NCBI GenBank assembly: GCA_017397925.1 | Contig: JAFQHO010000084.1 | Location: 108,033 to 172,032 of the forward strand | Direction: 5' to 3' | DNA length: 64,000 nucleotides | Origin: Ruminococcus sp. | GTDB taxonomy: Bacteria > Bacillota > Clostridia > Oscillospirales > Ruminococcaceae | Part shown: positions 1 to 64,000 of the stretch, one piece after another | Layout of the letters: every line of letters begins with the position of its first letter | Position numbering within the stretch: the stretch's first letter is position 1 | The notes under the pieces: generated by a model | The model's input: the letters and a program-made list of their open reading frames with translations, nothing else | Database searches by the model: none | What the model was told of the DNA's origin: nothing | Made by a program: the position numbers and the translations under genes

Positions 1-248
1 ACAACGCCCACGCAATTGGCGAGAGTAACGCCGAATTTGGTAGAAAGTCCCGAACGGGGATAAATCAGCAGTGCCACGTCATCACAGTCGGTCATAGCCG
101 TAAGTCCCGTCGGAATCATTTTGATCTCGTTGGGAGCAAGTACAACAGGCTCATCGACTCTTGCACATATATCAAGACCTGCACTGGCAGGAGTTGCACG
201 AGAGGGGATAACAGCCTTTTCGTCTAATTTTTTAAAAGTGAGTTTCAT
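1..248 (-). CDS. dut: dUTP diphosphatase (dUTPase), 3' part cut by window edge
   Basis: Hydrolyses dUTP to dUMP and pyrophosphate, keeping uracil out of DNA and supplying dTMP synthesis. Reading from 248 leftwards, the frame gives 82 residues containing trimeric dUTPase motif 1 (ATPASAGLDICA), motif 2 (PRSGLSTKFG) and the beginning of motif 3 (LANCVGVV). The motif 3 Asp and the C-terminal P-loop-like arm lie outside the window. Start ATG at 248 overlaps the stop of the upstream U32 gene (ATGA), with GAGGAG about 13 nt upstream, so it is the last visible gene of the murC operon. Identification rests on motif order and spacing; function is well established for the family. Confidence 0.9.
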   Translation of the reverse strand, partial: MKLTFKKLDEKAVIPSRATPASAGLDICARVDEPVVLAPNEIKMIPTGLTAMTDCDDVALLIYPRSGLSTKFGVTLANCVGV

Positions 249-2284
249 ATATTTTCACAAACTCCTCTGTAGTATAGTCCTCTTGTCACGCTGTCAGCAG
301 GTTTTTTGCCCTGTATAGCGGCAATTGTACCGTTTTTGTCCTCATTGTGGAGCAAAAGGGCAAGAAATGCGGTATTTTTGAATTTGTCCGCCCTGTCAGC
401 CATACATAGAATATCGGAGTTGAGAATTTCAACATAGTCCTTGGAGCAGGCAACGGGCAGTTTTCGTGAAGTTCTGTCAATGAGTAAGCCTGTACAGTTT
501 TTGCAGCCGATTTCATTTTTTATGGGGCAATTCCGCGTAAGCATAAGGGGAAGTCTGCCATAAATCAGCGCACCAAGCGGCAGGGAGGTATGTATATTTT
601 CAAGCTGATCAAGCGTTATTTCAGGGGATATCACGCAATCCTCAAAACCGAGATTTTGCAGATATTCTGCCGAATATGAATTGAAAACATTCATAGTGAA
701 GCTGCCGTGTAGAGTAAAACCAAGAGCTTTTCCAACAGCGGCGCCGTCAATGGTATGGCAGAGAATACGGCTTATACCGAGATTTTTCAGTTCCGAAAGA
801 CGGGCAGAAAGCTTTTCCTCGTCCACAATAAACCGTGGAGGGGAAATGATTATTTTTTCACAGGAAATAGCTTCTGCAAGTTCCGGAGTAATGATGTTTT
901 CGGGAATAACCACAAATTCCGACAGCTCAGCGGCGACGATAGCCTGTTCTGCAGTCCGACAGAATGTCCTCACAGGCGGATTATTGCTGTGCGGAGGGAT
1001 ATTCTTCGGTTTTTCGGGAGTATAGTCCGTAATTGTATATCTCGGTTTATTATACTCGGCCAGCATTTCTGTTAATTTTTCAACAGCAAAACGGCGGAGT
1101 TCATTTAATTTACCTGCGGGGATAAAAAGACCGTCGTCAATATCCGCCGTAATATTTCCCAGGGTGAAAACCGTATCTCCCAGTTTCGAAAGCTGCTTTT
1201 CAAGAGTTTCCCTTGAAGTGGGAGATTTCTGTGCAATATCTGGAATATCGCCTGTAACCTCAGCAGAAAGCTCGCCGCATACAGCCAGAAGCTTTACAGG
1301 CTGCCCTGATTTTATTACGCCGTGGAAATCCACAGAATAAACGGCACGTTCACTTCTGTACAATCCGTGGAGCGTGGGGATAATTTCCTTTGCGGCAATA
1401 ACATCCTCTTTTTCGCGGACACCGAACATATCCTGTCTTTTTCCCGAAAAATATCCGTCAGTGAAGCCGCTTCGGGAGAATATTCCGCGGAGCATCTTCA
1501 TATCGGGAGAATTGCCGTCAAGGGCGGTTTTCAGCTCCGAAACAGCGGCGGCAATATATTCGGGACGCTTCATACGTCCCTCAATTTTAAGGGAATTAAC
1601 ACCGATTTTACGCAGTTTATCAGTGTTTTCAAGCAGTGACAGGTCTTTAAGGGATAAAGCAGCCGAATTTTTATTTCCGTTGGCTGAAAATGGCAGTCGG
1701 CAAGCTTGTCCACAGCAGCCACGATTGGCAGAGCGCGAGCCGATAACAGCAGACATATAGCACTGTCCCGAAACAGACATACAAAGCGCACCGTGAACGA
1801 AAACCTCAACCTCAATATCTTCTTTGCAGATTTTTCCGAGGGTATCAGCAGATAGCTCACGGGCAGGCACAACACGGGAAAAGCCCATATCCTTGAGCAG
1901 TTTTGCACCTGCGGCAGTATGTACCGAAAGCTGAGTAGAGCCGTGAAGAACGGCATCGGGAACGGCAGAGCGTATAATAGACGCAGCACCTAAATCCTGC
2001 ACAATAAAGCCGTCAACGCCGAATTCAGCGGATTTTTTGATAAAACCGCAGAAATCGCAGGCTTCATCATCGGAAATAATAGTATTTACCGCAAGATACA
2101 GCTTTACACCGTGGATATGGCACAGCCTTACAGCCTCGGCAAGCTCCTCATCGGAGAAATTGGAGGCATTATTTCTTGCAGAATAGCTTTTTCCGCCGAT
2201 GTATACCGCGTCAGCGCCTGTGCGTATAGCGGCAGTCAAAGCTTCGGGACTTCCGGCAGGGGCGAGAATTTCGGGGAGCTTCAT
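245..2284 (-). CDS. U32 family peptidase-like protein, RlhA/TrhP-type RNA hydroxylation enzyme
   Basis: A 679-residue U32 protein starting with the family signature ILAPAGSPE and GADAVYIGG. A Cys-rich stretch around residues 165-200 (VHGALCMSVSGQCYMS, then SANRGCCGQACR) matches the conserved cysteines of the family, and a second Cys cluster lies near the C terminus (NCPIKNEIGCKNCTG). The length and the long C-terminal half fit the DUF3656-containing branch, whose E. coli member RlhA hydroxylates C2501 of 23S rRNA; the related TrhP proteins act on tRNA U34. 'Peptidase' is therefore probably a historical name. It overlaps zapA upstream and dut downstream by ATGA, so the three are translationally coupled. 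RNA target is inferred. Confidence 0.82.
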   Translation of the reverse strand: MKLPEILAPAGSPEALTAAIRTGADAVYIGGKSYSARNNASNFSDEELAEAVRLCHIHGVKLYLAVNTIISDDEACDFCGFIKKSAEFGVDGFIVQDLGAASIIRSAVPDAVLHGSTQLSVHTAAGAKLLKDMGFSRVVPARELSADTLGKICKEDIEVEVFVHGALCMSVSGQCYMSAVIGSRSANRGCCGQACRLPFSANGNKNSAALSLKDLSLLENTDKLRKIGVNSLKIEGRMKRPEYIAAAVSELKTALDGNSPDMKMLRGIFSRSGFTDGYFSGKRQDMFGVREKEDVIAAKEIIPTLHGLYRSERAVYSVDFHGVIKSGQPVKLLAVCGELSAEVTGDIPDIAQKSPTSRETLEKQLSKLGDTVFTLGNITADIDDGLFIPAGKLNELRRFAVEKLTEMLAEYNKPRYTITDYTPEKPKNIPPHSNNPPVRTFCRTAEQAIVAAELSEFVVIPENIITPELAEAISCEKIIISPPRFIVDEEKLSARLSELKNLGISRILCHTIDGAAVGKALGFTLHGSFTMNVFNSYSAEYLQNLGFEDCVISPEITLDQLENIHTSLPLGALIYGRLPLMLTRNCPIKNEIGCKNCTGLLIDRTSRKLPVACSKDYVEILNSDILCMADRADKFKNTAFLALLLHNEDKNGTIAAIQGKKPADSVTRGLYYRGVCENI

Positions 2285-2649
2285 TCAAGACTGTCCTTGA
2301 GCTGACGAAGTTTTATCATATTTTCAAGCTGAACGATTTTAGCCTTAAGAGCCTCAACCTCTTTCTGAGCAGAATCACGCTCAATACGGCTTTTACCGGC
2401 CTCATCCACATATTCCTTAGTCTGAGTGCGGATGTTGTCAAGACGCTGATTAGCCTTGTTAAGGTCATCAAGAACACTAAGAGCAACCATAATAGCGGCA
2501 GTATAAGGAGAAGTACCGCTTCCTGAGCTCATATGCTCGTTGATTTTCGCCTCCAAAGCACGGGCGAGGGAGTATACATAATTGGGTGATTCTGCGGTTC
2601 TAAGCTTGTATTCCTTTCCGCAGATTACAACTTTAACATCGTTAAGCAT
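2281..2649 (-). CDS. zapA: Cell division protein ZapA
   Basis: A 122-residue protein with the ZapA N-terminal fold (VKVVICGKEYKLRTAESPNYV) followed by a long C-terminal coiled coil (residues about 65-118, rich in E, K, A, L). ZapA binds and bundles FtsZ filaments at the division site. AGAAAGGAAAC precedes the ATG at 2649. It overlaps the U32 gene by ATGA at 2281-2284. Its position directly after murC ties it to cell wall and division functions; pairing of zapA with a U32 peptidase is common in clostridia. Confidence 0.88.
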   Translation of the reverse strand: MLNDVKVVICGKEYKLRTAESPNYVYSLARALEAKINEHMSSGSGTSPYTAAIMVALSVLDDLNKANQRLDNIRTQTKEYVDEAGKSRIERDSAQKEVEALKAKIVQLENMIKLRQLKDSLE

Positions 2650-2750
2650 TTTTTTGTTTCCTTTCTGTATTTCTTTTTAGTCATTAGCTTTTAGCCGTTA
2701 GCTTTATGTACGGCAAATTTACAGTTGAACGCTAATTCGCAGGGGCTGTC

Positions 2751-2795
2751 TATGAAAAAATATGTCTTGATGGGACGATGTGGGAATCGTCCCAT
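2751..2795 (-). terminator. Hairpin between murC and zapA, possible weak terminator
   Basis: A perfect 10-bp stem (2770-2779 with 2786-2795, arms ATGGGACGAT/ATCGTCCCAT) with a 6-nt loop. On the minus strand a run of six T begins about 8 nt after the stem, so it is a weak intrinsic terminator or an attenuator/processing site inside the murC-zapA operon. The 155-bp gap holds no gene. Confidence 0.4.
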
Positions 2796-2804
2796 ATATT
2801 AAAT

Positions 2805-4217
2805 TTATTTCTCTGATAATTTACTGATAATCATCTTAGCAATTTTATAAGCGTCACCACAGCCGAGAGTGATAACAAGGTCGCCCGGCTGAGCATTTTC
2901 GCATACATAGTCGCATATCTGACCGAAGTTGAAATATTTTCTTTCATCAGTCCATTCAACTTCTTCATCCTGAGGGAACCATATACAATCAGGAATTTGC
3001 TCTGCGAGATGACGGGTAAAAATGCCGTAGGTGTTCTTTTCACGGCTTCCCATAATATCCGTAAGTACGGTATAATCAGGGATTTGCAGTACACGTACAA
3101 AGTCATCAAGGAGCAGCTTTGTGCGGCTGAAAGTGAAAGGCTGGAAAATCGCCCATACCTTGCGGAAATTCATTTCCATAGCCGCTTTGAGAGTAGCCTC
3201 AAGCTCAGTGGGGTGATGAGCATAGTCATCAACGATAGTAATGCCGTTGACCTCGCCCAGCTTATCAAAACGGCGCTTTGCACCGCGGAAATCCTCAAGA
3301 CCTTTAGCAATATGCTCAAACTCAACATCACAGTAACGAGCCGCAGCAACAGCAGCAAGGGAGTTGAGAACATTGTGGATACCTGCAACGTGGAGAGTAA
3401 TTTCACCCAGCTTTTCGCCCTTGTACATAGCGTCATAAGTGGTGAGCAGTCCGTTGTGGACGATATTTTCGGGATAGTAATCACAGCTGTTATCACTTCC
3501 GAAGGTAATAATTTCCTTACCCGTAACGCCCTCTAAGGATTTCATAGAATTTTCGTCAGAACCGTTGATTATTATACACTTAGACGTATTCTGATTAAAC
3601 TTTCGGAATGATTCGATTATATTTTCAAGTGTTCCGAAGTAGTCGAGGTGGTCAGCGTCAATATTGAGAACGACTGAAATATCGGGGAGAAATTTAAGGA
3701 AGTGGTCCTCAAATTCACAGGATTCGCATATAAGGATATCACTTGAACCAGCCTTGCCGCTTCCGCCGATACAGGGGAGTTTTCCGCCGATATAAGCGGA
3801 GAGATCGACACCTGCCGTAAACATAATCTGAGTAATCATAGAGGTTGTGGAAGTTTTTCCGTGAGTACCGGAAACGCATACAGCCCTGTCATACCAGCCT
3901 GTAACGATACCGAGGAGGTCGGCACGTTCCAGAACGGGAACGCCGCTTTCCTTTGCAGCAATGAGTTCGGGATTATCCGCCATAATAGCAGCAGTGTGAA
4001 CGATAAGGTCAGCACCCTGGATATTTTCAGCTCTCTGCCCGATAAATACGGGAATACCCATATTTCTCACAGCGTCGAGAGTTTCTGTTTCGTTATTGTC
4101 GGAGCCTGTGAGGTAGTAACCCTGTCCGTGGAGGATTTGTGCGAGGGGATACATACCCGAGCCGCCGATACCGATAAAATGAATATGTTTTTTTCCGTTT
4201 AAAATGTTTCTGTCCAA
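2805..4217 (-). CDS. murC: UDP-N-acetylmuramate--L-alanine ligase
   Basis: Adds L-Ala to UDP-MurNAc, the first amino acid of the peptidoglycan stem peptide, in the cytoplasm. Visible: the N-terminal UDP-binding Rossmann motif HFIGIGGSGMYPLAQ, the ATP P-loop SGTHGKTSTTS near residue 110, the Mur ligase central-domain motif (LNIDADHLDYFG) and the C-terminal DDYAHHPTE motif diagnostic of MurC. Full length (about 470 aa). Start: the frame opens with GTG at 4226, but the Shine-Dalgarno AGGTGAT (4222-4228) overlaps that codon and sits 4 nt before a TTG at 4217, so TTG is preferred. It has its own promoter upstream. Confidence 0.93.
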   Translation of the reverse strand: MDRNILNGKKHIHFIGIGGSGMYPLAQILHGQGYYLTGSDNNETETLDAVRNMGIPVFIGQRAENIQGADLIVHTAAIMADNPELIAAKESGVPVLERADLLGIVTGWYDRAVCVSGTHGKTSTTSMITQIMFTAGVDLSAYIGGKLPCIGGSGKAGSSDILICESCEFEDHFLKFLPDISVVLNIDADHLDYFGTLENIIESFRKFNQNTSKCIIINGSDENSMKSLEGVTGKEIITFGSDNSCDYYPENIVHNGLLTTYDAMYKGEKLGEITLHVAGIHNVLNSLAAVAAARYCDVEFEHIAKGLEDFRGAKRRFDKLGEVNGITIVDDYAHHPTELEATLKAAMEMNFRKVWAIFQPFTFSRTKLLLDDFVRVLQIPDYTVLTDIMGSREKNTYGIFTRHLAEQIPDCIWFPQDEEVEWTDERKYFNFGQICDYVCENAQPGDLVITLGCGDAYKIAKMIISKLSEK

Positions 4218-4337
4218 ATATATCACCTTTCTTTTTTTGAGGCAATAGCGCTCAGAATTCGTACAAAGCCGTCAAGCGGACTTTGGGCGGTGTTGCCTTT
4301 GATAAGGTACAATTAGCCATAGTAAACCTATTCTATT

Positions 4338-4366
4338 ATTATACTATATTTTTTCGATTATTTCAA
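4338..4366 (-). promoter_or_regulatory. Sigma-A promoter of the murC operon
   Basis: On the minus strand TTGAAA (4366-4361), a 17-bp spacer and TATAAT (4343-4338), about 120 bp upstream of the murC start. Divergent from the spoVG promoter. Confidence 0.75.
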
Positions 4367-4490
4367 TAGTTAAAAAGGAAAAATATGAGGGAATTTTAAA
4401 ATGTTTTCGTTCATTTCTTGTAAATAATTTGAATTTTTATTTTAAATAGAGGGAATATCATAAAAATAATGGAATTTTTGTAAAAATGTA

Positions 4491-4519
4491 TTGCTTTTTT
4501 TATTAATATAGGTTATAAT
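4491..4519 (+). promoter_or_regulatory. Sigma-A-type promoter of spoVG
   Basis: TTGCTT (4491-4496), 17-bp spacer, TATAAT (4514-4519); transcription would begin near 4526, leaving a leader of about 85 nt. In Bacillus spoVG is driven by sigma-H; here the consensus sigma-A elements are clearer than any sigma-H match. Confidence 0.75.
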
Positions 4520-4610
4520 ATAGTAAGACATATATGAAGCCGATTATTAGGGTTGGTTTATTATTTGGAGTATATGAAATATATGTCAGTCATAAGGAGG
4601 TTTTTTTACA

Positions 4611-4964
4611 ATGCAGATCACAGACGTAAAAATCAGAAAGCTGATGTCAAGCGGCAGACTTCGTGCTGTAGTGTCAATCACAATAGATGATATGCTTGCA
4701 GTACACGACATCAAGGTAGTACAGGGCGATGAGAGATTATTTGTAGCAATGCCCAGCCGCAAGGACGAAAACGGAATATTCCGTGATATCGTTCACCCTA
4801 TTTCACCGGAAGCAAGACGTTCTATTGAGGAGAACATACTTGAAGCATACGAGCGTCAGGCAGCGCTTATGGCAGCAGAGGAGGAAGCTGCAAGCGCATT
4901 TGAAGCCGCTGTAGAGGCTACATACGCCGCAACAGTTGAAGCTGTTAAAGAAACAGCTGAATAA
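4611..4964 (+). CDS. spoVG: SpoVG, RNA/DNA-binding regulator
   Basis: Residues 1-85 match SpoVG throughout (MQITDVKIRK at the N terminus, FVAMPSRKDENGIFRDIVHP in the core). SpoVG is a small nucleic-acid-binding regulator of septation, capsule and sporulation genes, kept in many non-sporulating Firmicutes. The protein is 117 aa, longer than the usual 84-100, because of an Ala/Glu-rich C-terminal tail (about residues 85-117). AAGGAGG at 4594-4600 gives a strong ribosome site 10 nt before the ATG. Monocistronic: own promoter upstream and a terminator at 5151. Confidence 0.93.
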   Translation: MQITDVKIRKLMSSGRLRAVVSITIDDMLAVHDIKVVQGDERLFVAMPSRKDENGIFRDIVHPISPEARRSIEENILEAYERQAALMAAEEEAASAFEAAVEATYAATVEAVKETAE

Positions 4965-5150
4965 TATAGAAAACAAGGCAAGGTTAATAAATAAAAAAAG
5001 GAGTGGTTTGCCCGATAATATAACTGCTGAGTTGTCAGAAAGTGTATAATCGGAACGAGTGGAAAATCAAAGTTAATACGCAAATGGCTGTTGTATGGCA
5101 GCTTTATTTGTGTTGCAATAATGATTTTCGCTCTGCATATTCAACGTTTT
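4965..5150 (+). other. Untranslated stretch between spoVG and its terminator
   Basis: About 185 nt with no convincing frame but with local inverted repeats (for example GGCTG...CAGC near 5090-5106, and GTTGCAATAATG pairing imperfectly with CATATTCAAC at about 5113-5146). It runs straight into the strong terminator at 5151-5178. It may be a long structured 3' UTR or a small RNA; no known RNA family was recognised. Confidence 0.3.
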
Positions 5151-5178
5151 ACCGCAGAGAAATCTGCGGTTTTTTTAT
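5151..5178 (+). terminator. Intrinsic terminator downstream of spoVG
   Basis: Perfect 8-bp stem ACCGCAGA/TCTGCGGT with a GAAA tetraloop followed by seven T. Confidence 0.9.
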
Positions 5179-5233
5179 TATTTTGATTATTTATTAACTG
5201 AGCCTTGAATATAAATATATGGAGGAAATAAAA

Positions 5234-5701
5234 ATGTTATCCGTAAAAGAGATCATATCTGAAAGTTTAAAGGAAGCAATTACAATTGAAATTATGGGAA
5301 ATCTCCCCGAATGGTTCAGTCCGCCGGAGGATATTCCTGTAAAAGCAGAAATTCATAAGAAGTATCCATTTTATGCAGTCTATGAAAATGATAGTTGTAT
5401 AGGGTTTGCTGCATTGAAAATCCATAATGAGCAAACTGCTGAAATTTACAATTTAGGAGTACTAAAGGAATTTCACAGAAAGGGCGCAGGACATATGCTT
5501 ATTGAAGCCTGCAAAAATTACTGTATCAAGAACAAAAAACAATTTCTTACAGTAAAAACCCTTGATGAATCAGCAGTTTATGAGCCATACAACGGCACAA
5601 GAGCATTTTACAAAAAAGAAGGATTTATCCCTCTTGAAGTATTCACAAGCTATTGGGATGAAGAGAACCCGTGTTTATTTCTTGTGAAAGCTATAAGATA
5701 A
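5234..5701 (+). CDS. GNAT family N-acetyltransferase
   Basis: A 155-residue single-domain GNAT. Beta-strand 4 and the acetyl-CoA pyrophosphate loop are visible as IYNLGVLKEFHRKGAGHML (R/Q-x-x-G-x-G/A type), followed by an acidic C-terminal region with YEPYNGTRAFYKKEGF, the usual helix before the last strands. The substrate cannot be deduced. Start chosen at 5234 because GGAGG at 5221-5225 is correctly spaced; an upstream in-frame ATG at 5219 lacks a ribosome site. Stands alone between two hairpins. Confidence 0.8.
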   Translation: MLSVKEIISESLKEAITIEIMGNLPEWFSPPEDIPVKAEIHKKYPFYAVYENDSCIGFAALKIHNEQTAEIYNLGVLKEFHRKGAGHMLIEACKNYCIKNKKQFLTVKTLDESAVYEPYNGTRAFYKKEGFIPLEVFTSYWDEENPCLFLVKAIR

Positions 5702-5717
5702 ACTGAACGATATGAAA

Positions 5718-5743
5718 AACCTGCCCGATTTCTCGGGCAGGTT
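5718..5743. terminator. Long hairpin between the GNAT and AraC-type genes
   Basis: Perfect 11-bp stem (5718-5728 with 5733-5743, AACCTGCCCGA/TCGGGCAGGTT) with a TTTC loop. On the minus strand the stem is followed by TTTTC, so it may terminate the convergent AraC-type gene as well as the GNAT gene. Confidence 0.6.
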
Positions 5744-5772
5744 AGTCTGTATAAAAAGGCATATTTTATTTA

Positions 5773-5793
5773 AGGGCGAGCAATGCTCGCCCT
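5773..5793. repeat. Dispersed palindromic repeat (GGGCGAGC type)
   Basis: AGGGCGAGCA/TGCTCGCCCT palindrome. The 20 bases before and into it (CATATTTTATTTAAGGGCGA) recur at 26714 in front of the left border of the short mobile element, and related palindromes occur at 7397, 11563 and 27047. Confidence 0.6.
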
Positions 5794-5809
5794 ATATTGC
5801 TATATTGTC

Positions 5810-6661
5810 TTAATTTTTATTGTCTGCCAACCGCACAGGGACCCATATTTCGCCATACTCTTTCTCGACATAAAATTCAAGGTTATAATTGCCGTCAAGT
5901 TCGTATTCCTTGCAGTTAGGGAGCCATTCAGTCCAGATTTTGGTATTGACATCCTGCAAAGCCTTCGGACATTCGCCGCGGTAGGGGAAAACAGCCCATA
6001 ATCCGGCGGAAAAAGTGTGAGTTGTACAGCCGTCAGGGATTTCGTTCCAAGGGAAATACAAATCGGAAATGAAGTAATTGAATTCCTTTCCGTTATTGAA
6101 ATCCTTGTCATTTCCGTCAACGCAGGCACCGAACATACCCTTGATTATTTCGCCGCCTCCGTTTGAGTAATGCTCCGCCCAGAATTTGGGAATTTCGGTA
6201 TAGGAAGTATCCGCGCTGAATCTTCTGCATTTACCCATAATAGTGAAAGCTGCCTTTTCAACAATTTTGTACTCAATCATAGTACCGCCCTCCAGTGTTA
6301 ATTTTATTTTCAGCGGTGCAAAGCTTTTGATATTTGCACCTTTTTTCTTTGCCGCAGAGGGGGATATACCGTGGAATTTCATAAATGCGCGAGTGAAGCT
6401 GTCGGGGGAGTCATAGCCGTATTTCACAGCCGTGTCAATGACCTTGATATCGAGGGTTGAGAGTTCCTCAGCGGCAAGAGTAAGCCGCCTGTTGCGGATA
6501 TATTCGCCGACAGTAAAGCCGCACAGCACGTTAAAAATCTTCTGAAAATAGAAAGGGGAGATGTAAGCCTTAGCGGCAATATCCTCTATATTCAGTTCTT
6601 CCGTGAGATTATCCTCGATATATTGTAAGGCATTTTGCAAACCCTCAGTCCAGCTGCTCAT
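5810..6661 (-). CDS. AraC-family transcriptional regulator with GyrI-like effector domain
   Basis: Residues about 8-107 form two AraC helix-turn-helix units: IEDIAAKAYISPFYFQKIF and the second-HTH signature VKYGYDSPDSFTRAFMKFHG. Residues about 125-283 (from MIEYKIVEKAAFTIMGKCRR to EIWVPVRL) are a GyrI-like/SOUL-type small-molecule binding domain, the arrangement of Rob/BmrR-like activators that sense amphipathic drugs or other ligands. The ligand is unknown. AGGAAAGGATG precedes the ATG, and a TATAAT on the minus strand at 6698-6693 is a likely -10 box, though the -35 is poor. A nearby Nudix and monooxygenase gene may or may not be targets. Confidence 0.85.
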   Translation of the reverse strand: MSSWTEGLQNALQYIEDNLTEELNIEDIAAKAYISPFYFQKIFNVLCGFTVGEYIRNRRLTLAAEELSTLDIKVIDTAVKYGYDSPDSFTRAFMKFHGISPSAAKKKGANIKSFAPLKIKLTLEGGTMIEYKIVEKAAFTIMGKCRRFSADTSYTEIPKFWAEHYSNGGGEIIKGMFGACVDGNDKDFNNGKEFNYFISDLYFPWNEIPDGCTTHTFSAGLWAVFPYRGECPKALQDVNTKIWTEWLPNCKEYELDGNYNLEFYVEKEYGEIWVPVRLADNKN

Positions 6662-6904
6662 ATATGTACATCCTTTCCTCTGTGTTGTTTATATTATAAC
6701 ACAGAAATTTCATAAATACCCGACTTTTTGTGCTGTAAAATGCAGAGGTATTATGCAGGCGTAGATATCATCCGCCCCTGCACAAAGATAATATAATATA
6801 ACGTAACTTAGAAAAACATATAACAGTTAATTTTGTACATCACTTACAATTTCAACTGTTGATAATTATCTAAAACGTAGAAAATAAAAATTATTTTTCA
6901 ATAA

Positions 6905-6922
6905 TCAACCATTTTTGGTTGA
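6905..6922 (-). terminator. Possible terminator of the monooxygenase-fold gene
   Basis: Seven-bp stem TCAACCA/TGGTTGA with a 4-nt loop; on the minus strand it is followed by an A/T-rich tract ending in TTTTTATTTT. The region 6662-6975 contains only this hairpin, the upstream region of the AraC-type gene and a degenerate copy of the palindromic repeat near 6757; no gene is seen. Confidence 0.4.
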
Positions 6923-6975
6923 AAAAAGGCCGATTTTTGCCCTTATATAGAGGGGTATATTCAAAAAACGAAAAA

Positions 6976-7305
6976 TCACTTTCTGATAAAATCATTGTCG
7001 GCAGGATTTTCAGTTTCGGCAGAAACATATCTTTCCACAGTCATATGCAGGTCATACTTTTCACGGAGGGCAATAATCTCCTGCATCATAGGCGTGCCGT
7101 GATGAACATCAAGAGCCTGTTGATTTTCCCAGCTGTCAATAAGGAGGAGGGTATCGGGATTATCAATAGGAAAGAAGTAATCGTATCTTATATTTCCTTT
7201 TTCTGCACGGATCTTATCAACAATACCCCGTTTAATCATTTCCTCGGCGAATTTTCGGGCATTCCCGTCTTTGCCGTTATAATATATATTTACAGTAATA
7301 GCCAT
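6976..7305 (-). CDS. Antibiotic biosynthesis monooxygenase (ABM)-fold protein, putative quinol monooxygenase
   Basis: A 109-residue protein of dimeric alpha/beta barrel type: MAITVNIYYNGKDGNARKFAEEM, then LLIDSWENQQALDVHHGTPMMQEI, the YgiN-like pattern of a beta-strand with conserved W/E and an H-rich helix. Such proteins are small cytoplasmic oxygenases or quinol-modifying enzymes; many have unknown substrates. Start ATG at 7305 is chosen because GGAGG at 7315-7311 precedes it; the frame stays open upstream to 7368 without a ribosome site. Sits just downstream of the Nudix gene on the same strand, separated by a palindromic repeat. Confidence 0.7.
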   Translation of the reverse strand: MAITVNIYYNGKDGNARKFAEEMIKRGIVDKIRAEKGNIRYDYFFPIDNPDTLLLIDSWENQQALDVHHGTPMMQEIIALREKYDLHMTVERYVSAETENPADNDFIRK

Positions 7306-7396
7306 ATTTTCCTCCATTTCACCTATTATCGCGCGTTCTTGTGGGACTGCCGGGGGCAGCCTATACAAATCCGCTATTTCACGTCATTATGTGTAA

Positions 7397-7415
7397 GGGC
7401 GGATATCATCCGCCC
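7397..7415. repeat. Dispersed palindromic repeat (GGGCGGAT type)
   Basis: GGGCGGAT/ATCCGCCC with a 3-nt loop, downstream of the Nudix gene. Without a T run on the minus strand, so it is scored as a member of the palindrome family rather than a terminator. Confidence 0.55.
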
Positions 7416-7422
7416 GATATGC

Positions 7423-7959
7423 TCATATTTTCAGTATCCTTGCCGCTTTAAGAATAGCAATCTGAGTCTTTCCATCGCGGATAGTACCGTTCATAACAAG
7501 TTCAACGGCTTCAGACAGCGGAATTTTCTCCACATCGAGGAATTCGTCCTCATCAAGATTCTGATGTGTAAATTCCAGACCTTTAGCAAGGTACATATGG
7601 GTAATCTCCGAGTTATAGGCAGGAGTGGGAAGCATTTCACCCAGGTCAATCAGCTCCCTGCAAGTGAAGCCTGTTTCTTCCATAAGCTCACGTTTTCCGC
7701 ATATTTCAGGGGATTCGCCCCTTTCGAGTTTTCCGGCAGGTACTTCACGGGTAGTAGTGCCAAAGGGATAGCGGAACTGTTTTACAAGGTAAATTTCGTT
7801 GTTATCAGTCACGGGTATAACGCACACACCGCCGTTATGCCAGAGAACATCGCGAAAAGCCGTATTTTCGTTCTCTAAAAGCACCGTATCGTGGGTGATA
7901 TTGAAAATCAACCCCTCATAGACAGTTTCGCTCTTTATCATTTTTTCTTCAAGATGCAT
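7423..7959 (-). CDS. Nudix hydrolase, ADP-ribose pyrophosphatase type
   Basis: A 178-residue protein with a complete Nudix box beginning [17 protein letters not shown] and ending MEETGF, i.e. the GX5EX7REUXEEXGU pattern including the metal-binding REXXEE glutamates. The N-terminal strand region and the Pro-rich sequence after the box ([21 protein letters not shown]) fit the NudF/ADP-ribose pyrophosphatase branch, which cleaves ADP-ribose to AMP and ribose 5-phosphate. Start ATG at 7959 lies 3 bp after the stop of the YfhO-like gene, so the two form one transcription unit. Confidence 0.88.
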
Positions 7960-7962
7960 GTC

Positions 7963-10536
7963 TTAAACCTCCGTTGAGAATGTATTCTTTGTGCAGTTTC
8001 TTGCATAGATTTCCTCAGCAGGTATTTTCTGACAGGAGTTGTAGTCATAGCAGTGTGAAATTCTGCGGAATTTCAGCTTCTTATCGCCCTTTCTGCAAAT
8101 CAGCACAAAGATAAGGAGCAATACAGCTGAGCCAATGGATATTACAAGCCCTTCATAAAGCCCCGGAGTGCGGTAGCTGAAAGTAATGACATTATCGCCC
8201 TCATCGGCTTTAACCGCCATAAACCCGTAGGAAACGCGCTCCACGTCCGCAGGCTTGCCGTTTACCTCTGCAGTCCAGCCCTCGCTGTAGGGGACGCTGA
8301 AAAATACCAGTTCAGGCTTATCAAGGCTGATTTCCGCCTCAAATCCGTAGGAATCCCATTCAAAGGAATCGGCGCAATTCTGCTGTTTTTCTCGACAGGC
8401 AGCAATATAGTCGTTTTTGGTGAGATTATATATTCCGGGCGCTGCAGGTTCAAGTATATCGCCGTATTTTTCAACCTGTTTCTCATTGAGGACAATTGCG
8501 TTCAAAAGCAGCTTTTCGCGGATTGCTTTGCTTTTGTCTTCAAGGCTGTTTTCGCTTACGTAGGTATCATAGCCGAAGCCCATAGGGATATACAGCTTAT
8601 TTTCGTATATTTCAAAGTTTTCGTTTTCGCCCACGTATTCAAATTCGTGGAGATATTCACGTATATCAACGTGGGTGGAGATAATACCGTTGTCTCCTGA
8701 TATCTCAACGGATTCCTCAAATGGCATATCCTCGAGAGTAAGTCCTTTTTCAAGAGCCTTATAGCTTAAAACACCGTCTTTTTCGCGGTAGAAATATTTT
8801 ACAGAGAATAGTCCGCGGATGGTATAATGGGTGATATCCGCACGGGATGCCACATCGCGCTGAACGCCTATTGAGTCGTAGAAATCCATAATAGATGTGC
8901 TTACAACACTCTGAAATGCCCTCATAGTAGGAAGTCCCCACATCATAGCGTAGTTGTCGCATCCGTCAGATATATCTATGCGGAAGAAATTATCCTCTGA
9001 AACATCCTCGTATATGTCATCCCTGCTCTTTATTGTATGGCTGATATAGTCCTTGGCGTCAGCAGGTGTGGCAGCACTGTACATAACAGTTGTCAGTACA
9101 CAGCCAAGGCTTGCAAATGCCGTAAGATAGACCATAAGTCCGCCATAGTGTTTATGTTGATTTTTCTGCATTATGATGTATATTGCCATCAGGAGCATTA
9201 CCACTGCAATACCGAAGGTTATCCAGAAATAGCCGAAATCAGCCGGGAGTGTAAACCAACTCAGCTTGCCGTCCTTCTTTTCGGGGATAAGGCTGATAAG
9301 TCCGAAAAACAGCATGACACCGATTGTAATGAAGATTGCAGGCTTGAAATCAGCGTCCTCCTCGTCAAGGGTCTGCGCGGTCATCATAGCAAAAATGAGT
9401 ATTGGCATATAGAACCAGCGCGCATAGTATGAGGCGTTGAACATATAGAACATACTGTTGAGTACAGGAATAAATGAACAGAATATGCAGATCCAGGATA
9501 AACGCACTGCCCAGTGCTTCTTACGTGTACGCATAAAGGTAATAACGCCAAGCATTGAGAAAAGAGGCAGATATCCGCCAACTGACGACCATTTTGCACC
9601 TTCGTTCTTGAAAAGGTTAGGTCTTGCAGGAACGTCGGGAATAAGGAAAAAGCTCTGTATAACGCGGAAAATCCTTGATCCCTCATAGTAGATGATGTTG
9701 CTTTCACCGTAAAGATGTTCGCTGACGCGGAAATTACCCATAATAGCAAGAGCTGAGGGGAGCAGTATAACAGCAGCCATAGCTGTTCCCAGTACCGCCT
9801 CAACAAAAAGTCCCAGGAATTTTCTGAATGTAACGGGGAAGTCCTTACAGGGTATACGCATAAGGAAATAGAGTATAAGGAATACAACCTGTCCTGTGAA
9901 GAAATAGTAGTTGAGAGCCGCCATAAATGCCACTATAAGGGCAAACCAGCCTCGTCTGCGGTTGCAGATATTTTCCTCCATAGCTATGAGCATAAGAGGG
10001 AAGAATGCTGTTACATCCTGGAAGTGGTTGAAGAATATGTTGAAAATCTGAAATCCTGAAAAGGAGTAGAGTAATGCACCGGTCAGTGCAGCCTCCTTTG
10101 AGCGTACAAACCGACGTATAAAGATATAGGCGGTAAGAGAGGCACATCCGTGCTTCAAAGCAAGCAGTACAGGCAGTGAATAGCTTACAAGTGAACGCGG
10201 CAGGATAGTGGAAAGCCAGAAAAATGGGCTTGAAATGAGATAGAAGGAATATGATGTGGTCAAATCAGAGCCTAAATCCGTAAACCAGTTCCAGCCGAAC
10301 TGACCGCTTCTCACAGCGTCATTTGCCAGATTATAAAAGGGTATCTGCTGTGCATTATAGTCGCCGTAGTAGATGAAATAGCCGTTTTCCATAGCCATAA
10401 ACGGCAGCATAGCTAAAATTATTACAAAGAAACCCATAAGAAATGCCAGAAGATATCTTTCTTTTGAATACTGGGTTGTTCTCAATAAGTTTTTATCTGT
10501 TTTCTTATCTGTTTTCTTGTCTGTTTTCTTTTTCAT
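7963..10536 (-). CDS. YfhO family polytopic membrane protein
   Basis: An 857-residue membrane protein with roughly a dozen hydrophobic segments, beginning LLAFLMGFFVIILAMLPFMA, a large extracytoplasmic region (about residues 490-800) and a last TM near 815-835. The early motif YYGDYNAQQIPFYNLANDAV, GCASLTAYIFIRRF and the C-terminal PYSEGWTAEVNGKPADV are typical of the YfhO family. In Bacillus and Listeria YfhO-like proteins act in glycosylation of lipoteichoic acid from polyprenyl-linked sugars outside the membrane; that role is inferred here. The N terminus is a three-fold KKTD repeat encoded by a short tandem repeat. AAGGAGAAAG gives the ribosome site. Confidence 0.83.
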   Translation of the reverse strand: MKKKTDKKTDKKTDKNLLRTTQYSKERYLLAFLMGFFVIILAMLPFMAMENGYFIYYGDYNAQQIPFYNLANDAVRSGQFGWNWFTDLGSDLTTSYSFYLISSPFFWLSTILPRSLVSYSLPVLLALKHGCASLTAYIFIRRFVRSKEAALTGALLYSFSGFQIFNIFFNHFQDVTAFFPLMLIAMEENICNRRRGWFALIVAFMAALNYYFFTGQVVFLILYFLMRIPCKDFPVTFRKFLGLFVEAVLGTAMAAVILLPSALAIMGNFRVSEHLYGESNIIYYEGSRIFRVIQSFFLIPDVPARPNLFKNEGAKWSSVGGYLPLFSMLGVITFMRTRKKHWAVRLSWICIFCSFIPVLNSMFYMFNASYYARWFYMPILIFAMMTAQTLDEEDADFKPAIFITIGVMLFFGLISLIPEKKDGKLSWFTLPADFGYFWITFGIAVVMLLMAIYIIMQKNQHKHYGGLMVYLTAFASLGCVLTTVMYSAATPADAKDYISHTIKSRDDIYEDVSEDNFFRIDISDGCDNYAMMWGLPTMRAFQSVVSTSIMDFYDSIGVQRDVASRADITHYTIRGLFSVKYFYREKDGVLSYKALEKGLTLEDMPFEESVEISGDNGIISTHVDIREYLHEFEYVGENENFEIYENKLYIPMGFGYDTYVSENSLEDKSKAIREKLLLNAIVLNEKQVEKYGDILEPAAPGIYNLTKNDYIAACREKQQNCADSFEWDSYGFEAEISLDKPELVFFSVPYSEGWTAEVNGKPADVERVSYGFMAVKADEGDNVITFSYRTPGLYEGLVISIGSAVLLLIFVLICRKGDKKLKFRRISHCYDYNSCQKIPAEEIYARNCTKNTFSTEV

Positions 10537-10614
10537 TTACTTTCTCCTTGAAAAAAATTCTTATATTATATTATATCACATACAGGTGGATTTTTAAAGG
10601 GGTTTTAATAAATT

Positions 10615-10644
10615 TTCACATACAATCGGGAAATTTCATACTAT
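10615..10644 (+). promoter_or_regulatory. Probable promoter of the DUF11-type gene
   Basis: TTCACA (10615-10620), 18-bp spacer, TACTAT (10639-10644), about 40 bp before the start codon. Confidence 0.45.
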
Positions 10645-10686
10645 ATAAAGCAGCACATCGCTGCAATCCTACAGGAGGAATAGATT

Positions 10687-11550
10687 ATGGCTACTTTTTT
10701 TAATCAGGCAACGCTTTCCTATAACGGCAATGTTGCGGATTCCAATATAATTACGGGCAGAATTGTTGAAACCTTGTCCGCTTCTAAGAATGCCCTTACT
10801 CCCACATATACGGGAACAGATGATATCACCTATGTTGTAAGCGTGATAAACAGCGGTGATACGGCGTTTACAGGTCTTACGCTGACAGATAACCTTGGCA
10901 GATATACCCTTGATGACGGAACAACAGAGGTAGTTCCTCTCACATATGTGAATGGAACATTAAACTATTACATTAACGGTGTACTGCAGGCAGCTCCCAA
11001 TGTAACAGATATCGAACCGCTTACTATTACAGGTATCAGCGTACCAGCAGGTGGAAATGCTATCATCATTTACAACGCCTGTCCTAATCAGTACGCACCC
11101 TTGGGAGAAAATGCTTCTATAACAAATACAGTTACAATTGCAGGCAGTTCAACTGTCACTCCTGTTACTGCCTCAGAAACAGTGACAAACAGCACAGAGC
11201 CTGAGCTGACTATCAGCAAGGCGCTTGAACCCGATGTAGTAACTGAAAACAGCGCTATAACCTATACTTTTGATATCAGAAACTACGGCGGTACAGCTAC
11301 AGATATAACAGATGATGTTATTTTCAGAGATGTATTTGACCCTGTGCTTGATATCACATCTGTCACATTCAACGGCATACCCTGGAAAATTGGCACTGAT
11401 TACACCTATAATACGGTTACAGGCGAGTTTGTATCTGTAAACGGAAGTGTTGCCGTACCTGCTGCCACATTCAGTCAGGACCCTGCAACAGGTGTATGGA
11501 CAACTGAACCCGGTGTAAGCACACTTGTTATTATGGGTACTATTGCATAA
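10687..11550 (+). CDS. DUF11-type repeat protein
   Basis: A 287-residue Thr/Asn/Ile-rich protein built from two Ig-like, DUF11-type repeats: ITYVVSVINSGDTAFTGLTLTDNLG (about 48-72, given here in part) and ITYTFDIRNYGG with IFRDVFDP (about 190-220), each repeat pairing a strand with VTNS/VTNT-type endings. DUF11 modules are usually found in surface or sheath proteins. Here there is no signal peptide, no TM segment and no sortase motif; the protein begins MATFFNQATLSYNG. GGAGG at 10674-10678 precedes the ATG. Flanked by its own promoter and terminator, so it is monocistronic. Export route and role are unknown. Confidence 0.75.
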   Translation: MATFFNQATLSYNGNVADSNIITGRIVETLSASKNALTPTYTGTDDITYVVSVINSGDTAFTGLTLTDNLGRYTLDDGTTEVVPLTYVNGTLNYYINGVLQAAPNVTDIEPLTITGISVPAGGNAIIIYNACPNQYAPLGENASITNTVTIAGSSTVTPVTASETVTNSTEPELTISKALEPDVVTENSAITYTFDIRNYGGTATDITDDVIFRDVFDPVLDITSVTFNGIPWKIGTDYTYNTVTGEFVSVNGSVAVPAATFSQDPATGVWTTEPGVSTLVIMGTIA

Positions 11551-11562
11551 ATCGGGTAAAAA

Positions 11563-11583
11563 TAGGGCGGATTATCCGCCCTA
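11563..11583. terminator. Palindromic repeat acting as terminator after the DUF11-type gene
   Basis: Nine-bp stem TAGGGCGGA/TCCGCCCTA with a TTA loop, a member of the dispersed GGGCG palindrome family. It sits between convergent genes but has no long T run. Confidence 0.55.
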
Positions 11584-11642
11584 TACATTGCCTTATATAA
11601 TTCTTCAAGAGTTAGTTGATGCAGCAATAGAATAATGCAGAA

Positions 11643-14390
11643 CTATATTACTGAAATATCAAGAACACCCATTCCATTGCTTATTGTAACTGCTATATAA
11701 CCTACGCCCTCAGCTTCAATGGGGATTGTGTATTCATTGAATTCATCATATGCTGTTGTTGCTTTTATATCGCAGGTATACCTGTTTTTTCCTACGGTGA
11801 GATGAAGTGTTTTATAGCCTAATATAGAGGAAATTCTCAGCTTTACCGCAGATTTGCCGGTGAAATCAATTCCACAGTATACCGCTGTTCCCGACCATTC
11901 ATCGGTACGGATATAGTAGCTTTCCAGGTTTCTTGACCACAGAGTTTGTATTTCGTCGCTGCTGTCAAAGGTATGTGCGGCAAATGAATTTCTGCGTATT
12001 CCAAGACTTTCTCCGATTATTTTAACATCTGCTGAAATGGGGAGATTATCAGAATTTCCGCCTGCCATAAACTTATAAGTGGCTGTTTCTGTAATGAATT
12101 TTTCGCGGCGGACATCGTAAATCTGCAATATTTCGGGCAGAATTTCAATTCTTACTCTCATTTCGCTGTGTGCCTTTATATGCACTCTTGAAAAGCCGCA
12201 GAGTTTTTTGATTGGACGTGTGGTTTCAGAATTTTCCACAGCATAATAAAGCTGTACAACTTCATCGCTGTCAATGTCAGACACGTTTTCAACTGTTACA
12301 TATGCTGTATATGTGCCCTTTTCATTGACTGATACTTCAAGGCTTTTATAGCGGAAATCAGCGTAGGACAGTCCGTAGCCGAAGGGATACAGGGGCTTGC
12401 CCTTGAAATACATATATGTGGTGCCGCTGTTTTCTATGTTGTACTCCTTGATATCAGGCAGGTCGATGTCTGAACGGTACCAGGTCAGGGCGACTCTGCC
12501 TGCGGGAATGTTCTTTCCGCTGAGAGTTTCAGCGAGGGCTGTTCCAAGATGAGGGCCTGCGTGGGTTGTGTAAATAATAGCAGGAAGTTTTTCATCAGAA
12601 CGTGTTACTGAATAGGGAAAGCTTGAAATAATTGCCAGTATCGTATTCGGGTTGATTGAGTGGATTTCAAGCGCTGTATCCTCCTGCTGTCCCAGTGACA
12701 GCGTGGTGCGGTCGTAGCATTCCTTTACGTGCTGTATAGGGTCGTTTCCTACACAGATAATAACATTGTCACATTCTGCAGCAATCGCCTTTCCGCGTTC
12801 AATTCCTGCGGATATTACTTCAAGGGTAAATGTATTCTTAGGCAATACAGGAGTGTTCTTTTCAAGGGAAAGTTTGCCGTTTTTTCCCCATTCCATACGG
12901 CGGTGGAGCAGGAAATCCTCGATGATATATTCGTTTCCGCCTATATTGCGGAAATTGAAAGATTCCGATGTGTACCAGTCGTATATGAAGTTTTCGGAAA
13001 GCTTCAGCGTTCCGTCCTTGTAGGCAGCATATTTTCCGTGTGTTTCAGAAAAGAGATTCCAGCAGTTATCTCCCCACTTTTTCAGCTTGAAAAGGCAGTT
13101 TTCGTCGGGAGTATTGCCGTCGGCAAAAATTGTTCCGTCCTCGTGGATTGACAGGTATTTCCCCTCTGAGTTTTTTATGGCGACTATATCCCACAAATCA
13201 TCGGAGAGAATTTCACTTTCAGCGAATTCATTGCGTATACCCTCAACGGCTGATACCGCATTTCGGAAATATCCTGTGTACCAATCGCGGAAATTTTCTT
13301 CTGAAATTGCACCAAGAACGGCAATTTTCTTTGCGTTGCCTCTGATTGGCAGTATACCGTTGTTTTTTAGCAGTACTACCTGTTCTCTTGCGGCTCTAAG
13401 ATTTACTTCCGCCGACTTTTCATCATCAAGTACATCAAGAGTTATATCGTTATATGGGCAGTTGGGGGCGGAATGTCCAAGCTTTAAACGTGCATACAGC
13501 ACGTTGCATACAGCGTGGTCAAGCTCCTCCATTGTAACAATTCCCTGTTCCAATGCCTGTCTGGCGGTTTCTTCGATTATGCTCGTTGCATCATTGACTA
13601 TATCTCCCCCTGCCTTCATTGATGCAGAGAGGGTTTCGGTGTGGGTATCAAAATATCTGTGCTCTGTGACATTCTGCGAGAAATCACAGCCGTCTGTTAC
13701 TGTAAACCATATACCCCAGTCTTTTTTCAGTACAGCGTCAATATCGGGGTGACACATTGCGGGAATGCCGTTTATCTCGTTATATGAGGTCATTATGCTC
13801 TTTACTCCGCCGTATTTTACAGCGTACATAAAAGCGGCATAGTAATATTCGTGTTTCAGCCTCAGCGGTACGTTTGCATTGCATTTATCACGGTCTGTTT
13901 CGTTATTGCTGGCGGCAAAATGCTTCAATGTGGGGATTGTCTTTACAAATTCTCCGTTATCCGCAGCCATTGCCTTGGTATATGCAGCGGTCATAGTTCC
14001 TGTAAGGCATACGTCTTCTCCGTAGCCTTCTTCGGTGCGTCCCCACAGGGGATGACGTTCCATATCTACTGTGGGTCCCCACATACAGGGACTTATGGAG
14101 CTGTCAAAGTTATAATAGGCTCTGCTCTCATTGCCTGCAATTTCGCCAAGCTCCGCCATAAGTTTCGTGTCAAAGGTGCCTGCAAGGCCTATGGGCTGTG
14201 GAAATACCGTTGAGCAGTGTTCTTCTTTTCTTCCTACATAGCCTCTTGCGATTTCTGAACCCACAATGAAATATTCCAGGTCCTCATCGGGGATAGCTTT
14301 CTGGATAACGCATATAAGCGCTATTTTATCTTCGACAGATAGTCTGCTGCATATTTCAGCTGCTTTATCTGTAAATCTTTTATCTAACAT
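11643..14390 (-). CDS. Glycoside hydrolase family 3 beta-glycosidase with C-terminal carbohydrate-binding-like domain
   Basis: A 915-residue GH3 enzyme. The N-terminal TIM barrel carries the substrate-binding KHF (TLKHFAASNNET) and the nucleophile region FTVTDGCDF, with Asp233 as the probable nucleophile. The (alpha/beta)6 domain starts at REQVVLLKNNGILP and is interrupted by an extra beta-rich insert (about residues 400-520). A fibronectin III-like domain follows (YTAYVTVENVSDIDSDEVVQLY), then about 130 residues (from residue 785) resembling a CBM6-type beta-sandwich (AVKLRISSILG...YIAVTISNGMG). No signal peptide, so it acts inside the cell on imported oligosaccharides; beta-glucosidase or beta-xylosidase cannot be separated here. 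Ten bp downstream of the ANTAR gene, in one operon with glutamine synthetase. Confidence 0.88.
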   Translation of the reverse strand: MLDKRFTDKAAEICSRLSVEDKIALICVIQKAIPDEDLEYFIVGSEIARGYVGRKEEHCSTVFPQPIGLAGTFDTKLMAELGEIAGNESRAYYNFDSSISPCMWGPTVDMERHPLWGRTEEGYGEDVCLTGTMTAAYTKAMAADNGEFVKTIPTLKHFAASNNETDRDKCNANVPLRLKHEYYYAAFMYAVKYGGVKSIMTSYNEINGIPAMCHPDIDAVLKKDWGIWFTVTDGCDFSQNVTEHRYFDTHTETLSASMKAGGDIVNDATSIIEETARQALEQGIVTMEELDHAVCNVLYARLKLGHSAPNCPYNDITLDVLDDEKSAEVNLRAAREQVVLLKNNGILPIRGNAKKIAVLGAISEENFRDWYTGYFRNAVSAVEGIRNEFAESEILSDDLWDIVAIKNSEGKYLSIHEDGTIFADGNTPDENCLFKLKKWGDNCWNLFSETHGKYAAYKDGTLKLSENFIYDWYTSESFNFRNIGGNEYIIEDFLLHRRMEWGKNGKLSLEKNTPVLPKNTFTLEVISAGIERGKAIAAECDNVIICVGNDPIQHVKECYDRTTLSLGQQEDTALEIHSINPNTILAIISSFPYSVTRSDEKLPAIIYTTHAGPHLGTALAETLSGKNIPAGRVALTWYRSDIDLPDIKEYNIENSGTTYMYFKGKPLYPFGYGLSYADFRYKSLEVSVNEKGTYTAYVTVENVSDIDSDEVVQLYYAVENSETTRPIKKLCGFSRVHIKAHSEMRVRIEILPEILQIYDVRREKFITETATYKFMAGGNSDNLPISADVKIIGESLGIRRNSFAAHTFDSSDEIQTLWSRNLESYYIRTDEWSGTAVYCGIDFTGKSAVKLRISSILGYKTLHLTVGKNRYTCDIKATTAYDEFNEYTIPIEAEGVGYIAVTISNGMGVLDISVI

Positions 14391-14400
14391 AGTGCGATCC

Positions 14401-14964
14401 TCAGGTCAGGTCTGATATTATTTTTCTGGCTGCATCACGCCGTGTGCAGCGGCTGTTCATAGCCTGTTTTTCAAGGTGACGGTGTGCCTGTGGCTCTGTA
14501 AAGCCAAGATATTTCATAAGCATTGTTTTTGCCTTGTTTATAAGGCGTATATCGCTGATATGTTGCATAACCTCCTCGGATTCCCTTATATTGGAAATAA
14601 GTGCGGTATCTGCTTTAAGGAGGCGTATACCCTCTGAAATAGTCCTGCTGTCAAGAGGCTTTGACAATACAAGGATATTATATGGCGACAGCTTGTCGGC
14701 AAGTTCCTCTGATACGGAACGGCTGCACAGAAGTATAATAACAGCGTTTGTGTAGTCGGCGGCTGTTTCTGCAAGCTCTGTACCCATTTCTCCCATAAGG
14801 GGGGTATCTATAATAACGATATCCGGAGGGGTATTAAGCAGGGTTCTGCGTGCCTGTGCTGCGGAGGATATAACGGAAATCTGTGAATAGCCGTTGCTGC
14901 GGAGTGTACAGTAAAGCATATCCGCTGTGGATTCCGTCTGTGAAACTATAATTGCTTTGTTCAT
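14401..14964 (-). CDS. ANTAR-domain response regulator (transcription antiterminator)
   Basis: A 187-residue two-domain protein. Residues 1-120 form a receiver-like domain with the phosphoacceptor position Asp53 (PDIVIIDTPLMG) and the conserved SKP near residue 102, but the usual acidic pair after strand 1 is replaced by SQTE, so phosphorylation may be altered. Residues about 128-187 are an ANTAR RNA-binding domain (INKAKTMLMKYLGFTEPQAH, then RRDAARKII). ANTAR proteins bind twin hexaloop hairpins in leader RNA and block terminators. Placed 9 bp after the glutamine synthetase-like gene, the usual clostridial pairing, suggesting control of nitrogen metabolism genes. RBS AGAGG. The target RNA was not found in the operon leader, which is too short. 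Confidence 0.88.
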   Translation of the reverse strand: MNKAIIVSQTESTADMLYCTLRSNGYSQISVISSAAQARRTLLNTPPDIVIIDTPLMGEMGTELAETAADYTNAVIILLCSRSVSEELADKLSPYNILVLSKPLDSRTISEGIRLLKADTALISNIRESEEVMQHISDIRLINKAKTMLMKYLGFTEPQAHRHLEKQAMNSRCTRRDAARKIISDLT

Positions 14965-14973
14965 ATCAGCCTC

Positions 14974-16251
14974 TTATATGTACGGGAAGTAGTATTCATC
15001 GTAAAAGCTGTCTGTACTGTCGTATTCCTTTAGTGCTTCAAGTTGTGAGTGCATATGATGAAAAGTTCTTTTCAGCAGATTTTCCGGAAGATTGCTGCGG
15101 AGAAATTCACTGTTGCGGGCAATATACATAGCCTTTTCCAGGCTTTCGGGCAGCTGGTCGGAGGTGTCTGTGCCTCTGTAGTAGAGGGAATTGTCGCCGC
15201 TTTTTATGCCCTCGATACCTGCTGCAAGTATGAGCTTGAATGCAATATACGGATTGCAGGCAGCATCTGCGGAGCGTATTTCAATTCTTGGTGATAAACC
15301 CTTATAATTGCATAAGCGTATCAATGAAGTGCGGTCATCGGTGGAAAAATTAATGTATTTCGGTGCGTAGCCTACGCCGAAACGACTGTAGGAATTTATT
15401 GTGGGGTTGAGAAATACCGTTATTTCGCCTATTCTGCGAAGTACGCCCGATATAAAGCATTTTCCTTCCTCGGTGATATTATCGGGAGAGGTGCCGAAGA
15501 TATGTTCTCCGTTCTTTTTTACAATAAATGAGAAGGTAACGGCGCTGCCGTGTTCGTTTTCAAGAGGTTTTGGCATAAACGAAGCGAAAAGTCCGCATTG
15601 TTCCGCTACTGATTTAACGATTGACTTGTAGTGCACCATATCATCAGCGGCGTTTACAGGCTCATTTGCGCGGAATGCAATTTCATTCTGTCCTGAGCCG
15701 TGTTTGTGACAGGAGCTTTTGGGATTGAAGCCCATTTCTTCAAGAGCAAGGCATATTTCGCGTCGTGTATTTTCACATTTATCCAATGGAGCTACGTCGA
15801 GATATCCGCCTCTGTCGTGGGGGATTTTTGTAGGTTCGCCCTTTTCGTTAAGATTAAAAAGGTAGAACTCGCAGCGTGTGCTGATTTCGCAGGAATAGCC
15901 GTTAAGACGCAGCTCATTTATGTATTTTATGAGATGTGTGCGCATACCTGAGGAATAGGGTGTTCCGTCAGGGTTTTTCAGTGAGCAGAAGAAACGTATT
16001 ACCCTGCCTGATTTCGGACGCCAGGGCAGGACTGACAGCGTGGAAATATCAGGTACCAGAATAAGCTCCAGGGAGGATTCATCGAATTCTGAGTAATCTA
16101 AAGGTATACCGTATGAGAATGCCCGTTCAAGCTCAGTTGGCATTATGGCGATGTTTTTCAGATTGCCGTAAATATCGCAAAAAGTCAGACGGATGAATTT
16201 TATACCTTCTTCTTCAATAAATTTAAGAACTTCCTTGGGTGAATTATTCAT
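14974..16251 (-). CDS. Glutamine synthetase-like protein, divergent type I
   Basis: A 425-residue GlnA-family protein. The family framework is clear: N-terminal beta-grasp (IKFIRLTFCDIYGNLKNI), MPKPLENEHGSAVTFSF, LNPTINSYSRFGVGYAPKYI and RIEIRSADAACNPYIAFKLI. Several active-site motifs differ from classical GlnA: CEFYLF instead of PEFFLF-type with its preceding Glu, HKHGSGQNEI instead of HHEVAPGQHEI, and FSF where HxHxSL supplies ammonium and glutamate contacts. It may be a true but divergent glutamine synthetase or a related gamma-glutamyl ligase. AGGAGG ribosome site; own strong promoter; followed by the ANTAR regulator and the GH3 gene. Confidence 0.82.
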   Translation of the reverse strand: MNNSPKEVLKFIEEEGIKFIRLTFCDIYGNLKNIAIMPTELERAFSYGIPLDYSEFDESSLELILVPDISTLSVLPWRPKSGRVIRFFCSLKNPDGTPYSSGMRTHLIKYINELRLNGYSCEISTRCEFYLFNLNEKGEPTKIPHDRGGYLDVAPLDKCENTRREICLALEEMGFNPKSSCHKHGSGQNEIAFRANEPVNAADDMVHYKSIVKSVAEQCGLFASFMPKPLENEHGSAVTFSFIVKKNGEHIFGTSPDNITEEGKCFISGVLRRIGEITVFLNPTINSYSRFGVGYAPKYINFSTDDRTSLIRLCNYKGLSPRIEIRSADAACNPYIAFKLILAAGIEGIKSGDNSLYYRGTDTSDQLPESLEKAMYIARNSEFLRSNLPENLLKRTFHHMHSQLEALKEYDSTDSFYDEYYFPYI

Positions 16252-16280
16252 AGTGGCGCCTCCTAAATAAATCTGAGAAT

Positions 16281-16309
16281 ATTATAGCATATTTTGTACG
16301 GATTGTAAA
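16281..16309 (-). promoter_or_regulatory. Promoter of the glutamine synthetase - ANTAR - GH3 operon
   Basis: On the minus strand TTTACA (16309-16304), 17-bp spacer, extended -10 TGCTATAAT (TATAAT 16286-16281). The 5' UTR would be only about 20-25 nt, which leaves no room for an ANTAR-type twin-hairpin leader. Confidence 0.75.
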
Positions 16310-16476
16310 TAGAAATCAGGAAAAATAAGAACCAAGATAATATAATGAGAGAAATTGTCGAACAATAAATAATGCTGTTTTTTCCCCTCTATATATACAT
16401 TCAAACGAGAAGAAAAAAACGGACACGAAAAATAAATATTTTTTTATTTTAACATATTTCGACCCTAAAAAACAAA

Positions 16477-16504
16477 AGAACAGCGGCATTTCTGCCGCTG
16501 TTCG
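16477..16504. repeat. Left copy of the 28-bp direct repeat flanking the IS (terminator hairpin)
   Basis: Identical to 18043-18070. It is a perfect 10-bp stem AACAGCGGCA/TGCCGCTGTT with a TTTC loop; on the minus strand it is followed by a T-rich tract (CTTTTGTTTTTT), i.e. an intrinsic terminator that served the small gene at 18082 before the insertion. The upstream 16310-16476 is A/T-rich and holds no gene. Confidence 0.85.
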
Positions 16505-16569
16505 CAGACTGTCCAAAAACCCCGATTTCGGAGAGGAAATCGGGGTTAAAGTTTTAATTAAAGATAAAA

Positions 16570-17961
16570 TCAGGCATAAATTCTTGAAAACAGCGGAAAA
16601 ATGAAGTAAAAACGGAGATATTCGTCCTCATTCCATCTCCGAATTGCGAACTTTTTCAAGTTCATGGCAGCAAATTTAAGCCTAATCCAATTTGTTACAT
16701 GGGAGAGGCCTCTGTGAAGTGTATAACGCATGCCATATTTTTCTTTAGCATCTGCGAATACTCGCTCTATTGTTTCTTTTCGCTTCTCATAAAGCTTTTT
16801 GTACTTAGGAGTATGACGAATATCTTCGGCAAAATCAAGATATTTACTCCAGATATGCTTTGTTACTGTTTTCTCACACTTTGCATTTCTTGTACATACG
16901 CTTCTTGAGGGGCAATTTTCGCAGATTTTTGGATTGCTTTTGAATTCTCTGTATCCGTCACGGTTGATTGTTGAAAAGTTTAAAACTTGGTTTTCAGGAC
17001 AAATTACGCAGTTATAGTATTCGTCATAAATATAGTCGTATGGTCTGAGGAAACCTTTTACTCCCATTGGTCTTTTGTATGGCAATACGGGTATTCTTTC
17101 GTCATCAGTTACTTTTTTGCATATCCATGGTGTTTTATAGCCTGCATCCATTACACAGGCATTTATTTCGGGAAAACGCTGTACAAGTCTGTCATAAAGT
17201 CCGTCAAAAGCTACGCTGTCATGGATATTTCCGGGATTTACAGTTACATCCATAACATATCCATGCTTATCACAAGCTGTCTGTGCTGTATATGCCATAC
17301 ATTTTTTATGTTCGCCTTTGTGGAAAACTCCGCACTCAGGGTCTGTTGTTGATTCTGTTACTTCCTTCTCTTCTGGTTTCTTCGAACCGTCAAAAGGCTT
17401 CTTTCCATTTTTTTCACGTTCTTCATTTATTTCATTCATAAGCTGCTCTTCATATATTTTTGCAGCTTTGGGTACAGCTTTCTTTATTACTTTCTTTGTG
17501 TTTGCATTTGCTTTGATATGTGTACCGTCAATGAATACAGCCTCTGGTGAGAGATAGCCTGCATTATTAATTTCATCGAGAATCCAGAAGAATATTGCTT
17601 CTACTACTTCGGGAGTATATCTGTTCCTGAAATTATGACTAAGTGTTGAAAAGTGAGGTGTCTGCTCATTCAGAAGATAGCCTAAAAACCAGCGGTATGC
17701 TACGTTTAATCTTACTTCCTCCGCTGTTTTTCTGAGTGAGGGTATGCCAAAAAGATGCTGTATCAGTATCATTTTGAACAGCACCACTGGATCTATGCTC
17801 GGTCTTCCATTATCAGGACAATACAAATCTCCCACAAGGTCATATATATGGCTGAAATCTATTGCTCTATCTATTTTCCTCAGTATGTGATCTTCGGGTA
17901 CTAATTCCTCGATGCATATCATCTCATACTGTCCTCGTTCTTCTGCTTTTGTTGCTAGCAT
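16570..17961 (-). CDS. IS1182-family DDE transposase
   Basis: A 463-residue transposase. N-terminal DUF772-type region (RPSIDPVVLFKMILIQHLFG, FSTLSHNFRNRY), first catalytic Asp in AVFIDGTHIKANANTKK, second in CVMDAGYKTPWICKK, a zinc-ribbon-like block (CVICPEN...CENCPSRSVCTRNAKC) and the C-terminal Glu in RKETIERVFADAKEKYGMRYT, the DDE_Tnp_1_6 arrangement of IS1182. Intact and apparently full length. The frame is open upstream to 17997, but the -10 box lies there; AAGGTGAAGG precedes the ATG at 17961, which is therefore the start. Confidence 0.92.
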   Translation of the reverse strand: MLATKAEERGQYEMICIEELVPEDHILRKIDRAIDFSHIYDLVGDLYCPDNGRPSIDPVVLFKMILIQHLFGIPSLRKTAEEVRLNVAYRWFLGYLLNEQTPHFSTLSHNFRNRYTPEVVEAIFFWILDEINNAGYLSPEAVFIDGTHIKANANTKKVIKKAVPKAAKIYEEQLMNEINEEREKNGKKPFDGSKKPEEKEVTESTTDPECGVFHKGEHKKCMAYTAQTACDKHGYVMDVTVNPGNIHDSVAFDGLYDRLVQRFPEINACVMDAGYKTPWICKKVTDDERIPVLPYKRPMGVKGFLRPYDYIYDEYYNCVICPENQVLNFSTINRDGYREFKSNPKICENCPSRSVCTRNAKCEKTVTKHIWSKYLDFAEDIRHTPKYKKLYEKRKETIERVFADAKEKYGMRYTLHRGLSHVTNWIRLKFAAMNLKKFAIRRWNEDEYLRFYFIFPLFSRIYA

Positions 17962-17985
17962 TTCCTTCACCTTCCCTTTTATTAT

Positions 17986-18014
17986 ATTATACCACATTTA
18001 TGCAAAAATGCCAA
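17986..18014 (-). promoter_or_regulatory. Transposase promoter inside the IS right end
   Basis: Minus strand TTGGCA (18014-18009), 17-bp spacer, TATAAT (17991-17986), preceding the transposase start by 25 bp. Confidence 0.75.
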
Positions 18015-18042
18015 GCTTTCGCTTGACTTTTTCGACAGACTG

Positions 18043-18070
18043 AGAACAGCGGCATTTCTGCCGCTGTTCG
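18043..18070. repeat. Right copy of the 28-bp direct repeat flanking the IS
   Basis: Identical to 16477-16504. Here the hairpin is no longer followed by its T run because the IS end adjoins it. Confidence 0.85.
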
Positions 18071-18081
18071 TCTACAGATGT

Positions 18082-18231
18082 CTATTTTGTTTGAGGCAGA
18101 TTATTGCCTCCGCTGCATTTACCGCCGCATTTTTTTGCGTATGGACAGCCTATGCAGGTTGTGCCTTTTTTCTTTTCCTTGTAGAGATAAATGCTGATTG
18201 CAGCAACAATTGCAAAGGAAAGGGGCGGCAT
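18082..18231 (-). CDS. Second FeoB-associated Cys-rich small membrane protein, 5' end replaced
   Basis: Forty-nine residues, MPPLSFAIVAAISIYLYKEK in the first part, then KKGTTCIGCPYAKKCGGKCS. From residue 9 on it is nearly identical to the protein at 19328-19477, but the first residues and the upstream ribosome site differ and no good Shine-Dalgarno is seen. It looks like a duplicated copy whose 5' end was replaced, hence possibly not translated. Followed on the minus strand by the terminator hairpin that the IS later duplicated. Confidence 0.6.
   Translation of the reverse strand: MPPLSFAIVAAISIYLYKEKKKGTTCIGCPYAKKCGGKCSGGNNLPQTK
18115..18200. repeat. 86-bp direct repeat, left copy
   Basis: Matches 19346-19431 with one mismatch; it is the shared coding part of the two Cys-rich small proteins. 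The copies are 1231 bp apart and flank the unrecognised gene at 18310-19149. Confidence 0.85.
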
Positions 18232-18309
18232 AACATATCCAATTAACCTATTATTGTATGCATTCTAGTAAATAGGTTAAAGCATAGCACTCGTGTAACG
18301 AGCCAAGAG

Positions 18310-19149
18310 TTATTTCGACGCATCGTTTACAATATAACGAGAATAATAAAATTCAGTATAATTACATTGTGATATTTTCTCATAATTTTCACGTTCGACA
18401 GTAGTAAATCTATAACCACACTGAATATCATTATCATTTGTCCACTTTAAGCAATCATCAATAAATGTATTGAACTTATCTTCCGGACAAATATCAGATG
18501 GCAAAAAAACAGCAGCTCTTGATTGTACTTTCCCTATAACAGTTGTTTCATTTATTACGTCGCCATATTCAATTTCAGTACTACCAGGACGCAAATAAAT
18601 CTTTACATCACCTTTGCTAAAATAATCTTCCATATAAGACTTTATAACATTTTCCATAGATTCTCTGACAAGGATAAGCATATAATTATCAGAATATCCG
18701 CTTCCATCTCTTTCTTTTACAACGGTAACAAAATTTCTTTTATCTTCTTTATCAAATCCGTTCGGGATAAATCTCAACTCTTGTTTACCCATTATTGATG
18801 CCGATCTCAATGTATGGAAGTCAAATGACACACCTTCATATTGTTTGTCAAGGTATAATAATGCATCTTCGACTACAGCTATATAAATCTTTTGTGATTG
18901 AGTTAGCTTATTAAGTTCGGTTGGAAGTCCTTCCTCTTGAAGTATTTTCTTCTGCCTTTCCGTTAACTTGGATCTGTCTGCTGTTGGTAATTCTTCTTCA
19001 TATTTACTGGTTTCTTTTTTTGAGTTATTCGTTTTTTCTCTTAACGAACACCACAACAGACATACTCCTGATATAGCAACCAAAACAGGCAGCGTAAATT
19101 TCAGCAGTTTAGGCACTATATCACCTTCTGTAAAATTATTGTTATTCAT
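18310..19149 (-). CDS. Unrecognised membrane-anchored protein
   Basis: A 279-residue protein that I do not recognise. Residues about 15-37 (LKFTLPVLVAISGVCLLWCS) form one TM segment, followed by a Lys/Glu-rich linker (to about residue 75) and a soluble domain of about 200 residues with no repeats or obvious catalytic motif. Topology is N-in if the charged linker is outside, or the reverse. GGAGG at 19159-19155 supports the ATG at 19149; the frame continues upstream without a ribosome site. More A/T-rich than the adjacent feo genes, with its own consensus promoter, and inserted between two copies of a feo-associated gene, so it looks acquired. Confidence 0.6.
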   Translation of the reverse strand: MNNNNFTEGDIVPKLLKFTLPVLVAISGVCLLWCSLREKTNNSKKETSKYEEELPTADRSKLTERQKKILQEEGLPTELNKLTQSQKIYIAVVEDALLYLDKQYEGVSFDFHTLRSASIMGKQELRFIPNGFDKEDKRNFVTVVKERDGSGYSDNYMLILVRESMENVIKSYMEDYFSKGDVKIYLRPGSTEIEYGDVINETTVIGKVQSRAAVFLPSDICPEDKFNTFIDDCLKWTNDNDIQCGYRFTTVERENYEKISQCNYTEFYYSRYIVNDASK

Positions 19150-19233
19150 TAAAACCTCCATAACAAACGAATAAAACAGCAAACATTTCATATACTGTTT
19201 TATCCGATATGAGTACTCCAAATTACATTCTAC

Positions 19234-19262
19234 ATTTTATCATAGTCAGCAAAGAATGTCAA
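19234..19262 (-). promoter_or_regulatory. Consensus promoter of the unrecognised membrane-anchored protein
   Basis: Minus strand TTGACA (19262-19257), 17-bp spacer ending in TG, TAAAAT (19239-19234). The leader is about 80 nt. Confidence 0.75.
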
Positions 19263-19290
19263 GTTTTCGTGCTTGAAGGGCAGTCCAATT

Positions 19291-19324
19291 AAAAAAGACG
19301 GCAGAACTGAATCCACCGTCTTTA
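19291..19324 (-). terminator. Terminator of the feo operon
   Basis: On the minus strand AAAGACGG...CCGTCTTT followed by TTTT (six consecutive T including the stem end), right after the Cys-rich small gene. Confidence 0.75.
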
Positions 19325-19327
19325 AAA

Positions 19328-19477
19328 CTACAGGCTTTTATCTCCGCATTTACCGCCGCATTTTTTTGCGTATGGGCAGCCTATGCAGGTTGTGCCTTTT
19401 TTCTTTTCCTTGTAGAGATAAATGCTGATTGTAATTACTATTGCAGCTACAATTGCAATAATTATAATATTTTCCAT
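19328..19477 (-). CDS. FeoB-associated Cys-rich membrane protein
   Basis: A 49-residue protein: an N-terminal TM helix (ENIIIIAIVAAIVITISIYL), a Lys-rich stretch, then TTCIGCPYAKKCGGKC with five cysteines. This is the FeoB-associated Cys-rich membrane protein family (Pfam PF12669), the Firmicute small partner of FeoB; the cysteines may handle iron or form a cluster, which is inference. GGAGAG before the ATG, and 1 bp after the feoB stop, so it is translated from the feo mRNA. Confidence 0.85.
   Translation of the reverse strand: MENIIIIAIVAAIVITISIYLYKEKKKGTTCIGCPYAKKCGGKCGDKSL
19346..19431. repeat. 86-bp direct repeat, right copy
   Basis: Second copy of the repeat at 18115-18200 (one mismatch), inside the functional Cys-rich partner gene. 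Confidence 0.85.
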
Positions 19478-19478
19478 A

Positions 19479-21479
19479 TTAACTCTCCAATGAGTATTCA
19501 GCCTTTACTGATTTGTTTGCCTTGCTGATGAGGTATATGATATATCCCGATATTACAGCCACGATTGCAAGTCCGCAAAGTGCAGCTGTTACATCAAGAG
19601 TTGCAGGTGCTGTAATAAGTGTGCCGATAGTATACACGAGGTAGCCTACTGTGTAACCTACTCCTAATTGCAGTCCAATTCCGCCCCAGAGCCATTTTTT
19701 GCTCTTCATTTCGGAGTTCATAGCGCCGATTGCCGCAAAGCATGGGGGAGAATAGAGGTTGAACATAAGATATGCAAGGGCTGCAACCTTTGAGATTGCC
19801 ATAACAGAGGCTGTAGCAGCACCTGCACCCTCCATAAGTGCCAGTTCTTCGGTATCAATGAGATTTTCAAGACCTACAAAGCATACTGCAAGTGTGCCGA
19901 CTACGTTTTCCTTAGCGATAAAGCCTGTGATAGCCGCCGCCGCTAACTGCCAGCTGAGTACGCCTACGATTGGAACGAGGATATATGCGAATGGGCTTGC
20001 CAGCGTTGCGAGAATTGACTGGTCAGCCTGTTCTGCAACCTTGAATGACCATGTAAATGACTGCATAATCTGTACCGCTGTGTTGCAAAGGAGGATAATT
20101 GTTGCAGCCTTTACGATATATTCCCAGCCGCGGCTGCACATTGACTTGAATGCACCCCAGAGTGAGGGAATTTTGTATTCGGGAAGTTCAATGATGAAGA
20201 ATGAATTTTTTGCTCTGTGACCTGTAATGAGGTTTACAAGCAAAGCACCGAGGAAGATAAGTGCAATACCTGTGAGGTATACCACAAAGCTTATAATTCC
20301 CTTGTTTTCGCTGAAAAATGCACATGCGAAGAGAGCAATTACAGGGATTTTCGCACCGCATGGCATAAAGGGTGCAAGCATTGCAGTTGCACGTCTTTCA
20401 CGCTCGTTGCGGATTGTACGGCTTGCCATAATTCCGGGAACTGCACAGCCGATTGTGATAACAAAGGGGATAACGGATTTTCCCGAAAGACCAACTTTTT
20501 TGAAAATGGGGTCAAGAACAACTGCGGCTCTCGCCATATATCCGCAATCTTCGAGAATTGCAATGAGGAAATACATTATCATAACGAGGGGGAGAAATCC
20601 GAGAACTGCAATAACACCGCCGATTACACCGTCAACAAGAAGTGCCGACAGCAGGGGAGAAGCGTTTTCAAGAAGTCCGCCTACCCAGCCTTGGAAGCCT
20701 TCGAGCCATGCTACGAGAGTATCTGCTATGTATGGACCCAGCCAAGCCTGTGAAATCTGGAACACAAGCCACATAATGCCTGCAAAAATCAGCAGTCCCA
20801 CAATAGGATTTGTTATAAATGTGTCAATTTTATCGCTGAAATTCTTGTCCTTAGTAAGAACCTTTCGCTGTTCAACCTGCTTAACTATGTCGTTTACAAA
20901 TTCGTAGCGTTCACAGTCAGCGGCTTCGGCAGCGGTTTTGTCCTTAATATCCGTATTCTTGTTTCTGAAAGGAGCTTTCTGCGATTTTCCCGCAATACTA
21001 ACGGCTGTTTTCATAAGCTCCGAAAGTCCGTCTGCTGAGGTTGAAACTGTATTAACTACAGGGCAGCCCAGAAGTTCAGAAAGTTTTTGTGTGTCGATTT
21101 TTGTATTCTTTTTCTCGTTTATATCTGTCTTGTTAAGGGCAATAACCATTGGCACGCCGAGTTCAAGAAGCTGAGTTGTGAAAAAAAGGCTTCGGCTGAG
21201 ATTTGTGGCATCTACGATATTTATAAGCACCTCAGGCTTTTCGTTGACTATGTAATCTCTTGCTACGCTTTCCTCGCTTGTGAATGGTGAAATGGAATAC
21301 GTACCGGGGAGGTCAACCGCAATAATATCCTTGCCGTTGCAGTAGGATTTTTTTATTGGATTTTCTTTTTTGTCAACGGTAACACCTGCCCAGTTACCTA
21401 CCTTTTCGCTTTTACCTGTCAAAGCGTTGAACATTGTTGTTTTACCCGAATTCGGGTTGCCTGCCATGGCTATTCTCAT
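19479..21479 (-). CDS. feoB: Ferrous iron transport protein B
   Basis: A 666-residue FeoB. The N-terminal G domain shows G1 GNPNSGKTT, G2 region VGNWAGVTVDKK, G3 DLPGTYS and G4 NKTD. The membrane part carries Gate and FeoB_C segments (LPLVMIMYFLIAILEDCGYMARA, IPFVITIGCAVPGIMASRTI, MPCGAKIPVIALFACAFFSE). It imports Fe(II) across the inner membrane with GTP hydrolysis in control. CGAGGGAGAA precedes the ATG. Downstream it is coupled to the Cys-rich partner; upstream lies feoA, separated by a hairpin. Confidence 0.95.
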   Translation of the reverse strand: MRIAMAGNPNSGKTTMFNALTGKSEKVGNWAGVTVDKKENPIKKSYCNGKDIIAVDLPGTYSISPFTSEESVARDYIVNEKPEVLINIVDATNLSRSLFFTTQLLELGVPMVIALNKTDINEKKNTKIDTQKLSELLGCPVVNTVSTSADGLSELMKTAVSIAGKSQKAPFRNKNTDIKDKTAAEAADCERYEFVNDIVKQVEQRKVLTKDKNFSDKIDTFITNPIVGLLIFAGIMWLVFQISQAWLGPYIADTLVAWLEGFQGWVGGLLENASPLLSALLVDGVIGGVIAVLGFLPLVMIMYFLIAILEDCGYMARAAVVLDPIFKKVGLSGKSVIPFVITIGCAVPGIMASRTIRNERERRATAMLAPFMPCGAKIPVIALFACAFFSENKGIISFVVYLTGIALIFLGALLVNLITGHRAKNSFFIIELPEYKIPSLWGAFKSMCSRGWEYIVKAATIILLCNTAVQIMQSFTWSFKVAEQADQSILATLASPFAYILVPIVGVLSWQLAAAAITGFIAKENVVGTLAVCFVGLENLIDTEELALMEGAGAATASVMAISKVAALAYLMFNLYSPPCFAAIGAMNSEMKSKKWLWGGIGLQLGVGYTVGYLVYTIGTLITAPATLDVTAALCGLAIVAVISGYIIYLISKANKSVKAEYSLES

Positions 21480-21537
21480 AATTTTCTCCCTCGTTATTGA
21501 AATATTTTGTTATTGTATACTAACAGCTTACCCAAAA

Positions 21538-21565
21538 TATACAGGCACAGGAAAGTGCCTGTATA
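21538..21565. terminator. Hairpin in the feoA-feoB intergenic region
   Basis: Perfect 11-bp stem TATACAGGCAC/GTGCCTGTATA with a 6-nt loop; on the minus strand it is followed by TTTTGGG. A partial terminator or processing/stability element that may set the feoA:feoB ratio. Confidence 0.55.
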
Positions 21566-21588
21566 AATACATATGCGGTTAAATCCGA

Positions 21589-21804
21589 TTAATATACAGA
21601 GATTGCATTTGCAAGATGCTTGTCAATGTTGTATCTGCCGTCTTTGATTGCTACAACACAGCTGTTTCTTCTGCGTGATACCACAGTTACAGCGGCACCT
21701 CTGTAGCAGCCCAGTGTGAGCAGGAAAGAGTTGAGTTCAGCGTCATTGCTGTTGATATCTTTAACGATATATTCTTTACCGATTGAAATTTGATTTAACG
21801 ACAT
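21589..21804 (-). CDS. feoA: Ferrous iron transport protein A
   Basis: A 71-residue SH3-like FeoA protein (MSLNQISIGKEYIVKDINSN, then LLTLGCYRGAAVTVVSRRRN and a final HLANAISV). FeoA is a small cytoplasmic partner of FeoB required for Fe(II) uptake. Located just downstream of a consensus promoter and upstream of feoB. Confidence 0.9.
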   Translation of the reverse strand: MSLNQISIGKEYIVKDINSNDAELNSFLLTLGCYRGAAVTVVSRRRNSCVVAIKDGRYNIDKHLANAISVY

Positions 21805-21840
21805 AAAATCACCCTTTTATCAGATTGGGAAATATCCCGT

Positions 21841-21861
21841 AAAGAGTATCTGTTACTCTTT
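21841..21861. promoter_or_regulatory. Palindrome in the feoA leader, possible operator or leader hairpin
   Basis: AAAGAGTA/TACTCTTT, 8-bp perfect arms separated by 5 nt, about 10 bp downstream of the feoA -10 box and so covering the transcription start. It does not fit the Fur or MntR consensus closely. Confidence 0.45.
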
Positions 21862-21870
21862 ACTAACTAT

Positions 21871-21899
21871 ATTATACCCTATTGTTTACATTTTGTCAA
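21871..21899 (-). promoter_or_regulatory. Consensus promoter of the feo operon
   Basis: Minus strand TTGACA (21899-21894), 17-bp spacer, TATAAT (21876-21871): perfect consensus. Confidence 0.85.
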
Positions 21900-21981
21900 T
21901 ATCCTTTTGGAATAATCGGCGGATAACACAAAAGTAGTTAGTGATGTATAACGCTATTAGTTATTTATAACAAACACTGTA

Positions 21982-22878
21982 TCAGGATTGCTCTCTAAGC
22001 ATTTTATTGCGATAGGGATTTTCAACTGTTGCATCAAAACCGTCGGGAAGATATTCTATCGGCATAAAATCTTCATATTCAACATCCATAAAGTAATTGC
22101 AGAAAATAAGCTCGCAGTAGGTAATTGTATTTTCAGTGTCGGGTGTATTTATGGCATAGACAAAGCCGTGATATTCATCGGTATATACTGCAAGAGGCTC
22201 TCCGCCGTTGAAGCCTGTAACTCCGTAAATTCCCTTATAATTGGTGCTTTCGTATGCATTAAGACGCTGAATTTCCTTTTCATAATCCTCGGGGGAGTAG
22301 GTTACAGTCAGATAGCTTAAATACTGCTGGTCAAAGGGATTGTAATAGAGCATTTTGTAGTTCAATACTTCCATTTCCTCTGTCAGTTCAGCAGGGAATA
22401 TGCTTTCGTCCATATCCAGTTTATTGCGGTATTCTTCAAGAGCATTTTCGCCCATATACCTGGAATAATTCCGTTCATCCTCATCTATTGTGAAATCAGC
22501 GAATGGTGAACTGCTTATTGACGGTACATCGTGATATTCTATTGTTTCTTCTGTCATCCCTGTGATTTTAAAAAGACTAACTGCTAATACACTAATCATT
22601 ATCATAGCCATAATAACAGATAATAATGAAATAACTACAGCAACGATAATTATAGGAGTAGCTGTTTTCTTCTTTGCCTTTTTCTGATAATCAATAAACT
22701 GCTGTGCCGTGTCCATTCTCATTTGAACATTTGGCGCTGTTGCGGACATTTCCTTGAATTTTGCTGAACATTCGGGGCAGCCTGCAAGGTGACTGTTTAC
22801 CTCCTGTGCCGTGTAGGGGCTTACCATATTTTCCGTATAAAGCGGCAGTAAATCCTGTACAATCTCACATCTTAACAT
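21982..22878 (-). CDS. Anti-sigma factor with zinc-finger (ZAS) N terminus
   Basis: A 298-residue membrane protein. Residues 1-45 (CEIVQDLLPLYTENM and HLAGCPECSAKF) carry the HxxxCxxC zinc motif of anti-sigma factors; one TM segment lies around residues 74-103 (IIIVAVVISLLSVIMAMIMI); the C-terminal 195 residues are extracytoplasmic and unrecognised, presumably the sensor. It overlaps the ECF sigma gene by 14 nt, the usual arrangement for a sigma factor and its cognate inhibitor. Signal unknown. Confidence 0.83.
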   Translation of the reverse strand: MLRCEIVQDLLPLYTENMVSPYTAQEVNSHLAGCPECSAKFKEMSATAPNVQMRMDTAQQFIDYQKKAKKKTATPIIIVAVVISLLSVIMAMIMISVLAVSLFKITGMTEETIEYHDVPSISSSPFADFTIDEDERNYSRYMGENALEEYRNKLDMDESIFPAELTEEMEVLNYKMLYYNPFDQQYLSYLTVTYSPEDYEKEIQRLNAYESTNYKGIYGVTGFNGGEPLAVYTDEYHGFVYAINTPDTENTITYCELIFCNYFMDVEYEDFMPIEYLPDGFDATVENPYRNKMLREQS

Positions 22879-23365
22879 CTGAGTTTTCCTCCTTTAGTTT
22901 AGTTTGCAGCATAGCCTTTGCCCTATGAAACGTTACACACGCCCAATGGTCATTCTTCCCGAAAAGCTCGGCTATTTCCTTGAATGACAGTTCGCCGAAG
23001 ATACGCAGGGTGAAAACCTCTTTATATGGGTCCTGCATATCGTGCAATAAGCGGTGAATCTGAAATGCTATTGATTTATCAGCAATCATATCCGTGAAGT
23101 TGCTGTCATCAGCAACATCTTCGGGGATTTCATCGGGGGACAGGCGGTTTTGCTTTCGGCAATGGGAATAGTAAAGATTTCTGGCGATTGAACACATCCA
23201 TACACGAAGCTCTGATTCTCCGCGGTAGTCCTTGATTGACTTCATAGCACGGAAAAAGGTTTCCTGAGTAAGTTCTTCCGCAAGGGATTCGTTACCTGTT
23301 AAACCTCGCAGAAAGCGGTACACATCGTCGAAATATTTACGGTATACTTCCTCAAAGCTTTCCAT
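22865..23365 (-). CDS. ECF-type RNA polymerase sigma factor
   Basis: A 166-residue sigma-70 family protein with region 2 (YFDDVYRFLRGLTGNESLAEEL, here abbreviated; TQETFFRAMKSIKDYRG) and region 4 (YKEVFTLRIFGELSFKEIAE, with WACVTFHRAKAML). Region 3 is absent, as in ECF sigmas. GAAAGGAGG precedes the ATG. Paired with the overlapping anti-sigma gene; a CGTC element on the minus strand at 23434-23431 might be part of an autoregulated promoter, but the -35 is unclear. Confidence 0.88.
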   Translation of the reverse strand: MESFEEVYRKYFDDVYRFLRGLTGNESLAEELTQETFFRAMKSIKDYRGESELRVWMCSIARNLYYSHCRKQNRLSPDEIPEDVADDSNFTDMIADKSIAFQIHRLLHDMQDPYKEVFTLRIFGELSFKEIAELFGKNDHWACVTFHRAKAMLQTKLKEENSDVKM

Positions 23366-23461
23366 AAGCTGCCTCCTTTCAAATGATTTCAGCAGATGAT
23401 ACGTATCTTTTTAACTGCTTACATATATAAGACGCACAGAAATTTAAAATATCACAGGAAT

Positions 23462-24025
23462 TTATAATTTTTTTTCAATTTTTTTCAAAGTATCTTTCCG
23501 TATTTCTTCTCTTAACTGTGTGAAATAGTCAGAAAAAGCCACTTTATCATTAGCATAGGTCTTATTCAACTCAAATTCATTGGGCGACCAAGTGGACAAA
23601 TCAGAGATATTATGCTGAATAAGCGCCTCTAAGCTGTCGATAGCCTTGAAAATTTTTGCCTCAGCGGTTTTACGCTCCGCCATTTCAGCGTAAAGGGATT
23701 TCATTTCAGCAGAATAGTTTTCGGGCAGGGTATCAAGCCAGTTATTCAGCAGATTTTCCTCAGTTTTTTCGTTTTCTTTTGTCTTTTCAAATGTGGGAAT
23801 ATCTCCTGTGAACGCCTCTCCTAAATCGTGGATTATACACATTTTTATGACCTTATCCATATCTGCATCGGGGAATTCATCGCTTATAAGAAATGCAAAT
23901 AAAGTCATCAGCCAGCTATGTTCCGCAACGCTTTCGTGCCTGCCCTTAGCGGTATAGCAATGACGGGTTGTATCTTTCAGTCTTTCCGCAACCGTAAGGG
24001 CTTCTATAAGTTTTCTTGCATCCAT
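23462..24025 (-). CDS. HD-domain hydrolase, YfbR/HDDC2-type 5'-nucleotidase
   Basis: A 187-residue HD protein. The metal ligands are visible as RHESVAEHSW (first His), IIHDLGEAFTGD (His-Asp) and a later Asp in KAIDSLEALIQH. These match the YfbR/HDDC2 branch that dephosphorylates deoxynucleoside monophosphates. TAGGAGAAA precedes the ATG. It lies after the rplA terminator and has no visible partner gene. Confidence 0.82.
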   Translation of the reverse strand: MDARKLIEALTVAERLKDTTRHCYTAKGRHESVAEHSWLMTLFAFLISDEFPDADMDKVIKMCIIHDLGEAFTGDIPTFEKTKENEKTEENLLNNWLDTLPENYSAEMKSLYAEMAERKTAEAKIFKAIDSLEALIQHNISDLSTWSPNEFELNKTYANDKVAFSDYFTQLREEIRKDTLKKIEKKL

Positions 24026-24044
24026 AATTTCTCCTATAAATAAA

Positions 24045-24070
24045 ATCGCCCTCGGAAAACCGAGAGCGAT
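24045..24070 (-). terminator. Terminator of the rpmG-secE-nusG-rplK-rplA operon
   Basis: Eleven-bp stem (24045-24055/24060-24070, one G-U) with a 4-nt loop; on the minus strand followed by TTTATTT. Confidence 0.8.
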
Positions 24071-24085
24071 AATTTATGCGTTTAA

Positions 24086-24781
24086 TCAAACACCGTACTT
24101 TGTTGTAGCAACAGGAACACCGGGGCCCATTGTGGAAGTTACTGTACAGCTCTTGAGGTAAGTACCCTTAGCTGCAGCAGGCTTAGCCTTAACGATAGCT
24201 TCCATAAGTGTGTTGAAGTTTTCCTCAAGCTTAGCAGAGCCGAAGGAAGCCTTACCAATGGGGCAGTGGATGATGTTTGTCTTGTCAAGACGGTACTCAA
24301 TCTTACCAGCCTTAGCCTCTGTTACAGCCTTAGCTACGTCAGGAGTTACAGTACCAGCCTTTGGGTTTGGCATAAGTCCACGGGGACCGAGAACCTTACC
24401 AAGACGACCAACAAGGCCCATCATATCAGGTGAAGCGATAACAACGTCGAAATCCATCCAGTTTTCCTTCTGGATCTTGTCAACGAGGTCCATACCGCCA
24501 ACGAACTCAGCACCAGCAGCCTGAGCAGCCTCGTACTTGTCTTCCTTACAGAAAACGAGAACCTTAACGTTCTTACCAGTACCGTTAGGGAGAACTACAG
24601 CGCCTCTAACCTGCTGGTCAGCGTGACGTGAGTCAACACCAAGACGGAAATGAGATTCAACAGTTTCATCAAACTTTGCCTTTGCATTCTGGCAAACTAA
24701 TTCGAGAGCCTCAACGGACTCATAAAGCTTTGCATAATCAACAGCCTTTGCGCTGTCAACATATTTCTTGCCGTGTTTCAT
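24086..24781 (-). CDS. rplA: 50S ribosomal protein L1
   Basis: A 231-residue L1 with the family signature [20 protein letters not shown] and the N-terminal [14 protein letters not shown]1 forms the mobile L1 stalk near the ribosomal E site and represses its own mRNA. AGGAGGAAA precedes the ATG. Here the L10/L12 genes do not follow; the operon ends after rplA. Confidence 0.97.
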
Positions 24782-24800
24782 TATATTTCCTCCTATTTAA

Positions 24801-24852
24801 GTGGTAATACCGGACGCCTATAGCTATCCGATTAGCGGAATTTTCCTCCCAC
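24801..24852 (-). promoter_or_regulatory. Leader hairpin before rplA, candidate ribosomal-protein (L1) control site
   Basis: On the minus strand GTGGGAG (24852-24846) can pair with the CCAC of TTACCAC (24807-24801), enclosing about 38 nt; TTACCAC ends 19 nt before the start. The same GTGGGAG...TTACCAC...GGAGG layout precedes rplK. Autoregulation by L1 is known for this operon in other bacteria; its use of this site is inferred. Confidence 0.5.
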
Positions 24853-24925
24853 CAATAGAACTCTGAACGGGTTATACCCGAATCATCATTCAAGTTAATT
24901 AAAAATCAGTTAACAACTAAAACAA

Positions 24926-25351
24926 TTAGTCAACAACTACAACACCCATTGAACGAGCTGTACCTGCGATCATGCTCATAGCTGCTTCGAGGGAACCAGC
25001 GTTGAGATCGGGCATCTTCTGCTCAGCAATCTTCTGAACCTGTTCCTTAGTGATGTTAGCAACCTTAGTCTTATTAGGAACTCCTGAACCGCTGTTGATG
25101 TTACAAGCCTTCTTGATAAGAACAGCTGCGGGGGGAGTCTTTGTGATGAATGAGAATGAACGGTCTGCGTAAACAGTGATAACAACAGGGATGATCATAC
25201 CGATGTCGTTCTTTGTTCTCTCATTGAATTCCTTTGTGAATGCCATGATATTAACGCCGTGCTGACCGAGTGCAGGTCCAACAGGCGGTGCAGGAGTAGC
25301 CTTTCCTGCTGCGATCTGAAGCTTAATGTAGCCAACTACTTTCTGTGCCAT
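24926..25351 (-). CDS. rplK: 50S ribosomal protein L11
   Basis: A 141-residue L11: [38 protein letters not shown] and the C-terminal [10 protein letters not shown] are characteristic. L11 forms the GTPase-associated centre with 23S rRNA. GGAGGTG ribosome site. Between nusG and rplA. Confidence 0.97.
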
Positions 25352-25371
25352 GTATTCGCACCTCCATAAAT

Positions 25372-25419
25372 GTGGTAAATGGCGAGACTAATATCGGAAA
25401 ACCGATTATTCTCTCCCAC
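25372..25419 (-). promoter_or_regulatory. Leader hairpin before rplK, candidate ribosomal-protein control site
   Basis: Minus strand GTGGGAG (25419-25413) and TTACCAC (25378-25372) with a small hairpin (AATCGG/CCGATA) between; 20 nt before the rplK start. Matches the element before rplA. A further stem GAAGCC/GGCTTC at 25423-25438 lies just after the nusG stop. Confidence 0.5.
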
Positions 25420-25449
25420 TGAAGCCCGTAGGCTTCTTATTAATAATGT

Positions 25450-25980
25450 TTAATCCACCGCAACAACCTGGCTGATAGGCAGGGTAGTGGGTGTTTCACG
25501 GCCGAACATTGATACAAGAAGATCAACTGTACGGTCTTCAAAGTTAATGCTCTGAACAACGCCGATGAAGCCGTCCATAGCAGTTCCGGATATCTGAACA
25601 CTGTCGCCCTCTTTGAAGTTGACTTCAACAACGGGAGTTGAAACATCAACGCCGAAGGTTTTCATAACTTCTTCTTCTGAAAGGGGAGTAGGAACGGAAG
25701 CAGGACCAACGAAGCCTGTGCAGCCTCTGGTATTTCTAACGATATACCATGTATCGTCGGTAACAACCATTTTAATAAGAACGTAACCGGGGAAGGTTTT
25801 GCGTTCAAATTCTTTTTCCTTACCGTTGACAGTTTCGATTACCCTTTCGGTAGGAACTCTGACCTCTTGGATAAGCTCGTGAAGCTTACGGTTTTCAACA
25901 ACCTTTTCAATATTCTGGGCAACTTTATTTTCGTAGCCTGAATATGTGTGTACTACGTACCACTTAGCTGCTTCTGACAT
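25450..25980 (-). CDS. nusG: Transcription termination/antitermination factor NusG
   Basis: A 176-residue NusG with the NGN domain (KWYVVHTYSGYENKVAQNIE, FPGYVLIKM, TRGCTGFVG) and a C-terminal KOW motif (FKEGDSVQISGTAMDGFIG). It binds the RNA polymerase clamp, modulating pausing and coupling to ribosomes. In the conserved secE-nusG-rplK order. Confidence 0.97.
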   Translation of the reverse strand: MSEAAKWYVVHTYSGYENKVAQNIEKVVENRKLHELIQEVRVPTERVIETVNGKEKEFERKTFPGYVLIKMVVTDDTWYIVRNTRGCTGFVGPASVPTPLSEEEVMKTFGVDVSTPVVEVNFKEGDSVQISGTAMDGFIGVVQSINFEDRTVDLLVSMFGRETPTTLPISQVVAVD

Positions 25981-26008
25981 AAACTAATCCTCCTCAGATT
26001 TCCATTGG

Positions 26009-26302
26009 TCAACCCTGACCGTAGATAAGACGCATAAGTCCAAGGAATCCTGTGTCAAGCAGACCAACGAGAATAGCTGATGCAGCAACAACAGCAAGAA
26101 CAATACCTGTGTTGTTGATAACAGTTTTCTTTGTAGGCCAAACGACTTTTTTGAATTCAATTTTCAGATCCTTGAACCATTTTGCAACCTTGTTAGGCTG
26201 CTTTTTTTCGGATTTCTTTTCCTTTTTATCCTTTTTCTCGGATAAATCGGCATCCTTCTTCACGTATAAATCGGAAGATGTATTTTCCTTGTTCTTAGCC
26301 AT
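26009..26302 (-). CDS. secE: Preprotein translocase subunit SecE
   Basis: A 97-residue SecE: a Lys-rich cytoplasmic N terminus, the amphipathic helix WFKDLKIEFKKVVWPTKKTV (conserved WP) and one TM segment (GIVLAVVAASAILVGLLD). It clamps SecY in the translocon. GGAGGGGAG ribosome site; between rpmG and nusG. Confidence 0.93.
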   Translation of the reverse strand: MAKNKENTSSDLYVKKDADLSEKKDKKEKKSEKKQPNKVAKWFKDLKIEFKKVVWPTKKTVINNTGIVLAVVAASAILVGLLDTGFLGLMRLIYGQG

Positions 26303-26320
26303 AAAAATACTCCCCTCCGA

Positions 26321-26470
26321 TTACTTTGTTTCCTTGTGAAGAGTGTGCTTGCGGCAGAATTTGCAATGCTTCTTCATTTCGATTCTGTCGGGATCGTTCT
26401 TCTTGTTCTTCTTGGAAACGTAATTACGCTGCTTGCACTCTGTGCATGCCAATGTAATTTTGACTCTCAT
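26321..26470 (-). CDS. rpmG: 50S ribosomal protein L33, zinc-binding form
   Basis: Forty-nine residues, starting [20 protein letters not shown] and containing a second pair HCKFCRKH. The two CxxC pairs mark the zinc-binding (C+) version of L33. AGGAGGTG precedes the ATG. First gene of the secE-nusG operon, the usual Firmicute position. Confidence 0.95.
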
Positions 26471-26593
26471 ATCGGCACCTCCTGAATAGATTACTTCCTC
26501 CGTATTAAGCGGAGATAGGTTGTTTGCCTCCCTCGGCGGGGCAAGTATGTCCGAAATTCAGACATAAAAAATAACCCCAAATGAGGTAAATAC

Positions 26594-26622
26594 ATTATAT
26601 CACATATTTTCCCCTTTGTCAA
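26594..26622 (-). promoter_or_regulatory. Consensus promoter of the rpmG-secE-nusG-rplKA operon
   Basis: Minus strand TTGACA (26622-26617), 17-bp spacer ending in TG-A, TATAAT (26599-26594). The 24 bp at 26615-26638, covering the -35 and its upstream A/T tract, are identical to 27468-27491 at another promoter. Confidence 0.88.
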
Positions 26623-26727
26623 GGCTTTTTTGAAATTTTATCATTTATTTATGTTGACGGTATACTTTAAAAAAATGCCGGTTGAACGCTGTCTTTTCAG
26701 TCTGTAGAAAAAACATATTTTATTTAA

Positions 26728-26746
26728 GGGCGAGTAATGTTCACCC
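26728..26746. repeat. Left palindromic flank of the short mobile element
   Basis: GGGCGAGTAATGTTCACCC, a degenerate member of the GGGCGAGC palindrome family, matching the right flank at 27047-27065 in 15 of 19 positions. Confidence 0.65.
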
Positions 26747-27046
26747 GAGCGTGTCGAAAAACTATAATAGCCCAATTAGGGCGTGATTCCAAAGGGCAGT
26801 GCCCTTTGGCGGAGTCCAGAGGTTGCGGGTGTCCAGTGGACACCTCTGCGAAGCAGAAGCAATGTCTGAGCCGACAGGCGAGTAAAGCCTCTGGCAGGGT
26901 GTGGGACAGCATCCCACATAGCGTTCAAGCGCCATGCAAGGGGTGAATTTTCAAACAGTCCGCAGGACTGTTTGAAAAGAGGGGACGCTCTGCAAGAGAG
27001 AGCGTCCCCTAAAAAAATATCTTGTTGTAACTTTTTCGACAGACTG
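26747..27046. mobile_element. 300-bp MITE-like element with IS1182-type ends
   Basis: The right end CTTTTTCGACAGACTG (27031-27046) is identical over 16 bp to the right end of the IS at 18027-18042; the left end GAGCGTGTCGAAAAAC (26747-26762) matches the inverse in 12 of 16. The interior has no credible gene but many inverted repeats (AAAGGGCAGTGCCCTTT near 26793; GGTGTCCAGTGGACACC near 26828; CAGTCCGCAGGACTG near 26956; AGGGGACGCTCT...AGAGCGTCCCCT near 26980-27009). Interpreted as a non-autonomous element mobilised by an IS1182-type transposase. It explains the gene-free region 26640-27130. Confidence 0.7.
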
Positions 27047-27065
27047 GGACGAGCAATGCTCGCCC
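27047..27065. repeat. Right palindromic flank of the short mobile element
   Basis: GGACGAGCAATGCTCGCCC, partner of 26728-26746 and of the palindrome at 5773. Confidence 0.65.
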
Positions 27066-27132
27066 ACAATTTCGGAACAAAATTCAGTTTTTCTGATAAT
27101 CGTGAGAGAGTTATTCCAATTTTTTTGTGTAA

Positions 27133-27399
27133 TTATTTAAAAATAAACATACATAACAGACCTGCAAATGCCGCAATATATAGTGCGCCTAAAATACCGA
27201 GGAATATACACATTCCCTTTTTACTTTTCTTTTTGTAGCCTAAAAATGCACGGATAATACCCACAATTGATATAAGCAGACCTAAAATAACGAGTATTTT
27301 TTCTAATACCATACCGTCTGCAAAGTCGTTGCACAATAAAATAGTATTTCCTGTGATAAGCTCGGTAGTACCGTCGCTGATTTTTTTCTCTTTTTCCAT
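27133..27399 (-). CDS. Small membrane protein with two TM segments, divergent to an XRE regulator
   Basis: An 88-residue protein, not recognised. A polar N terminus of about 30 residues (MEKEKKISDGTTELITGN) is followed by two TM helices (ILVILGLLISIVGIIRAFLG and MCIFLGILGALYIAAFAGLL) joined by a basic loop YKKKSKKG. Start ATG 27399 is set by GGAGG at 27411-27407; the open frame upstream runs into the operator region. It shares its control region with the XRE gene at 27522, so it is probably repressed by that protein. It could be a small toxin-like or stress membrane protein, but nothing proves that. Confidence 0.6.
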   Translation of the reverse strand: MEKEKKISDGTTELITGNTILLCNDFADGMVLEKILVILGLLISIVGIIRAFLGYKKKSKKGMCIFLGILGALYIAAFAGLLCMFIFK

Positions 27400-27426
27400 A
27401 ATAAATCCTCCAATAGTTTGCAATAT

Positions 27427-27439
27427 GGACAATATGTCC
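27427..27439. promoter_or_regulatory. Operator 1 between the XRE and membrane-protein genes
   Basis: Palindrome GGACAATATGTCC, near the transcription start of the membrane-protein gene. Confidence 0.65.
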
Positions 27440-27446
27440 TAATTAT

Positions 27447-27475
27447 ATTATAGGACATATTGTCCTATTTGTCAA
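27447..27475 (-). promoter_or_regulatory. Consensus promoter of the small membrane protein
   Basis: Minus strand TTGACA (27475-27470), 17-bp spacer, TATAAT (27452-27447). The spacer contains operator 2 entirely, so a bound repressor would block RNA polymerase. Confidence 0.8.
27453..27465. promoter_or_regulatory. Operator 2 inside the promoter spacer
   Basis: Palindrome GGACATATTGTCC, the reverse complement of operator 1 apart from the symmetric centre, centred 26 bp away. Confidence 0.65.
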
Positions 27476-27521
27476 GGCTTTTTTGAAATTTGATTTATAA
27501 TATTTATGAGGTGAAATAACT

Positions 27522-27734
27522 ATGTTTGTACGTATAAGGAATCTGCGTGAAGACAGTGATCTTACACAGCGCGAAATAGCAGAATATCTTTTTTGTGACC
27601 AGTCATTGTATTCGAAATACGAAAGAGGGCTGCGTGATGTACCCGTCGAAATAATCATACAGCTTGCGAAATTTTATAATACAAGTACAGATTATATTCT
27701 GGGTCTTACAGATTGTAAAAAGCCATATAAGTGA
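27522..27734 (+). CDS. XRE-family helix-turn-helix regulator
   Basis: A 70-residue Cro/CI-type HTH protein: IRNLREDSDLTQREIAEYL, then the recognition helix region CDQSLYSKYERGLRDVPVE and the closing helices LAKFYNTSTDYILGLTD. The size is that of a stand-alone DNA-binding domain that dimerises. GAGGTGA precedes the ATG. Divergent from the two-TM membrane-protein gene, with two 13-bp palindromic operators in between; autoregulation and repression of the partner are inferred. Confidence 0.88.
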   Translation: MFVRIRNLREDSDLTQREIAEYLFCDQSLYSKYERGLRDVPVEIIIQLAKFYNTSTDYILGLTDCKKPYK

Positions 27735-27737
27735 TAA

Positions 27738-27781
27738 ACACCATACAAAGCTGATAAAAAGGCTGAGTATGGTGTCTTTTT
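27738..27781 (+). terminator. Terminator of the XRE gene
   Basis: Nine-bp stem ACACCATAC/GTATGGTGT followed by CTTTTTAT. Beyond it (27782-27930) is a degenerate palindromic repeat and an A/T-rich tract; no gene seen. Confidence 0.8.
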
Positions 27782-27930
27782 ATGTAGGGAATGATAGCAT
27801 CCGTCTGCAATTTCAGACTTCATTATTGTTAAAATAAAAAAATATATCCAGAATCGCCAAAAACGTGTCCTTTTTTTTCGACTTTACTCGAATGTATTAT
27901 ATAGAGGGATAAATAATCCGTCCCCTTATG

Positions 27931-27960
27931 AAAAAGGGGACAGCCGTGAAGCCGTCCCCT
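27931..27960 (-). terminator. Terminator of the GH9 cellulase gene
   Basis: Minus strand stem AGGGGAC/GTCCCCT with internal GGC/GCT pairing, followed by TTTTT. Confidence 0.8.
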
Positions 27961-27967
27961 GAGATGA

Positions 27968-30454
27968 TTATTTTATAGGAAGTGATGAAATGAGATTTGC
28001 AGTGAATTTCTGGATTGTAATAGCGTCAGAGGCTGTTATACCCTTCTTGCCGTCAACGTCCGCATTAGCGCTGCCCTGCTCGGAAAGTGCATATTTATCA
28101 GCGTTTCCGATGCTCTGGAAGATTGCAGCAGCATCAGCCATTGTTACATCGTCGTCACAGTTTGCGTCACCTGCAAGGGTTACTCTTGAACCGCCTGAAT
28201 TTCCGTCTGATGTAGGCTTTTCTGTAGGAGCTTCTGTAGGAGCTTCTGTAGGAGTTTCTGTGGGAGGATCTGTAGGCTCAGGAACTACGGGAACTGAACC
28301 ATCAGGCTCAATGCCTCCGATAAGCTCTCCGTCAGTATAAACGCAGATATTATCAAGTCTTACTTCGTTTCCTGTGCCGAAGAATGCGTCATCCTCAGTA
28401 TAGATCTTGAGTCCGTCATAGCTCCAGTCGTCATCGGGATTCCACTTATCGCCGTAGTAAAGACCGATTGAGAACTGGTATTTTTTGCCTGAATTTGCAA
28501 TATTGTAGTCGTCCCATGTGAAGTCGAAGTAGTATGTATCAGGGGTTTTGTCGTACTTATGAGGACCGCTTATTTTTGCGCCTGTTGTTTCAGCTTCAGC
28601 AGAGGACTGGTCGTAGAGCTTGGAAGCTTTTACAGCCATAGGATCGGACATTCCCTTGCCGCTGTAGAAGTAACGTACAGTTGTGTTGTCAAGAACTTTT
28701 GTAGCGTCTGTCATTACCATGAATGAAACCTTTGTAACACCGGCGCCATCGCCATTGAGGTCGTCGATACCGCAGGCATTTACCCAGTAGCCGTTTCCGC
28801 CGCCGCTTCCGCCAGAACCGCCGCTGAATTTTGGATCGGGTGGGAAGTTCTTTGTAGGCTGCATTTCGTCAGTTCCGTAATATTCATACAGACCGGCGCA
28901 GGCACCTACGAATGCTGCGTTATAGTCGATAGTAACTTCGTTGTAGATCCAGTCGGCAGTTGTATCGTTATGCTTGTCTGAACCGTCAGGGCCGCCTGCG
29001 AGAGCGCCGTAGAGAACATATCTATGCTCATCGGGATCTTCACACTTTGTAAGACCTGATGCAGCTCTATGGTGGGGGAATTTAACGGAATTTTCGTTAT
29101 ATCCTACGATATAGGAACGTTCGAGGGGGTTATCGCCCATAATGTATTCCATCTGTCCCTTTGCCCATTCACTGAATTCTCCGGGCTTTCCGTCGTTTGT
29201 ATACTTATCATAAACAAGACCGATAAGCTGCATTGCTGTATTATATCTTGCAGAACCCCATGTACTGAGGTATGCGTAGCCTCCGGGAGTTTCAAGTTCC
29301 TGCCATGTAGGTAGACATCTTTCAACCTGATCCCAGAAATCCTTGAATTCATATTCTGTTTTTCCAAGAGCTTTTCTGAGCATATTAATAACATCATACT
29401 CAGGATATTCCTGGTTGATAACGCCCCAGATAGAGATAGCGCCTGCCCACATATCATTCCAGTTATAGCAGTAGCCGGAAGGGGCGTAGTAGTCAATGTA
29501 CTGTACAGCATCTTCAAGATACTTTACGTCCTTTGTAGCGATGAACATCCATGCAGCAGCCCAACAATAGTCGTCCTCCCACTTGGATGAGTTGTAGAAT
29601 GCCATAGGGCCTTCTGCGTTGATACTGAGTTGCTTTTTATTTGTCATAGCAAAGTCCATAAGAGCTGTTGCGTAGTCAAGACATTTTTCAGCATATTCAG
29701 CGTCTGTGTCCTTGAAGTTGAGGTAGTTGAGCGCAAGTGAACCTGCTGCAGAAACAACGTAATCTGTCTGAGGATTTTCAGCAGTAAGGAACCATGCAGG
29801 TCTTGCCATCTGGTCAACTTCAGGGGAGTTCCAGTAAGCGTGGTCGAGTCCGCCTTCGCCGACCTGATAGCAGTGAGCGATCACTTTTCCGCTGTCGTCG
29901 CGGAATGTACACTTCATAAGGTAGTCGTTGAAGTAGCGGAGAATTGTTTCAATATGGTCATCCTGACCTGTTTTTACATAAGAGTCGCGGAATTCGTAAT
30001 AACCCCAGCCGAGGGTTGAAGCGGCGTAGTTCTCGGGCATACCGAATTTAACGTGGTCACCTGCGTCGTGGAAACCGCCTGCAACGTCAATAAAGCCGTC
30101 ACCGTCGGGATCGAGAAATTCCTTGTTGGCGTCGATAAATGACTGAGTGAGATTTGTACCGGGACTCTGCTTGTCATCCATAGTCTGCATTGGAACCTGT
30201 GAGTCGTATGTGTGGCAGTCGCCTCTCCACTTATAGCGGTTATTCTCGTTTACTTCTGTTCCGCACATATTTGCGTCATAGAAATAAATGGAATACTGCA
30301 AAGCACGGGCATAGTCGATATCAAGCCCGGAGTCGTTAGCAAGAGAGTCTGCAATCTCTTCTGCGGCGTTTACGGCAGGAGTAAAGGCTGTAAGCTGAGA
30401 AACAGCAACAGCGGCACACATAGCTGCCGAAACGATTTTTTTAAATGTTTTCAT
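27968..30454 (-). CDS. Secreted GH9 endoglucanase with CBM3 and type I dockerin (cellulosomal)
   Basis: An 828-residue cellulase. Signal peptide 1-30 (MKTFKKIVSAAMCAAVAVSQ, cleavage after VNA). GH9 domain about 40-530: catalytic base region GGFHDAGDHVKFG, the HHR motif VKFPHHRAASG and the acid in YNEVTIDYNAAF. A Gly/Ser linker leads to a CBM3 (about 555-715: YWVNACGIDDLNGDGAGVTK to GNEVRLDNICVY), then a Pro/Thr linker (PTEAPTEAPTEKPT) and a C-terminal dockerin with two Ca-binding repeats (GDANCDDDVTMADAAAIF and NADVDGKKGITASDAITI). It hydrolyses cellulose outside the cell while docked on a scaffoldin cohesin. No scaffoldin is in this window. TACGGAGG ribosome site. Confidence 0.96.
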   Translation of the reverse strand: MKTFKKIVSAAMCAAVAVSQLTAFTPAVNAAEEIADSLANDSGLDIDYARALQYSIYFYDANMCGTEVNENNRYKWRGDCHTYDSQVPMQTMDDKQSPGTNLTQSFIDANKEFLDPDGDGFIDVAGGFHDAGDHVKFGMPENYAASTLGWGYYEFRDSYVKTGQDDHIETILRYFNDYLMKCTFRDDSGKVIAHCYQVGEGGLDHAYWNSPEVDQMARPAWFLTAENPQTDYVVSAAGSLALNYLNFKDTDAEYAEKCLDYATALMDFAMTNKKQLSINAEGPMAFYNSSKWEDDYCWAAAWMFIATKDVKYLEDAVQYIDYYAPSGYCYNWNDMWAGAISIWGVINQEYPEYDVINMLRKALGKTEYEFKDFWDQVERCLPTWQELETPGGYAYLSTWGSARYNTAMQLIGLVYDKYTNDGKPGEFSEWAKGQMEYIMGDNPLERSYIVGYNENSVKFPHHRAASGLTKCEDPDEHRYVLYGALAGGPDGSDKHNDTTADWIYNEVTIDYNAAFVGACAGLYEYYGTDEMQPTKNFPPDPKFSGGSGGSGGGNGYWVNACGIDDLNGDGAGVTKVSFMVMTDATKVLDNTTVRYFYSGKGMSDPMAVKASKLYDQSSAEAETTGAKISGPHKYDKTPDTYYFDFTWDDYNIANSGKKYQFSIGLYYGDKWNPDDDWSYDGLKIYTEDDAFFGTGNEVRLDNICVYTDGELIGGIEPDGSVPVVPEPTDPPTETPTEAPTEAPTEKPTSDGNSGGSRVTLAGDANCDDDVTMADAAAIFQSIGNADKYALSEQGSANADVDGKKGITASDAITIQKFTANLISSLPIK

Positions 30455-30484
30455 TCTTAGATACCTCCGTAATTTTTCTTTATT

Positions 30485-30536
30485 TAATCTCGTTTAATAA
30501 TAATTTAGCTTATCCCTCGATAATTTAACGAGATTA
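30485..30536. promoter_or_regulatory. Inverted repeat in the GH9 leader
   Basis: TAATCTCGTT (30485-30494) and AACGAGATTA (30527-30536), perfect 10-bp arms 32 nt apart, inside the roughly 90-nt 5' UTR. Could be an mRNA-stabilising stem or regulator site. Confidence 0.45.
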
Positions 30537-30555
30537 TTCAACATCGGGTATACTT

Positions 30556-30584
30556 ATCATAACATATTATTCATAAAAAAGCAA
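30556..30584 (-). promoter_or_regulatory. Promoter of the GH9 cellulase gene
   Basis: Minus strand TTGCTT (30584-30579), 17-bp spacer, TATGAT (30561-30556). Confidence 0.7.
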
Positions 30585-30653
30585 TAGTTTTTTTGCGGTT
30601 TTTTTGAAAAATCGTCATTTTTTGCGAATTGCCTATTCAAATGTTGCTGATTA

Positions 30654-31538
30654 TCATTTTTTTCTTCTTCTTAACAGATATTTAATAGGAATAAAAGCGA
30701 TTAATAAACCGCAGGCAATGAGAAATACAGAGGGAACTGCAATACGCTGACCGTTTATACGCTGAATTGCGAAAGCGTGGACGGAATCCTCGGCGTTGCG
30801 GAAAGTGAGGGCGTTTTCACTGGCATAATCGGCGGCGGCGGATTTTTTCTTTCCTAATATGGTAAATCCCTCGATTTGCGATGCACCCGAATTTGTGGGG
30901 GTATATCCAACTGAACATACGCCCAGCTGTTCCACCGATGATGGAATATACACGGAATCCAGACCGCACATATAAAAGGAACAATCACCGATTGATTTAA
31001 GGGAATTGCTTATTGATACGCTGTCAAGAGAGGTGCATCCGCTGAAACAGAAATCACCTATTTCCGTAATATTTTCGTTGAAATTGAAAACAGTGAGGCT
31101 TATACAGCTGCGGAAACAGGAATCGGGAAGACGGGTCAGCTTTTCTGACAGAGTGACCGCAGAAAGGCTTTCACAGCCGCAGAAGCAGCCCATTCCGATT
31201 TCTTTCACGGAATCGGGGATTATAACGCTTTCCAAGGATGAACAGGCGTAAAATGCGTGGTGGCCTATTTTTTCAATGGTATCGGGGAGTGTGATGTGCT
31301 TTAAGCTGCCGCACTCGTAAAAGGCGTTGTCACGTATTTCTGTGACGCGGCAGCCCTCTACTGTCCGGGGTATTTCTATGTATGACGGTTCGCCCTCAAA
31401 GCCTGTAATAGTGGCTTCGTTGTTAATGATTGTATAGATATATCCCGGCTCTTTTTCGGCTGCGCAGACTGAAATGGTCGGAATTGCGGAAATGGCGGTT
31501 ATTGCTGACAATGCGGCTGTAATAATCATCTTTTTCAT
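30654..31538 (-). CDS. BspA-type leucine-rich-repeat surface protein
   Basis: A 294-residue protein: signal peptide (MKKMIITAALSAITAISAIP, through VCA), six or so LRR_5/BspA repeats of about 23 residues (for example ITLPDTIEKIGHHAFYACSS and IIPDSVKEIGMGCFCGCES), then a C-terminal TM helix (VPSVFLIACGLLIAFIPIKYL) and a basic RRRKK tail. It would be anchored in the membrane and displayed outside. BspA-like LRRs mediate protein or surface binding; partner unknown. AAGGAGAAAA ribosome site. Gene is next to the dockerin cellulase but has its own promoter region. Confidence 0.85.
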   Translation of the reverse strand: MKKMIITAALSAITAISAIPTISVCAAEKEPGYIYTIINNEATITGFEGEPSYIEIPRTVEGCRVTEIRDNAFYECGSLKHITLPDTIEKIGHHAFYACSSLESVIIPDSVKEIGMGCFCGCESLSAVTLSEKLTRLPDSCFRSCISLTVFNFNENITEIGDFCFSGCTSLDSVSISNSLKSIGDCSFYMCGLDSVYIPSSVEQLGVCSVGYTPTNSGASQIEGFTILGKKKSAAADYASENALTFRNAEDSVHAFAIQRINGQRIAVPSVFLIACGLLIAFIPIKYLLRRRKK

Positions 31539-31582
31539 ATGTTTTTCTCCTTGGAATTTCTTTTGTTTGATTTATCTGTTTA

Positions 31583-31608
31583 TATAGGGAATCCCTATAG
31601 CTATTATA
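31583..31608 (-). promoter_or_regulatory. -10 box and start-site palindrome of the LRR gene
   Basis: A minus-strand TATAAT (31608-31603) is followed immediately by the 17-bp palindrome TATAGGGAATCCCTATA (31583-31599), which would cover the transcription start and act as an operator. The -35 is not clear. Confidence 0.45.
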
Positions 31609-31796
31609 ATGTGCAAAATATGTTCCGTAAAGTCAAAGATTTCACGCTGAAAATGCGTTATTCTTCTCAATTCGCCTTGATTTTATCGGAAATACACTTC
31701 TGCGGCATAATATTTTGTCGCAAATGGGGGCAAACAGGCGAAAAAATCTTGAATATACCGTGATATAAAGCCAATATTTACTGCGAGGTGATTTTT

Positions 31797-32459
31797 GTGA
31801 AAAAACATATGAACATAATTCTATTGGGCGGTTTCATTTTTACTTTACTTATATCAAACGGCGTTGGATTTATCCGCGACGGCAGGCGGCTTGACAGCCT
31901 GAGAAACAACGTTCTGCGGCTTCATATCCTTGCGGACTCTAATACTGAATACGCTCAGTCTTTGAAGCTTAAAGTCCGTGACGGGCTTCTTGAAGCGAAT
32001 ATTTTCAGAAATGCCGCTACTCTTGCAGAGGCGGAATTGACAGCTGCGGAAAATCTTGATATAATAGAAAAAAAGGCTGAGGAAATCCTCCGAGAAAACG
32101 GCTGTTATCTCCCTGTTTCTGCGGAGCTTGCAGATGTTGTTTTTGATGAACGGGTTTATGAGGATATAACAATGCCGGCAGGGGAGTACCGCGCTCTTCG
32201 CGTGAAAATCGGCTCTGCGCAGGGGAAAAATTGGTGGTGTGTGATGTATCCGCCGCTGTGTCTGCCTGCTGCCTGCGAGGAGAAAGAGACAGAAAATATA
32301 GAAAAATCCGATGAGGCAGAGGAGTTTTTCACTAAAGAGGAAAAGGATATTCTCCATTATCCCGAAAAATATGAGGTGCGTTTTGCTGTGTGGGATAAAA
32401 TTAAAGAATTGATTGATAAATATACTGTGCAAAGTGACGAAAAAGAAATAAACCCTTGA
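31797..32459 (+). CDS. spoIIR: Stage II sporulation protein R
   Basis: A 220-residue SpoIIR: N-terminal TM/signal segment (NIILLGGFIFTLLISNGVG), then the family core RLHILADSNTEYAQSLKLKV, MPAGEYRALRVKIGSAQGKN and WWCVMYPPLCLP. In sporulating Firmicutes it is made in the forespore and triggers SpoIIGA to process pro-sigma-E. The start is set at GTG 31797 because AGGTGAT (31786-31792) precedes it; an in-frame GTG at 31788 overlaps that site. The C-terminal region is Glu/Lys-rich (about 165-185). Its presence indicates sporulation capacity or ancestry. Confidence 0.88.
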   Translation: MKKHMNIILLGGFIFTLLISNGVGFIRDGRRLDSLRNNVLRLHILADSNTEYAQSLKLKVRDGLLEANIFRNAATLAEAELTAAENLDIIEKKAEEILRENGCYLPVSAELADVVFDERVYEDITMPAGEYRALRVKIGSAQGKNWWCVMYPPLCLPAACEEKETENIEKSDEAEEFFTKEEKDILHYPEKYEVRFAVWDKIKELIDKYTVQSDEKEINP

Positions 32460-32484
32460 CAATTTCTGAGAAATGGTGTATACT
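32456..32484 (+). promoter_or_regulatory. Promoter of infC-rpmI-rplT
   Basis: TTGACA (32456-32461), 17-bp spacer ending in TG, TATACT (32479-32484). The -35 overlaps the spoIIR stop codon. Confidence 0.82.
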
Positions 32485-32634
32485 ATTTGAGTAAGAAAGC
32501 AGAACAAGTCCGTTCTCACCGTCAGGCTAAGCTTAAACGGTCAATATGTTATAATCTTTTAATAGGATAATTGCGTATTGTGTGAGTGTGGATATTTCTG
32601 CACTCACTTATTTTATGTCCGGAGGTGCTTGAAC
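32485..32634 (+). promoter_or_regulatory. infC leader, likely L20-responsive
   Basis: About 145 nt of leader containing GTCCGTTCTCACCGTC, similar to the L20-binding leader of Firmicute infC operons, and a final stem GTGAGTG/CACTCAC (about 32581-32609) followed by TTATTTTAT, which looks like an attenuator. In Bacillus L20 represses the operon through this leader; match here judged by eye. Confidence 0.6.
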
Positions 32635-33150
32635 ATTAGCAAACAGGAACTGCAGATCAACGAAGAGATTCGAGATAAAGAAATTCTCGTTATCGACGAT
32701 GAAGGAAAAAAGCTTGGCACTATGTCTGCCAAGGATGCCCAGAAATTAGCCTATGACAAGGATTTAGACCTTGTTAAAATAGCTCCGCAGGCAACACCGC
32801 CCGTATGTCGTATTATGGACTACGGAAAGTACTGCTTTGAGCAGGCTAAACGTGAAAAAGAAGCGAAGAAGAACCAGAAAACAGTCGCTATCAAGGAGAT
32901 TCGTATGTTCTCCACTATTGATACCCACGATTTTGAAACAAAGGTCAACCAGGCTGTCAAGTTCCTTCAGGGAGGCGATAAGCTTAAGGTGTCCGTAAGA
33001 TTCCGTAAGAGAGCAATTGCTCACCCTGAACTCGGTGCAGAGCTGCTTGATCGCTTCAAGGAGGCTGTTTCCGCAGCAGGTTCTGTTGACAAGCCGGCTA
33101 AAATGGAGGGACGCAGCATGGTTATGTTTGTAAGTCCCAAAAAGAACTGA
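32635..33150 (+). CDS. infC: Translation initiation factor IF-3
   Basis: A 171-residue IF-3: INEEIRDKEILVIDDEGKKL at the N terminus, PPVCRIMDYGKYCFEQAKRE, and the C-terminal DKLKVSVRFRKRAIAHPELG. It prevents premature subunit joining and proofreads the start codon. The start is taken as ATT at 32635, 9 nt after GGAGG (32621-32625); the only other near candidate, TTG at 32629, is too close to the ribosome site. Use of AUU for infC is known from E. coli and Bacillus as autoregulation by IF-3 itself. Confidence 0.95.
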   Translation: MSKQELQINEEIRDKEILVIDDEGKKLGTMSAKDAQKLAYDKDLDLVKIAPQATPPVCRIMDYGKYCFEQAKREKEAKKNQKTVAIKEIRMFSTIDTHDFETKVNQAVKFLQGGDKLKVSVRFRKRAIAHPELGAELLDRFKEAVSAAGSVDKPAKMEGRSMVMFVSPKKN

Positions 33151-33177
33151 TAAGTTCTAATTAAGGAGGAATATTCA

Positions 33178-33381
33178 ATGGCAAAGGTGAAGGTTAAAAC
33201 TCATTCCGGTGCAAAGAAGCGTTTTAAGATTACAGGAAACGGTAAGGTAAAGTACCAGCACACAAACAAGAGACACAGACTTACACAGAAGGATACAAAG
33301 CGTAAGAGAATCGCTCGTAACGCAGGTGTTGCAGGCAGCGCTAACGCTCCTACAATCAAGCAGCTCGTTCCTTATATGTAA
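33178..33381 (+). CDS. rpmI: 50S ribosomal protein L35
   Basis: A 67-residue Lys-rich protein: [20 protein letters not shown] and [23 protein letters not shown] ribosome site 33162-33168. Between infC and rplT as in most Firmicutes. Confidence 0.96.
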
Positions 33382-33440
33382 TCTGACGGGAGATTGTCCC
33401 GAACAACGTTTATTACTAATAATTCCGGAGGTATAAGATT

Positions 33441-33794
33441 ATGGCACGTATTAAAGGTGCAATGATGACTCGTAAGAGAAGAAATAAGACATTAAAGCTC
33501 GCTAAGGGCTACTGGGGCGCAAAGAGCAAGCACTTCAAGATGGCTAAACAGGCTGTAATGAAGTCAGGCAACTACGCTTACGTTGGAAGAAAGCTCAAGA
33601 AGAGAACTTTCAGACAGCTCTGGATTGCAAGAATTTCAGCTGCTGCTAAGATGAATGGTATGAACTATTCTACATTTATGAACGGCTGCAAGAAGGCTGG
33701 CATCACTCTTAACAGAAAGATGCTCTCTGAAATTGCTATCAACGATGCTGCTGGTTTTGCTGCAATCGTTGAGAAGGCTAAGGCTGCTCTTTAA
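33441..33794 (+). CDS. rplT: 50S ribosomal protein L20
   Basis: A 117-residue L20: [55 protein letters not shown]. An early 23S rRNA assembly protein and the repressor of its own operon. GGAGG before the ATG. Confidence 0.97.
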
Positions 33795-33799
33795 TCACA

Positions 33800-33847
33800 A
33801 CTGTACGACAACACGCTCCTACATATAAAGAGCGTGTTTTGTTGTAC
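33800..33847 (+). terminator. Terminator of infC-rpmI-rplT
   Basis: ACACGCTC/GAGCGTGT core stem extended by ACAA/TTGT, followed by TTTTGTTGT. Confidence 0.8.
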
Positions 33848-33870
33848 TTGGAATAGGAGAGGGTTGAATA

Positions 33871-34653
33871 TTGGAAAACATTATTACATCTAAAGATAAT
33901 CCCGTTATCAAGCTGTATCAGAAGCTTTCTTCTTCAAAAAAAGAAAGGCTCCAGTACGGCTTATTCGTGTTGGAGGGACTTCGTATCACTGAGGATGCTC
34001 TTCGCGAGGAAAGCGGTATAACTCACCTCATAATAACCAAAAATGCTTATGAAAAGTACGGTGAAGCCCTATTACAGGCTGATTTGAGAAATACAAAAAC
34101 GCTTGTCGTTTCAAATGAACTTGGCAATAGAATTGCTTCAACGGATACAACTCAGGGTGTATTTGCCATATGTGCGATACCTGCGGCTAAAAAGCCTGTA
34201 TTTACGGATAATTGCCGATATGCTGTGCTTTACGGTTTGCAGGACCCCGGAAATGTTGGTATGATTATCCGTACTGCTGACGCTCTTGGAATTGACGGTA
34301 TTATACTTTCTGGCAGCTGCGACCTTTACAGCCCTAAGGTTATCCGTGCAACTATGGGTTCCGTTTTTCGTATGAATATATGTATCGAAAACGATACGGA
34401 GACTCTTTTTGATATGCTGGAAAAGGGCGGTATATGTACATCTGCTGCTGTTATTGATATCGATGCTCAGAAGATTACCGATATATCCTTTGAGGGCAGG
34501 CAGGCCGTATTCATTGGCAACGAGGGTAGCGGACTTCCCCGTGATATTGCTCTCAGATGCAGCAGACGCGTTACTATCCCTATGAATGGTACTATAAACT
34601 CACTTAATGCAGCTATGGCTGCAGGAATTCTTATGTGGGAGCTTAAAAAATGA
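33871..34653 (+). CDS. TrmH/SpoU-family RNA 2'-O-methyltransferase
   Basis: A 260-residue SPOUT methyltransferase: N-terminal substrate-binding domain (residues about 1-100), then the SPOUT motifs VLYGLQDPGNVGMIIRTADA, PKVIRATMGSVFRM and VFIGNEGSGLPRDI with NSLNAAMAAGILMWEL. It transfers methyl to a ribose 2'-OH of rRNA or tRNA from SAM; the site is not known. TTG start at 33871 with AGGAGAGGG upstream. Overlaps dprA by ATGA. Confidence 0.9.
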   Translation: MENIITSKDNPVIKLYQKLSSSKKERLQYGLFVLEGLRITEDALREESGITHLIITKNAYEKYGEALLQADLRNTKTLVVSNELGNRIASTDTTQGVFAICAIPAAKKPVFTDNCRYAVLYGLQDPGNVGMIIRTADALGIDGIILSGSCDLYSPKVIRATMGSVFRMNICIENDTETLFDMLEKGGICTSAAVIDIDAQKITDISFEGRQAVFIGNEGSGLPRDIALRCSRRVTIPMNGTINSLNAAMAAGILMWELKK

Positions 34654-35909
34654 ACAGTAAAAAGTATTGGGTCTGGCTCAGTATGGTTTTCGGCGGCGGA
34701 ACCTACAGATTATGGCAGTTTATGAGCGTTTTTGAAACAGTTGAGGAAGTTTGCTGTGAACTTATCTCAACGGGCAGAGCTGTCGGGCTTACAGAAAATG
34801 AAATTCATAATATCAAATCATATAATCTTAAAGATGCAGAGACGCTTATTGCTGAATGTGATAAAAGAGGGATTTCCATAATTACTTATGCCGATTCCGA
34901 TTATCCAAGTCATCTCAGATTTATTCCCGATCCGCCTCCTGCGCTGTTCTGCAAGGGCAATACAGCTTGTCTTTCGGGGACAAAGACTATTACATGCGTT
35001 GGTACAAGAAAGGCTGGAAATTACAGCATATCAGCCTGCAGCAGAATATGCTCTGAGCTTGCTAAAAAGGGATATATCATTACAAGCGGCTTTGCTGTGG
35101 GTATTGATATAACGTCACATCTTGCGGCGGCTGAGGCCGGATATCCCACAATATGCGTTCTTGGCTGTGGTGTTGATGTGGATTATCCTAAGGAAAATAC
35201 ACAGTTCCGTGAAAAAATAATTGAATCAGGAGGCGTATTCATATCCGAATATCCTCCCGGAACAAAGCCTATGCGTGGTAATTTTCCTAAAAGAAACAGA
35301 ATATTATCAGCTATAGGCAGGGCAACTGTTGTCTTTGAGGCTTCCGCAACATCAGGTTCGCTTATTACGGCAAGACTTGCTGCTGAGCAGGGACGTGAGG
35401 TTTTTGTTCTTCCTCCTGCTGATATTTTCAGCAGCGCATACGGCGGAAATATCATTCTTATGAAAGAAGGTGCACTGCCTGTTACAAGTGAGGAGGATAT
35501 AACCGATTTTTTCCGTGTGGGTTCTCCTGCTGATTCGGAGGTTAAATCCGATGCATATGCTTGTATCACGGGAGAACGCTTACAGATTAAGCCGGAAAAT
35601 AAGCCTCATTTCTTCTCAGTTGCGCATTCTATGCTGTCAGAAATGGCTGAAAAATCCCGTTCTGATGACAGTAAAAGCGATAACAGCAAGGAAGAAGATG
35701 TGGTATATAGTGCTGAGGATGATTTCTCTGAGCTTGAAGACGTGCAGAAGGCTATTGCGGGTATTCTTCGCAGAGAAGGCAGACTTCACGCTGATGTTAT
35801 ATGTGCAGAGCTTGATATGGACTCCGCAGAGCTTATGATGGAGCTTACAGAGCTGGAAATCCGGGGGATTGTAAAATCCTGCCCCGGAAGAATATATGAG
35901 TTATTGTAA
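34650..35909 (+). CDS. dprA: DNA-processing protein DprA
   Basis: A 419-residue DprA/Smf: N-terminal SAM-like region, Rossmann core with TITCVGTRKAGNYS, TSGFAVGIDITSH, VLGCGVDVDYPKENTQF and FPKRNRILSAIGRATVVFEA, and a C-terminal winged-helix of DML1 type (about 360-419). An acidic linker of about 70 residues (SRSDDSKSDNSKEED) separates them. DprA loads RecA on incoming single-stranded DNA in transformation. Between the methyltransferase and topA, the standard clostridial position. Confidence 0.94.
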   Translation: MNSKKYWVWLSMVFGGGTYRLWQFMSVFETVEEVCCELISTGRAVGLTENEIHNIKSYNLKDAETLIAECDKRGISIITYADSDYPSHLRFIPDPPPALFCKGNTACLSGTKTITCVGTRKAGNYSISACSRICSELAKKGYIITSGFAVGIDITSHLAAAEAGYPTICVLGCGVDVDYPKENTQFREKIIESGGVFISEYPPGTKPMRGNFPKRNRILSAIGRATVVFEASATSGSLITARLAAEQGREVFVLPPADIFSSAYGGNIILMKEGALPVTSEEDITDFFRVGSPADSEVKSDAYACITGERLQIKPENKPHFFSVAHSMLSEMAEKSRSDDSKSDNSKEEDVVYSAEDDFSELEDVQKAIAGILRREGRLHADVICAELDMDSAELMMELTELEIRGIVKSCPGRIYELL

Positions 35910-35959
35910 TAATTCGGCACGATGGTGTGCTGTGACATATATTAAGAGGTTAGATATAA

Positions 35960-38041
35960 ATGGCAAATTTAGTTATAGTAGAGTCGCCTGCAAAGGCAAA
36001 AACAATTCAGAAATATCTTGGAAAGGGTTATGAAGTTATAGCCTCAATGGGACACGTCAGAGATTTACCGAAATCAAAGCTGGGTGTTGACGTTGAGGAT
36101 GATTTCAAGCCTCAGTATATTGATATGAAGGGAAAAGGCGACGTTATCAAGGATTTGAAGAAACGCGCTAAGAAAAGTGAAAAAATATTTCTCGCCACCG
36201 ACCCTGACCGCGAGGGAGAAGCTATTTCGTGGCATATTGCACAGATGCTTAAGCTTGACCTTGAGGACGATATCCGTGTAGCCTTTAATGAAATTACAAA
36301 ATCGGGTGTTACAAATGGTATGAGTAATCCCCATAAGATTGATATTGACCTTGTTAACGCACAGCAGGCAAGACGTATTCTTGACCGCCTTGTGGGATAT
36401 AAGCTCAGTCCTTTCCTTTGGAAAAAGGTCAAGAGAGGTCTTTCGGCAGGCCGTGTACAGACTGTTGCTGTAAGCCTTGTGGTTGACAGAGAAAATGAAA
36501 TACGCGCATTTGTACCTAAAGAATACTGGTCGATTGACGCGAAATTTACAGCTCCGGGGTCAAGAAAGGTTTTCGACGCGTCACTTCTCACTATTGACGG
36601 TGAAAAGTTCGAGCTTGTAAATCAGCAGCAGGCTGATGAGCTTCTGAAGCGTTTAGAGGGTGCGGAATACGAAGTAACTGCCGTTAAAAAGCGCGTTACA
36701 AGAAAACAGCCTGCGCCTCCCTTTATTACATCTACTATGCAGCAGGAGGCTTCAAAAAAGCTTGGATTTACCTCAAAGCGTACAATGAAGGCTGCTCAGG
36801 AGCTTTACGAAGGTGTTGATATCGAGGGCATCGGTGCTGTAGGTCTTATCACCTATATGAGAACAGACAGTCTGCGTATTTCAGACGAGGCAAAGGCTGC
36901 TGCTGCTGAATATATCGAAAATGTTTACGGAAAAGATTATCTTCCAGATAAGCCGAGAGTATTCAAATCCAAGAATAACGCACAGGACGCTCACGAAGCG
37001 ATACGTCCATCACTTCCCGAGCTTACTCCCGCACGCGTAAAGTCAAGTCTTACAAGCGATCAGTATAAGCTGTATGACCTTGTATGGTCAAGATTTATTG
37101 CAAGTCAGATGGCTAATGCGCTTCTTGATACGGTTTCTGCTGATATATCCGCAAATGGCTGTGTATTCCGCGCATCGGGTTATTCTGTGAAATTCAACGG
37201 TTTTACAGTGCTTTATGAGGAGGCAACAGAGGGTAAAGAGGCTGCTAAAAAGGAGCTCCCGCCCCTTGCTGTGGGAGATAAGCCCAAGCTTAAATCAATT
37301 GGCGGAAATCAGCATTTTACACAGCCTCCGCCGCGATATACAGAAGCCTCACTTATTAAGGCACTTGAAGAAAACGGCATAGGCAGACCTTCAACATATG
37401 CTCCGACTATATCCACAATTACTGCAAGACAGTACGTAGAACACGAGGGAAAACAGCTTAAACCCACATCCTTGGGCGAAGTAATAACAGAGCTTATGAA
37501 AGAGCATTTCAAGGGCATTGTTGACGCAAAATTCACCGCTGATATGGAAAGTAATCTTGATGAAGTGGAAAAGGGAGCAAAGGATTGGGTTGCTACACTT
37601 CACGAGTTTTATAAGGATTTTGCTTCTGACCTTGAAAAAGCAGAAATGGCTATGGAGGGCAAGCGTGTAAAGGTTCCCGATGAGGAAACGGATGTTATCT
37701 GCGAAAACTGCGGTAAAAATATGGTTATCAAGTACGGCAGATACGGTAAATTCCTTGCTTGTCCAGGTTTCCCGGACTGTAAAAATGCTAAACAGCTAGT
37801 TACCGAATCTGACGGATGCTGTCCGAGATGCGGCAAGAAGATGCTTCTGAAAAAATCCAAGAGAGGCAGAAGTTTCTATGGCTGCGAAGGATATCCTGAG
37901 TGTGAGTTTATGACATGGAATGTTCCTACTGCAGAGAAGTGCCCCGAATGTGGAAAATCCCTTTTCAACAAGGGAGGAAAATCGGGTAAGCTCATCTGCG
38001 AGAATGAGGGATGTAACTATGAAAGGGAACTGAAAAAATGA
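35960..38041 (+). CDS. topA: DNA topoisomerase I
   Basis: A 693-residue type IA topoisomerase: Toprim domain (VIVESPAKAKTIQKYLG, TDPDREGEAISWHIA), active-site Tyr in GLITYMRTDSLRIS, and three C-terminal zinc ribbons (CENCGKNMVIKYG...CPGFPDC; CPRCGKKMLLKKS...CEGYPEC; CPECGKSLFNKGG). It relaxes negative supercoils. AGAGG ribosome site. Stop overlaps the trmFO start by ATGA. Confidence 0.97.
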   Translation: MANLVIVESPAKAKTIQKYLGKGYEVIASMGHVRDLPKSKLGVDVEDDFKPQYIDMKGKGDVIKDLKKRAKKSEKIFLATDPDREGEAISWHIAQMLKLDLEDDIRVAFNEITKSGVTNGMSNPHKIDIDLVNAQQARRILDRLVGYKLSPFLWKKVKRGLSAGRVQTVAVSLVVDRENEIRAFVPKEYWSIDAKFTAPGSRKVFDASLLTIDGEKFELVNQQQADELLKRLEGAEYEVTAVKKRVTRKQPAPPFITSTMQQEASKKLGFTSKRTMKAAQELYEGVDIEGIGAVGLITYMRTDSLRISDEAKAAAAEYIENVYGKDYLPDKPRVFKSKNNAQDAHEAIRPSLPELTPARVKSSLTSDQYKLYDLVWSRFIASQMANALLDTVSADISANGCVFRASGYSVKFNGFTVLYEEATEGKEAAKKELPPLAVGDKPKLKSIGGNQHFTQPPPRYTEASLIKALEENGIGRPSTYAPTISTITARQYVEHEGKQLKPTSLGEVITELMKEHFKGIVDAKFTADMESNLDEVEKGAKDWVATLHEFYKDFASDLEKAEMAMEGKRVKVPDEETDVICENCGKNMVIKYGRYGKFLACPGFPDCKNAKQLVTESDGCCPRCGKKMLLKKSKRGRSFYGCEGYPECEFMTWNVPTAEKCPECGKSLFNKGGKSGKLICENEGCNYERELKK

Positions 38042-39363
38042 GTGTGACGGTTAATGTTATCGGTGCAGGACTTGCAGGCTGTGAAGCTGCTTGGTCACTT
38101 GCACGGTATGGTATAAATGTTAGACTTTATGAGATGAAGCCCCGGAAATTCAGTCCTGCTCACAAATACAAGGGTTTTGCGGAGCTTGTATGCTCCAATT
38201 CCCTTAAAGCCGCAAGACTTGAATCGGCGGCAGGTCTGCTAAAAGCAGAAATGGAGATGCTTGGTTCCCTTACAGTGCCTTGCGCAAAGGAAAATTCCGT
38301 TGAGGCAGGGGGGGCTCTTGCTGTTGACAGAGAGAAATTTTCCGATGCCGTTACTGAAAAAATCCGCACAAATCCTCTTATTGAGGTAATTGAGGGAGAA
38401 GTTACAGAGCTTCCTGAGGGTATAAATATTATCGCTACAGGTCCTCTTACAAACGGTGCTATGGCAGATATAATAAAAGAGCTTTGCGGTGAGGGACTCA
38501 GTTTTTATGATGCCGCTGCTCCCATTGTGACATACGAAAGCCTTGATAAGGAAAAGGTATTTTTTGCTTCACGTTACGACAGGGGAGATGCTGATTATAT
38601 CAATTGCCCTATGAATAAAGAGGAATATCTGGAATTTTATAATGCTCTTATATCTGCGGAACGTGTACAGCTTAAAGATTTTGAAACTCATCCATTCAGC
38701 GTATACGAAGGCTGTATGCCTATCGAGGTACTTGCTTCAAGAGGCGTTGATACAATGCGTTTCGGGCCTATGAAGCCTGTGGGTATCACTGATGTCCGCA
38801 CGGGAAAGCGCCCATATGCGGTGGTACAGCTTCGACGTGAGAACAAGGAGGCTACTTTGTTCAATCTGGTGGGATTTCAGACAAATCTTAAATTTGGCGA
38901 GCAGAAGCGTGTATTCTCTATGATTCCGGGACTTGAAAATGCGGAATTTATGCGCTACGGTGTTATGCACAGGAATACATTTATCAATAGCCCTGAGCTT
39001 CTCAACTGCGATTTTTCAATGAGAAACAATGGCAATATCTACTTTGCAGGACAGATAACAGGTGTTGAGGGTTATATGGAATCGGCGGCAAGCGGACTTA
39101 TTGCAGGTACAGCCGCCGCAAGAAAAATTCTTGGACTTGAACCCATAAATCTTCCCCGTGAAACTATGCTGGGTGCGCTTACATCATATATCAGCGACAG
39201 CTTCAACAGCGGAAAATTCCAGCCTATGGGGGCAAATATGGGTATACTTCCCGACATCGGTGAAAGAATACGTGACAAAAAGGAAAAGTATGGCGTATAT
39301 GCCAACAGGGCAGTTGCGGCTTTGAGAGAGGAGCTGGATAGAATTGGCAAGGATAATAGTTGA
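38038..39363 (+). CDS. trmFO: tRNA uridine(54) C5-methyltransferase TrmFO (folate/FAD-dependent)
   Basis: A 441-residue flavoprotein: FAD dinucleotide-binding motif VIGAGLAGCEAAWSLARYG, VCSNSLKAARLESAAGLLK with the conserved Cys, FETHPFSVYEGCMPIE with the second Cys, and GQITGVEGYMESAASGLIAG. Makes ribothymidine-54 in tRNA using methylene-tetrahydrofolate. Coupled with topA upstream; its 3' end overlaps the plsX start by 20 nt. Confidence 0.96.
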   Translation: MSVTVNVIGAGLAGCEAAWSLARYGINVRLYEMKPRKFSPAHKYKGFAELVCSNSLKAARLESAAGLLKAEMEMLGSLTVPCAKENSVEAGGALAVDREKFSDAVTEKIRTNPLIEVIEGEVTELPEGINIIATGPLTNGAMADIIKELCGEGLSFYDAAAPIVTYESLDKEKVFFASRYDRGDADYINCPMNKEEYLEFYNALISAERVQLKDFETHPFSVYEGCMPIEVLASRGVDTMRFGPMKPVGITDVRTGKRPYAVVQLRRENKEATLFNLVGFQTNLKFGEQKRVFSMIPGLENAEFMRYGVMHRNTFINSPELLNCDFSMRNNGNIYFAGQITGVEGYMESAASGLIAGTAAARKILGLEPINLPRETMLGALTSYISDSFNSGKFQPMGANMGILPDIGERIRDKKEKYGVYANRAVAALREELDRIGKDNS

Positions 39364-40354
39364 CGCTTTCGGAGGCGACAATGCGCCTCTTGAAGTTATA
39401 AAGGGCTGCGAAAGAGCTGTAAAAGAGCTTGGCGTTCAGATAGTCCTCACAGGAAGCGAGGATAAAATAAAGAAATGTGCCGCTGATAACGGCATAAGCC
39501 TTGATGGTATGGAGATTGTTCATACAGACGAGGTTTTTGATATACACGAAGAACCAAATCAGATTATAAAATCAGGTAAAAATACTTCTATGGCGCTTGG
39601 TATGCAGCTTCTTGCTGAGGATAAGGGCGACGCTTTTGTTTCAGCCGGCAGTACGGGTGCGCTTGTAATGGGTGCTACCTTTATTGTAAAGCGTATCAAG
39701 GGCATAAAAAGAGTTGCTCCCTCGCCTGTACTTCCTGCCGATAAAGGCAGCTTTATCCTACTTGACGCAGGCGCAAATACTGAATGTCGCCCCGAAATGC
39801 TGGTGCAGTTTGCTGTTATGGGAAGTGCCTACATGGAAAAGGTATTGGGTGTGAAAAATCCTAAAGTGGGACTTCTCAACATCGGTGCGGAGGATACTAA
39901 GGGCAGAGAGCTTGAAATTGAAACATACAAGCTTTTGGAAAAATCAGGACTTAATTTTAAGGGGAATGTCGAAGCCCGCGACCTTCCAAAGGGAGAATTT
40001 GATGTAGTTGTAACAGATGGATTTACGGGAAATATCGTGCTTAAACTCTACGAGGGAATGGGTTCATTCTTTGCGAAGAAGATGAAGTGGATTTTCTCTG
40101 GAGCAGGTGTTCTCGGTGCATTATTCTCTATGGGTAAAATAAAAAGCTTCAAAAAGCAGATGGATTACCGCGAAACAGGCGGTTCTGCTCTTATGGGCGT
40201 AAAAAAGCCCGTTATAAAAGCTCACGGCAGTTCTGACGCTACAGCGTTTTACAATGCTGTAAGACAGGCGAAGAAGTGTGTTGACGGAAATGTTATAGGT
40301 GCAATTGAAAATTATGTTGCGGCAAATTCACAGAGGGACAATAAAGATGAATGA
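39344..40354 (+). CDS. plsX: Phosphate acyltransferase PlsX
   Basis: A 336-residue PlsX: ARIIVDAFGGDNAPLEVIKG at the N terminus, SAGSTGALVMGATFIVKRIK, DAGANTECRPEMLVQFAVMG and VTDGFTGNIVLKLYEGMG. It converts acyl-ACP to acyl-phosphate for phosphatidic acid synthesis. TTG start inside the end of trmFO with GAGAGGAG upstream. An acpP gene, often next to plsX, is absent here. Confidence 0.95.
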   Translation: MARIIVDAFGGDNAPLEVIKGCERAVKELGVQIVLTGSEDKIKKCAADNGISLDGMEIVHTDEVFDIHEEPNQIIKSGKNTSMALGMQLLAEDKGDAFVSAGSTGALVMGATFIVKRIKGIKRVAPSPVLPADKGSFILLDAGANTECRPEMLVQFAVMGSAYMEKVLGVKNPKVGLLNIGAEDTKGRELEIETYKLLEKSGLNFKGNVEARDLPKGEFDVVVTDGFTGNIVLKLYEGMGSFFAKKMKWIFSGAGVLGALFSMGKIKSFKKQMDYRETGGSALMGVKKPVIKAHGSSDATAFYNAVRQAKKCVDGNVIGAIENYVAANSQRDNKDE

Positions 40355-41051
40355 TATTGAAAACATTTTAAACTTTCAAAAAGAAATACGCTATGAATTC
40401 AGAAATAAAAATCTGCTGATTAATGCCTTGTCACATTCCTCCTATGCAAATGAGAGGAAAAATCCCAGAGGCAGTAATGAGCGTCTTGAATTCCTTGGTG
40501 ACAGCGTTCTTTCCGTGGTTGTATCGGATTTTCTGTACAAAAATCTGGATTCTGTAGCTGAAGGTGATCTGACAAAGCTTCGTGCATCACTTGTATGTGA
40601 AAAGAGTCTGCACGTATTTGCACAGCAGATAAATCTGGGGAAATATATACTTCTCGGTAAAGGTGAGGAAAATACAGGTGGCAGAGAACGTCCATCTATT
40701 CTTGCGGACGCATTTGAAGCTGTTATTGCGGCAATATACCTCGATGGCGGTATGGAGGCGGCAAGAAAACATATTCTCCGCTTTATCCCTGAAAATCCTG
40801 TAAACGGAACAAAAATGGCTTTCGGCGATTTCAAGACAGTTTTACAGGAAATCGTTCAGAAAAATCCCGAGGAAAAGGTTGAATATGTTCTCATAGGCGA
40901 GGAAGGCCCTGACCATAACAAGCGATTTGTAGTGGAGGTTATGCTGAATTCGCAGGTAATCGGCAAGGGTAAAGGCAGAAGTAAAAAGGATGCCGAGCAG
41001 CTTGCTGCTAAGGAAGCATTAGAGCTTATGGGCTATAATACGAGCTTATGA
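40347..41051 (+). CDS. rnc: Ribonuclease III
   Basis: A 234-residue RNase III: catalytic signature NERLEFLGDSVLSVVVSDFL, the second acidic cluster in PSILADAFEAVIAAIYLDGG, and a C-terminal dsRNA-binding domain (DFKTVLQEIVQKNPEEKVEY to GRSKKDAEQLAAKEALEL). It processes rRNA and cleaves structured mRNA. The ATG at 40347, overlapping the plsX stop, has CAGAGGGA upstream; earlier in-frame starts lie inside plsX. Confidence 0.96.
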   Translation: MNDIENILNFQKEIRYEFRNKNLLINALSHSSYANERKNPRGSNERLEFLGDSVLSVVVSDFLYKNLDSVAEGDLTKLRASLVCEKSLHVFAQQINLGKYILLGKGEENTGGRERPSILADAFEAVIAAIYLDGGMEAARKHILRFIPENPVNGTKMAFGDFKTVLQEIVQKNPEEKVEYVLIGEEGPDHNKRFVVEVMLNSQVIGKGKGRSKKDAEQLAAKEALELMGYNTSL

Positions 41052-42049
41052 AACACGCAAATATATCAATATTTATACCCCATATCGGTTGTCCTCACAG
41101 GTGCAGTTTCTGTGACCAGCGGACAATAAGCGGTGCACAGCGTATACCTCACGGTGAGGATATAAAGGAGATATGCGAAAAGGCTTTTGCAGAGATAAAA
41201 TCGCCCGAAAATACGGAAATAGCCTTTTTCGGCGGCAGTTTTACGGCAATACCGCAGGCATATATGCTTGAACTTCTTGAAGCGGCATATCCATTTGTTG
41301 GAAATGACAAATTCAAGGGTATACGCATATCTACCCGTCCCGACTGTATAGACAGGGATGTTCTGACACTGCTGAAAAAATACGGTGTAACGGCAATTGA
41401 GCTTGGTGCCCAGTCCATGTCAGACAAAGTTCTTGAAGCTAACGAGCGTGGACATTCTTCAGCAGATGTAGAAAATGCAGCAATTTTAATTCGTGAGTAT
41501 GGCTTTGAGCTGGGCTTGCAGATGATGGTGGGGCTTTACAAAAGCGATATGGCTGACGAATTTGAAACCCTTGATAAAATAGCGGCAATCCGTCCCGATA
41601 CGGTGCGGATATACCCAGTTGTTATATTGAAATGTACAAGGCTGGGAGATCTGTATCAATCGGGAGAATACAACACATTTTCTTTTGAAGATGTAACAGA
41701 ATTTGTGGCTGACGCTATGCTCCGTTTTGCTGATAAGGGTATAAAGGTCATAAAATGCGGACTTCACGCCTCTGAATTCGTAGAAAAGGATATGGTAGGC
41801 GGATTTTATCACCCTGCATTCCGTGAAATATGCGAAAGTCACATATATCGGCGTAAAATCGCTGAAACAGTCGGATGCAAAGACGGTAATAATCTTGTTG
41901 TTGCTGTTAACCCGACTTGCATAAGCAAGGCAATGGGGCATAAAAAATCAAACTGCGAATACTTTAAAGAGCAGGGAATAAATATAAAAATAATCGGAAA
42001 TGTTGATATTCCGAAATACGAGATAAAAATTTCAGAAGTGCGGAGGTGA
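41048..42049 (+). CDS. Elp3-like radical SAM protein
   Basis: A 333-residue radical SAM enzyme: the 4Fe-4S motif IGCPHRCSFCDQRTISG (CxxxCxxC), the SAM-binding region EIAFFGGSFTAIP and ISTRPDCIDRDVLTLLKKYG, typical of the Elp3/HemN-like superfamily. No acetyltransferase domain. It sits between rnc and smc in many clostridia as a radical SAM protein of unknown, probably RNA-modifying, function. Overlaps rnc by ATGA. Confidence 0.88.
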   Translation: MKHANISIFIPHIGCPHRCSFCDQRTISGAQRIPHGEDIKEICEKAFAEIKSPENTEIAFFGGSFTAIPQAYMLELLEAAYPFVGNDKFKGIRISTRPDCIDRDVLTLLKKYGVTAIELGAQSMSDKVLEANERGHSSADVENAAILIREYGFELGLQMMVGLYKSDMADEFETLDKIAAIRPDTVRIYPVVILKCTRLGDLYQSGEYNTFSFEDVTEFVADAMLRFADKGIKVIKCGLHASEFVEKDMVGGFYHPAFREICESHIYRRKIAETVGCKDGNNLVVAVNPTCISKAMGHKKSNCEYFKEQGINIKIIGNVDIPKYEIKISEVRR

Positions 42050-42053
42050 GCAG

Positions 42054-45000
42054 GTGTATCTCAAATCTTTGGAAATACAGGGCTTCAAGTCCTTTCCTGA
42101 CAAAATCAGTCTTACCTTTGATAAAGGTCTTACAGCGGTTGTAGGTCCCAACGGCAGCGGAAAAAGTAATATCGGCGACTCTGTTCGCTGGGTTCTTGGA
42201 GAACAGTCTACAAAAACTCTCCGAGGAAACAAAATGGAGGACGTTATTTTTTCCGGTACTGTTGCAAGAAAACCTATGGGCTTTGCCGCAGTTACCTTAA
42301 ATATAGATAATTCAGACAATGTTCTTTCTGATATGGGCGACGAGGTTGCAGTTACACGAAAGCTTTACCGAAGCGGTGAAAGCGAATATATGATAAACGG
42401 CAGGTCGTGCCGTCTTAAAGATATAAATGAGCTTTTTATGGATACGGGACTTGGCCGTGACGGTTATTCTATTATCGGACAGGGACGTATTGCTGAAATT
42501 GTTGGTGCGAAAAGCAATGAGCGCCGCGATATATTTGAAGAAGCGGCAGGTATCTCCAAATTCCGCTACAAAAAGCTTGAAGCAGAGCGAAAGTTGACAG
42601 CGGCACAGGAGAATATTCTTCGTCTTTCAGATATACTTTCAGAGCTTGAAAGTCGTGTCGGACCGCTGAAAATACAATCGGAAAAGGCACAGAAATTTAT
42701 TAAGCTTGCTGATGAAAGAAAGCGTCTGGAGCTTTCAGTATGGGTTAATCGTCTTGACGAATTGAAAGTTAAGCTTGATAAGTTGGAGGAAAATATACTT
42801 CTCAGCCGTGCGGAGTATGAAAATACGGAAAATGACATCGCCCGCGAGGAGGAAAAGCTTCAGGAAAGCTACCGCCGTATGCAGGAATGTACAATGAAAT
42901 CCGATGAACTGCGTCGAAAAATGCTGGAGGAGGAACAGTCCTCATCACAGAAAAAGTCCGATATTGCGGTATTTGAGAATGATATAAGCCATTGCGGAGA
43001 GGCTATACAAAAGGCTAAAAAGGCTGTGGCGGAGTCTGAGGAAACAAAGCGTGACCTTGAATTGCGCCGTAAAGAGGCTGAAAAGAAAATAGCTGACCTT
43101 GAATCTGAAAAAGCTTTACTTTCAGAAGAAATCAACAGCATTCTTGCTGAAACTCAGGCTGCAGAGGGTAAAAATTCTGAAATTGGTGATTCCGTTGAAA
43201 AGGCTAATAATGAGATTAATAATCTCCATATCAGGCAGACAGAGTTGAATTTTGCTGCAGAATCGGCAAAACAGCAGGCATACGACGAAGAAAAGCGTCT
43301 TAACGAACTGCTTGAAAGCATCGGCAATACTGAGGCTGCTGTAAGCGGCTATAATAAAAAAATCGCCGATAATAAGACGGAATTACAGAAAATCGATAAG
43401 AAAAAATCAGAGCTTGCAAATAAATTAAGCGGCATAGAGAGGCTTTACAGTTCCCGTAAGGAAGGTTTTGAAAATGCAAAATCGGAGCTTGAAAAATCTC
43501 TGTACGAGCTGAAAAACCGCGAGCAGAGAAAGAAAATACTCATTGACCTTGAAAACAGTATGGAGGGCTTTGCGGGCAGTGTAAAGCAAATTCTGAAAGC
43601 TGCAAAACAGGGTAGGTTGAGCGGTGTTTACGGCACAGTTGCTCAGAATATCAGTGTTGACGGACAGTATGCCCTTGCTGTAGAAACGGCTTTGGGCGGC
43701 GCAATGCAGAATCTTATTGTGGAAAATGAGGATGCGGCAAAGCGTGGTATCAGATTTCTAAAAGAAAATCACGGCGGACGTGCAACTTTTCTTCCCATAA
43801 CCTCGGTAAAGGGCTATGAGTTCAGGGAAAAGGGACTTGAGGACTGCGAAGGTTTTGTTGCTATGGCTGATAAAATCGTCGGCTATGACAGTAAATTCAG
43901 CGGAATTATTGCCTCTCTCCTCGGGCGTATCGCCATTGCGGAGGATATTGATTCCGCAACGATTATAGCTAAAAAATACGGCTATAAATTCAGAATTGTA
44001 ACTCTTGACGGGCAGGTTATTAATGCCGGCGGTTCATTTACAGGTGGTTCAGCACAGAAATCTGCAGGAATTTTCACCCGTAAAAATGAAATTGAGAAGC
44101 TTGAAAATGAAATTAATCAGCTTACGGCACAGCGCGGACAGCTTGATACAAAAATGGAAAAATATCGTGCTGAGGCTGAAAAACTGCGTTATGACCGTGA
44201 ATCTGCAAAAACAGAAATGGCAGAGTGCAGCTCTGCGGAAATCCGTATTAATGCGGAACTTTCAAGCCTTGAAGTCCTTATAGAGCAGCTCAGGGCGGCA
44301 GCCGAAAACTCCGAAAGGCAACAGGAGGAGTTCAGAAATCGCATATCTGCGGCAAAACAGGCCGAGGCGGACGCACGCAAGGCGGCTGAGGTTCTTGATG
44401 AGAAAATCAAGGCTGCAGAGGAAAAGCTTGCTATAGAGCAGTCAAGCCGCGAAAAGCTTCGTATGGAACGAGCAGCACTGTCGGAAAAGCTTTCGGGTAT
44501 GAAAATCCGCGAAATGGAACTTTCAAAGGATATACAGGCTGTATGCGACGATATAAAGCGTATAGAATCAGAACTTGAAAATCTCAGCGGCGACAACAGG
44601 CATTTTGAAAATGAAATTGAGCTTAATCAGCGTATTATTGCAGAAAAACAGAAGGCCATCGCTGAACTTGAAAAGGCGCTTGAAAACGTAGGTAAAAACG
44701 CTGATAAATATACCGCTGAAATACAGAGGTATCAGAATATCCACACGGAGCAGAACCGCCTTGTAAGCGAAATACAAAAGGGTATGAAACAGCTTAATGA
44801 GGCTAAGGAAAAGCTTTCAGGAGAGGTTACACGTCTTGAAGAACGCAGGGATGCTGCAAACCGTGATACGGACAATATAAAGCGTCAGCTTATGGATGTT
44901 TACGAAATGACGTATTCAGAGGCAGTACAGACTGCAGAAAAAATAGAGGATATCGTAGCGGCACAGGCTGAACTCAATTCAGTCAAGAATAAAATCAAGG

Positions 45001-45626
45001 CTCTCGGCAGCGTAAATGTTGACGCTGTTGAGGAATATCGTGAGGTATCGGAAAGATATGAGTTTATGTCGGCACAAATGGCTGACGTTCAGAACTCCAA
45101 AAGGGAACTTGAAAGGATAATTGCTGAACTTACGGAGGATATGTGCCGTATTTTCAGCGAAAGCTTTAAAATTATCAATTCCAACTTCAAGGAAATATTC
45201 GTGGAGCTTTTCGGCGGCGGTAAGGCTGAGCTGATATTAACCGACCCTGAGAACGTTCTTGAATCGGGAATAGAAATCAGCGTTGCTCCTCCCGGAAAGG
45301 TTATCAAGAACCTTATTTCTCTTTCAGGCGGTGAGCAATCATTTGTGGCTATTGCCATTTATTTCGCTATTCTGCGGCTTCGTCCTGCACCGTTCTGTAT
45401 ACTTGACGAGATTGACGCGGCTCTTGATGAAGTAAACGTAAGAAAATATGCTCAGTATCTGAAAAATTTCACTGATACAACGCAGTTTGTTCTTGTTACC
45501 CATAGACGAAGCGCTATGGAGGAGGCAAATGTGCTTTATGGTGTTACAATGCAGGAGGACGGCATATCCAAGCTTCTGAAAATGGAACAGGTAGATTTCC
45601 AGGAGGACGCAGCTGATATACAATAA
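42054..45626 (+). CDS. smc: Chromosome segregation protein SMC
   Basis: A 1190-residue SMC: N-terminal Walker A (VVGPNGSGKSNIGDSVRWVL), a coiled-coil arm (about 170-500), a hinge (about 520-640, GVYGTVAQNISVDGQYALAV, GGSFTGGS), a second coiled-coil arm (about 670-1010) and the C-terminal ABC signature LISLSGGEQSFVAIAIYFAI with Walker B PFCILDEIDAALDEVNV. With ScpAB it forms condensin. GTG start at 42054 with CGGAGGTGAG upstream. Followed by ftsY. Confidence 0.97.
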   Translation: MYLKSLEIQGFKSFPDKISLTFDKGLTAVVGPNGSGKSNIGDSVRWVLGEQSTKTLRGNKMEDVIFSGTVARKPMGFAAVTLNIDNSDNVLSDMGDEVAVTRKLYRSGESEYMINGRSCRLKDINELFMDTGLGRDGYSIIGQGRIAEIVGAKSNERRDIFEEAAGISKFRYKKLEAERKLTAAQENILRLSDILSELESRVGPLKIQSEKAQKFIKLADERKRLELSVWVNRLDELKVKLDKLEENILLSRAEYENTENDIAREEEKLQESYRRMQECTMKSDELRRKMLEEEQSSSQKKSDIAVFENDISHCGEAIQKAKKAVAESEETKRDLELRRKEAEKKIADLESEKALLSEEINSILAETQAAEGKNSEIGDSVEKANNEINNLHIRQTELNFAAESAKQQAYDEEKRLNELLESIGNTEAAVSGYNKKIADNKTELQKIDKKKSELANKLSGIERLYSSRKEGFENAKSELEKSLYELKNREQRKKILIDLENSMEGFAGSVKQILKAAKQGRLSGVYGTVAQNISVDGQYALAVETALGGAMQNLIVENEDAAKRGIRFLKENHGGRATFLPITSVKGYEFREKGLEDCEGFVAMADKIVGYDSKFSGIIASLLGRIAIAEDIDSATIIAKKYGYKFRIVTLDGQVINAGGSFTGGSAQKSAGIFTRKNEIEKLENEINQLTAQRGQLDTKMEKYRAEAEKLRYDRESAKTEMAECSSAEIRINAELSSLEVLIEQLRAAAENSERQQEEFRNRISAAKQAEADARKAAEVLDEKIKAAEEKLAIEQSSREKLRMERAALSEKLSGMKIREMELSKDIQAVCDDIKRIESELENLSGDNRHFENEIELNQRIIAEKQKAIAELEKALENVGKNADKYTAEIQRYQNIHTEQNRLVSEIQKGMKQLNEAKEKLSGEVTRLEERRDAANRDTDNIKRQLMDVYEMTYSEAVQTAEKIEDIVAAQAELNSVKNKIKALGSVNVDAVEEYREVSERYEFMSAQMADVQNSKRELERIIAELTEDMCRIFSESFKIINSNFKEIFVELFGGGKAELILTDPENVLESGIEISVAPPGKVIKNLISLSGGEQSFVAIAIYFAILRLRPAPFCILDEIDAALDEVNVRKYAQYLKNFTDTTQFVLVTHRRSAMEEANVLYGVTMQEDGISKLLKMEQVDFQEDAADIQ

Positions 45627-45680
45627 CTTTCATTTATAAATCATAAAAACCCCTTTAAATCATCATAAACGGAGGATATT

Positions 45681-47066
45681 ATGGGATTATTCACTAAAAT
45701 CGCTGAAGGTCTGAAAAAAACGAAGGACAGCTTTCTCGGCGGACTTCAGCGTATATTCAATTCATTTACAAAAATAGACGAGGAGCTTTTTGAAGAACTT
45801 GAAGAACAGATGATTATGAGCGATATCGGCGTTGATACATCTGTTGAGATATGCGACAGAGTGCGTAAGCTTGTTAAGGAAAGGGGTATTACCGACCCTA
45901 ACGACATTATGGAGCTTATTCACGAGGTTATTTCCGACATTATGGGAGATGATACAGGACTTGACTTGTCTGTTTCACCTGCTGTAATTATGGTTATCGG
46001 TGTTAATGGTGCAGGTAAAACTACAACTATCGGCAAGCTCTGCCACCAGTTCAAGCAGGAGGGCAAAAAGGTAGTTGTTGCGGCGGCTGATACTTTCCGT
46101 GCGGCTGCTATTGACCAGCTGCAGGTATGGACTGACCGAGCAGGTGTTGAGATTGTAAAGCACGCTGAGGGCAGTGACCCCGGTGCTGTTGTATATGACT
46201 CTCTTGACGCTGCAAAGGCAAGAAATTGCGATGTTGTGGTAATTGATACCGCAGGCAGACTTCATAACAAGAAAAATCTTATGGAGGAACTTAAAAAAAT
46301 AAATCGTATCATCGACAGCAAGGCAGGAGAATGTTCCCGTGAAATACTTCTTGTTCTTGACGCTACAACAGGTCAGAATGCAGTAAGCCAGGCTAAGCTT
46401 TTCAGCGAAACTGCGCCTATTACGGGTATTGTTCTTACTAAGCTTGACGGTACTGCAAAGGGCGGTATTGTTATCTCAATCAAGAATGAGCTGGGAATAC
46501 CTGTGAAGCTTATAGGTGTAGGCGAGAAAATTGACGATTTACAGCCATTTGACAGCCGAATGTTCGTTGATGCTCTCTTTGATATTGACGAGGCTAAGCG
46601 TAATGCTGCCGAGAGAGCAGAAGAAAACGAGGATATAGATGATATTCCCGAAATTGAGGAAGTACCGGAGATTGAGGATATTCCTGAGATTGAGGAAACA
46701 GAAGATGTTGAGGATGTTGCCGAGGTTGAGGAAACTCCCGAAGTTGAAGATGTTCCCGAAATTGAGGAAACTGAGGAAATTGACGAAATCGAGGAAATTG
46801 CGGATATTCCTGAGGTTCAGCTTGCTCCTGAGGTAGAACTTGGACCCGAGGTTGAGCTTGCTCCCGAAGTTGAGGATATCGCAGAGGTTGAGGAAACTCC
46901 TGAGGTTGAAGATGTTCCTGAAATAGAGGAAATACCTGAAATCGAGGAAATCTCCGAGGCAGAAGACTCAGAGCCTGTAGAGGCTGAGGACGAAAAGCCC
47001 GAAAAGAAGAAAAAGAAAGGCTTCTTCAGCAGACTTTTCGGCAGAAAGGGTTCAGACGATGAATAA
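45681..47066 (+). CDS. ftsY: Signal recognition particle receptor FtsY, with C-terminal acidic repeat tail
   Basis: A 461-residue FtsY. Residues 1-20 ([20 protein letters not shown]) are an amphipathic helix; the NG GTPase domain spans about 20-310 ([57 protein letters not shown]). Residues about 312-440 are a run of acidic repeats of the [15 protein letters not shown] type, ending in a basic amphipathic tail [16 protein letters not shown]. In most FtsY proteins the acidic A domain and membrane-binding helix are N-terminal, so the C-terminal placement is odd. Docks SRP-ribosomes at the membrane. GGAGG ribosome site. Confidence 0.95.
46640..46965 (+). repeat. Degenerate tandem repeat inside ftsY
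   Basis: Codes for the acidic V/I-E-E/D repeats. A block of about 48 bp near 46720 (coding [16 protein letters not shown]) recurs near 46886 with a few third-position changes, showing internal duplication. Confidence 0.75.
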
Positions 47067-47628
47067 GATAGTTTTTGCTACAAATAACGCAAATAAGCTC
47101 CGTGAAGCTGCGGAAATTCTTGCACCTCTCGGAATTGAGGTCATATCTCAGCGTGAAGCAGGCGCAGACTGCGATCCCGAAGAAAACGGCGCAACATTTG
47201 CAGAAAATGCTATGATAAAGGTGAAGGCTGTATATGACATTGTGAAAATTCCCGTATTTGCCGATGACAGCGGACTTTGCGTCAATGCCCTTGACGGCAG
47301 ACCCGGAGTATACTCCGCAAGATATGCACCTAAAGGACAGGAATGTGCAAAACTCCTTGAGGAAATGAAAGATATTCCGGACAATAACAGAGCAGCGTCA
47401 TTCCAGTGCGTTATCGCCTATATGGACGAAAAAGGCATTTTTACTGTGAACGGCGGATGTATAGGGAAAATCGGCTATGAGGAAAAGGGTACAAACGGCT
47501 TTGGCTATGACCCTGTATTTGTAGTCGGGGATAAGACAATGGCTGAAATGACAGCCGAGGAAAAAAATGCTCTCAGTCACCGCGGCGCGGCTTTAAGAGC
47601 GTTATATGAGATGTTAGCGAAAGGATAG
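47059..47628 (+). CDS. rdgB: XTP/dITP diphosphatase (RdgB/HAM1 family)
   Basis: A 189-residue protein: IVFATNNANKLREAAEILAP, VFADDSGLCVNALDGRPGVY with the catalytic acidic residues, and GTNGFGYDPVFVV with SHRGAALRAL. It removes inosine and xanthosine triphosphates from the pool. Overlaps ftsY by 8 nt. Confidence 0.95.
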   Translation: MNKIVFATNNANKLREAAEILAPLGIEVISQREAGADCDPEENGATFAENAMIKVKAVYDIVKIPVFADDSGLCVNALDGRPGVYSARYAPKGQECAKLLEEMKDIPDNNRAASFQCVIAYMDEKGIFTVNGGCIGKIGYEEKGTNGFGYDPVFVVGDKTMAEMTAEEKNALSHRGAALRALYEMLAKG

Positions 47629-47633
47629 TAATT

Positions 47634-47936
47634 ATGCTTACAAGTAAACAGAGAGCGTATCTCCGTGGTATTGCGGCAGAATACGAAACTATATTCCAGA
47701 TTGGAAAAGGCGGCGTTACCGAGATGATGTGCAAGGAAATCGGTGAAGCACTCCGCAAAAGAGAGCTTATAAAGCTGAAAGTTCTTGAAAATTCGGGCTG
47801 GACTGCAAGAGAGGCAGCTGACGCTGTGGCTGAGCAGACAGGTGCAGATGTTGTACAGGTAATAGGTAATAAATTTGTACTTTTCAAGCGTAATCCCAAA
47901 GAGCCTGTTATCGAGAACATCCCAAAGGCGAAATGA
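47634..47936 (+). CDS. yhbY: YhbY-type CRM-domain RNA-binding protein
   Basis: A 100-residue CRM protein: LTSKQRAYLRGIAAEYETIF, QIGKGGVTEMMCKEIGEALR (GxxG loop) and VVQVIGNKFVLFKRNP. Binds pre-50S ribosomal particles. Overlaps nadD by ATGA. Confidence 0.92.
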   Translation: MLTSKQRAYLRGIAAEYETIFQIGKGGVTEMMCKEIGEALRKRELIKLKVLENSGWTAREAADAVAEQTGADVVQVIGNKFVLFKRNPKEPVIENIPKAK

Positions 47937-48544
47937 GAATAGGTATATATGGGGGCAGCTTCAACCCTGTTCACAACGGGCATATTCATCTTGCTGAAGG
48001 TGCGGCGGATATACTTCATCTTGACAGAGTATATCTTGTGCCGTCCAGGATAAGTCCCCACCGTTCAAGCGATGAATACGCTTCGGGAGAGGACAGAATG
48101 GAAATGCTCCGACTTGCCTGTGAGGGCAGCGGCAGACTGTTTCCCTGCGATTACGAGCTGACAAACGACAGGAAAAGCTATACTATATATACAGTTGAGG
48201 AATTCCGTCGGCGTTTTCCTGATGATGAGCTTTTTCTCCTTGTGGGCAGCGATATGCTCCTTTGTTTTGACAGTTGGAACAGATTTGAAGATATTCTGAA
48301 AGAGGTTACACTTGCCGTTGTTTCAAGAAATGACGGAGATTTCGAAATTCTTGAAGAAAAGGCAGAAAAACTGCGTGAATTCGGGGAAATCGTTGTGTGT
48401 CCGGTAGAGCCGTTGGAGATGTCTTCATCTGAGATCAGAAAAAAAATTGCAGAAAATAAAAAAATCTCTTGCTATCTTCGCGAAAATGTAGTACAATATA
48501 TTACATTGAGAAAACTTTATCGAGGTGATAACATTGTTCTATAA
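47933..48544 (+). CDS. nadD: Nicotinate-nucleotide adenylyltransferase
   Basis: A 203-residue nucleotidyltransferase: IGIYGGSFNPVHNGHIHLAE (HxGH-like motif), VYLVPSRISPHRS and the C-terminal SSSEIRKKI motif. Makes nicotinate adenine dinucleotide. Coupled with yhbY upstream; overlaps yqeK. Confidence 0.94.
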   Translation: MRIGIYGGSFNPVHNGHIHLAEGAADILHLDRVYLVPSRISPHRSSDEYASGEDRMEMLRLACEGSGRLFPCDYELTNDRKSYTIYTVEEFRRRFPDDELFLLVGSDMLLCFDSWNRFEDILKEVTLAVVSRNDGDFEILEEKAEKLREFGEIVVCPVEPLEMSSSEIRKKIAENKKISCYLRENVVQYITLRKLYRGDNIVL

Positions 48545-49118
48545 ACCCGATGAAAAAAAGAAATATCTTAAAGATAATCTTTCCTCAAAGAGATATCAGC
48601 ATTCTCTTAATGTTGCAGTTGAGTGCAGAAAACTTGCGGAAAAATACGGTGAAGACCCCGAAAAGGCTTACTTTGCAGGGCTTCTCCACGATGTCTGCAA
48701 AGAACTTGCTCCTGAGGAACAATACAGGCTTATTGAAGAAAGCGGGTTTGCTATATGCCGCGAGGAACGGGAAACACGCTCGCTATGGCACGCTGTAGCA
48801 GGGGCTTATTTCATAAAAAGCGTATGGGGGATAGAGGATATTGATATTATAAATTCTATCCGTTTTCATACAGTAGGCAGAGCAGGTATGTCAAGACTTG
48901 AAGAAATTGTATATCTGGGCGACCTTGTATCAGCTGACAGAAGCTACAAGGATGTTGATAAAATGCGCAAACTTGTATATACTGATCTTGACGCGGCTAT
49001 GCTTGAGGGATTTGTTTTTTCTATAAAATCGGTTGTGAAAAAAGGCGGAGTTGTGCCGCCCTGCACCGTAGAGGGGTACAATTTTTACACACGTCTTATA
49101 AAGTCGGATAAAAAGTAA
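48534..49118 (+). CDS. yqeK: YqeK-type HD hydrolase (symmetrical Ap4A hydrolase)
   Basis: A 194-residue HD protein: RYQHSLNVAVECRKLAEKYG, GLLHDVCKELAPEEQY (HD), WHAVAGAYFIKSVWGIED and IRFHTVGRAGMSRLEEIVYL. YqeK cleaves Ap4A symmetrically and is always near nadD in Firmicutes. TTG at 48534 is chosen because GAGGTGAT (48522-48529) lies 4 nt before it; the in-frame GTG at 48525 overlaps that site. Confidence 0.9.
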   Translation: MFYKPDEKKKYLKDNLSSKRYQHSLNVAVECRKLAEKYGEDPEKAYFAGLLHDVCKELAPEEQYRLIEESGFAICREERETRSLWHAVAGAYFIKSVWGIEDIDIINSIRFHTVGRAGMSRLEEIVYLGDLVSADRSYKDVDKMRKLVYTDLDAAMLEGFVFSIKSVVKKGGVVPPCTVEGYNFYTRLIKSDKK

Positions 49119-49173
49119 ACGGCATATGCCGATAAATCAGCGAATTCACTGACAGAACGAAAAGAGGATGAAA

Positions 49174-50658
49174 ATGGAGAATAAAGACTTTCATTCAAAT
49201 GACATCAAGCAGAATAAACCTCTCGGAAAGCTCGTCAGAGTTGACCGTAGCAGGGAAAATGAGAAAATCGGGGCAGAAGCTTCGGAATACCGTGGAAGGT
49301 ATGAAGCGCCACCTACGGAAAATCGTGGACGATACGAGGCAGGAAATTCAGATGTACCGAAAAAGCTTGTAAAAGTCACTCAGGGCGAGAATGTTCCGCC
49401 ACGACAGAATACCGAGATAAAAAGAAAAAAATCCACAAAGAAGTCAAAGAAGGCTAAAAGATACGAAAAACTGATAAATATATCAGTTAAGATTATTTCT
49501 GTCGTATCAGCTTTGGTTGTAGCATTTGTTCTCGTACTGAATATGCCCATACTCGTGGATAAGGAAAACGGCGGCAATATTTCTGTATACAATTATATAA
49601 AGAATATGAAGCCTGCTGCTATGGAAGGAGAGCTTAACAAGGAAAATGTAAAGCTTGACCTTAAACCACAGGAGGAAATAGCACAGGAACTTCCTGAACT
49701 GAATGACGGGCTTGACCTGCCTCAGCTGGTCGAGGGACAGTACAGTGTTCTTTTTCTTGGATTTGATGAGGAGGAATTCAACACTGATGTTGTGTGGGTT
49801 GTGCAGTTTGATATCGGTCACGCAAGTATACGAATACTGCAAATTCCCCGTGATGTCTGCTTCCCTGATTACACAAGCAGCGTAACACGTAAATTCAACA
49901 GCATATATTCAATGGGTGACCCGTCTATACAGCCGCCTATTCAGCGTACTGTAAATGCTGTTCAGGAGAATTTTGGTATACCAATTGATGCGTATATCAC
50001 AACAGCTTGTTTTGATATTGTGGAAATTGTTGACCTCATTGGTGGTATACCGATAACAATAGAAAATGAAATTATTTATGAACACGATAAGATAATCCCT
50101 GAGGGAGATATTACTCTTACAGGACAGCAGGCGGAGTGGTTTATTCGTTTCCGTCGTGAGTGGATGCAGGGCGATATAGGCCGTATGCAGAATCAGCGTA
50201 GATTTATGGCAGCGGCTATGCAGAAGCTTTTCTCCATTGTAAAGGATGAGGGTAGATTGAAGCTATACGGCTATATCAAGGAGATATACGAAAAGGAGCT
50301 CCTTTATACCGACCTTTCAATAGGTGATTTAAGCAAGGTTGCGGATTTTGCCTCAACGGTGGATATGGAAAATGTCCGCGTTGATATAGTGCCCGGTGAG
50401 GACGCAATATTCTATGCAGCAGACGGAAACGGTTACTCCGTATATTCAGTTCACAAGCAGGAAACAATTGACTTGCTGAACAACTATTACCGTCCATATC
50501 AGACGCGTATGACCCAGAACGATACTTCAATGGTTGAGCTTGTACTCAATCATCAGTATGATTTATATGACGATACAGGAGCATCTCTTGAGGAAATTGA
50601 GAAATCAACAGAGCCGATGAGAAATCCTGATATGAAACCTTGGTGGAAGGAAGATTAA
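49174..50658 (+). CDS. LytR-CpsA-Psr (LCP) family protein
   Basis: A 494-residue protein: a charged cytoplasmic N terminus (1-95), one TM helix (about 100-122, VKIISVVSALVVAFVLVLNM), and an extracytoplasmic LCP domain (about 180-390) with LQIPRDVCFPDYTSSVTRKF, LIGGIPITIENEI and RFRREWMQGDIGRMQNQRRF, carrying the Arg/Asp residues that hold the pyrophosphate lipid. LCP enzymes attach teichoic acids or polysaccharides to peptidoglycan. The N-terminal region holds an RGRYEA repeat. ATG 49174 fits AGAGGA; the ATG at 49168 overlaps it. Confidence 0.92.
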   Translation: MENKDFHSNDIKQNKPLGKLVRVDRSRENEKIGAEASEYRGRYEAPPTENRGRYEAGNSDVPKKLVKVTQGENVPPRQNTEIKRKKSTKKSKKAKRYEKLINISVKIISVVSALVVAFVLVLNMPILVDKENGGNISVYNYIKNMKPAAMEGELNKENVKLDLKPQEEIAQELPELNDGLDLPQLVEGQYSVLFLGFDEEEFNTDVVWVVQFDIGHASIRILQIPRDVCFPDYTSSVTRKFNSIYSMGDPSIQPPIQRTVNAVQENFGIPIDAYITTACFDIVEIVDLIGGIPITIENEIIYEHDKIIPEGDITLTGQQAEWFIRFRREWMQGDIGRMQNQRRFMAAAMQKLFSIVKDEGRLKLYGYIKEIYEKELLYTDLSIGDLSKVADFASTVDMENVRVDIVPGEDAIFYAADGNGYSVYSVHKQETIDLLNNYYRPYQTRMTQNDTSMVELVLNHQYDLYDDTGASLEEIEKSTEPMRNPDMKPWWKED

Positions 50659-50660
50659 TT

Positions 50661-51026
50661 ATGACAGATAAAGAAAAACTTGAACTTATTATAAAATCCC
50701 TCGATGCAAAAAGAGGCGAAGATATACAGGCTATAAAAATTGGCGACCTCACCATTCTTGCGGATTATTTTGTAATTGTTAACGGTACAAGTAATACTCA
50801 TACACGTACCCTTGCAGATGAAGTTGAATTCCAGCTTTCACAGAAGGGTATTGAGCCTATCAGACGTGAGGCAGATACCGGAAATACCTGGATAATTCTT
50901 GATTATGGCGATATTATCATACACGTATTCTATAAGGAAACACGTCATTTCTATAAGCTTGAAGGCTTATGGGCAGACGGCGAAAGACTTGAAATCGACG
51001 ATCTTCTCACCAAGGAGGAGAACTGA
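50661..51026 (+). CDS. rsfS: Ribosomal silencing factor RsfS
   Basis: A 121-residue RsfS/Iojap protein: KLELIIKSLDAKRGEDIQAI, TILADYFVIVNGTSNTHTRT, DTGNTWIILDYGDIIIHVFY. It binds L14 and blocks subunit joining in starvation. ATG 50661 with GGAAGGAAG upstream. In the conserved nadD-yqeK-LCP-rsfS cluster. Confidence 0.94.
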   Translation: MTDKEKLELIIKSLDAKRGEDIQAIKIGDLTILADYFVIVNGTSNTHTRTLADEVEFQLSQKGIEPIRREADTGNTWIILDYGDIIIHVFYKETRHFYKLEGLWADGERLEIDDLLTKEEN

Positions 51027-51391
51027 TGAAAACCAATAACGAAACAGGCAGAAATTACGTTGTAATTGTAGGGGTATATCTGCTTGTAAAAACCGTTATA
51101 AATATGTTTATAGGCGGAGGTTTTGATTTCGGCGGCATAATATTTGCAGTCGTGGCAGCAGCGGCTATGTTCAGTGGTTTGCAGTATCTTAATATTGCAG
51201 TTGCGGCACTTCTTGCCTTTACAGTTGTAAGGAATATGCCTTATAATATGACGCATCTTCCATCTACAGCCATTTATCTTGTAGAGGCTGTCGTAGATGC
51301 ATTAGCTGTTGTGCTTCTTCTTGTTCATAAGGATGTAAAGGAGCATTTCACGAATAAATGGAATGAGTTATCAGAGCTTTTCAAAAAATAA
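51026..51391 (+). CDS. Small integral membrane protein of unknown function
   Basis: A 121-residue protein with about four hydrophobic segments (YVVIVGVYLLVKTVINMFIG, GGIIFAVVAAAAMFSGLQYL, NIAVAALLAFTVVRNM and IYLVEAVVDALAVVLLLVHK) and a short charged C-terminal helix. No family recognised. Its ATG overlaps the rsfS stop (TGATG), and AAGGAGGAG precedes it, so it is co-translated with rsfS and precedes leuS. Confidence 0.75.
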   Translation: MKTNNETGRNYVVIVGVYLLVKTVINMFIGGGFDFGGIIFAVVAAAAMFSGLQYLNIAVAALLAFTVVRNMPYNMTHLPSTAIYLVEAVVDALAVVLLLVHKDVKEHFTNKWNELSELFKK

Positions 51392-51412
51392 TATATGTAA
51401 GGATTGATTAAA

Positions 51413-53851
51413 ATGGCAAAGTATGATTTTAAATCGGTTGAGAAAAAGTGGCAGGAGTACTGGGAGAAAAACGAAACTTTCAAAACAGATGTATGGGATT
51501 TCAGCAAGCCTAAGTTCTATGCCCTTGATATGTTCCCATATCCGTCAGGAGTAGGCCTTCACGCAGGTCATCCGGAGGGTTATACTGCAACTGATATTGT
51601 TTCACGTATGAAGCGTATGCAGGGATATAACGTGCTTCATCCAATGGGATATGACTCCTTCGGACTTCCTGCTGAGCAGTATGCTGTAACAACAGGAAAT
51701 CACCCAAATGGTTTTACACAGGAGAATATTAAGACCTTTTCAGCACAGCTCAAAGAGCTTGGATTTGATTATGACTGGTCAAAGGTGATAGCAACATCTG
51801 ACCCCGGCTTCTACAAGTGGACACAGTGGATATTCAAGCAGCTTTACGAGGACGGATATGCAAAGTATATTGATATGCCTGTAAACTGGTGTGAGGAGCT
51901 GGGAACAGTTCTTTCAAACGATGAGGTTATCGACGGAAAATCTGAAAGAGGCGGATATCCCGTTGTTCGTAAGAATATGAAACAGTGGGTAATTGACCAG
52001 CCTGCATTTGCTGAAAAACTCCTTGAGGGACTTGAGGAAATCGACTGGCCTGAGTCAACAAAGGCAATTCAGCGCAACTGGATCGGTAAATCAACAGGTG
52101 TTGAGGTTGAGTTTGATATAGTAGGCGGCGGAAAGTTCTCCATATTCACTACTTGTATTGAAACAATCTACGGTATCACATTTATGGTTCTTGCTCCCGA
52201 TGGAGCTGTTACTGAGAGTCTCCTTGACAGAGTTGAAAATATTGACGAAGTTAAGGCATATATCGAGGAAACAAGAAAGAAAAATGATATGGACCGTACT
52301 GAGCTTAACAAGACCAAATCCGGCTGTGAGCTTAAAGGCGTTACCTGTATAAACCCTGTAAATGGCAAAGAAGTAAGAATGTTTATCGGTGATTTCGTAC
52401 TTGCAAGCTATGGTACAGGTGCTGTAATGGCTGTTCCAAGCCACGATCAGCGTGATTTTGAGTATGCAATTGCACACAACATTGATATGATACAGGTAAT
52501 TGACGGTGATGAAAAGCTTGGTCACGTTGATGTATCAGAGGCAGCCTTTGAAAAACAGGGATACCTTGGAAAGGGCTATAAGCTCATTAATTCTGAGGAG
52601 TTCACAGGTCTTACTGTTGAGGAAGCAAAGGAAGCTATTACAAAGAAGCTTGAAGAAATGGGCAGAGCAAAGCGTACTGTAAATTATCATTTCCGTGAAT
52701 GGATATTTGCACGTCAGCGTTACTGGGGAGAGCCTGTTCCTGTAGTTCATACAGAGAATGGAGAAATTTACTCTCTTGATGACAGCGAGCTTCCGCTTAT
52801 TCTCCCTGAGCTTGACGATTACAAGGGTAAAAACGGAAAAGCACCTCTTGAAAATGCAGTAGAGTGGAAGCAGTACGATAAGAACGGTATCAAGGGCGTC
52901 CGTGAGACATCAACAATGCCCGGCAGTGCAGGTTCAAGCTGGTACTTCTTCAGATACATTGACCCCGATAATGACAAGGAATTTGCAAATCAGGAGCTTC
53001 TGAAACACTGGATGCCTGTAGACCTCTACATAGGCGGTCCTGAGCACGCTGTAGGACACCTTATGTATTCACGTATCTGGAACAGATATCTTTATGATAA
53101 GGGCCTTGCACCTACAAAGGAGCCTTTCAAGAAGCTTGTACATCAGGGTATGATTCTTGGTGAAAACGGCATCAAGATGGGTAAGAGATTCCCTGAGTTC
53201 GTAGTAAATCCATCTGATATAGTAAGAGATTTCGGTGCTGATACACTTCGTCTTTACGAAATGTTTATGGGACCTCTTGAGGTGAGCAAGCCCTGGAATC
53301 CAAAGGGCGTAGAAGGCGCAAGAAAGTTTATTAACAGAGTATGGAATTTCTTTACTGAGGCTGAGAATCTTACCGATGACAATGATGGCAGTCTGACAAA
53401 AGTATACCATAAGACAGTAAAGAAAGTTACAGAGGACTATGAAAAGCTGGCATTCAATACAGCTATCAGCCAGATGATGATATTTGTAAATGAGGTTTAC
53501 AAGGTTGGCAAATGTCCTAAGGAGTACGCTGAGGGCATTATAAAGATGCTTTCCTGCATTACACCTCATATCGGCGAGGAGATCTGGAGCATTCTCGGTC
53601 ATAATGACACAATTGCATTTGAAAGCTGGCCTGTTTACGATGAGGCACTCTGCAAGGATGATACAATTGAAATCGTTGTACAGATTAACGGAAAGGTTAA
53701 GGCGAAGCTTAACATTGAAGTTGACGCAGACCAGGAATCTGTAATAGCAATGGCTATGGAAGAAGAAGCTGTAAAGGCTGCTGTAGAGGGTAAAAATATC
53801 GTAAAACAGATATATGTACCAAATAAGCTTGTTAATATTGTAGCAAAATAA
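51413..53851 (+). CDS. leuS: Leucyl-tRNA synthetase
   Basis: An 812-residue class I synthetase. HIGH-type motif GLHAGHPEGYTATDI, LeuRS-specific HPMGYDSFGLPAEQYA, CP1 editing domain (about 220-410) with GTGAVMAVPSHDQRDFEYA, and the anticodon/C-terminal region. Two signature motifs deviate: KMSKS is KMGKRF, and the Thr-rich editing motif TTRPDT is TTCIET. The protein is otherwise full length and complete. ATG 51413 with AAGGA upstream; a TTG at 51404 overlaps the ribosome site. Last gene of the long operon. Confidence 0.95.
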   Translation: MAKYDFKSVEKKWQEYWEKNETFKTDVWDFSKPKFYALDMFPYPSGVGLHAGHPEGYTATDIVSRMKRMQGYNVLHPMGYDSFGLPAEQYAVTTGNHPNGFTQENIKTFSAQLKELGFDYDWSKVIATSDPGFYKWTQWIFKQLYEDGYAKYIDMPVNWCEELGTVLSNDEVIDGKSERGGYPVVRKNMKQWVIDQPAFAEKLLEGLEEIDWPESTKAIQRNWIGKSTGVEVEFDIVGGGKFSIFTTCIETIYGITFMVLAPDGAVTESLLDRVENIDEVKAYIEETRKKNDMDRTELNKTKSGCELKGVTCINPVNGKEVRMFIGDFVLASYGTGAVMAVPSHDQRDFEYAIAHNIDMIQVIDGDEKLGHVDVSEAAFEKQGYLGKGYKLINSEEFTGLTVEEAKEAITKKLEEMGRAKRTVNYHFREWIFARQRYWGEPVPVVHTENGEIYSLDDSELPLILPELDDYKGKNGKAPLENAVEWKQYDKNGIKGVRETSTMPGSAGSSWYFFRYIDPDNDKEFANQELLKHWMPVDLYIGGPEHAVGHLMYSRIWNRYLYDKGLAPTKEPFKKLVHQGMILGENGIKMGKRFPEFVVNPSDIVRDFGADTLRLYEMFMGPLEVSKPWNPKGVEGARKFINRVWNFFTEAENLTDDNDGSLTKVYHKTVKKVTEDYEKLAFNTAISQMMIFVNEVYKVGKCPKEYAEGIIKMLSCITPHIGEEIWSILGHNDTIAFESWPVYDEALCKDDTIEIVVQINGKVKAKLNIEVDADQESVIAMAMEEEAVKAAVEGKNIVKQIYVPNKLVNIVAK

Positions 53852-53878
53852 CGAAATTTACAAATCCCTGAAAAATGC

Positions 53879-53907
53879 TTGACATAAAGGGGAAAATGTG
53901 GTAAAAT
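53879..53907 (+). promoter_or_regulatory. Promoter of rpsU
   Basis: TTGACA (53879-53884), 17-bp spacer, TAAAAT (53902-53907). The leader of about 105 nt contains a small hairpin GGGGTT/AACCTC around 53979-54000. Confidence 0.8.
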
Positions 53908-54021
53908 AACATTATATTCGTAATTGAATGAGGTATTGTTGACTGACATCCGCAAGGGTGATTAGCATATAGCTCCGGGGTTTCCTGTGGGCAACCTCTG
54001 AACAAGGGAGGGAAATGGTAA

Positions 54022-54195
54022 ATGGCAGAAGTTCGCGTTGGTAAGAACGAGTCACTTGACACAGCTCTTAAGAGATTTAAGAGATCATGTGCTAAGGACG
54101 GCGTTATTGCTGAAGTACGTAAGAGAGAGCATTATGAGAAGCCTTCTGTAAAGCGTAAGAAGAAGTCTGAGGCAGCTCGTAAGCGTAAGTATTAA
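54022..54195 (+). CDS. rpsU: 30S ribosomal protein S21
   Basis: Fifty-seven residues, starting [20 protein letters not shown] and ending in a very basic tail ([18 protein letters not shown]). GGGAGGG 9 nt before the ATG. Own promoter and terminator. S21 helps translation initiation on the 30S platform. Confidence 0.96.
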
Positions 54196-54212
54196 TCTTA
54201 CACATATGAAAT

Positions 54213-54242
54213 TTAAGCGGGCGTTTTTACGTCCGCTTTTTC
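54213..54242 (+). terminator. Terminator of rpsU
   Basis: Stem AAGCGGGCGT/ACGTCCGCTT with a TTTT loop and a five-T run. Confidence 0.78.
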
Positions 54243-54259
54243 ATTATAAGGAGAAAGAT

Positions 54260-54691
54260 ATGATTAAGAAGATTTTAGTTATACACGGCCCAAATCTTAA
54301 CCTCCTCGGTGAACGTGAGCCCGGAGTTTACGGCAGCTCAGGCATCGACGTGCTGAACAGTAATATCATCGATCGCGCAAAGGAACAGGGGCTTGAATGC
54401 GAGATATTCCAATCAAATCACGAGGGTGCTATTATTGATAAGCTTCACGCTGCACGTACAGCTTTTGACGGAGTTATTATAAACGCAGGTGCATATACCC
54501 ACTACAGTTATGCTATCCGCGATGCTATAGCGGCTATAAAAATTCCTGTAATTGAGGTTCATATAAGCAATATTGATGCAAGAGAGGAGTTCCGTGCCAA
54601 TTCAGTTATTGCACCTGTGTGTAAGGGCAGCATATGCGGACTTGGCTTTATGAGTTATTATCTTGCAGTTCAGGCAATGTCGGAGCTTTGA
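54260..54691 (+). CDS. aroQ: 3-dehydroquinate dehydratase, type II
   Basis: A 143-residue type II DHQase: ILVIHGPNLNLLGEREPGVY with the active-site Tyr, FQSNHEGAIIDKLHAARTAF, INAGAYTHYSYAIRDAI, and VEVHISNIDAREEFRANSVI. Shikimate pathway. ATG 54260 with AAGGAGAAAG upstream; the frame is open further but passes through the rpsU terminator. Confidence 0.95.
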   Translation: MIKKILVIHGPNLNLLGEREPGVYGSSGIDVLNSNIIDRAKEQGLECEIFQSNHEGAIIDKLHAARTAFDGVIINAGAYTHYSYAIRDAIAAIKIPVIEVHISNIDAREEFRANSVIAPVCKGSICGLGFMSYYLAVQAMSEL

Positions 54692-54692
54692 T

Positions 54693-55760
54693 ATGGGACG
54701 TTTTGAAAGATTATTTGAAATGCTCCCCGACAATGTGGAGAGCGTTCTCGTTACCTCAGACGTTAACAGACGGTATTTCACGGGAATGAAATCCTCCGCA
54801 GGTACTGTTCTTGCGTTCAGAAATAAAGCTTATCTGCTTATTGATTTCCGCTATATAGAAAAGGCAAGGGAAACAGTAAAAACTGCTGAAGTTCTGGAAA
54901 CAAAGGAGCTTTATAAGGAAATCTCTGCGCTGCTTCGTCAGGAGGGCGTGAAAAATCTTGCTATTGAGTCTATGGATGTGACAGTAAGCCGCCTCAATCT
55001 GATGAAAAAGCACCTCAAATGCGTAGATATAATCGAAACGGATACTCTCAGCAACACTATAAATAAGCTTCGTGCTGTAAAGGACGATGAAGAACTTGAA
55101 TATATCCGAAAAGCACAGGAAATTGCTGAATCTGCATTTGAGGATATTCTTTGCTTTATTAAAGAGGGTGTTACGGAGCGTGAAATTGCCCTTGAACTTG
55201 ACAGACTTATGCTCGAAAAGGGTGCTGAGGGTATATCCTTTGATACAATTGCTCTTGCAGGGGAGAATACATCAATGCCCCACGGGGTTCCCTCGGATAA
55301 AAAGGTGAAAAAGGGCGAATTTGTCCTTATGGACTTTGGTGCAGTGTACAACGGCTATCACAGTGATATGACGCGTACTGTATGCGTTGGTGAGCCTGAT
55401 GCGAAGATGACGGAGATATACAATATAGTCCTTACTGCGCAGGAAAAAGCTATTGCAGCAGCGAAGGCGGGTGTTACAGGTTCGGAGCTTGATGCTGTGG
55501 CAAGGCGGCATATATGTGATGCAGGTTATGGAGAATATTTCGGTCATTCTCTTGGTCACGGCGTTGGTCTGGAAATACACGAACAGCCTAACGCAGCTCC
55601 CCGATATGATAAAAAACTGGAAAAAGGTGCGGTAGTCACTATAGAACCTGGTATATATATTGCAGGAAAATTCGGAGTGAGAATAGAAGATTTTGTCATT
55701 TTGACCGAAAATGGATGTATAAATCTGACAAAATGTGCAAAAAATATAATATCTTTATAA
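54693..55760 (+). CDS. M24 family Xaa-Pro aminopeptidase
   Basis: A 355-residue M24B metallopeptidase: creatinase-like N-terminal domain (1-125) and a pita-bread catalytic domain with the five metal ligands in VLMDFGAVYNGYHSDMTRTV (two Asp), GHSLGHGVGLEIHE (His), VVTIEPGIYI (Glu) and GVRIEDFVIL (Glu). Removes N-terminal residues before proline. Starts 2 bp after the aroQ stop, with CGGAGC upstream. Confidence 0.92.
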   Translation: MGRFERLFEMLPDNVESVLVTSDVNRRYFTGMKSSAGTVLAFRNKAYLLIDFRYIEKARETVKTAEVLETKELYKEISALLRQEGVKNLAIESMDVTVSRLNLMKKHLKCVDIIETDTLSNTINKLRAVKDDEELEYIRKAQEIAESAFEDILCFIKEGVTEREIALELDRLMLEKGAEGISFDTIALAGENTSMPHGVPSDKKVKKGEFVLMDFGAVYNGYHSDMTRTVCVGEPDAKMTEIYNIVLTAQEKAIAAAKAGVTGSELDAVARRHICDAGYGEYFGHSLGHGVGLEIHEQPNAAPRYDKKLEKGAVVTIEPGIYIAGKFGVRIEDFVILTENGCINLTKCAKNIISL

Positions 55761-55776
55761 TAATTTGCGTAAGGTA

Positions 55777-55805
55777 TTGCAAATTGTGTGGAAATATGGT
55801 ATAAT
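55777..55805 (+). promoter_or_regulatory. Promoter of efp
   Basis: TTGCAA (55777-55782), 17-bp spacer, TATAAT (55800-55805). Confidence 0.82.
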
Positions 55806-55899
55806 AATACATATTAATGATTTGCGGTTGACAGCTTATTTTTGTCGATTATATACCGACAAATTTCATTTATTAATTAAAATTCGGAGGTAATTTTTT

Positions 55900-56457
55900 A
55901 TGATTTCAGCAGGCGATTTCAGAAACGGCGTAACTTTTGAGCTTGACGGACAGGTTGTTCAGGTTGTTGAGTTCCAGCACGTAAAGCCAGGTAAGGGTGC
56001 CGCTTTCGTACGTACAAAGTATAAGAACGTTATCACAGGTTCTGTTGTTGAAACTTCTTTCAACCCTACAGCTAAGTTCCCTACAGCTTTCGTTGAGAGA
56101 AAGGATATGCAGTACAGCTACAATGACGGAGATCTTTACTACTTTATGGATATGGAAACATATGAGCAGCTTCCAATCAGCGCATCTGTACTTGGCGACA
56201 ACTTCAAGTTCGTTAAGGAAGAAATGATTTGTAAGATTCTCTCATACAAGGGTAACGTTTTCGGTGTTGAGCCACCCAACTTCGTTGAGCTGGTTGTAAC
56301 ACAGACAGATCCAGGTTTTAAGGGCGATACAGCTACAAATGCTACAAAGCCTGCTACACTTGAAACAGGCGCTGAGATCAAGGTTCCTCTCTTTATCGAC
56401 GAGGGCGAGAAGATTCAGGTTGATACTCGTACAGGCGAGTATATGTCAAGAGCATAA
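55900..56457 (+). CDS. efp: Elongation factor P
   Basis: A 185-residue three-domain [23 protein letters not shown] with the modifiable Lys loop, [20 protein letters not shown], and the C-terminal OB fold ending [20 protein letters not shown]. Rescues ribosomes stalled at polyproline. Own promoter, CGGAGG ribosome site. Confidence 0.96.
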
Positions 56458-56535
56458 TTGACGTTCTGCGCGGGGAGTATATTATGCACCCTTGTGCCGA
56501 TAATAATTACGATTTAACGAAAGGGGGAGCTTGTT

Positions 56536-57027
56536 ATGAAGCTTACTGAGAAAATGTCTTATTTACAGGGACTGCTTGACGGTCTTGACATTGACAATTC
56601 CACTAAGGAGGGCAAAGCTCTTATTCAGATGGCAGACGTTATGAATGAGCTTGTTGCTTATGTGGAGGATCTCCAGTCACAGGTAGATGAGCTTACTGAG
56701 CTTTGCGATATTCTTGACCAGGACCTCGGTCAGGTTGAGGATGATATCTATGATGAGGACGATGAGGATTTCGATTTCGACGATTGCGAAGACTGCTTTG
56801 ACGACGAAGAAGACGACGATGATTTCGATTTCGATGAGGATGACGAGCTTTATGAGATTACTTGTCCCTCTTGCGGAGATACAATTCTCATTGACGAGGG
56901 TATGATTGAGGAAGGTTCTATCAATTGTCCTAACTGTGATGAGCTTCTCGAATTTGATTGTGATGACCTTACAATTGAAGATTTCGAGGAAACTGCTGAT
57001 GCAGCTGAAGAAGAAAAGAAAGACTGA
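56536..57027 (+). CDS. CD1247-type acidic zinc-ribbon protein
   Basis: A 163-residue protein: an N-terminal helical domain (MKLTEKMSYLQGLLDGLDID to about residue 60, coiled-coil-like), a highly acidic Asp/Glu/Phe stretch (about 66-105) and a C-terminal zinc ribbon (ITCPSCGDTILIDEG...NCPNCDELLEFDC). This is the CD1247 N-terminal-domain family of clostridia, function unknown, usually next to efp. Contains only about 4% basic residues in the middle third. AAAGGGGGAG ribosome site. Confidence 0.82.
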   Translation: MKLTEKMSYLQGLLDGLDIDNSTKEGKALIQMADVMNELVAYVEDLQSQVDELTELCDILDQDLGQVEDDIYDEDDEDFDFDDCEDCFDDEEDDDDFDFDEDDELYEITCPSCGDTILIDEGMIEEGSINCPNCDELLEFDCDDLTIEDFEETADAAEEEKKD

Positions 57028-57038
57028 TAATATCAGCT

Positions 57039-57069
57039 AACAGGCGGCATGTAGCCGCCTGTTTTATCT
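57039..57069 (+). terminator. Terminator of the zinc-ribbon gene
   Basis: Ten-bp stem AACAGGCGGC/GCCGCCTGTT with a 5-nt loop, followed by TTATCTT. Confidence 0.85.
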
Positions 57070-57107
57070 TGATGATTAGGTAAAAAATATAAATATATGT
57101 GCAACTA

Positions 57108-57136
57108 TTGACAAATTGTAAAAAATATGGTATAAT
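57108..57136 (+). promoter_or_regulatory. Promoter of tRNA-Leu
   Basis: TTGACA (57108-57113), 17-bp spacer, TATAAT (57131-57136), 13 bp before the tRNA. Confidence 0.85.
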
Positions 57137-57149
57137 ATTAAAGCAATAT

Positions 57150-57236
57150 GCGGATATGGCGGAATAGGCAGACGCGCTGGCTTCAGGTGCCAGTCGGGGC
57201 AACTCGGTGCAGGTTCAACTCCTGTTATCCGCACCA
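57150..57236 (+). tRNA. tRNA-Leu (anticodon CAG)
   Basis: Eighty-seven nt with acceptor stem GCGGATA/TATCCGC, encoded CCA, D-arm GGCGGAATAGGC, anticodon stem CTGGC/GCCAG with loop TTCAGGT (anticodon CAG), a long class II variable arm (TCGGGGCAACTCGG) and T-loop GTTCAACTC. Perfect promoter upstream. Its 3' 54 nt plus one base are repeated at 59233-59287, marking it as an integration site. Confidence 0.95.
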
Positions 57237-57237
57237 T
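57183..57237. repeat. Attachment-like direct repeat, left copy (tRNA-Leu 3' end)
   Basis: Fifty-five bp identical to 59233-59287, running from the anticodon loop to one base past the CCA. Confidence 0.85.
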
Positions 57238-57240
57238 TTA

Positions 57241-57291
57241 AAACACCATTGAAATCCAAATCTTAAGGGTTGGATTGAATGGTGTTTTTTT
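57241..57291 (+). terminator. Long hairpin terminator after tRNA-Leu
   Basis: AAACACCATT/AATGGTGTTT outer stem and ATCCAA/TTGGAT inner stem, followed by a T run. Confidence 0.8.
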
Positions 57292-57297
57292 ACAATT

Positions 57298-57442
57298 CGT
57301 ATCTGATGAAATAAATATAAAGCAGTTTGACAGATACTGTGATAACCCTATGGAATATGAATATTTTGATGATTGGCATTTATTTATCCATTATCATTTG
57401 GACGAAGTGGCTGAATACATAATTGATAAACTAAATTATTGA
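57298..57442 (+). pseudogene. Possible 3' remnant of a gene
   Basis: An open frame without its own start or ribosome site reads QFVSDEINIKQFDRY, then MEYEYFDDWHLFIHYHLDEV and a short end before TGA at 57440-57442. The amino acid composition (aromatic and acidic) looks coding, but no family is recognised and the frame runs upstream into the tRNA terminator hairpin, as expected of a gene cut by the left island junction. Confidence 0.35.
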
Positions 57443-57461
57443 TAAGATAGGTGAGATTAAT

Positions 57462-59204
57462 ATGATTAGATTGTTTTCTTTGTTACTTGTGCATGACAAC
57501 AAGATAAAAATGCTGATGCTGTTTAATGTACTCGCATTGATAATATTGGTAGTTTTGCATCATTTTATGAAGAAACGTCATCATAAGTTGTGGGTGGGAC
57601 TATGCTGCATACCGTTGGCGGTAGTTCTGCTGTTTTATGCAATCAATGCTCCCGGAGCTGTTCAGGATCTGTTCTGGCAGAGACATATCTCTTTCGGTAT
57701 AGCAGCTCTTTTCATTCTTCTATGGGGATTGGTCACCTATTTCCGCGGCTCATTCGGAGTATATACCGCATTTGAATTTTTTGTGAATACTCTGTTGTGC
57801 GGTAGTGTATTTCTCGTAACTATGGTGTCGGATGACATTATGAATCTTGGTGATTACTCTAAATACGGGTGGACAGAGTCTGTCTCTAAAACCATAGATC
57901 AGCTTGAAGAATCTTATGTTACACGTTACTGGAAGGATATAGATTTCGAGGCTATGCGTGAGAAATATCTGCCGCTTGTAGAAAAGGCGGAGAAGGAGAA
58001 TGATGAAGCTGCTATACTTGAACTGCTTTATGAGCTTAAATATGATCTTTATGATGGGCATGTGTGGGTAATACCATATGATATTGAGGGCGAAAGTCGT
58101 GCTACAAGAGATCTCTACGGCAATGACTTCGGACTGTCGTTGTTTAGGGATAATGTCGGAGAGGTGCTTGCAGTTCTTGTTGAGCCGGGAAGTGAAGCTG
58201 AAAAAAATGGCATACACAACGGTACTGTCGTGACCCGTTGGAATGGCGTTGCTATAGATGATGCAGTAGCGGAAGTTAAATGTATACATCCTGACAATAC
58301 ATTTGTTTACGTTGAGAATGAAGATATTTTTCGTCCTGCATTTCTTGCAGGACACGGCGAAGAAAAGGTAGAAATCTCTTTTATAGCTGATGATGGTACA
58401 GAAAAAACTGCACAGCTTAGCAGTATTGGAAGTTATTCACAACGCTTGAAAAATCTTATAGAAACTGTGTATTCCAAAAACATATTTTCTTCTGAAAATT
58501 ATTATGCATGTATGCTGGATGAAGAATGTGGTTATCTGAGAGTTCAGGAGGAAGATTATGAAAATGATGATTATTTGTATTTTATTTACTCTGAATTATC
58601 AGGAAAAAATCCTAAACTCTATAATGAAATCCGGGATAAGATACAGGATCTTGAAGATAAAGGAATGAAACGACTGATAATAGATTTACGTAATAATAGT
58701 GGCGGATATGCCAATATATCGTCGTGTATCGCATCGCTTTTCGTTGATGTAGAAATTGTTCCCGCAGAGACGTATTTAATTAATGAAAAATTCGGCTTGT
58801 TCAGAAGGTCGTTTGAGTTTGGGGAAGCTCTCTGGTCGGATATACCAATAACGGTCATAGTGAACGGTGAAACTTGTAGTGCAGGAGATGTTCTTGCATA
58901 TTGGCTTTCAAGGGGAGATAATACTGCTTTAATCGGTAATACATATCAGTGGGGATCTTCACAAGCTACCGGCGGGAGGTGTATACTGACCGACGGCAAG
59001 ATTGAGTTCTACTACCCTATTTATCCTGCCTTGACAGAGAATAATGAACCAATAGCAGAGCCAAAAAGTGACAGAAAATCAGTCGTAAATCTTGATTATC
59101 ATATAACATACAGTAAAGAGGAGGTTGTAGAACTTTTTAGTGACTCTGAGGGCGATCACATTCTTGAAGCTGCTCTTGAATATGTTTATAGCATGGAGAA
59201 ATGA
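57462..59204 (+). CDS. Membrane-anchored S41-family (C-terminal processing) peptidase
   Basis: A 580-residue protein. Four N-terminal TM helices (about 18-36, 43-62, 75-95, 102-125), an extracytoplasmic helical region, a PDZ-like domain (about 220-270: AVLVEPGSEAEKNGIHNGTV) and an S41 domain with LIIDLRNNSGGYANISSCIA and the nucleophile motif VIVNGETCSAGDVLAYWLSR (Ser in SAG), then YQWGSSQATGG. S41 peptidases cut C termini or misfolded proteins; four TM plus peptidase is unusual. The only intact cargo gene of the tRNA-Leu mini-island. Low GC relative to the housekeeping run. Ribosome site is weak (ATAGGTGAG). Confidence 0.82.
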   Translation: MIRLFSLLLVHDNKIKMLMLFNVLALIILVVLHHFMKKRHHKLWVGLCCIPLAVVLLFYAINAPGAVQDLFWQRHISFGIAALFILLWGLVTYFRGSFGVYTAFEFFVNTLLCGSVFLVTMVSDDIMNLGDYSKYGWTESVSKTIDQLEESYVTRYWKDIDFEAMREKYLPLVEKAEKENDEAAILELLYELKYDLYDGHVWVIPYDIEGESRATRDLYGNDFGLSLFRDNVGEVLAVLVEPGSEAEKNGIHNGTVVTRWNGVAIDDAVAEVKCIHPDNTFVYVENEDIFRPAFLAGHGEEKVEISFIADDGTEKTAQLSSIGSYSQRLKNLIETVYSKNIFSSENYYACMLDEECGYLRVQEEDYENDDYLYFIYSELSGKNPKLYNEIRDKIQDLEDKGMKRLIIDLRNNSGGYANISSCIASLFVDVEIVPAETYLINEKFGLFRRSFEFGEALWSDIPITVIVNGETCSAGDVLAYWLSRGDNTALIGNTYQWGSSQATGGRCILTDGKIEFYYPIYPALTENNEPIAEPKSDRKSVVNLDYHITYSKEEVVELFSDSEGDHILEAALEYVYSMEK

Positions 59205-59232
59205 TATAAATTCCACTAACGTGACGCTGCCC

Positions 59233-59287
59233 TCAGGTGCCAGTCGGGGCAACTCGGTGCAGGTTCAACTCCTGTTATCCGCACCAT
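59233..59287. repeat. Attachment-like direct repeat, right copy (tRNA-Leu 3' fragment)
   Basis: Fifty-five-bp copy of the tRNA-Leu 3' end. The preceding bases (GACGCTGCCC) resemble the tRNA anticodon arm loosely, but no promoter, acceptor 5' half or D-arm is present, so it is not a gene. Confidence 0.85.
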
Positions 59288-59314
59288 CTCTGTTGTACAA
59301 AATAGATGACAGAC

Positions 59315-59343
59315 CAAAAAAGTCCGATTTTTCGGACTTTTTT
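59315..59343. terminator. Bidirectional terminator after the tRNA fragment
   Basis: AAAAAGTCCGA/TCGGACTTTTT with a short loop; T runs on both strands. Probably the terminator that belonged to tRNA-Leu before the island inserted, or to a second island. Confidence 0.78.
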
Positions 59344-59450
59344 GCATATCTGGAGCTAAAAATTTTTAGTGTAAAACCGTAGATGACATTTTGCCTTTTC
59401 AAGCCTGAAACAGGACTTGAACGGACGTTTTTTGATTTTCAAGAGAATTG

Positions 59451-59492
59451 AGAGCAGATTTGGAAGAAAAATTCCGAAGTCTGCTCTTTTTT
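59451..59492 (+). terminator. Second terminator hairpin in the gene-free stretch
   Basis: AGAGCAGA/TCTGCTCT with a further TT.GAA/TTC.GAA pairing, followed by six T. No gene lies between this and the previous terminator. Confidence 0.7.
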
Positions 59493-59537
59493 ATTGCAAA
59501 AATCTTTCACAAAGTTTCAGACGGTTTCTTGTTCGTT

Positions 59538-59588
59538 ATGCCGAATTGATTGAGAAGTAAATTCTCGATTGGTTCGGCATTTTTGTTT
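59538..59588 (+). terminator. Third hairpin, directly before the mobile-element gene
   Basis: ATGCCGAA/TTCGGCAT outer stem, GAGAA/TTCTC inner stem, then TTTTGTTTT. It lies 38 bp before the start codon, so it may attenuate the downstream gene. The stretch 59205-59625 holds only these hairpins and the tRNA fragment. Confidence 0.65.
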
Positions 59589-59625
59589 TCCCCTATACAT
59601 TTATAAAGAAAGAGAGTTGATGCTA

Positions 59626-60555
59626 ATGAAAAAAATAACATTCAATGCTCCACTGAATCACAAGGCTTACAGCTACGAACCGATGCAGATTGAAGTGGAG
59701 AAAGTCATTCCCCTCTACGGTAAGAGGTTCGAACAGATGAGAGATCATCCCCTGGATGACTGTCCCGAAATCATCGAGAAGGGAGATCTGATGTATATGA
59801 AGGGCAACACTGCACACTGTATCCTCTTCCTTGATGCCAACGGCAGCGACGGAATCCTTGTCGAAGCCGAGGGTTCAGACTATGCCCGCAAGTCACAGTT
59901 CATTCCGAATGCAAGAGCGATCGTTGAGGCAAATGATATTACTGCCGGAGAGCATCAGCTCCATGCAGAACTGAAAGCTATGGCTGACCGAATCGCAGAG
60001 CTTGCTCACACAGGTCAGAAGCATTTTATCTTTGAAGATATGCTCGGCGATGAAGATTTGCGAGTTCTGATGATTCGAACGGTGGCTGAAATGCTTGACA
60101 GACGTGAAGATCTTGCAGAGGTTCGTGACCACTATCTCGGAATTACAGGTCAGGCAGATTTCACGGTAACTGCAAAGCCTACACAAGAAATGAAGCTCTA
60201 TTGTCCCCTTGAGATTCAGGCAGAGCCGCAAATCTATGAAACGGACTGGGATGCACCGTATGAAGATGACCTTGAGGTTATTCCATCAAGCTGTGCTTGT
60301 GGCTGTGAGGATGAAATCAACGCTGCGATTCAGAAATACTCTGAGCCGAATGAAAAGTATCGTGGTCTGATGATTTATTACGATGAAGATTCCCCCATCA
60401 ATGAAAAAATCATCTCCGCATTCCCGTCCGTTGAAGTGAGAAACGGAGAGCTTATGGGAGTCCTCACCTGCCAGATTACAGAACCGCTTACGGAAAGCGA
60501 AATGTCTGAATTCAAGAACCAATGGACTGGACAATGCAGTGATGGTTATGTATAA
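59626..60555 (+). CDS. Conjugative-element-type protein (DUF6329-like), C terminus truncated by an inserted element
   Basis: A 309-residue protein, MKKITFNAPLNHKAYSYEPM at the N terminus, HPLDDCPEIIEKGDLMYM, DYARKSQFIPNARAIVEAND in the middle and RGLMIYYDEDSPINEKIISA to FPSVEVRNGELMGVLTCQIT later. From memory this is the DUF6329 type carried by clostridial integrative and conjugative elements; function unknown. The relatives usually continue after GQ.SDG with WGEGFEQ-type residues; here the frame ends GQCSDGYV and stops inside the inverted repeat of the following element, so the 3' end was probably lost to insertion. AAGAGAG ribosome site; ATG 59620 is an equal alternative start. Confidence 0.65.
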   Translation: MKKITFNAPLNHKAYSYEPMQIEVEKVIPLYGKRFEQMRDHPLDDCPEIIEKGDLMYMKGNTAHCILFLDANGSDGILVEAEGSDYARKSQFIPNARAIVEANDITAGEHQLHAELKAMADRIAELAHTGQKHFIFEDMLGDEDLRVLMIRTVAEMLDRREDLAEVRDHYLGITGQADFTVTAKPTQEMKLYCPLEIQAEPQIYETDWDAPYEDDLEVIPSSCACGCEDEINAAIQKYSEPNEKYRGLMIYYDEDSPINEKIISAFPSVEVRNGELMGVLTCQITEPLTESEMSEFKNQWTGQCSDGYV

Positions 60556-60568
60556 TTACCATAAATGT
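60540..60568 (+). repeat. Left terminal inverted repeat of the recombinase-trio element
   Basis: Twenty-nine bp starting TGATGGTTATGTA, matching the reverse complement of 63972-64000 with one mismatch. Its first bases overlap the end of the upstream gene. Confidence 0.85.
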
Positions 60569-60701
60569 ATAATTGCATCTAATTTTCCCAATAACACTCA
60601 ATTTTTACCAAATGAACTCTGCATAAATAGCAGATAATCATAGTACTGACATTTAGCAGTGATATTATGATTTTGTATTCAAACGAAAGGACGTTGATAA
60701 T

Positions 60702-61952
60702 ATGAAATCAATCACAGCCAAAGAAATCGCACAGCAGGTCGAGAGATATATTATTGAACGAGGGCAGAGTAAGAATTCACTTGATATGTATCACTACATA
60801 TTATCTGTCTTCATTCAATTCTGTGAAAATCATAATAATGGTAATTTTACCGAAGCTATGGGAAAAAGATGTATGAATGATCATTATGGAGTATCAGATA
60901 TTAACGCACATATAGATAGAAGACATACTCATACAAAAGCAGCTGTAAGAGTATATCACATGATGACAAGTATTTACAAAGGCGAAGCAATTAAATACAG
61001 ATATTTGCCCAATCGCGCGACTTATGAATTGGAATCATGCTTCAATAAAGCACTTACCGATTTTGAACTCACATATCAAAAATACGATTATTCTCCTAAG
61101 ACCATAGATGCGTACAAAAAAACAGCATACAAATTTTTAGTATATGCATCGCAGCATGGTTATACAGATTTTAAGAGCTTTTCTGCACAGCTTGTCTTGG
61201 ATTTCACACAGTCATTATCTGGATATACGGGAATAACCATAAGGCATAGCTTGTCAGAATTAAGGATATTTCTGAAATTTCTTCATACAGAAAGATATAT
61301 ATCCGTTTATCTTGATGATGTTGTAAAACCATTAAAAACCCGCAGTCAGCTTAAAATACCTTCTGTATGGCGAAAAGAAGAAGTTCTGAAAATGCTGTCC
61401 GCAATTGACAGAGGCAATCCGAGCGGAAAACGTGATTATGCAATGATCTTGTTAGTTGCCAGACTCGGACTTCGTATCAGTGATGTCAATACGTTGAAAT
61501 TTGATAATATCGACTGGAAAAAGAAAAGTATGCATATTATTCAGCATAAGACTAATGAACCACTGCATATTCCTCTTTTGAATGATGTTGGCTGGGCACT
61601 GATCGATTACATTAAAAACGGAAGACCATCCATTGAAACGGATTGCATTTTTGTAACTCATGTTCCGCCATTCAAGGAATTCAGTATGGACAACCATCAT
61701 CATAAAATGATTGAAAAGTATATGAGTTGGGCTGGGATTGCTGTTGCTGAAAAACGAAAGCTTGGTATGCACTCTCTCCGTCATACACTTGCAACAGTAA
61801 TGCTTGAAAATCATGAAGATTATCATAATATTTCAGCAATTATCGGACACAGTAGTGTCGATTCTACGCAGGTATATTTAAAAACGAGTGTAGAACTTCT
61901 TCGTGAGTGCACATTGCCTATGCCAGAGGTTAAGTCAGATGTTTCATTGTAA
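60702..61952 (+). CDS. Tyrosine recombinase, first of the trio (RitA-like)
   Basis: A 416-residue integrase with an N-terminal SAM-like arm-binding region (about 1-200) and a catalytic domain carrying ARLGLRISDVNTL (Arg I), LGMHSLRHTLATVM (HxLRH), IIGHSSVDSTQVYL (GHS and nucleophile Tyr). AAAGGACG ribosome site. It overlaps the second recombinase gene by 14 nt. It likely acts with the other two in transposing the element; the biochemical division of labour in RIT is not known. Confidence 0.88.
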   Translation: MKSITAKEIAQQVERYIIERGQSKNSLDMYHYILSVFIQFCENHNNGNFTEAMGKRCMNDHYGVSDINAHIDRRHTHTKAAVRVYHMMTSIYKGEAIKYRYLPNRATYELESCFNKALTDFELTYQKYDYSPKTIDAYKKTAYKFLVYASQHGYTDFKSFSAQLVLDFTQSLSGYTGITIRHSLSELRIFLKFLHTERYISVYLDDVVKPLKTRSQLKIPSVWRKEEVLKMLSAIDRGNPSGKRDYAMILLVARLGLRISDVNTLKFDNIDWKKKSMHIIQHKTNEPLHIPLLNDVGWALIDYIKNGRPSIETDCIFVTHVPPFKEFSMDNHHHKMIEKYMSWAGIAVAEKRKLGMHSLRHTLATVMLENHEDYHNISAIIGHSSVDSTQVYLKTSVELLRECTLPMPEVKSDVSL

Positions 61953-62919
61953 AATGGCTGAGTATATGAAGATGCTGTTACAGCAAAAGCACTTGCTTGG
62001 AAAAGAATATATTACCGGTGAACGTCATTTGCGCAAATTTGATTCTTTTGTAATAGAGAATTTTCCTGATTCAGATACAATCACAAAAGAAATGATGCAC
62101 ATCTGGGCGGCTAAACGTTCCTATGAAAAAATCGGAACACAGCGACAGCGCATCACTCCGGTACGGGATCTTGCAGTATTAATGAATAAGCTTGGAAAAA
62201 CATCCTATGTATTTCCTATGTATACTTTACAGCATGAACAGAGATATACTGTCCATATTTATTCCAAAGAAGAACTTTCTGAATTTTTTAAGCAAGTTGA
62301 TAATTGCTGTTACAGTTCTGAAGTTCCATATCGTCATATCGTAATGCCAATTCTGTTTCGGATGCTGTATTGCTGTGGTCTGCGTCCTGGAGAAGCGCGT
62401 AGATTACTGTTAAAAGATGTTGATCTTGAAAGCGGTATCCTCACAATTCGGGACAGCAAATTTGGTAATGACAGATTAGTTCCTATGAATCAGGAATTAA
62501 CTGATATGTGCAGAGCGTACGCAAATACGGCTCATATATATTCTGAATCTGAAACACCATTTTTGCTTGGATACAGAAATAAAATGCTCACTGATGATAA
62601 TCTGAATTCAAATTTCCGTAGATTTTTAAGAAAAGCAGGAATCTCTCATGGTGGTCATGGAAAAGGTCCTCGTATATATGATTTCAGGCATACCTTTGCA
62701 GTTAATTCACTGAAGAATATGGTGCTGAGCGGAAAGGACATGAATGCTTATTATCCGGTACTGAAAACATATATGGGACACTCCTTCTTCAAATATACGG
62801 AATATTATCTAAAAATTACAAAAGACGTGTTTCCCGAAATATCAGCAAAAATTGAAGAATATTTTTCAGATTTAATACCGCAAGAATTAGGAGATGAATA
62901 TGAAAACAACAGATTTTAG
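61939..62919 (+). CDS. Tyrosine recombinase, second of the trio (RitB-like)
   Basis: A 326-residue integrase: CCGLRPGEARRLLLKDVDLE (Arg I), SKFGNDRLVPM (Lys hairpin), IYDFRHTFAVNSLKNM, TYMGHSFFKYTEYYLK (GHS, Tyr). In the H-x-x-R box the first His is replaced by Tyr (YDFRH). Start at ATG 61939 with AGAGG 9 nt upstream; it overlaps the first gene, and its end overlaps the third by 20 nt. Confidence 0.86.
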   Translation: MFHCKMAEYMKMLLQQKHLLGKEYITGERHLRKFDSFVIENFPDSDTITKEMMHIWAAKRSYEKIGTQRQRITPVRDLAVLMNKLGKTSYVFPMYTLQHEQRYTVHIYSKEELSEFFKQVDNCCYSSEVPYRHIVMPILFRMLYCCGLRPGEARRLLLKDVDLESGILTIRDSKFGNDRLVPMNQELTDMCRAYANTAHIYSESETPFLLGYRNKMLTDDNLNSNFRRFLRKAGISHGGHGKGPRIYDFRHTFAVNSLKNMVLSGKDMNAYYPVLKTYMGHSFFKYTEYYLKITKDVFPEISAKIEEYFSDLIPQELGDEYENNRF

Positions 62920-63910
62920 TTATGCACTTACCAATTTTCTCACAACCCATCTTTCCGGAATGAGAAATTTAAGTCAGCATACCATTCGTTCTTACAGAGA
63001 TACATTTAAGCTGCTTCTTCACTATATGAAAAGTGAAAAGAAGATTCCGCCGCACAAGTTTACGCTTGCTCATTTCAACAGAGAATTGATCTCTGATTAT
63101 CTTAATTGGCTGAAAGAAGAACGCAGACTTTGTCAGCGTTCTGTAAACCAAAGACTTGCGGCAATACATTCTTTCTGTAAATATCTTCATACCGAAAATC
63201 CAGAATATATCCACGAATACCAAAGAATCCTTGCAATCCCATTTATGAAATATCATAAACCTGTGATTGAGTACTTAACCAAAGAAGCATTGCAAGCAAT
63301 ATTGGACGCAGTTGATATCACAACACGGCAAGGAAAACGTGACCTTGCGTTGCTTTGCATGCTGTATGATACAGGTGCAAGGGTACAAGAACTTTGTAGT
63401 ATCAATGTGAATGATATTCATTTCAGTGAACAGCCGTATGTGATTCTTACGGGAAAAGGAAATAAATCAAGATACGTTCCGATTATGAAAAATACTGCTG
63501 CTCTTCTGAAAACATACAATGAAGAATTTCATAAAACAATTGTTATGCCTAGAAATGAGCCGTTATTTTATACCAGACAACACACACGATTTTCAAGATC
63601 AGCTATTTCACATTTAATCACAAAATATGCCGATCTTGCAAGAGAAAATACAGATATTATCCCAGAAAAAGTAACACCGCACACATTTCGTCATACTAAA
63701 GCAATGCATTTATGTCAGGCTGGTATTGATATGATATATATTCGTGATATTCTCGGACACTCTCGCATTTCTACTACTGAAATTTATGCTAAAATTAATG
63801 TGGAACAAATGCGTGATGCACTCGAAAGAGCTTATCCAGAATTGAATCCAAAGGTAACTAAAGATTGGAATGATGACAATTCTCTCATGGATTTCTTGAA
63901 TTCGCTTTGA
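62900..63910 (+). CDS. Tyrosine recombinase, third of the trio (RitC-like, XerC/D-type)
   Basis: A 336-residue integrase close to XerC/D in plan: N-terminal core-binding domain (1-115, FLTTHLSGMRNLSQHTIRSY), catalytic domain with YDTGARVQELCSINVNDIHF (Arg I), GKGNKSRYVPI (Lys), VTPHTFRHTKAMHL (HxxR), IRDILGHSRISTTEIYAKIN (GHS, nucleophile Tyr). All catalytic residues are present. AGGAGA before ATG 62900; the ATG at 62894 overlaps that site. Confidence 0.88.
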   Translation: MKTTDFSYALTNFLTTHLSGMRNLSQHTIRSYRDTFKLLLHYMKSEKKIPPHKFTLAHFNRELISDYLNWLKEERRLCQRSVNQRLAAIHSFCKYLHTENPEYIHEYQRILAIPFMKYHKPVIEYLTKEALQAILDAVDITTRQGKRDLALLCMLYDTGARVQELCSINVNDIHFSEQPYVILTGKGNKSRYVPIMKNTAALLKTYNEEFHKTIVMPRNEPLFYTRQHTRFSRSAISHLITKYADLARENTDIIPEKVTPHTFRHTKAMHLCQAGIDMIYIRDILGHSRISTTEIYAKINVEQMRDALERAYPELNPKVTKDWNDDNSLMDFLNSL

Positions 63911-63971
63911 TAATTATGTGGCGTTCGTTTAGTTGATATGGCTGTTTTACGACGTTTTTCAATTGAATAGA

Positions 63972-64000
63972 ACATTTATGGTAATTGTACATAACCATCA
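63972..64000 (-). repeat. Right terminal inverted repeat of the recombinase-trio element
   Basis: Reverse complement of 60540-60568 with one mismatch (C for T); reaches the last base of the window. Confidence 0.85.

Follow-up and report, generated by a model that had tools for sequence, protein, structure and literature searches.

A probable miniature member of the IS1182 group in Ruminococcus, bordered on both sides by its hairpin target

A 300-bp element of Ruminococcus (Table 1) is very probably a non-autonomous, MITE-type member of the IS1182 group: on the evidence of sequence comparison it is multi-copy, and its ends follow the IS consensus, approximately CAGNNTGTCNAAAAA. Judged from the arrangement of copies and flanks, this element and the related ISs insert at the foot of DNA hairpins, and the entire hairpin then stands on both sides. 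The enzyme responsible is probably an IS1182-type transposase acting in trans and reading its target as an extruded hairpin or cruciform. The common ends and target habit suggest that the element would be mobilised by the IS lying in the same window, the 64,000-nucleotide stretch of DNA analysed here. A preliminary description of the window had proposed such a MITE family, moved in trans and preferring hairpins; its observation was confirmed as a whole and its interpretation is supported and largely right.

The 300-bp element and the neighbouring IS

The right end of the element, CTTTTTCGACAGACTG, is found without mismatch at 27031-27046 and at 18027-18042, where it forms the right end of the IS (16/16 bp), exactly as first described. 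When up to three mismatches are allowed, this pattern has seven matches in the window against 0.67 expected, and 0/100 shuffles reach seven. At its left end (26747-26762, GAGCGTGTCGAAAAAC) the element agrees with the inverted right end in 12/15 positions. This left end had been called a degenerate inverse; inverse it is, but it is not degenerate, since the same left end is found in all four copies in this genome and is thus a characteristic feature of the family rather than the result of decay.

Near-identical palindromes had been noted at the borders of both elements. Those of the 300-bp element are alike at 15/19 positions, and those of the IS are a perfect 28-bp pair. The chance expectation of the GGGCGAGC palindrome in the window, at three mismatches or fewer, is 0. 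Because its two hairpin copies differ at 4/19 positions, the window copy of the element is probably old. The interior, described as gene-less and rich in inverted repeats, indeed has no Pfam match in the two ORFs that overlap the element, and the element with its palindromes folds far better than shuffled sequences on both strands (z -11.05 and -11.56).

Several attributes of a MITE are present together: ends in common with an autonomous IS of the same genome, a length of 300 bp with no transposase gene, and multiple copies with target duplication. Is the interior then an internal deletion product of the IS? This origin was rejected, as the IS is absent from the element's 15 matches in its own genome. 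The interior is instead part of a different, family-wide repeat, so that the element is MITE-like by its ends and not a simple deletion derivative.

Table 1. Positions of the elements, target hairpins and modules in the window
Feature	Position	Strand	Remarks
Family A non-autonomous element, 300 bp	26747..27046	+	Left end GAGCGTGTCGAAAAAC, right end CTTTTTCGACAGACTG; full-length relatives in G699
Target hairpin of the element, left duplicate (GGGCGAGTAATGTTCACCC)	26728..26746	.	
Target hairpin of the element, right duplicate (GGACGAGCAATGCTCGCCC)	27047..27065	.	
Family B host element, with family A in its central hairpin	26698..27102	-	B right end 26698-26713; left end ~27087-27102, decayed
Module in loop of CCAGAGG/CCTCTGG hairpin	26821..26882	+	Separate repeat in other species
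Core module, 125 bp, common to genus and family	26886..27010	+	
Covarying double hairpin, 3' side of core	26945..27010	+	
Full IS, IS1182 family, likely transposase source	16505..18042	-	
IS1182-family transposase, 475 aa	16570..17997	-	NF033551 399.4 bits (cut-off 270); Pfam DUF772, DDE_Tnp_1_6
IS target duplication, left copy, 28-bp palindrome	16477..16504	.	
IS target duplication, right copy, 28-bp palindrome	18043..18070	.	

The IS belongs to the IS1182 family by its match to the family model, its terminal inverted repeats (CAGTCTGTCGAAAAAG / CAGACTGTCCAAAAAC) and its palindromic target, which is perfect on both sides. Only one full copy is present in the genome. The named records nearest to its transposase come from Clostridia and Ruminococcus MAGs, several of them from deer cecum, and no solved structure matches it at E <= 0.01. 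Two divergent IS1182-type transposases with 31-33% identity are encoded elsewhere in the genome (L032 on C38 and L033 on C44), and palindromic duplication was not found at either. At another locus (L009 1501-1560, C10:6980-7032), 33 bp from the right end of the IS lie beside a second IS1182-like end, perhaps the outcome of an insertion at a hairpin within the IS's own end. The window also carries, at 60702-61952, a tyrosine recombinase gene of the phage integrase family, downstream of a tRNA (57150-57233).

Hairpin targets and their duplication

Relatives of the transposase with at least 50% identity occupy 39 distinct loci, not counting L246, L266, L267 and L268, which repeat other listed loci or are second pieces of them. 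The preference for hairpins that had been suspected from the window alone is clear in these relatives: 61/66 scorable IS ends abut a hairpin (stem score of at least 7), compared with 1.2% for 1552 positions taken at random from these loci. The same hairpin stands at both ends in 21 of the 27 both-end loci (the window IS and 20/26 relatives), 19 of them recognized by script and two, L081 and L254, by inspection after the script had called their hairpins different. At L254 (G072:C44) one copy of the target palindrome is the reverse complement of the other, as seen in the loop, suggesting flipping during or after insertion. At the other six loci (L079, L105, L247, L248, L251, L265) the ends abut different sequences, each a hairpin by eye, the left one of L079 and the right one of L265 scoring only 4. 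Different hairpins at the two ends would be expected after recombination between copies or after intramolecular replicative events, and these six loci may bear the trace of rearrangements made by the IS.

The duplicated hairpins measure 16-39 bp, with a median of 27, and are mostly terminator-like; a T-rich tract, or an A-rich one on the opposite strand, accompanies 17/21 of them, a count made without a control. At three sites in G258, what seems to be a single IS is bordered by duplications that differ in length (20, 23 and 30 bp), and this speaks against one set length. Hairpins at so many IS ends, doubled whole and over such a range of lengths, point to a structure as the target, the length of which sets the length of the duplication. 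Further afield, seven plasmid copies were examined among the matches listed (the best 40 of 518 matching records). Palindromic duplication is present in 5/5 with 38-47% identity (two from E. faecium, ISBspe1, and one each from Rhizobium and Providencia) and in 0/2 with 24-27%. None was seen at seven divergent loci with 31-33% identity, nor at L255 (~50%) and L259 (36%), which fall below the 50% cut; the IS ends were not located at these loci.

The preliminary description had called for other copies with the same ends, and these exist. The exact left end of the element and its relatives (family A) occurs at four sites in the genome, namely the window, C26, C27:27831 and C27:50702. The last copy runs off the contig end, and the other three have the right end at 0-1 mismatch; two full-length copies are present in the sister species G699. 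Five other loci of the same genome carry the right end of the element and IS at 0-1 mismatch. A perfect 28-bp palindromic duplication borders the copy at C27:27831-28035, and a near-identical GGGCGAGCATTGCTCGC hairpin lies on either side of the C26 copy. Over the whole genome, 19/36 matches to the end pattern abut a hairpin against 3.7% of 2160 control positions, some of the 36 lying inside genes and being chance matches.

A second, smaller family of about 90-140 bp (family B) has left ends like GAGATTGTCGAAAAAC and right ends like CTTTTTATACAGACTG. Its copy at C9:13039-13178 is bordered by AGGGCGGATAATATCCGCCCC on both sides, the same habit as in family A; exceptions are L020, where the hairpin at one end differs from that at the other, and L015, with a hairpin at the left end only. 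A family B remnant, consisting of the end CTTTTTATACAGACTA and one GGGCGAGCATTGCTCGCCC hairpin, adjoins a terminator-like hairpin at 5743-5792 of the window. When the 300-bp element and one hairpin copy are taken out, the flanks in the window align with L015 and L020, which have a single central GGGCGAGCATTGCTCGCCC. The hairpin at the centre of a family B element was thus the target of the family A element, and the two elements now form a nested pair.

Empty sites with a single GGGCGAGC palindrome had also been anticipated. The paralogous copies L015 and L020 are such sites, and an orthologous locus in G693 lacks the element, but its hairpin differs. This locus (L296), orthologous on both sides with 84% identity up to 26712 and 93% from 27103, has only a short element with one central hairpin of different sequence. 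It was the only one of the 14 nearest loci to match on both sides, and an empty site that is orthologous and also has the hairpin of the window was not found among them. The short element of G693 (L296 2700-2830) has IS1182-like ends around its other central hairpin, as if a cassette had been exchanged.

In G699 the element is full length in two copies, L366 and L368, with matches of 94% and 86% identity over positions 1-300; both are bordered by perfect duplications, 20 bp long at L366 and 21 bp at L368. Among 40 loci fetched from G699 and G700, 24/38 scorable ends abut a hairpin (score of at least 6, with no control of their own). Both ends were found at five of these loci; the same hairpin is on both sides in three, and in the other two the match to the element is confined to a part of the right half. 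Across the genus, 97 of 100 copies of the core of the element were testable for flank duplication, and 14 score at least 14, compared with 0.15% of between-genome mismatched pairs and 1.25% of within-genome ones. All 14 duplications proved on inspection to be a palindrome or part of one, and two of them (L223, L224) do not abut an IS1182-like end. Such ends were found by pattern in 24/100 core copies, and 25/31 of them abut a hairpin (score of at least 6); in L224 and L203 the hairpin at one end differs from that at the other.

Does the element keep company with a transposase? Matches to the element (338-bp query) are present in 36/60 genus genomes. A transposase hit occurs in 9/36 genomes with the element against 4/24 without it (Fisher p 0.53), so that co-occurrence is not significant and gives no support to mobilisation in trans. 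G032, which is 99% complete, has elements with duplicated hairpins but no hit to an IS1182 transposase or to PF13751. Several contigs of G001 and G010 end inside IS copies, and draft assemblies may therefore hide transposases.

The interior of the element

The interior comprises modules that are also found elsewhere. The loop module (query positions ~90-155) is matched alone in G058, G031, G020, G042, G057 and G033, and the 125-bp core is a repeat separate from and wider than the element. A model of its double hairpin has matches in 31/247 family genomes and 19/126 sampled genera, with at most the best 20 candidates taken per genome. The alignment holds 66 sequences, the window's and 65 of the 77 distinct ones from 100 copies; 12 were left out for other length, a contig end or a changed 3' end (L141 and L226 among them), a choice that raised the paired percentage. 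In these 66 selected sequences 99.4% of cells are paired, against 43-59% in slid controls, and both sides have changed in 12/26 pairs. G-U cells outnumber A-C cells by 19 to 3 (p 0.0009), one pair supplying 7 of the 19, and by 11 to 3 when counted by pair position (p 0.057). This excess favours selection on an RNA of the + strand. No Rfam family matches at gathering score: the only one in the window is a tRNA, and the best weak match around the element reaches 21.5 bits where 60 are needed. The orientation of the core relative to genes has no bias, with 49 vs 41 on the left and 48 vs 40 on the right (91/100 copies usable).

The core also occurs without the ends seen in the window. By the pattern used, 76/100 fetched genus copies have no IS1182-type end. 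In G047 (L190-L201) 10/12 copies of the core are enclosed by inverted repeats of the ATAAATCATAATTTA type, a different vehicle. In G708 and G733 (L413-L432) no consistent inverted-end pair was found in the 19 scorable of 20 fetched copies; these two genomes have 80 and 72 matches to the element, mostly, among the matches listed, to the core alone. A tentative idea, and a rather doubtful one, sees in the core a cassette under selection, transcribed into RNA (or else terminator-like), which passes from one miniature-transposon vehicle to another, unrelated one. The vehicle would have IS1182-type ends in the window species and in G001, G009, G010 and G032, and ATAAATCATAATTTA repeats in G047, with other contexts in G708 and G733. 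The elements are strings of hairpins, so if this were true each insertion would add landing sites for a hairpin-seeking transposase, and the element population and the hairpin population would amplify each other.

Alternatives, mechanism and known systems

Which transposase moved the element? A different or now-lost IS1182-group enzyme, and not the one encoded at 16570-17997, may have done so, the IS in the window simply having similar ends. The elements of G032, where no transposase is detectable, agree with such an enzyme, as do the left end GAGCGTGTCG, which differs from both IS ends, and the single full copy of the IS in the genome. The identity of the right ends over 16 bp, the five more loci of the genome with that end at 0-1 mismatch and the target type common to IS and element speak for the IS itself, and we leave the other enzyme a substantial minority chance. 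It is also conceivable, if somewhat unlikely, that the core serves above all as a structured RNA or a regulatory cassette and lies in an IS1182-type MITE only incidentally. Two-sided covariation in 12 of 26 pairs, G-U excess and occurrence in 19 of 126 genera would suit a cassette of this kind, and so would the 76 genus copies without an IS1182-type end by pattern and the lack of consistent inverted ends in G708 and G733. Against it are the absence of orientation bias to the left-hand gene, the lack of an Rfam match, the reduced G-U excess by pair position, and the many copies with varied neighbours, which look like a mobile repeat. This explanation concerns the interior and is compatible with the preferred one, IS1182-type mobilisation, for the ends.

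The nature of the flanking palindromes is much less in doubt. They could adjoin the element by coincidence, REP-like hairpins being plentiful in the genome, with no target duplication at all; GGGCGAGC-type hairpins do recur in this genome and the two copies in the window are not identical. Such a coincidence is very improbable and was discarded on the flank-duplication controls and on the ISs, where the hairpin varies between insertions yet is the same on both sides in 21/27. Replacement of the stem-loop, by which the element would remove the hairpin it targets, is suggested by IS1272, of the same family and with the same target type (PMC5678879; PMC4923244). Here the hairpin is kept and doubled, in the same 21 ISs and in family A copies, and replacement, barely credible, was rejected for these copies. 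Mobilisation by an IS1182-type transposase with whole-hairpin duplication has points against it as well: the imperfect likeness of the window pair (15/19), the different hairpins in 6/27 ISs, G032 without a transposase hit, the lack of association between element and transposase over the 60 genus genomes, and the ends that do not abut a hairpin (only 19/36 end-pattern matches in the own genome and 24/38 ends in G699 and G700 do).

In the mechanism proposed, an IS1182-type transposase would bind both ends of the element in trans and recognise a target extruded as a hairpin or cruciform. The 3' ends of the element would be joined to opposite strands, each at a 5' foot of the stem, and gap repair would copy the entire stem-loop, so that the duplication would be as long as the hairpin and not of fixed length. 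The usual product of DDE transposases is a short duplication of constant length. In the window, the smaller element whose central hairpin served as the target had ends of the same type. The joining chemistry supposed here follows that known for DDE transposases and that drawn as pathway b in PMC5678879. Insertion at terminator hairpins probably does limited harm, because the distal hairpin copy would keep the terminator.

These observations have several implications. Duplication of a complete hairpin, its length of 16-39 bp given by the target, in IS relatives of Clostridia and also in five plasmid copies from Bacilli and Proteobacteria with 38-47% identity, is natural evidence for a structure-dependent whole-stem-loop pathway, drawn just as an alternative in the figure legend of PMC5678879. 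It suggests how such elements build up at terminators and opens the recognition of cruciforms by a transposase to direct test. It also provides a sequence rule for annotating such elements, the duplications of which could be missed by software that seeks short ones. For this bacterial family, the covarying core may represent a new family of RNAs or repeats.

The RUP, BOX and SPRITE repeats of pneumococcus resemble the window element as small, nested bacterial repeats that land inside each other and in some cases may contain terminator-like hairpins, and differ in that no whole-hairpin target duplication is described for them in the passages concerned of a review that nowhere mentions IS1182 (PMC10969869). 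Among ISs, ISPse1 of Paracoccus and ISCaa15 of Amoebophilus were assigned to the IS1182 family by their authors and are reported with 4-bp direct repeats (PMC3281130; PMC3196728), where the window IS has a whole hairpin; on these reports, the family is heterogeneous in target duplication. Like the window IS, ISBspe1 (L407, 39.5% identity) and the E. faecium plasmid copies L406 and L412 (46-47% identity) have whole palindromes of ~20 bp on both sides; unlike the 300-bp element, they are autonomous ISs, in Bacilli. The name ISEfa7 is borne by some other E. faecium matches and not by L406 or L412. In ISfinder, direct-repeat lengths of IS1182 members are variable and reach some tens of bp, so palindromic duplications may be recorded there. 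In the open-licence papers searched, no data-backed report of whole-hairpin duplication or of the present MITE family was found.

The nearest parallel in target choice comes from staphylococci, where IS1272 and TnSha1 of the IS1182 family insert at hairpins, often terminators, with no sequence preference (PMC5678879; PMC4923244). Palindromic targets are also reported for some IS1182 members (Siguier et al., 2015, as cited in PMC5678879 and PMC4923244). Family, 16-bp ends and a liking for terminator hairpins are thus common to IS1272/TnSha1 and the elements described here. The fate of the target separates them: IS1272 is reported to delete or replace its hairpin, with no target duplication (PMC5678879; PMC4923244), duplication of the whole stem-loop being drawn only as the alternative pathway b in the legend to Fig 13 of PMC5678879, whereas in the window-type elements the whole hairpin is duplicated.
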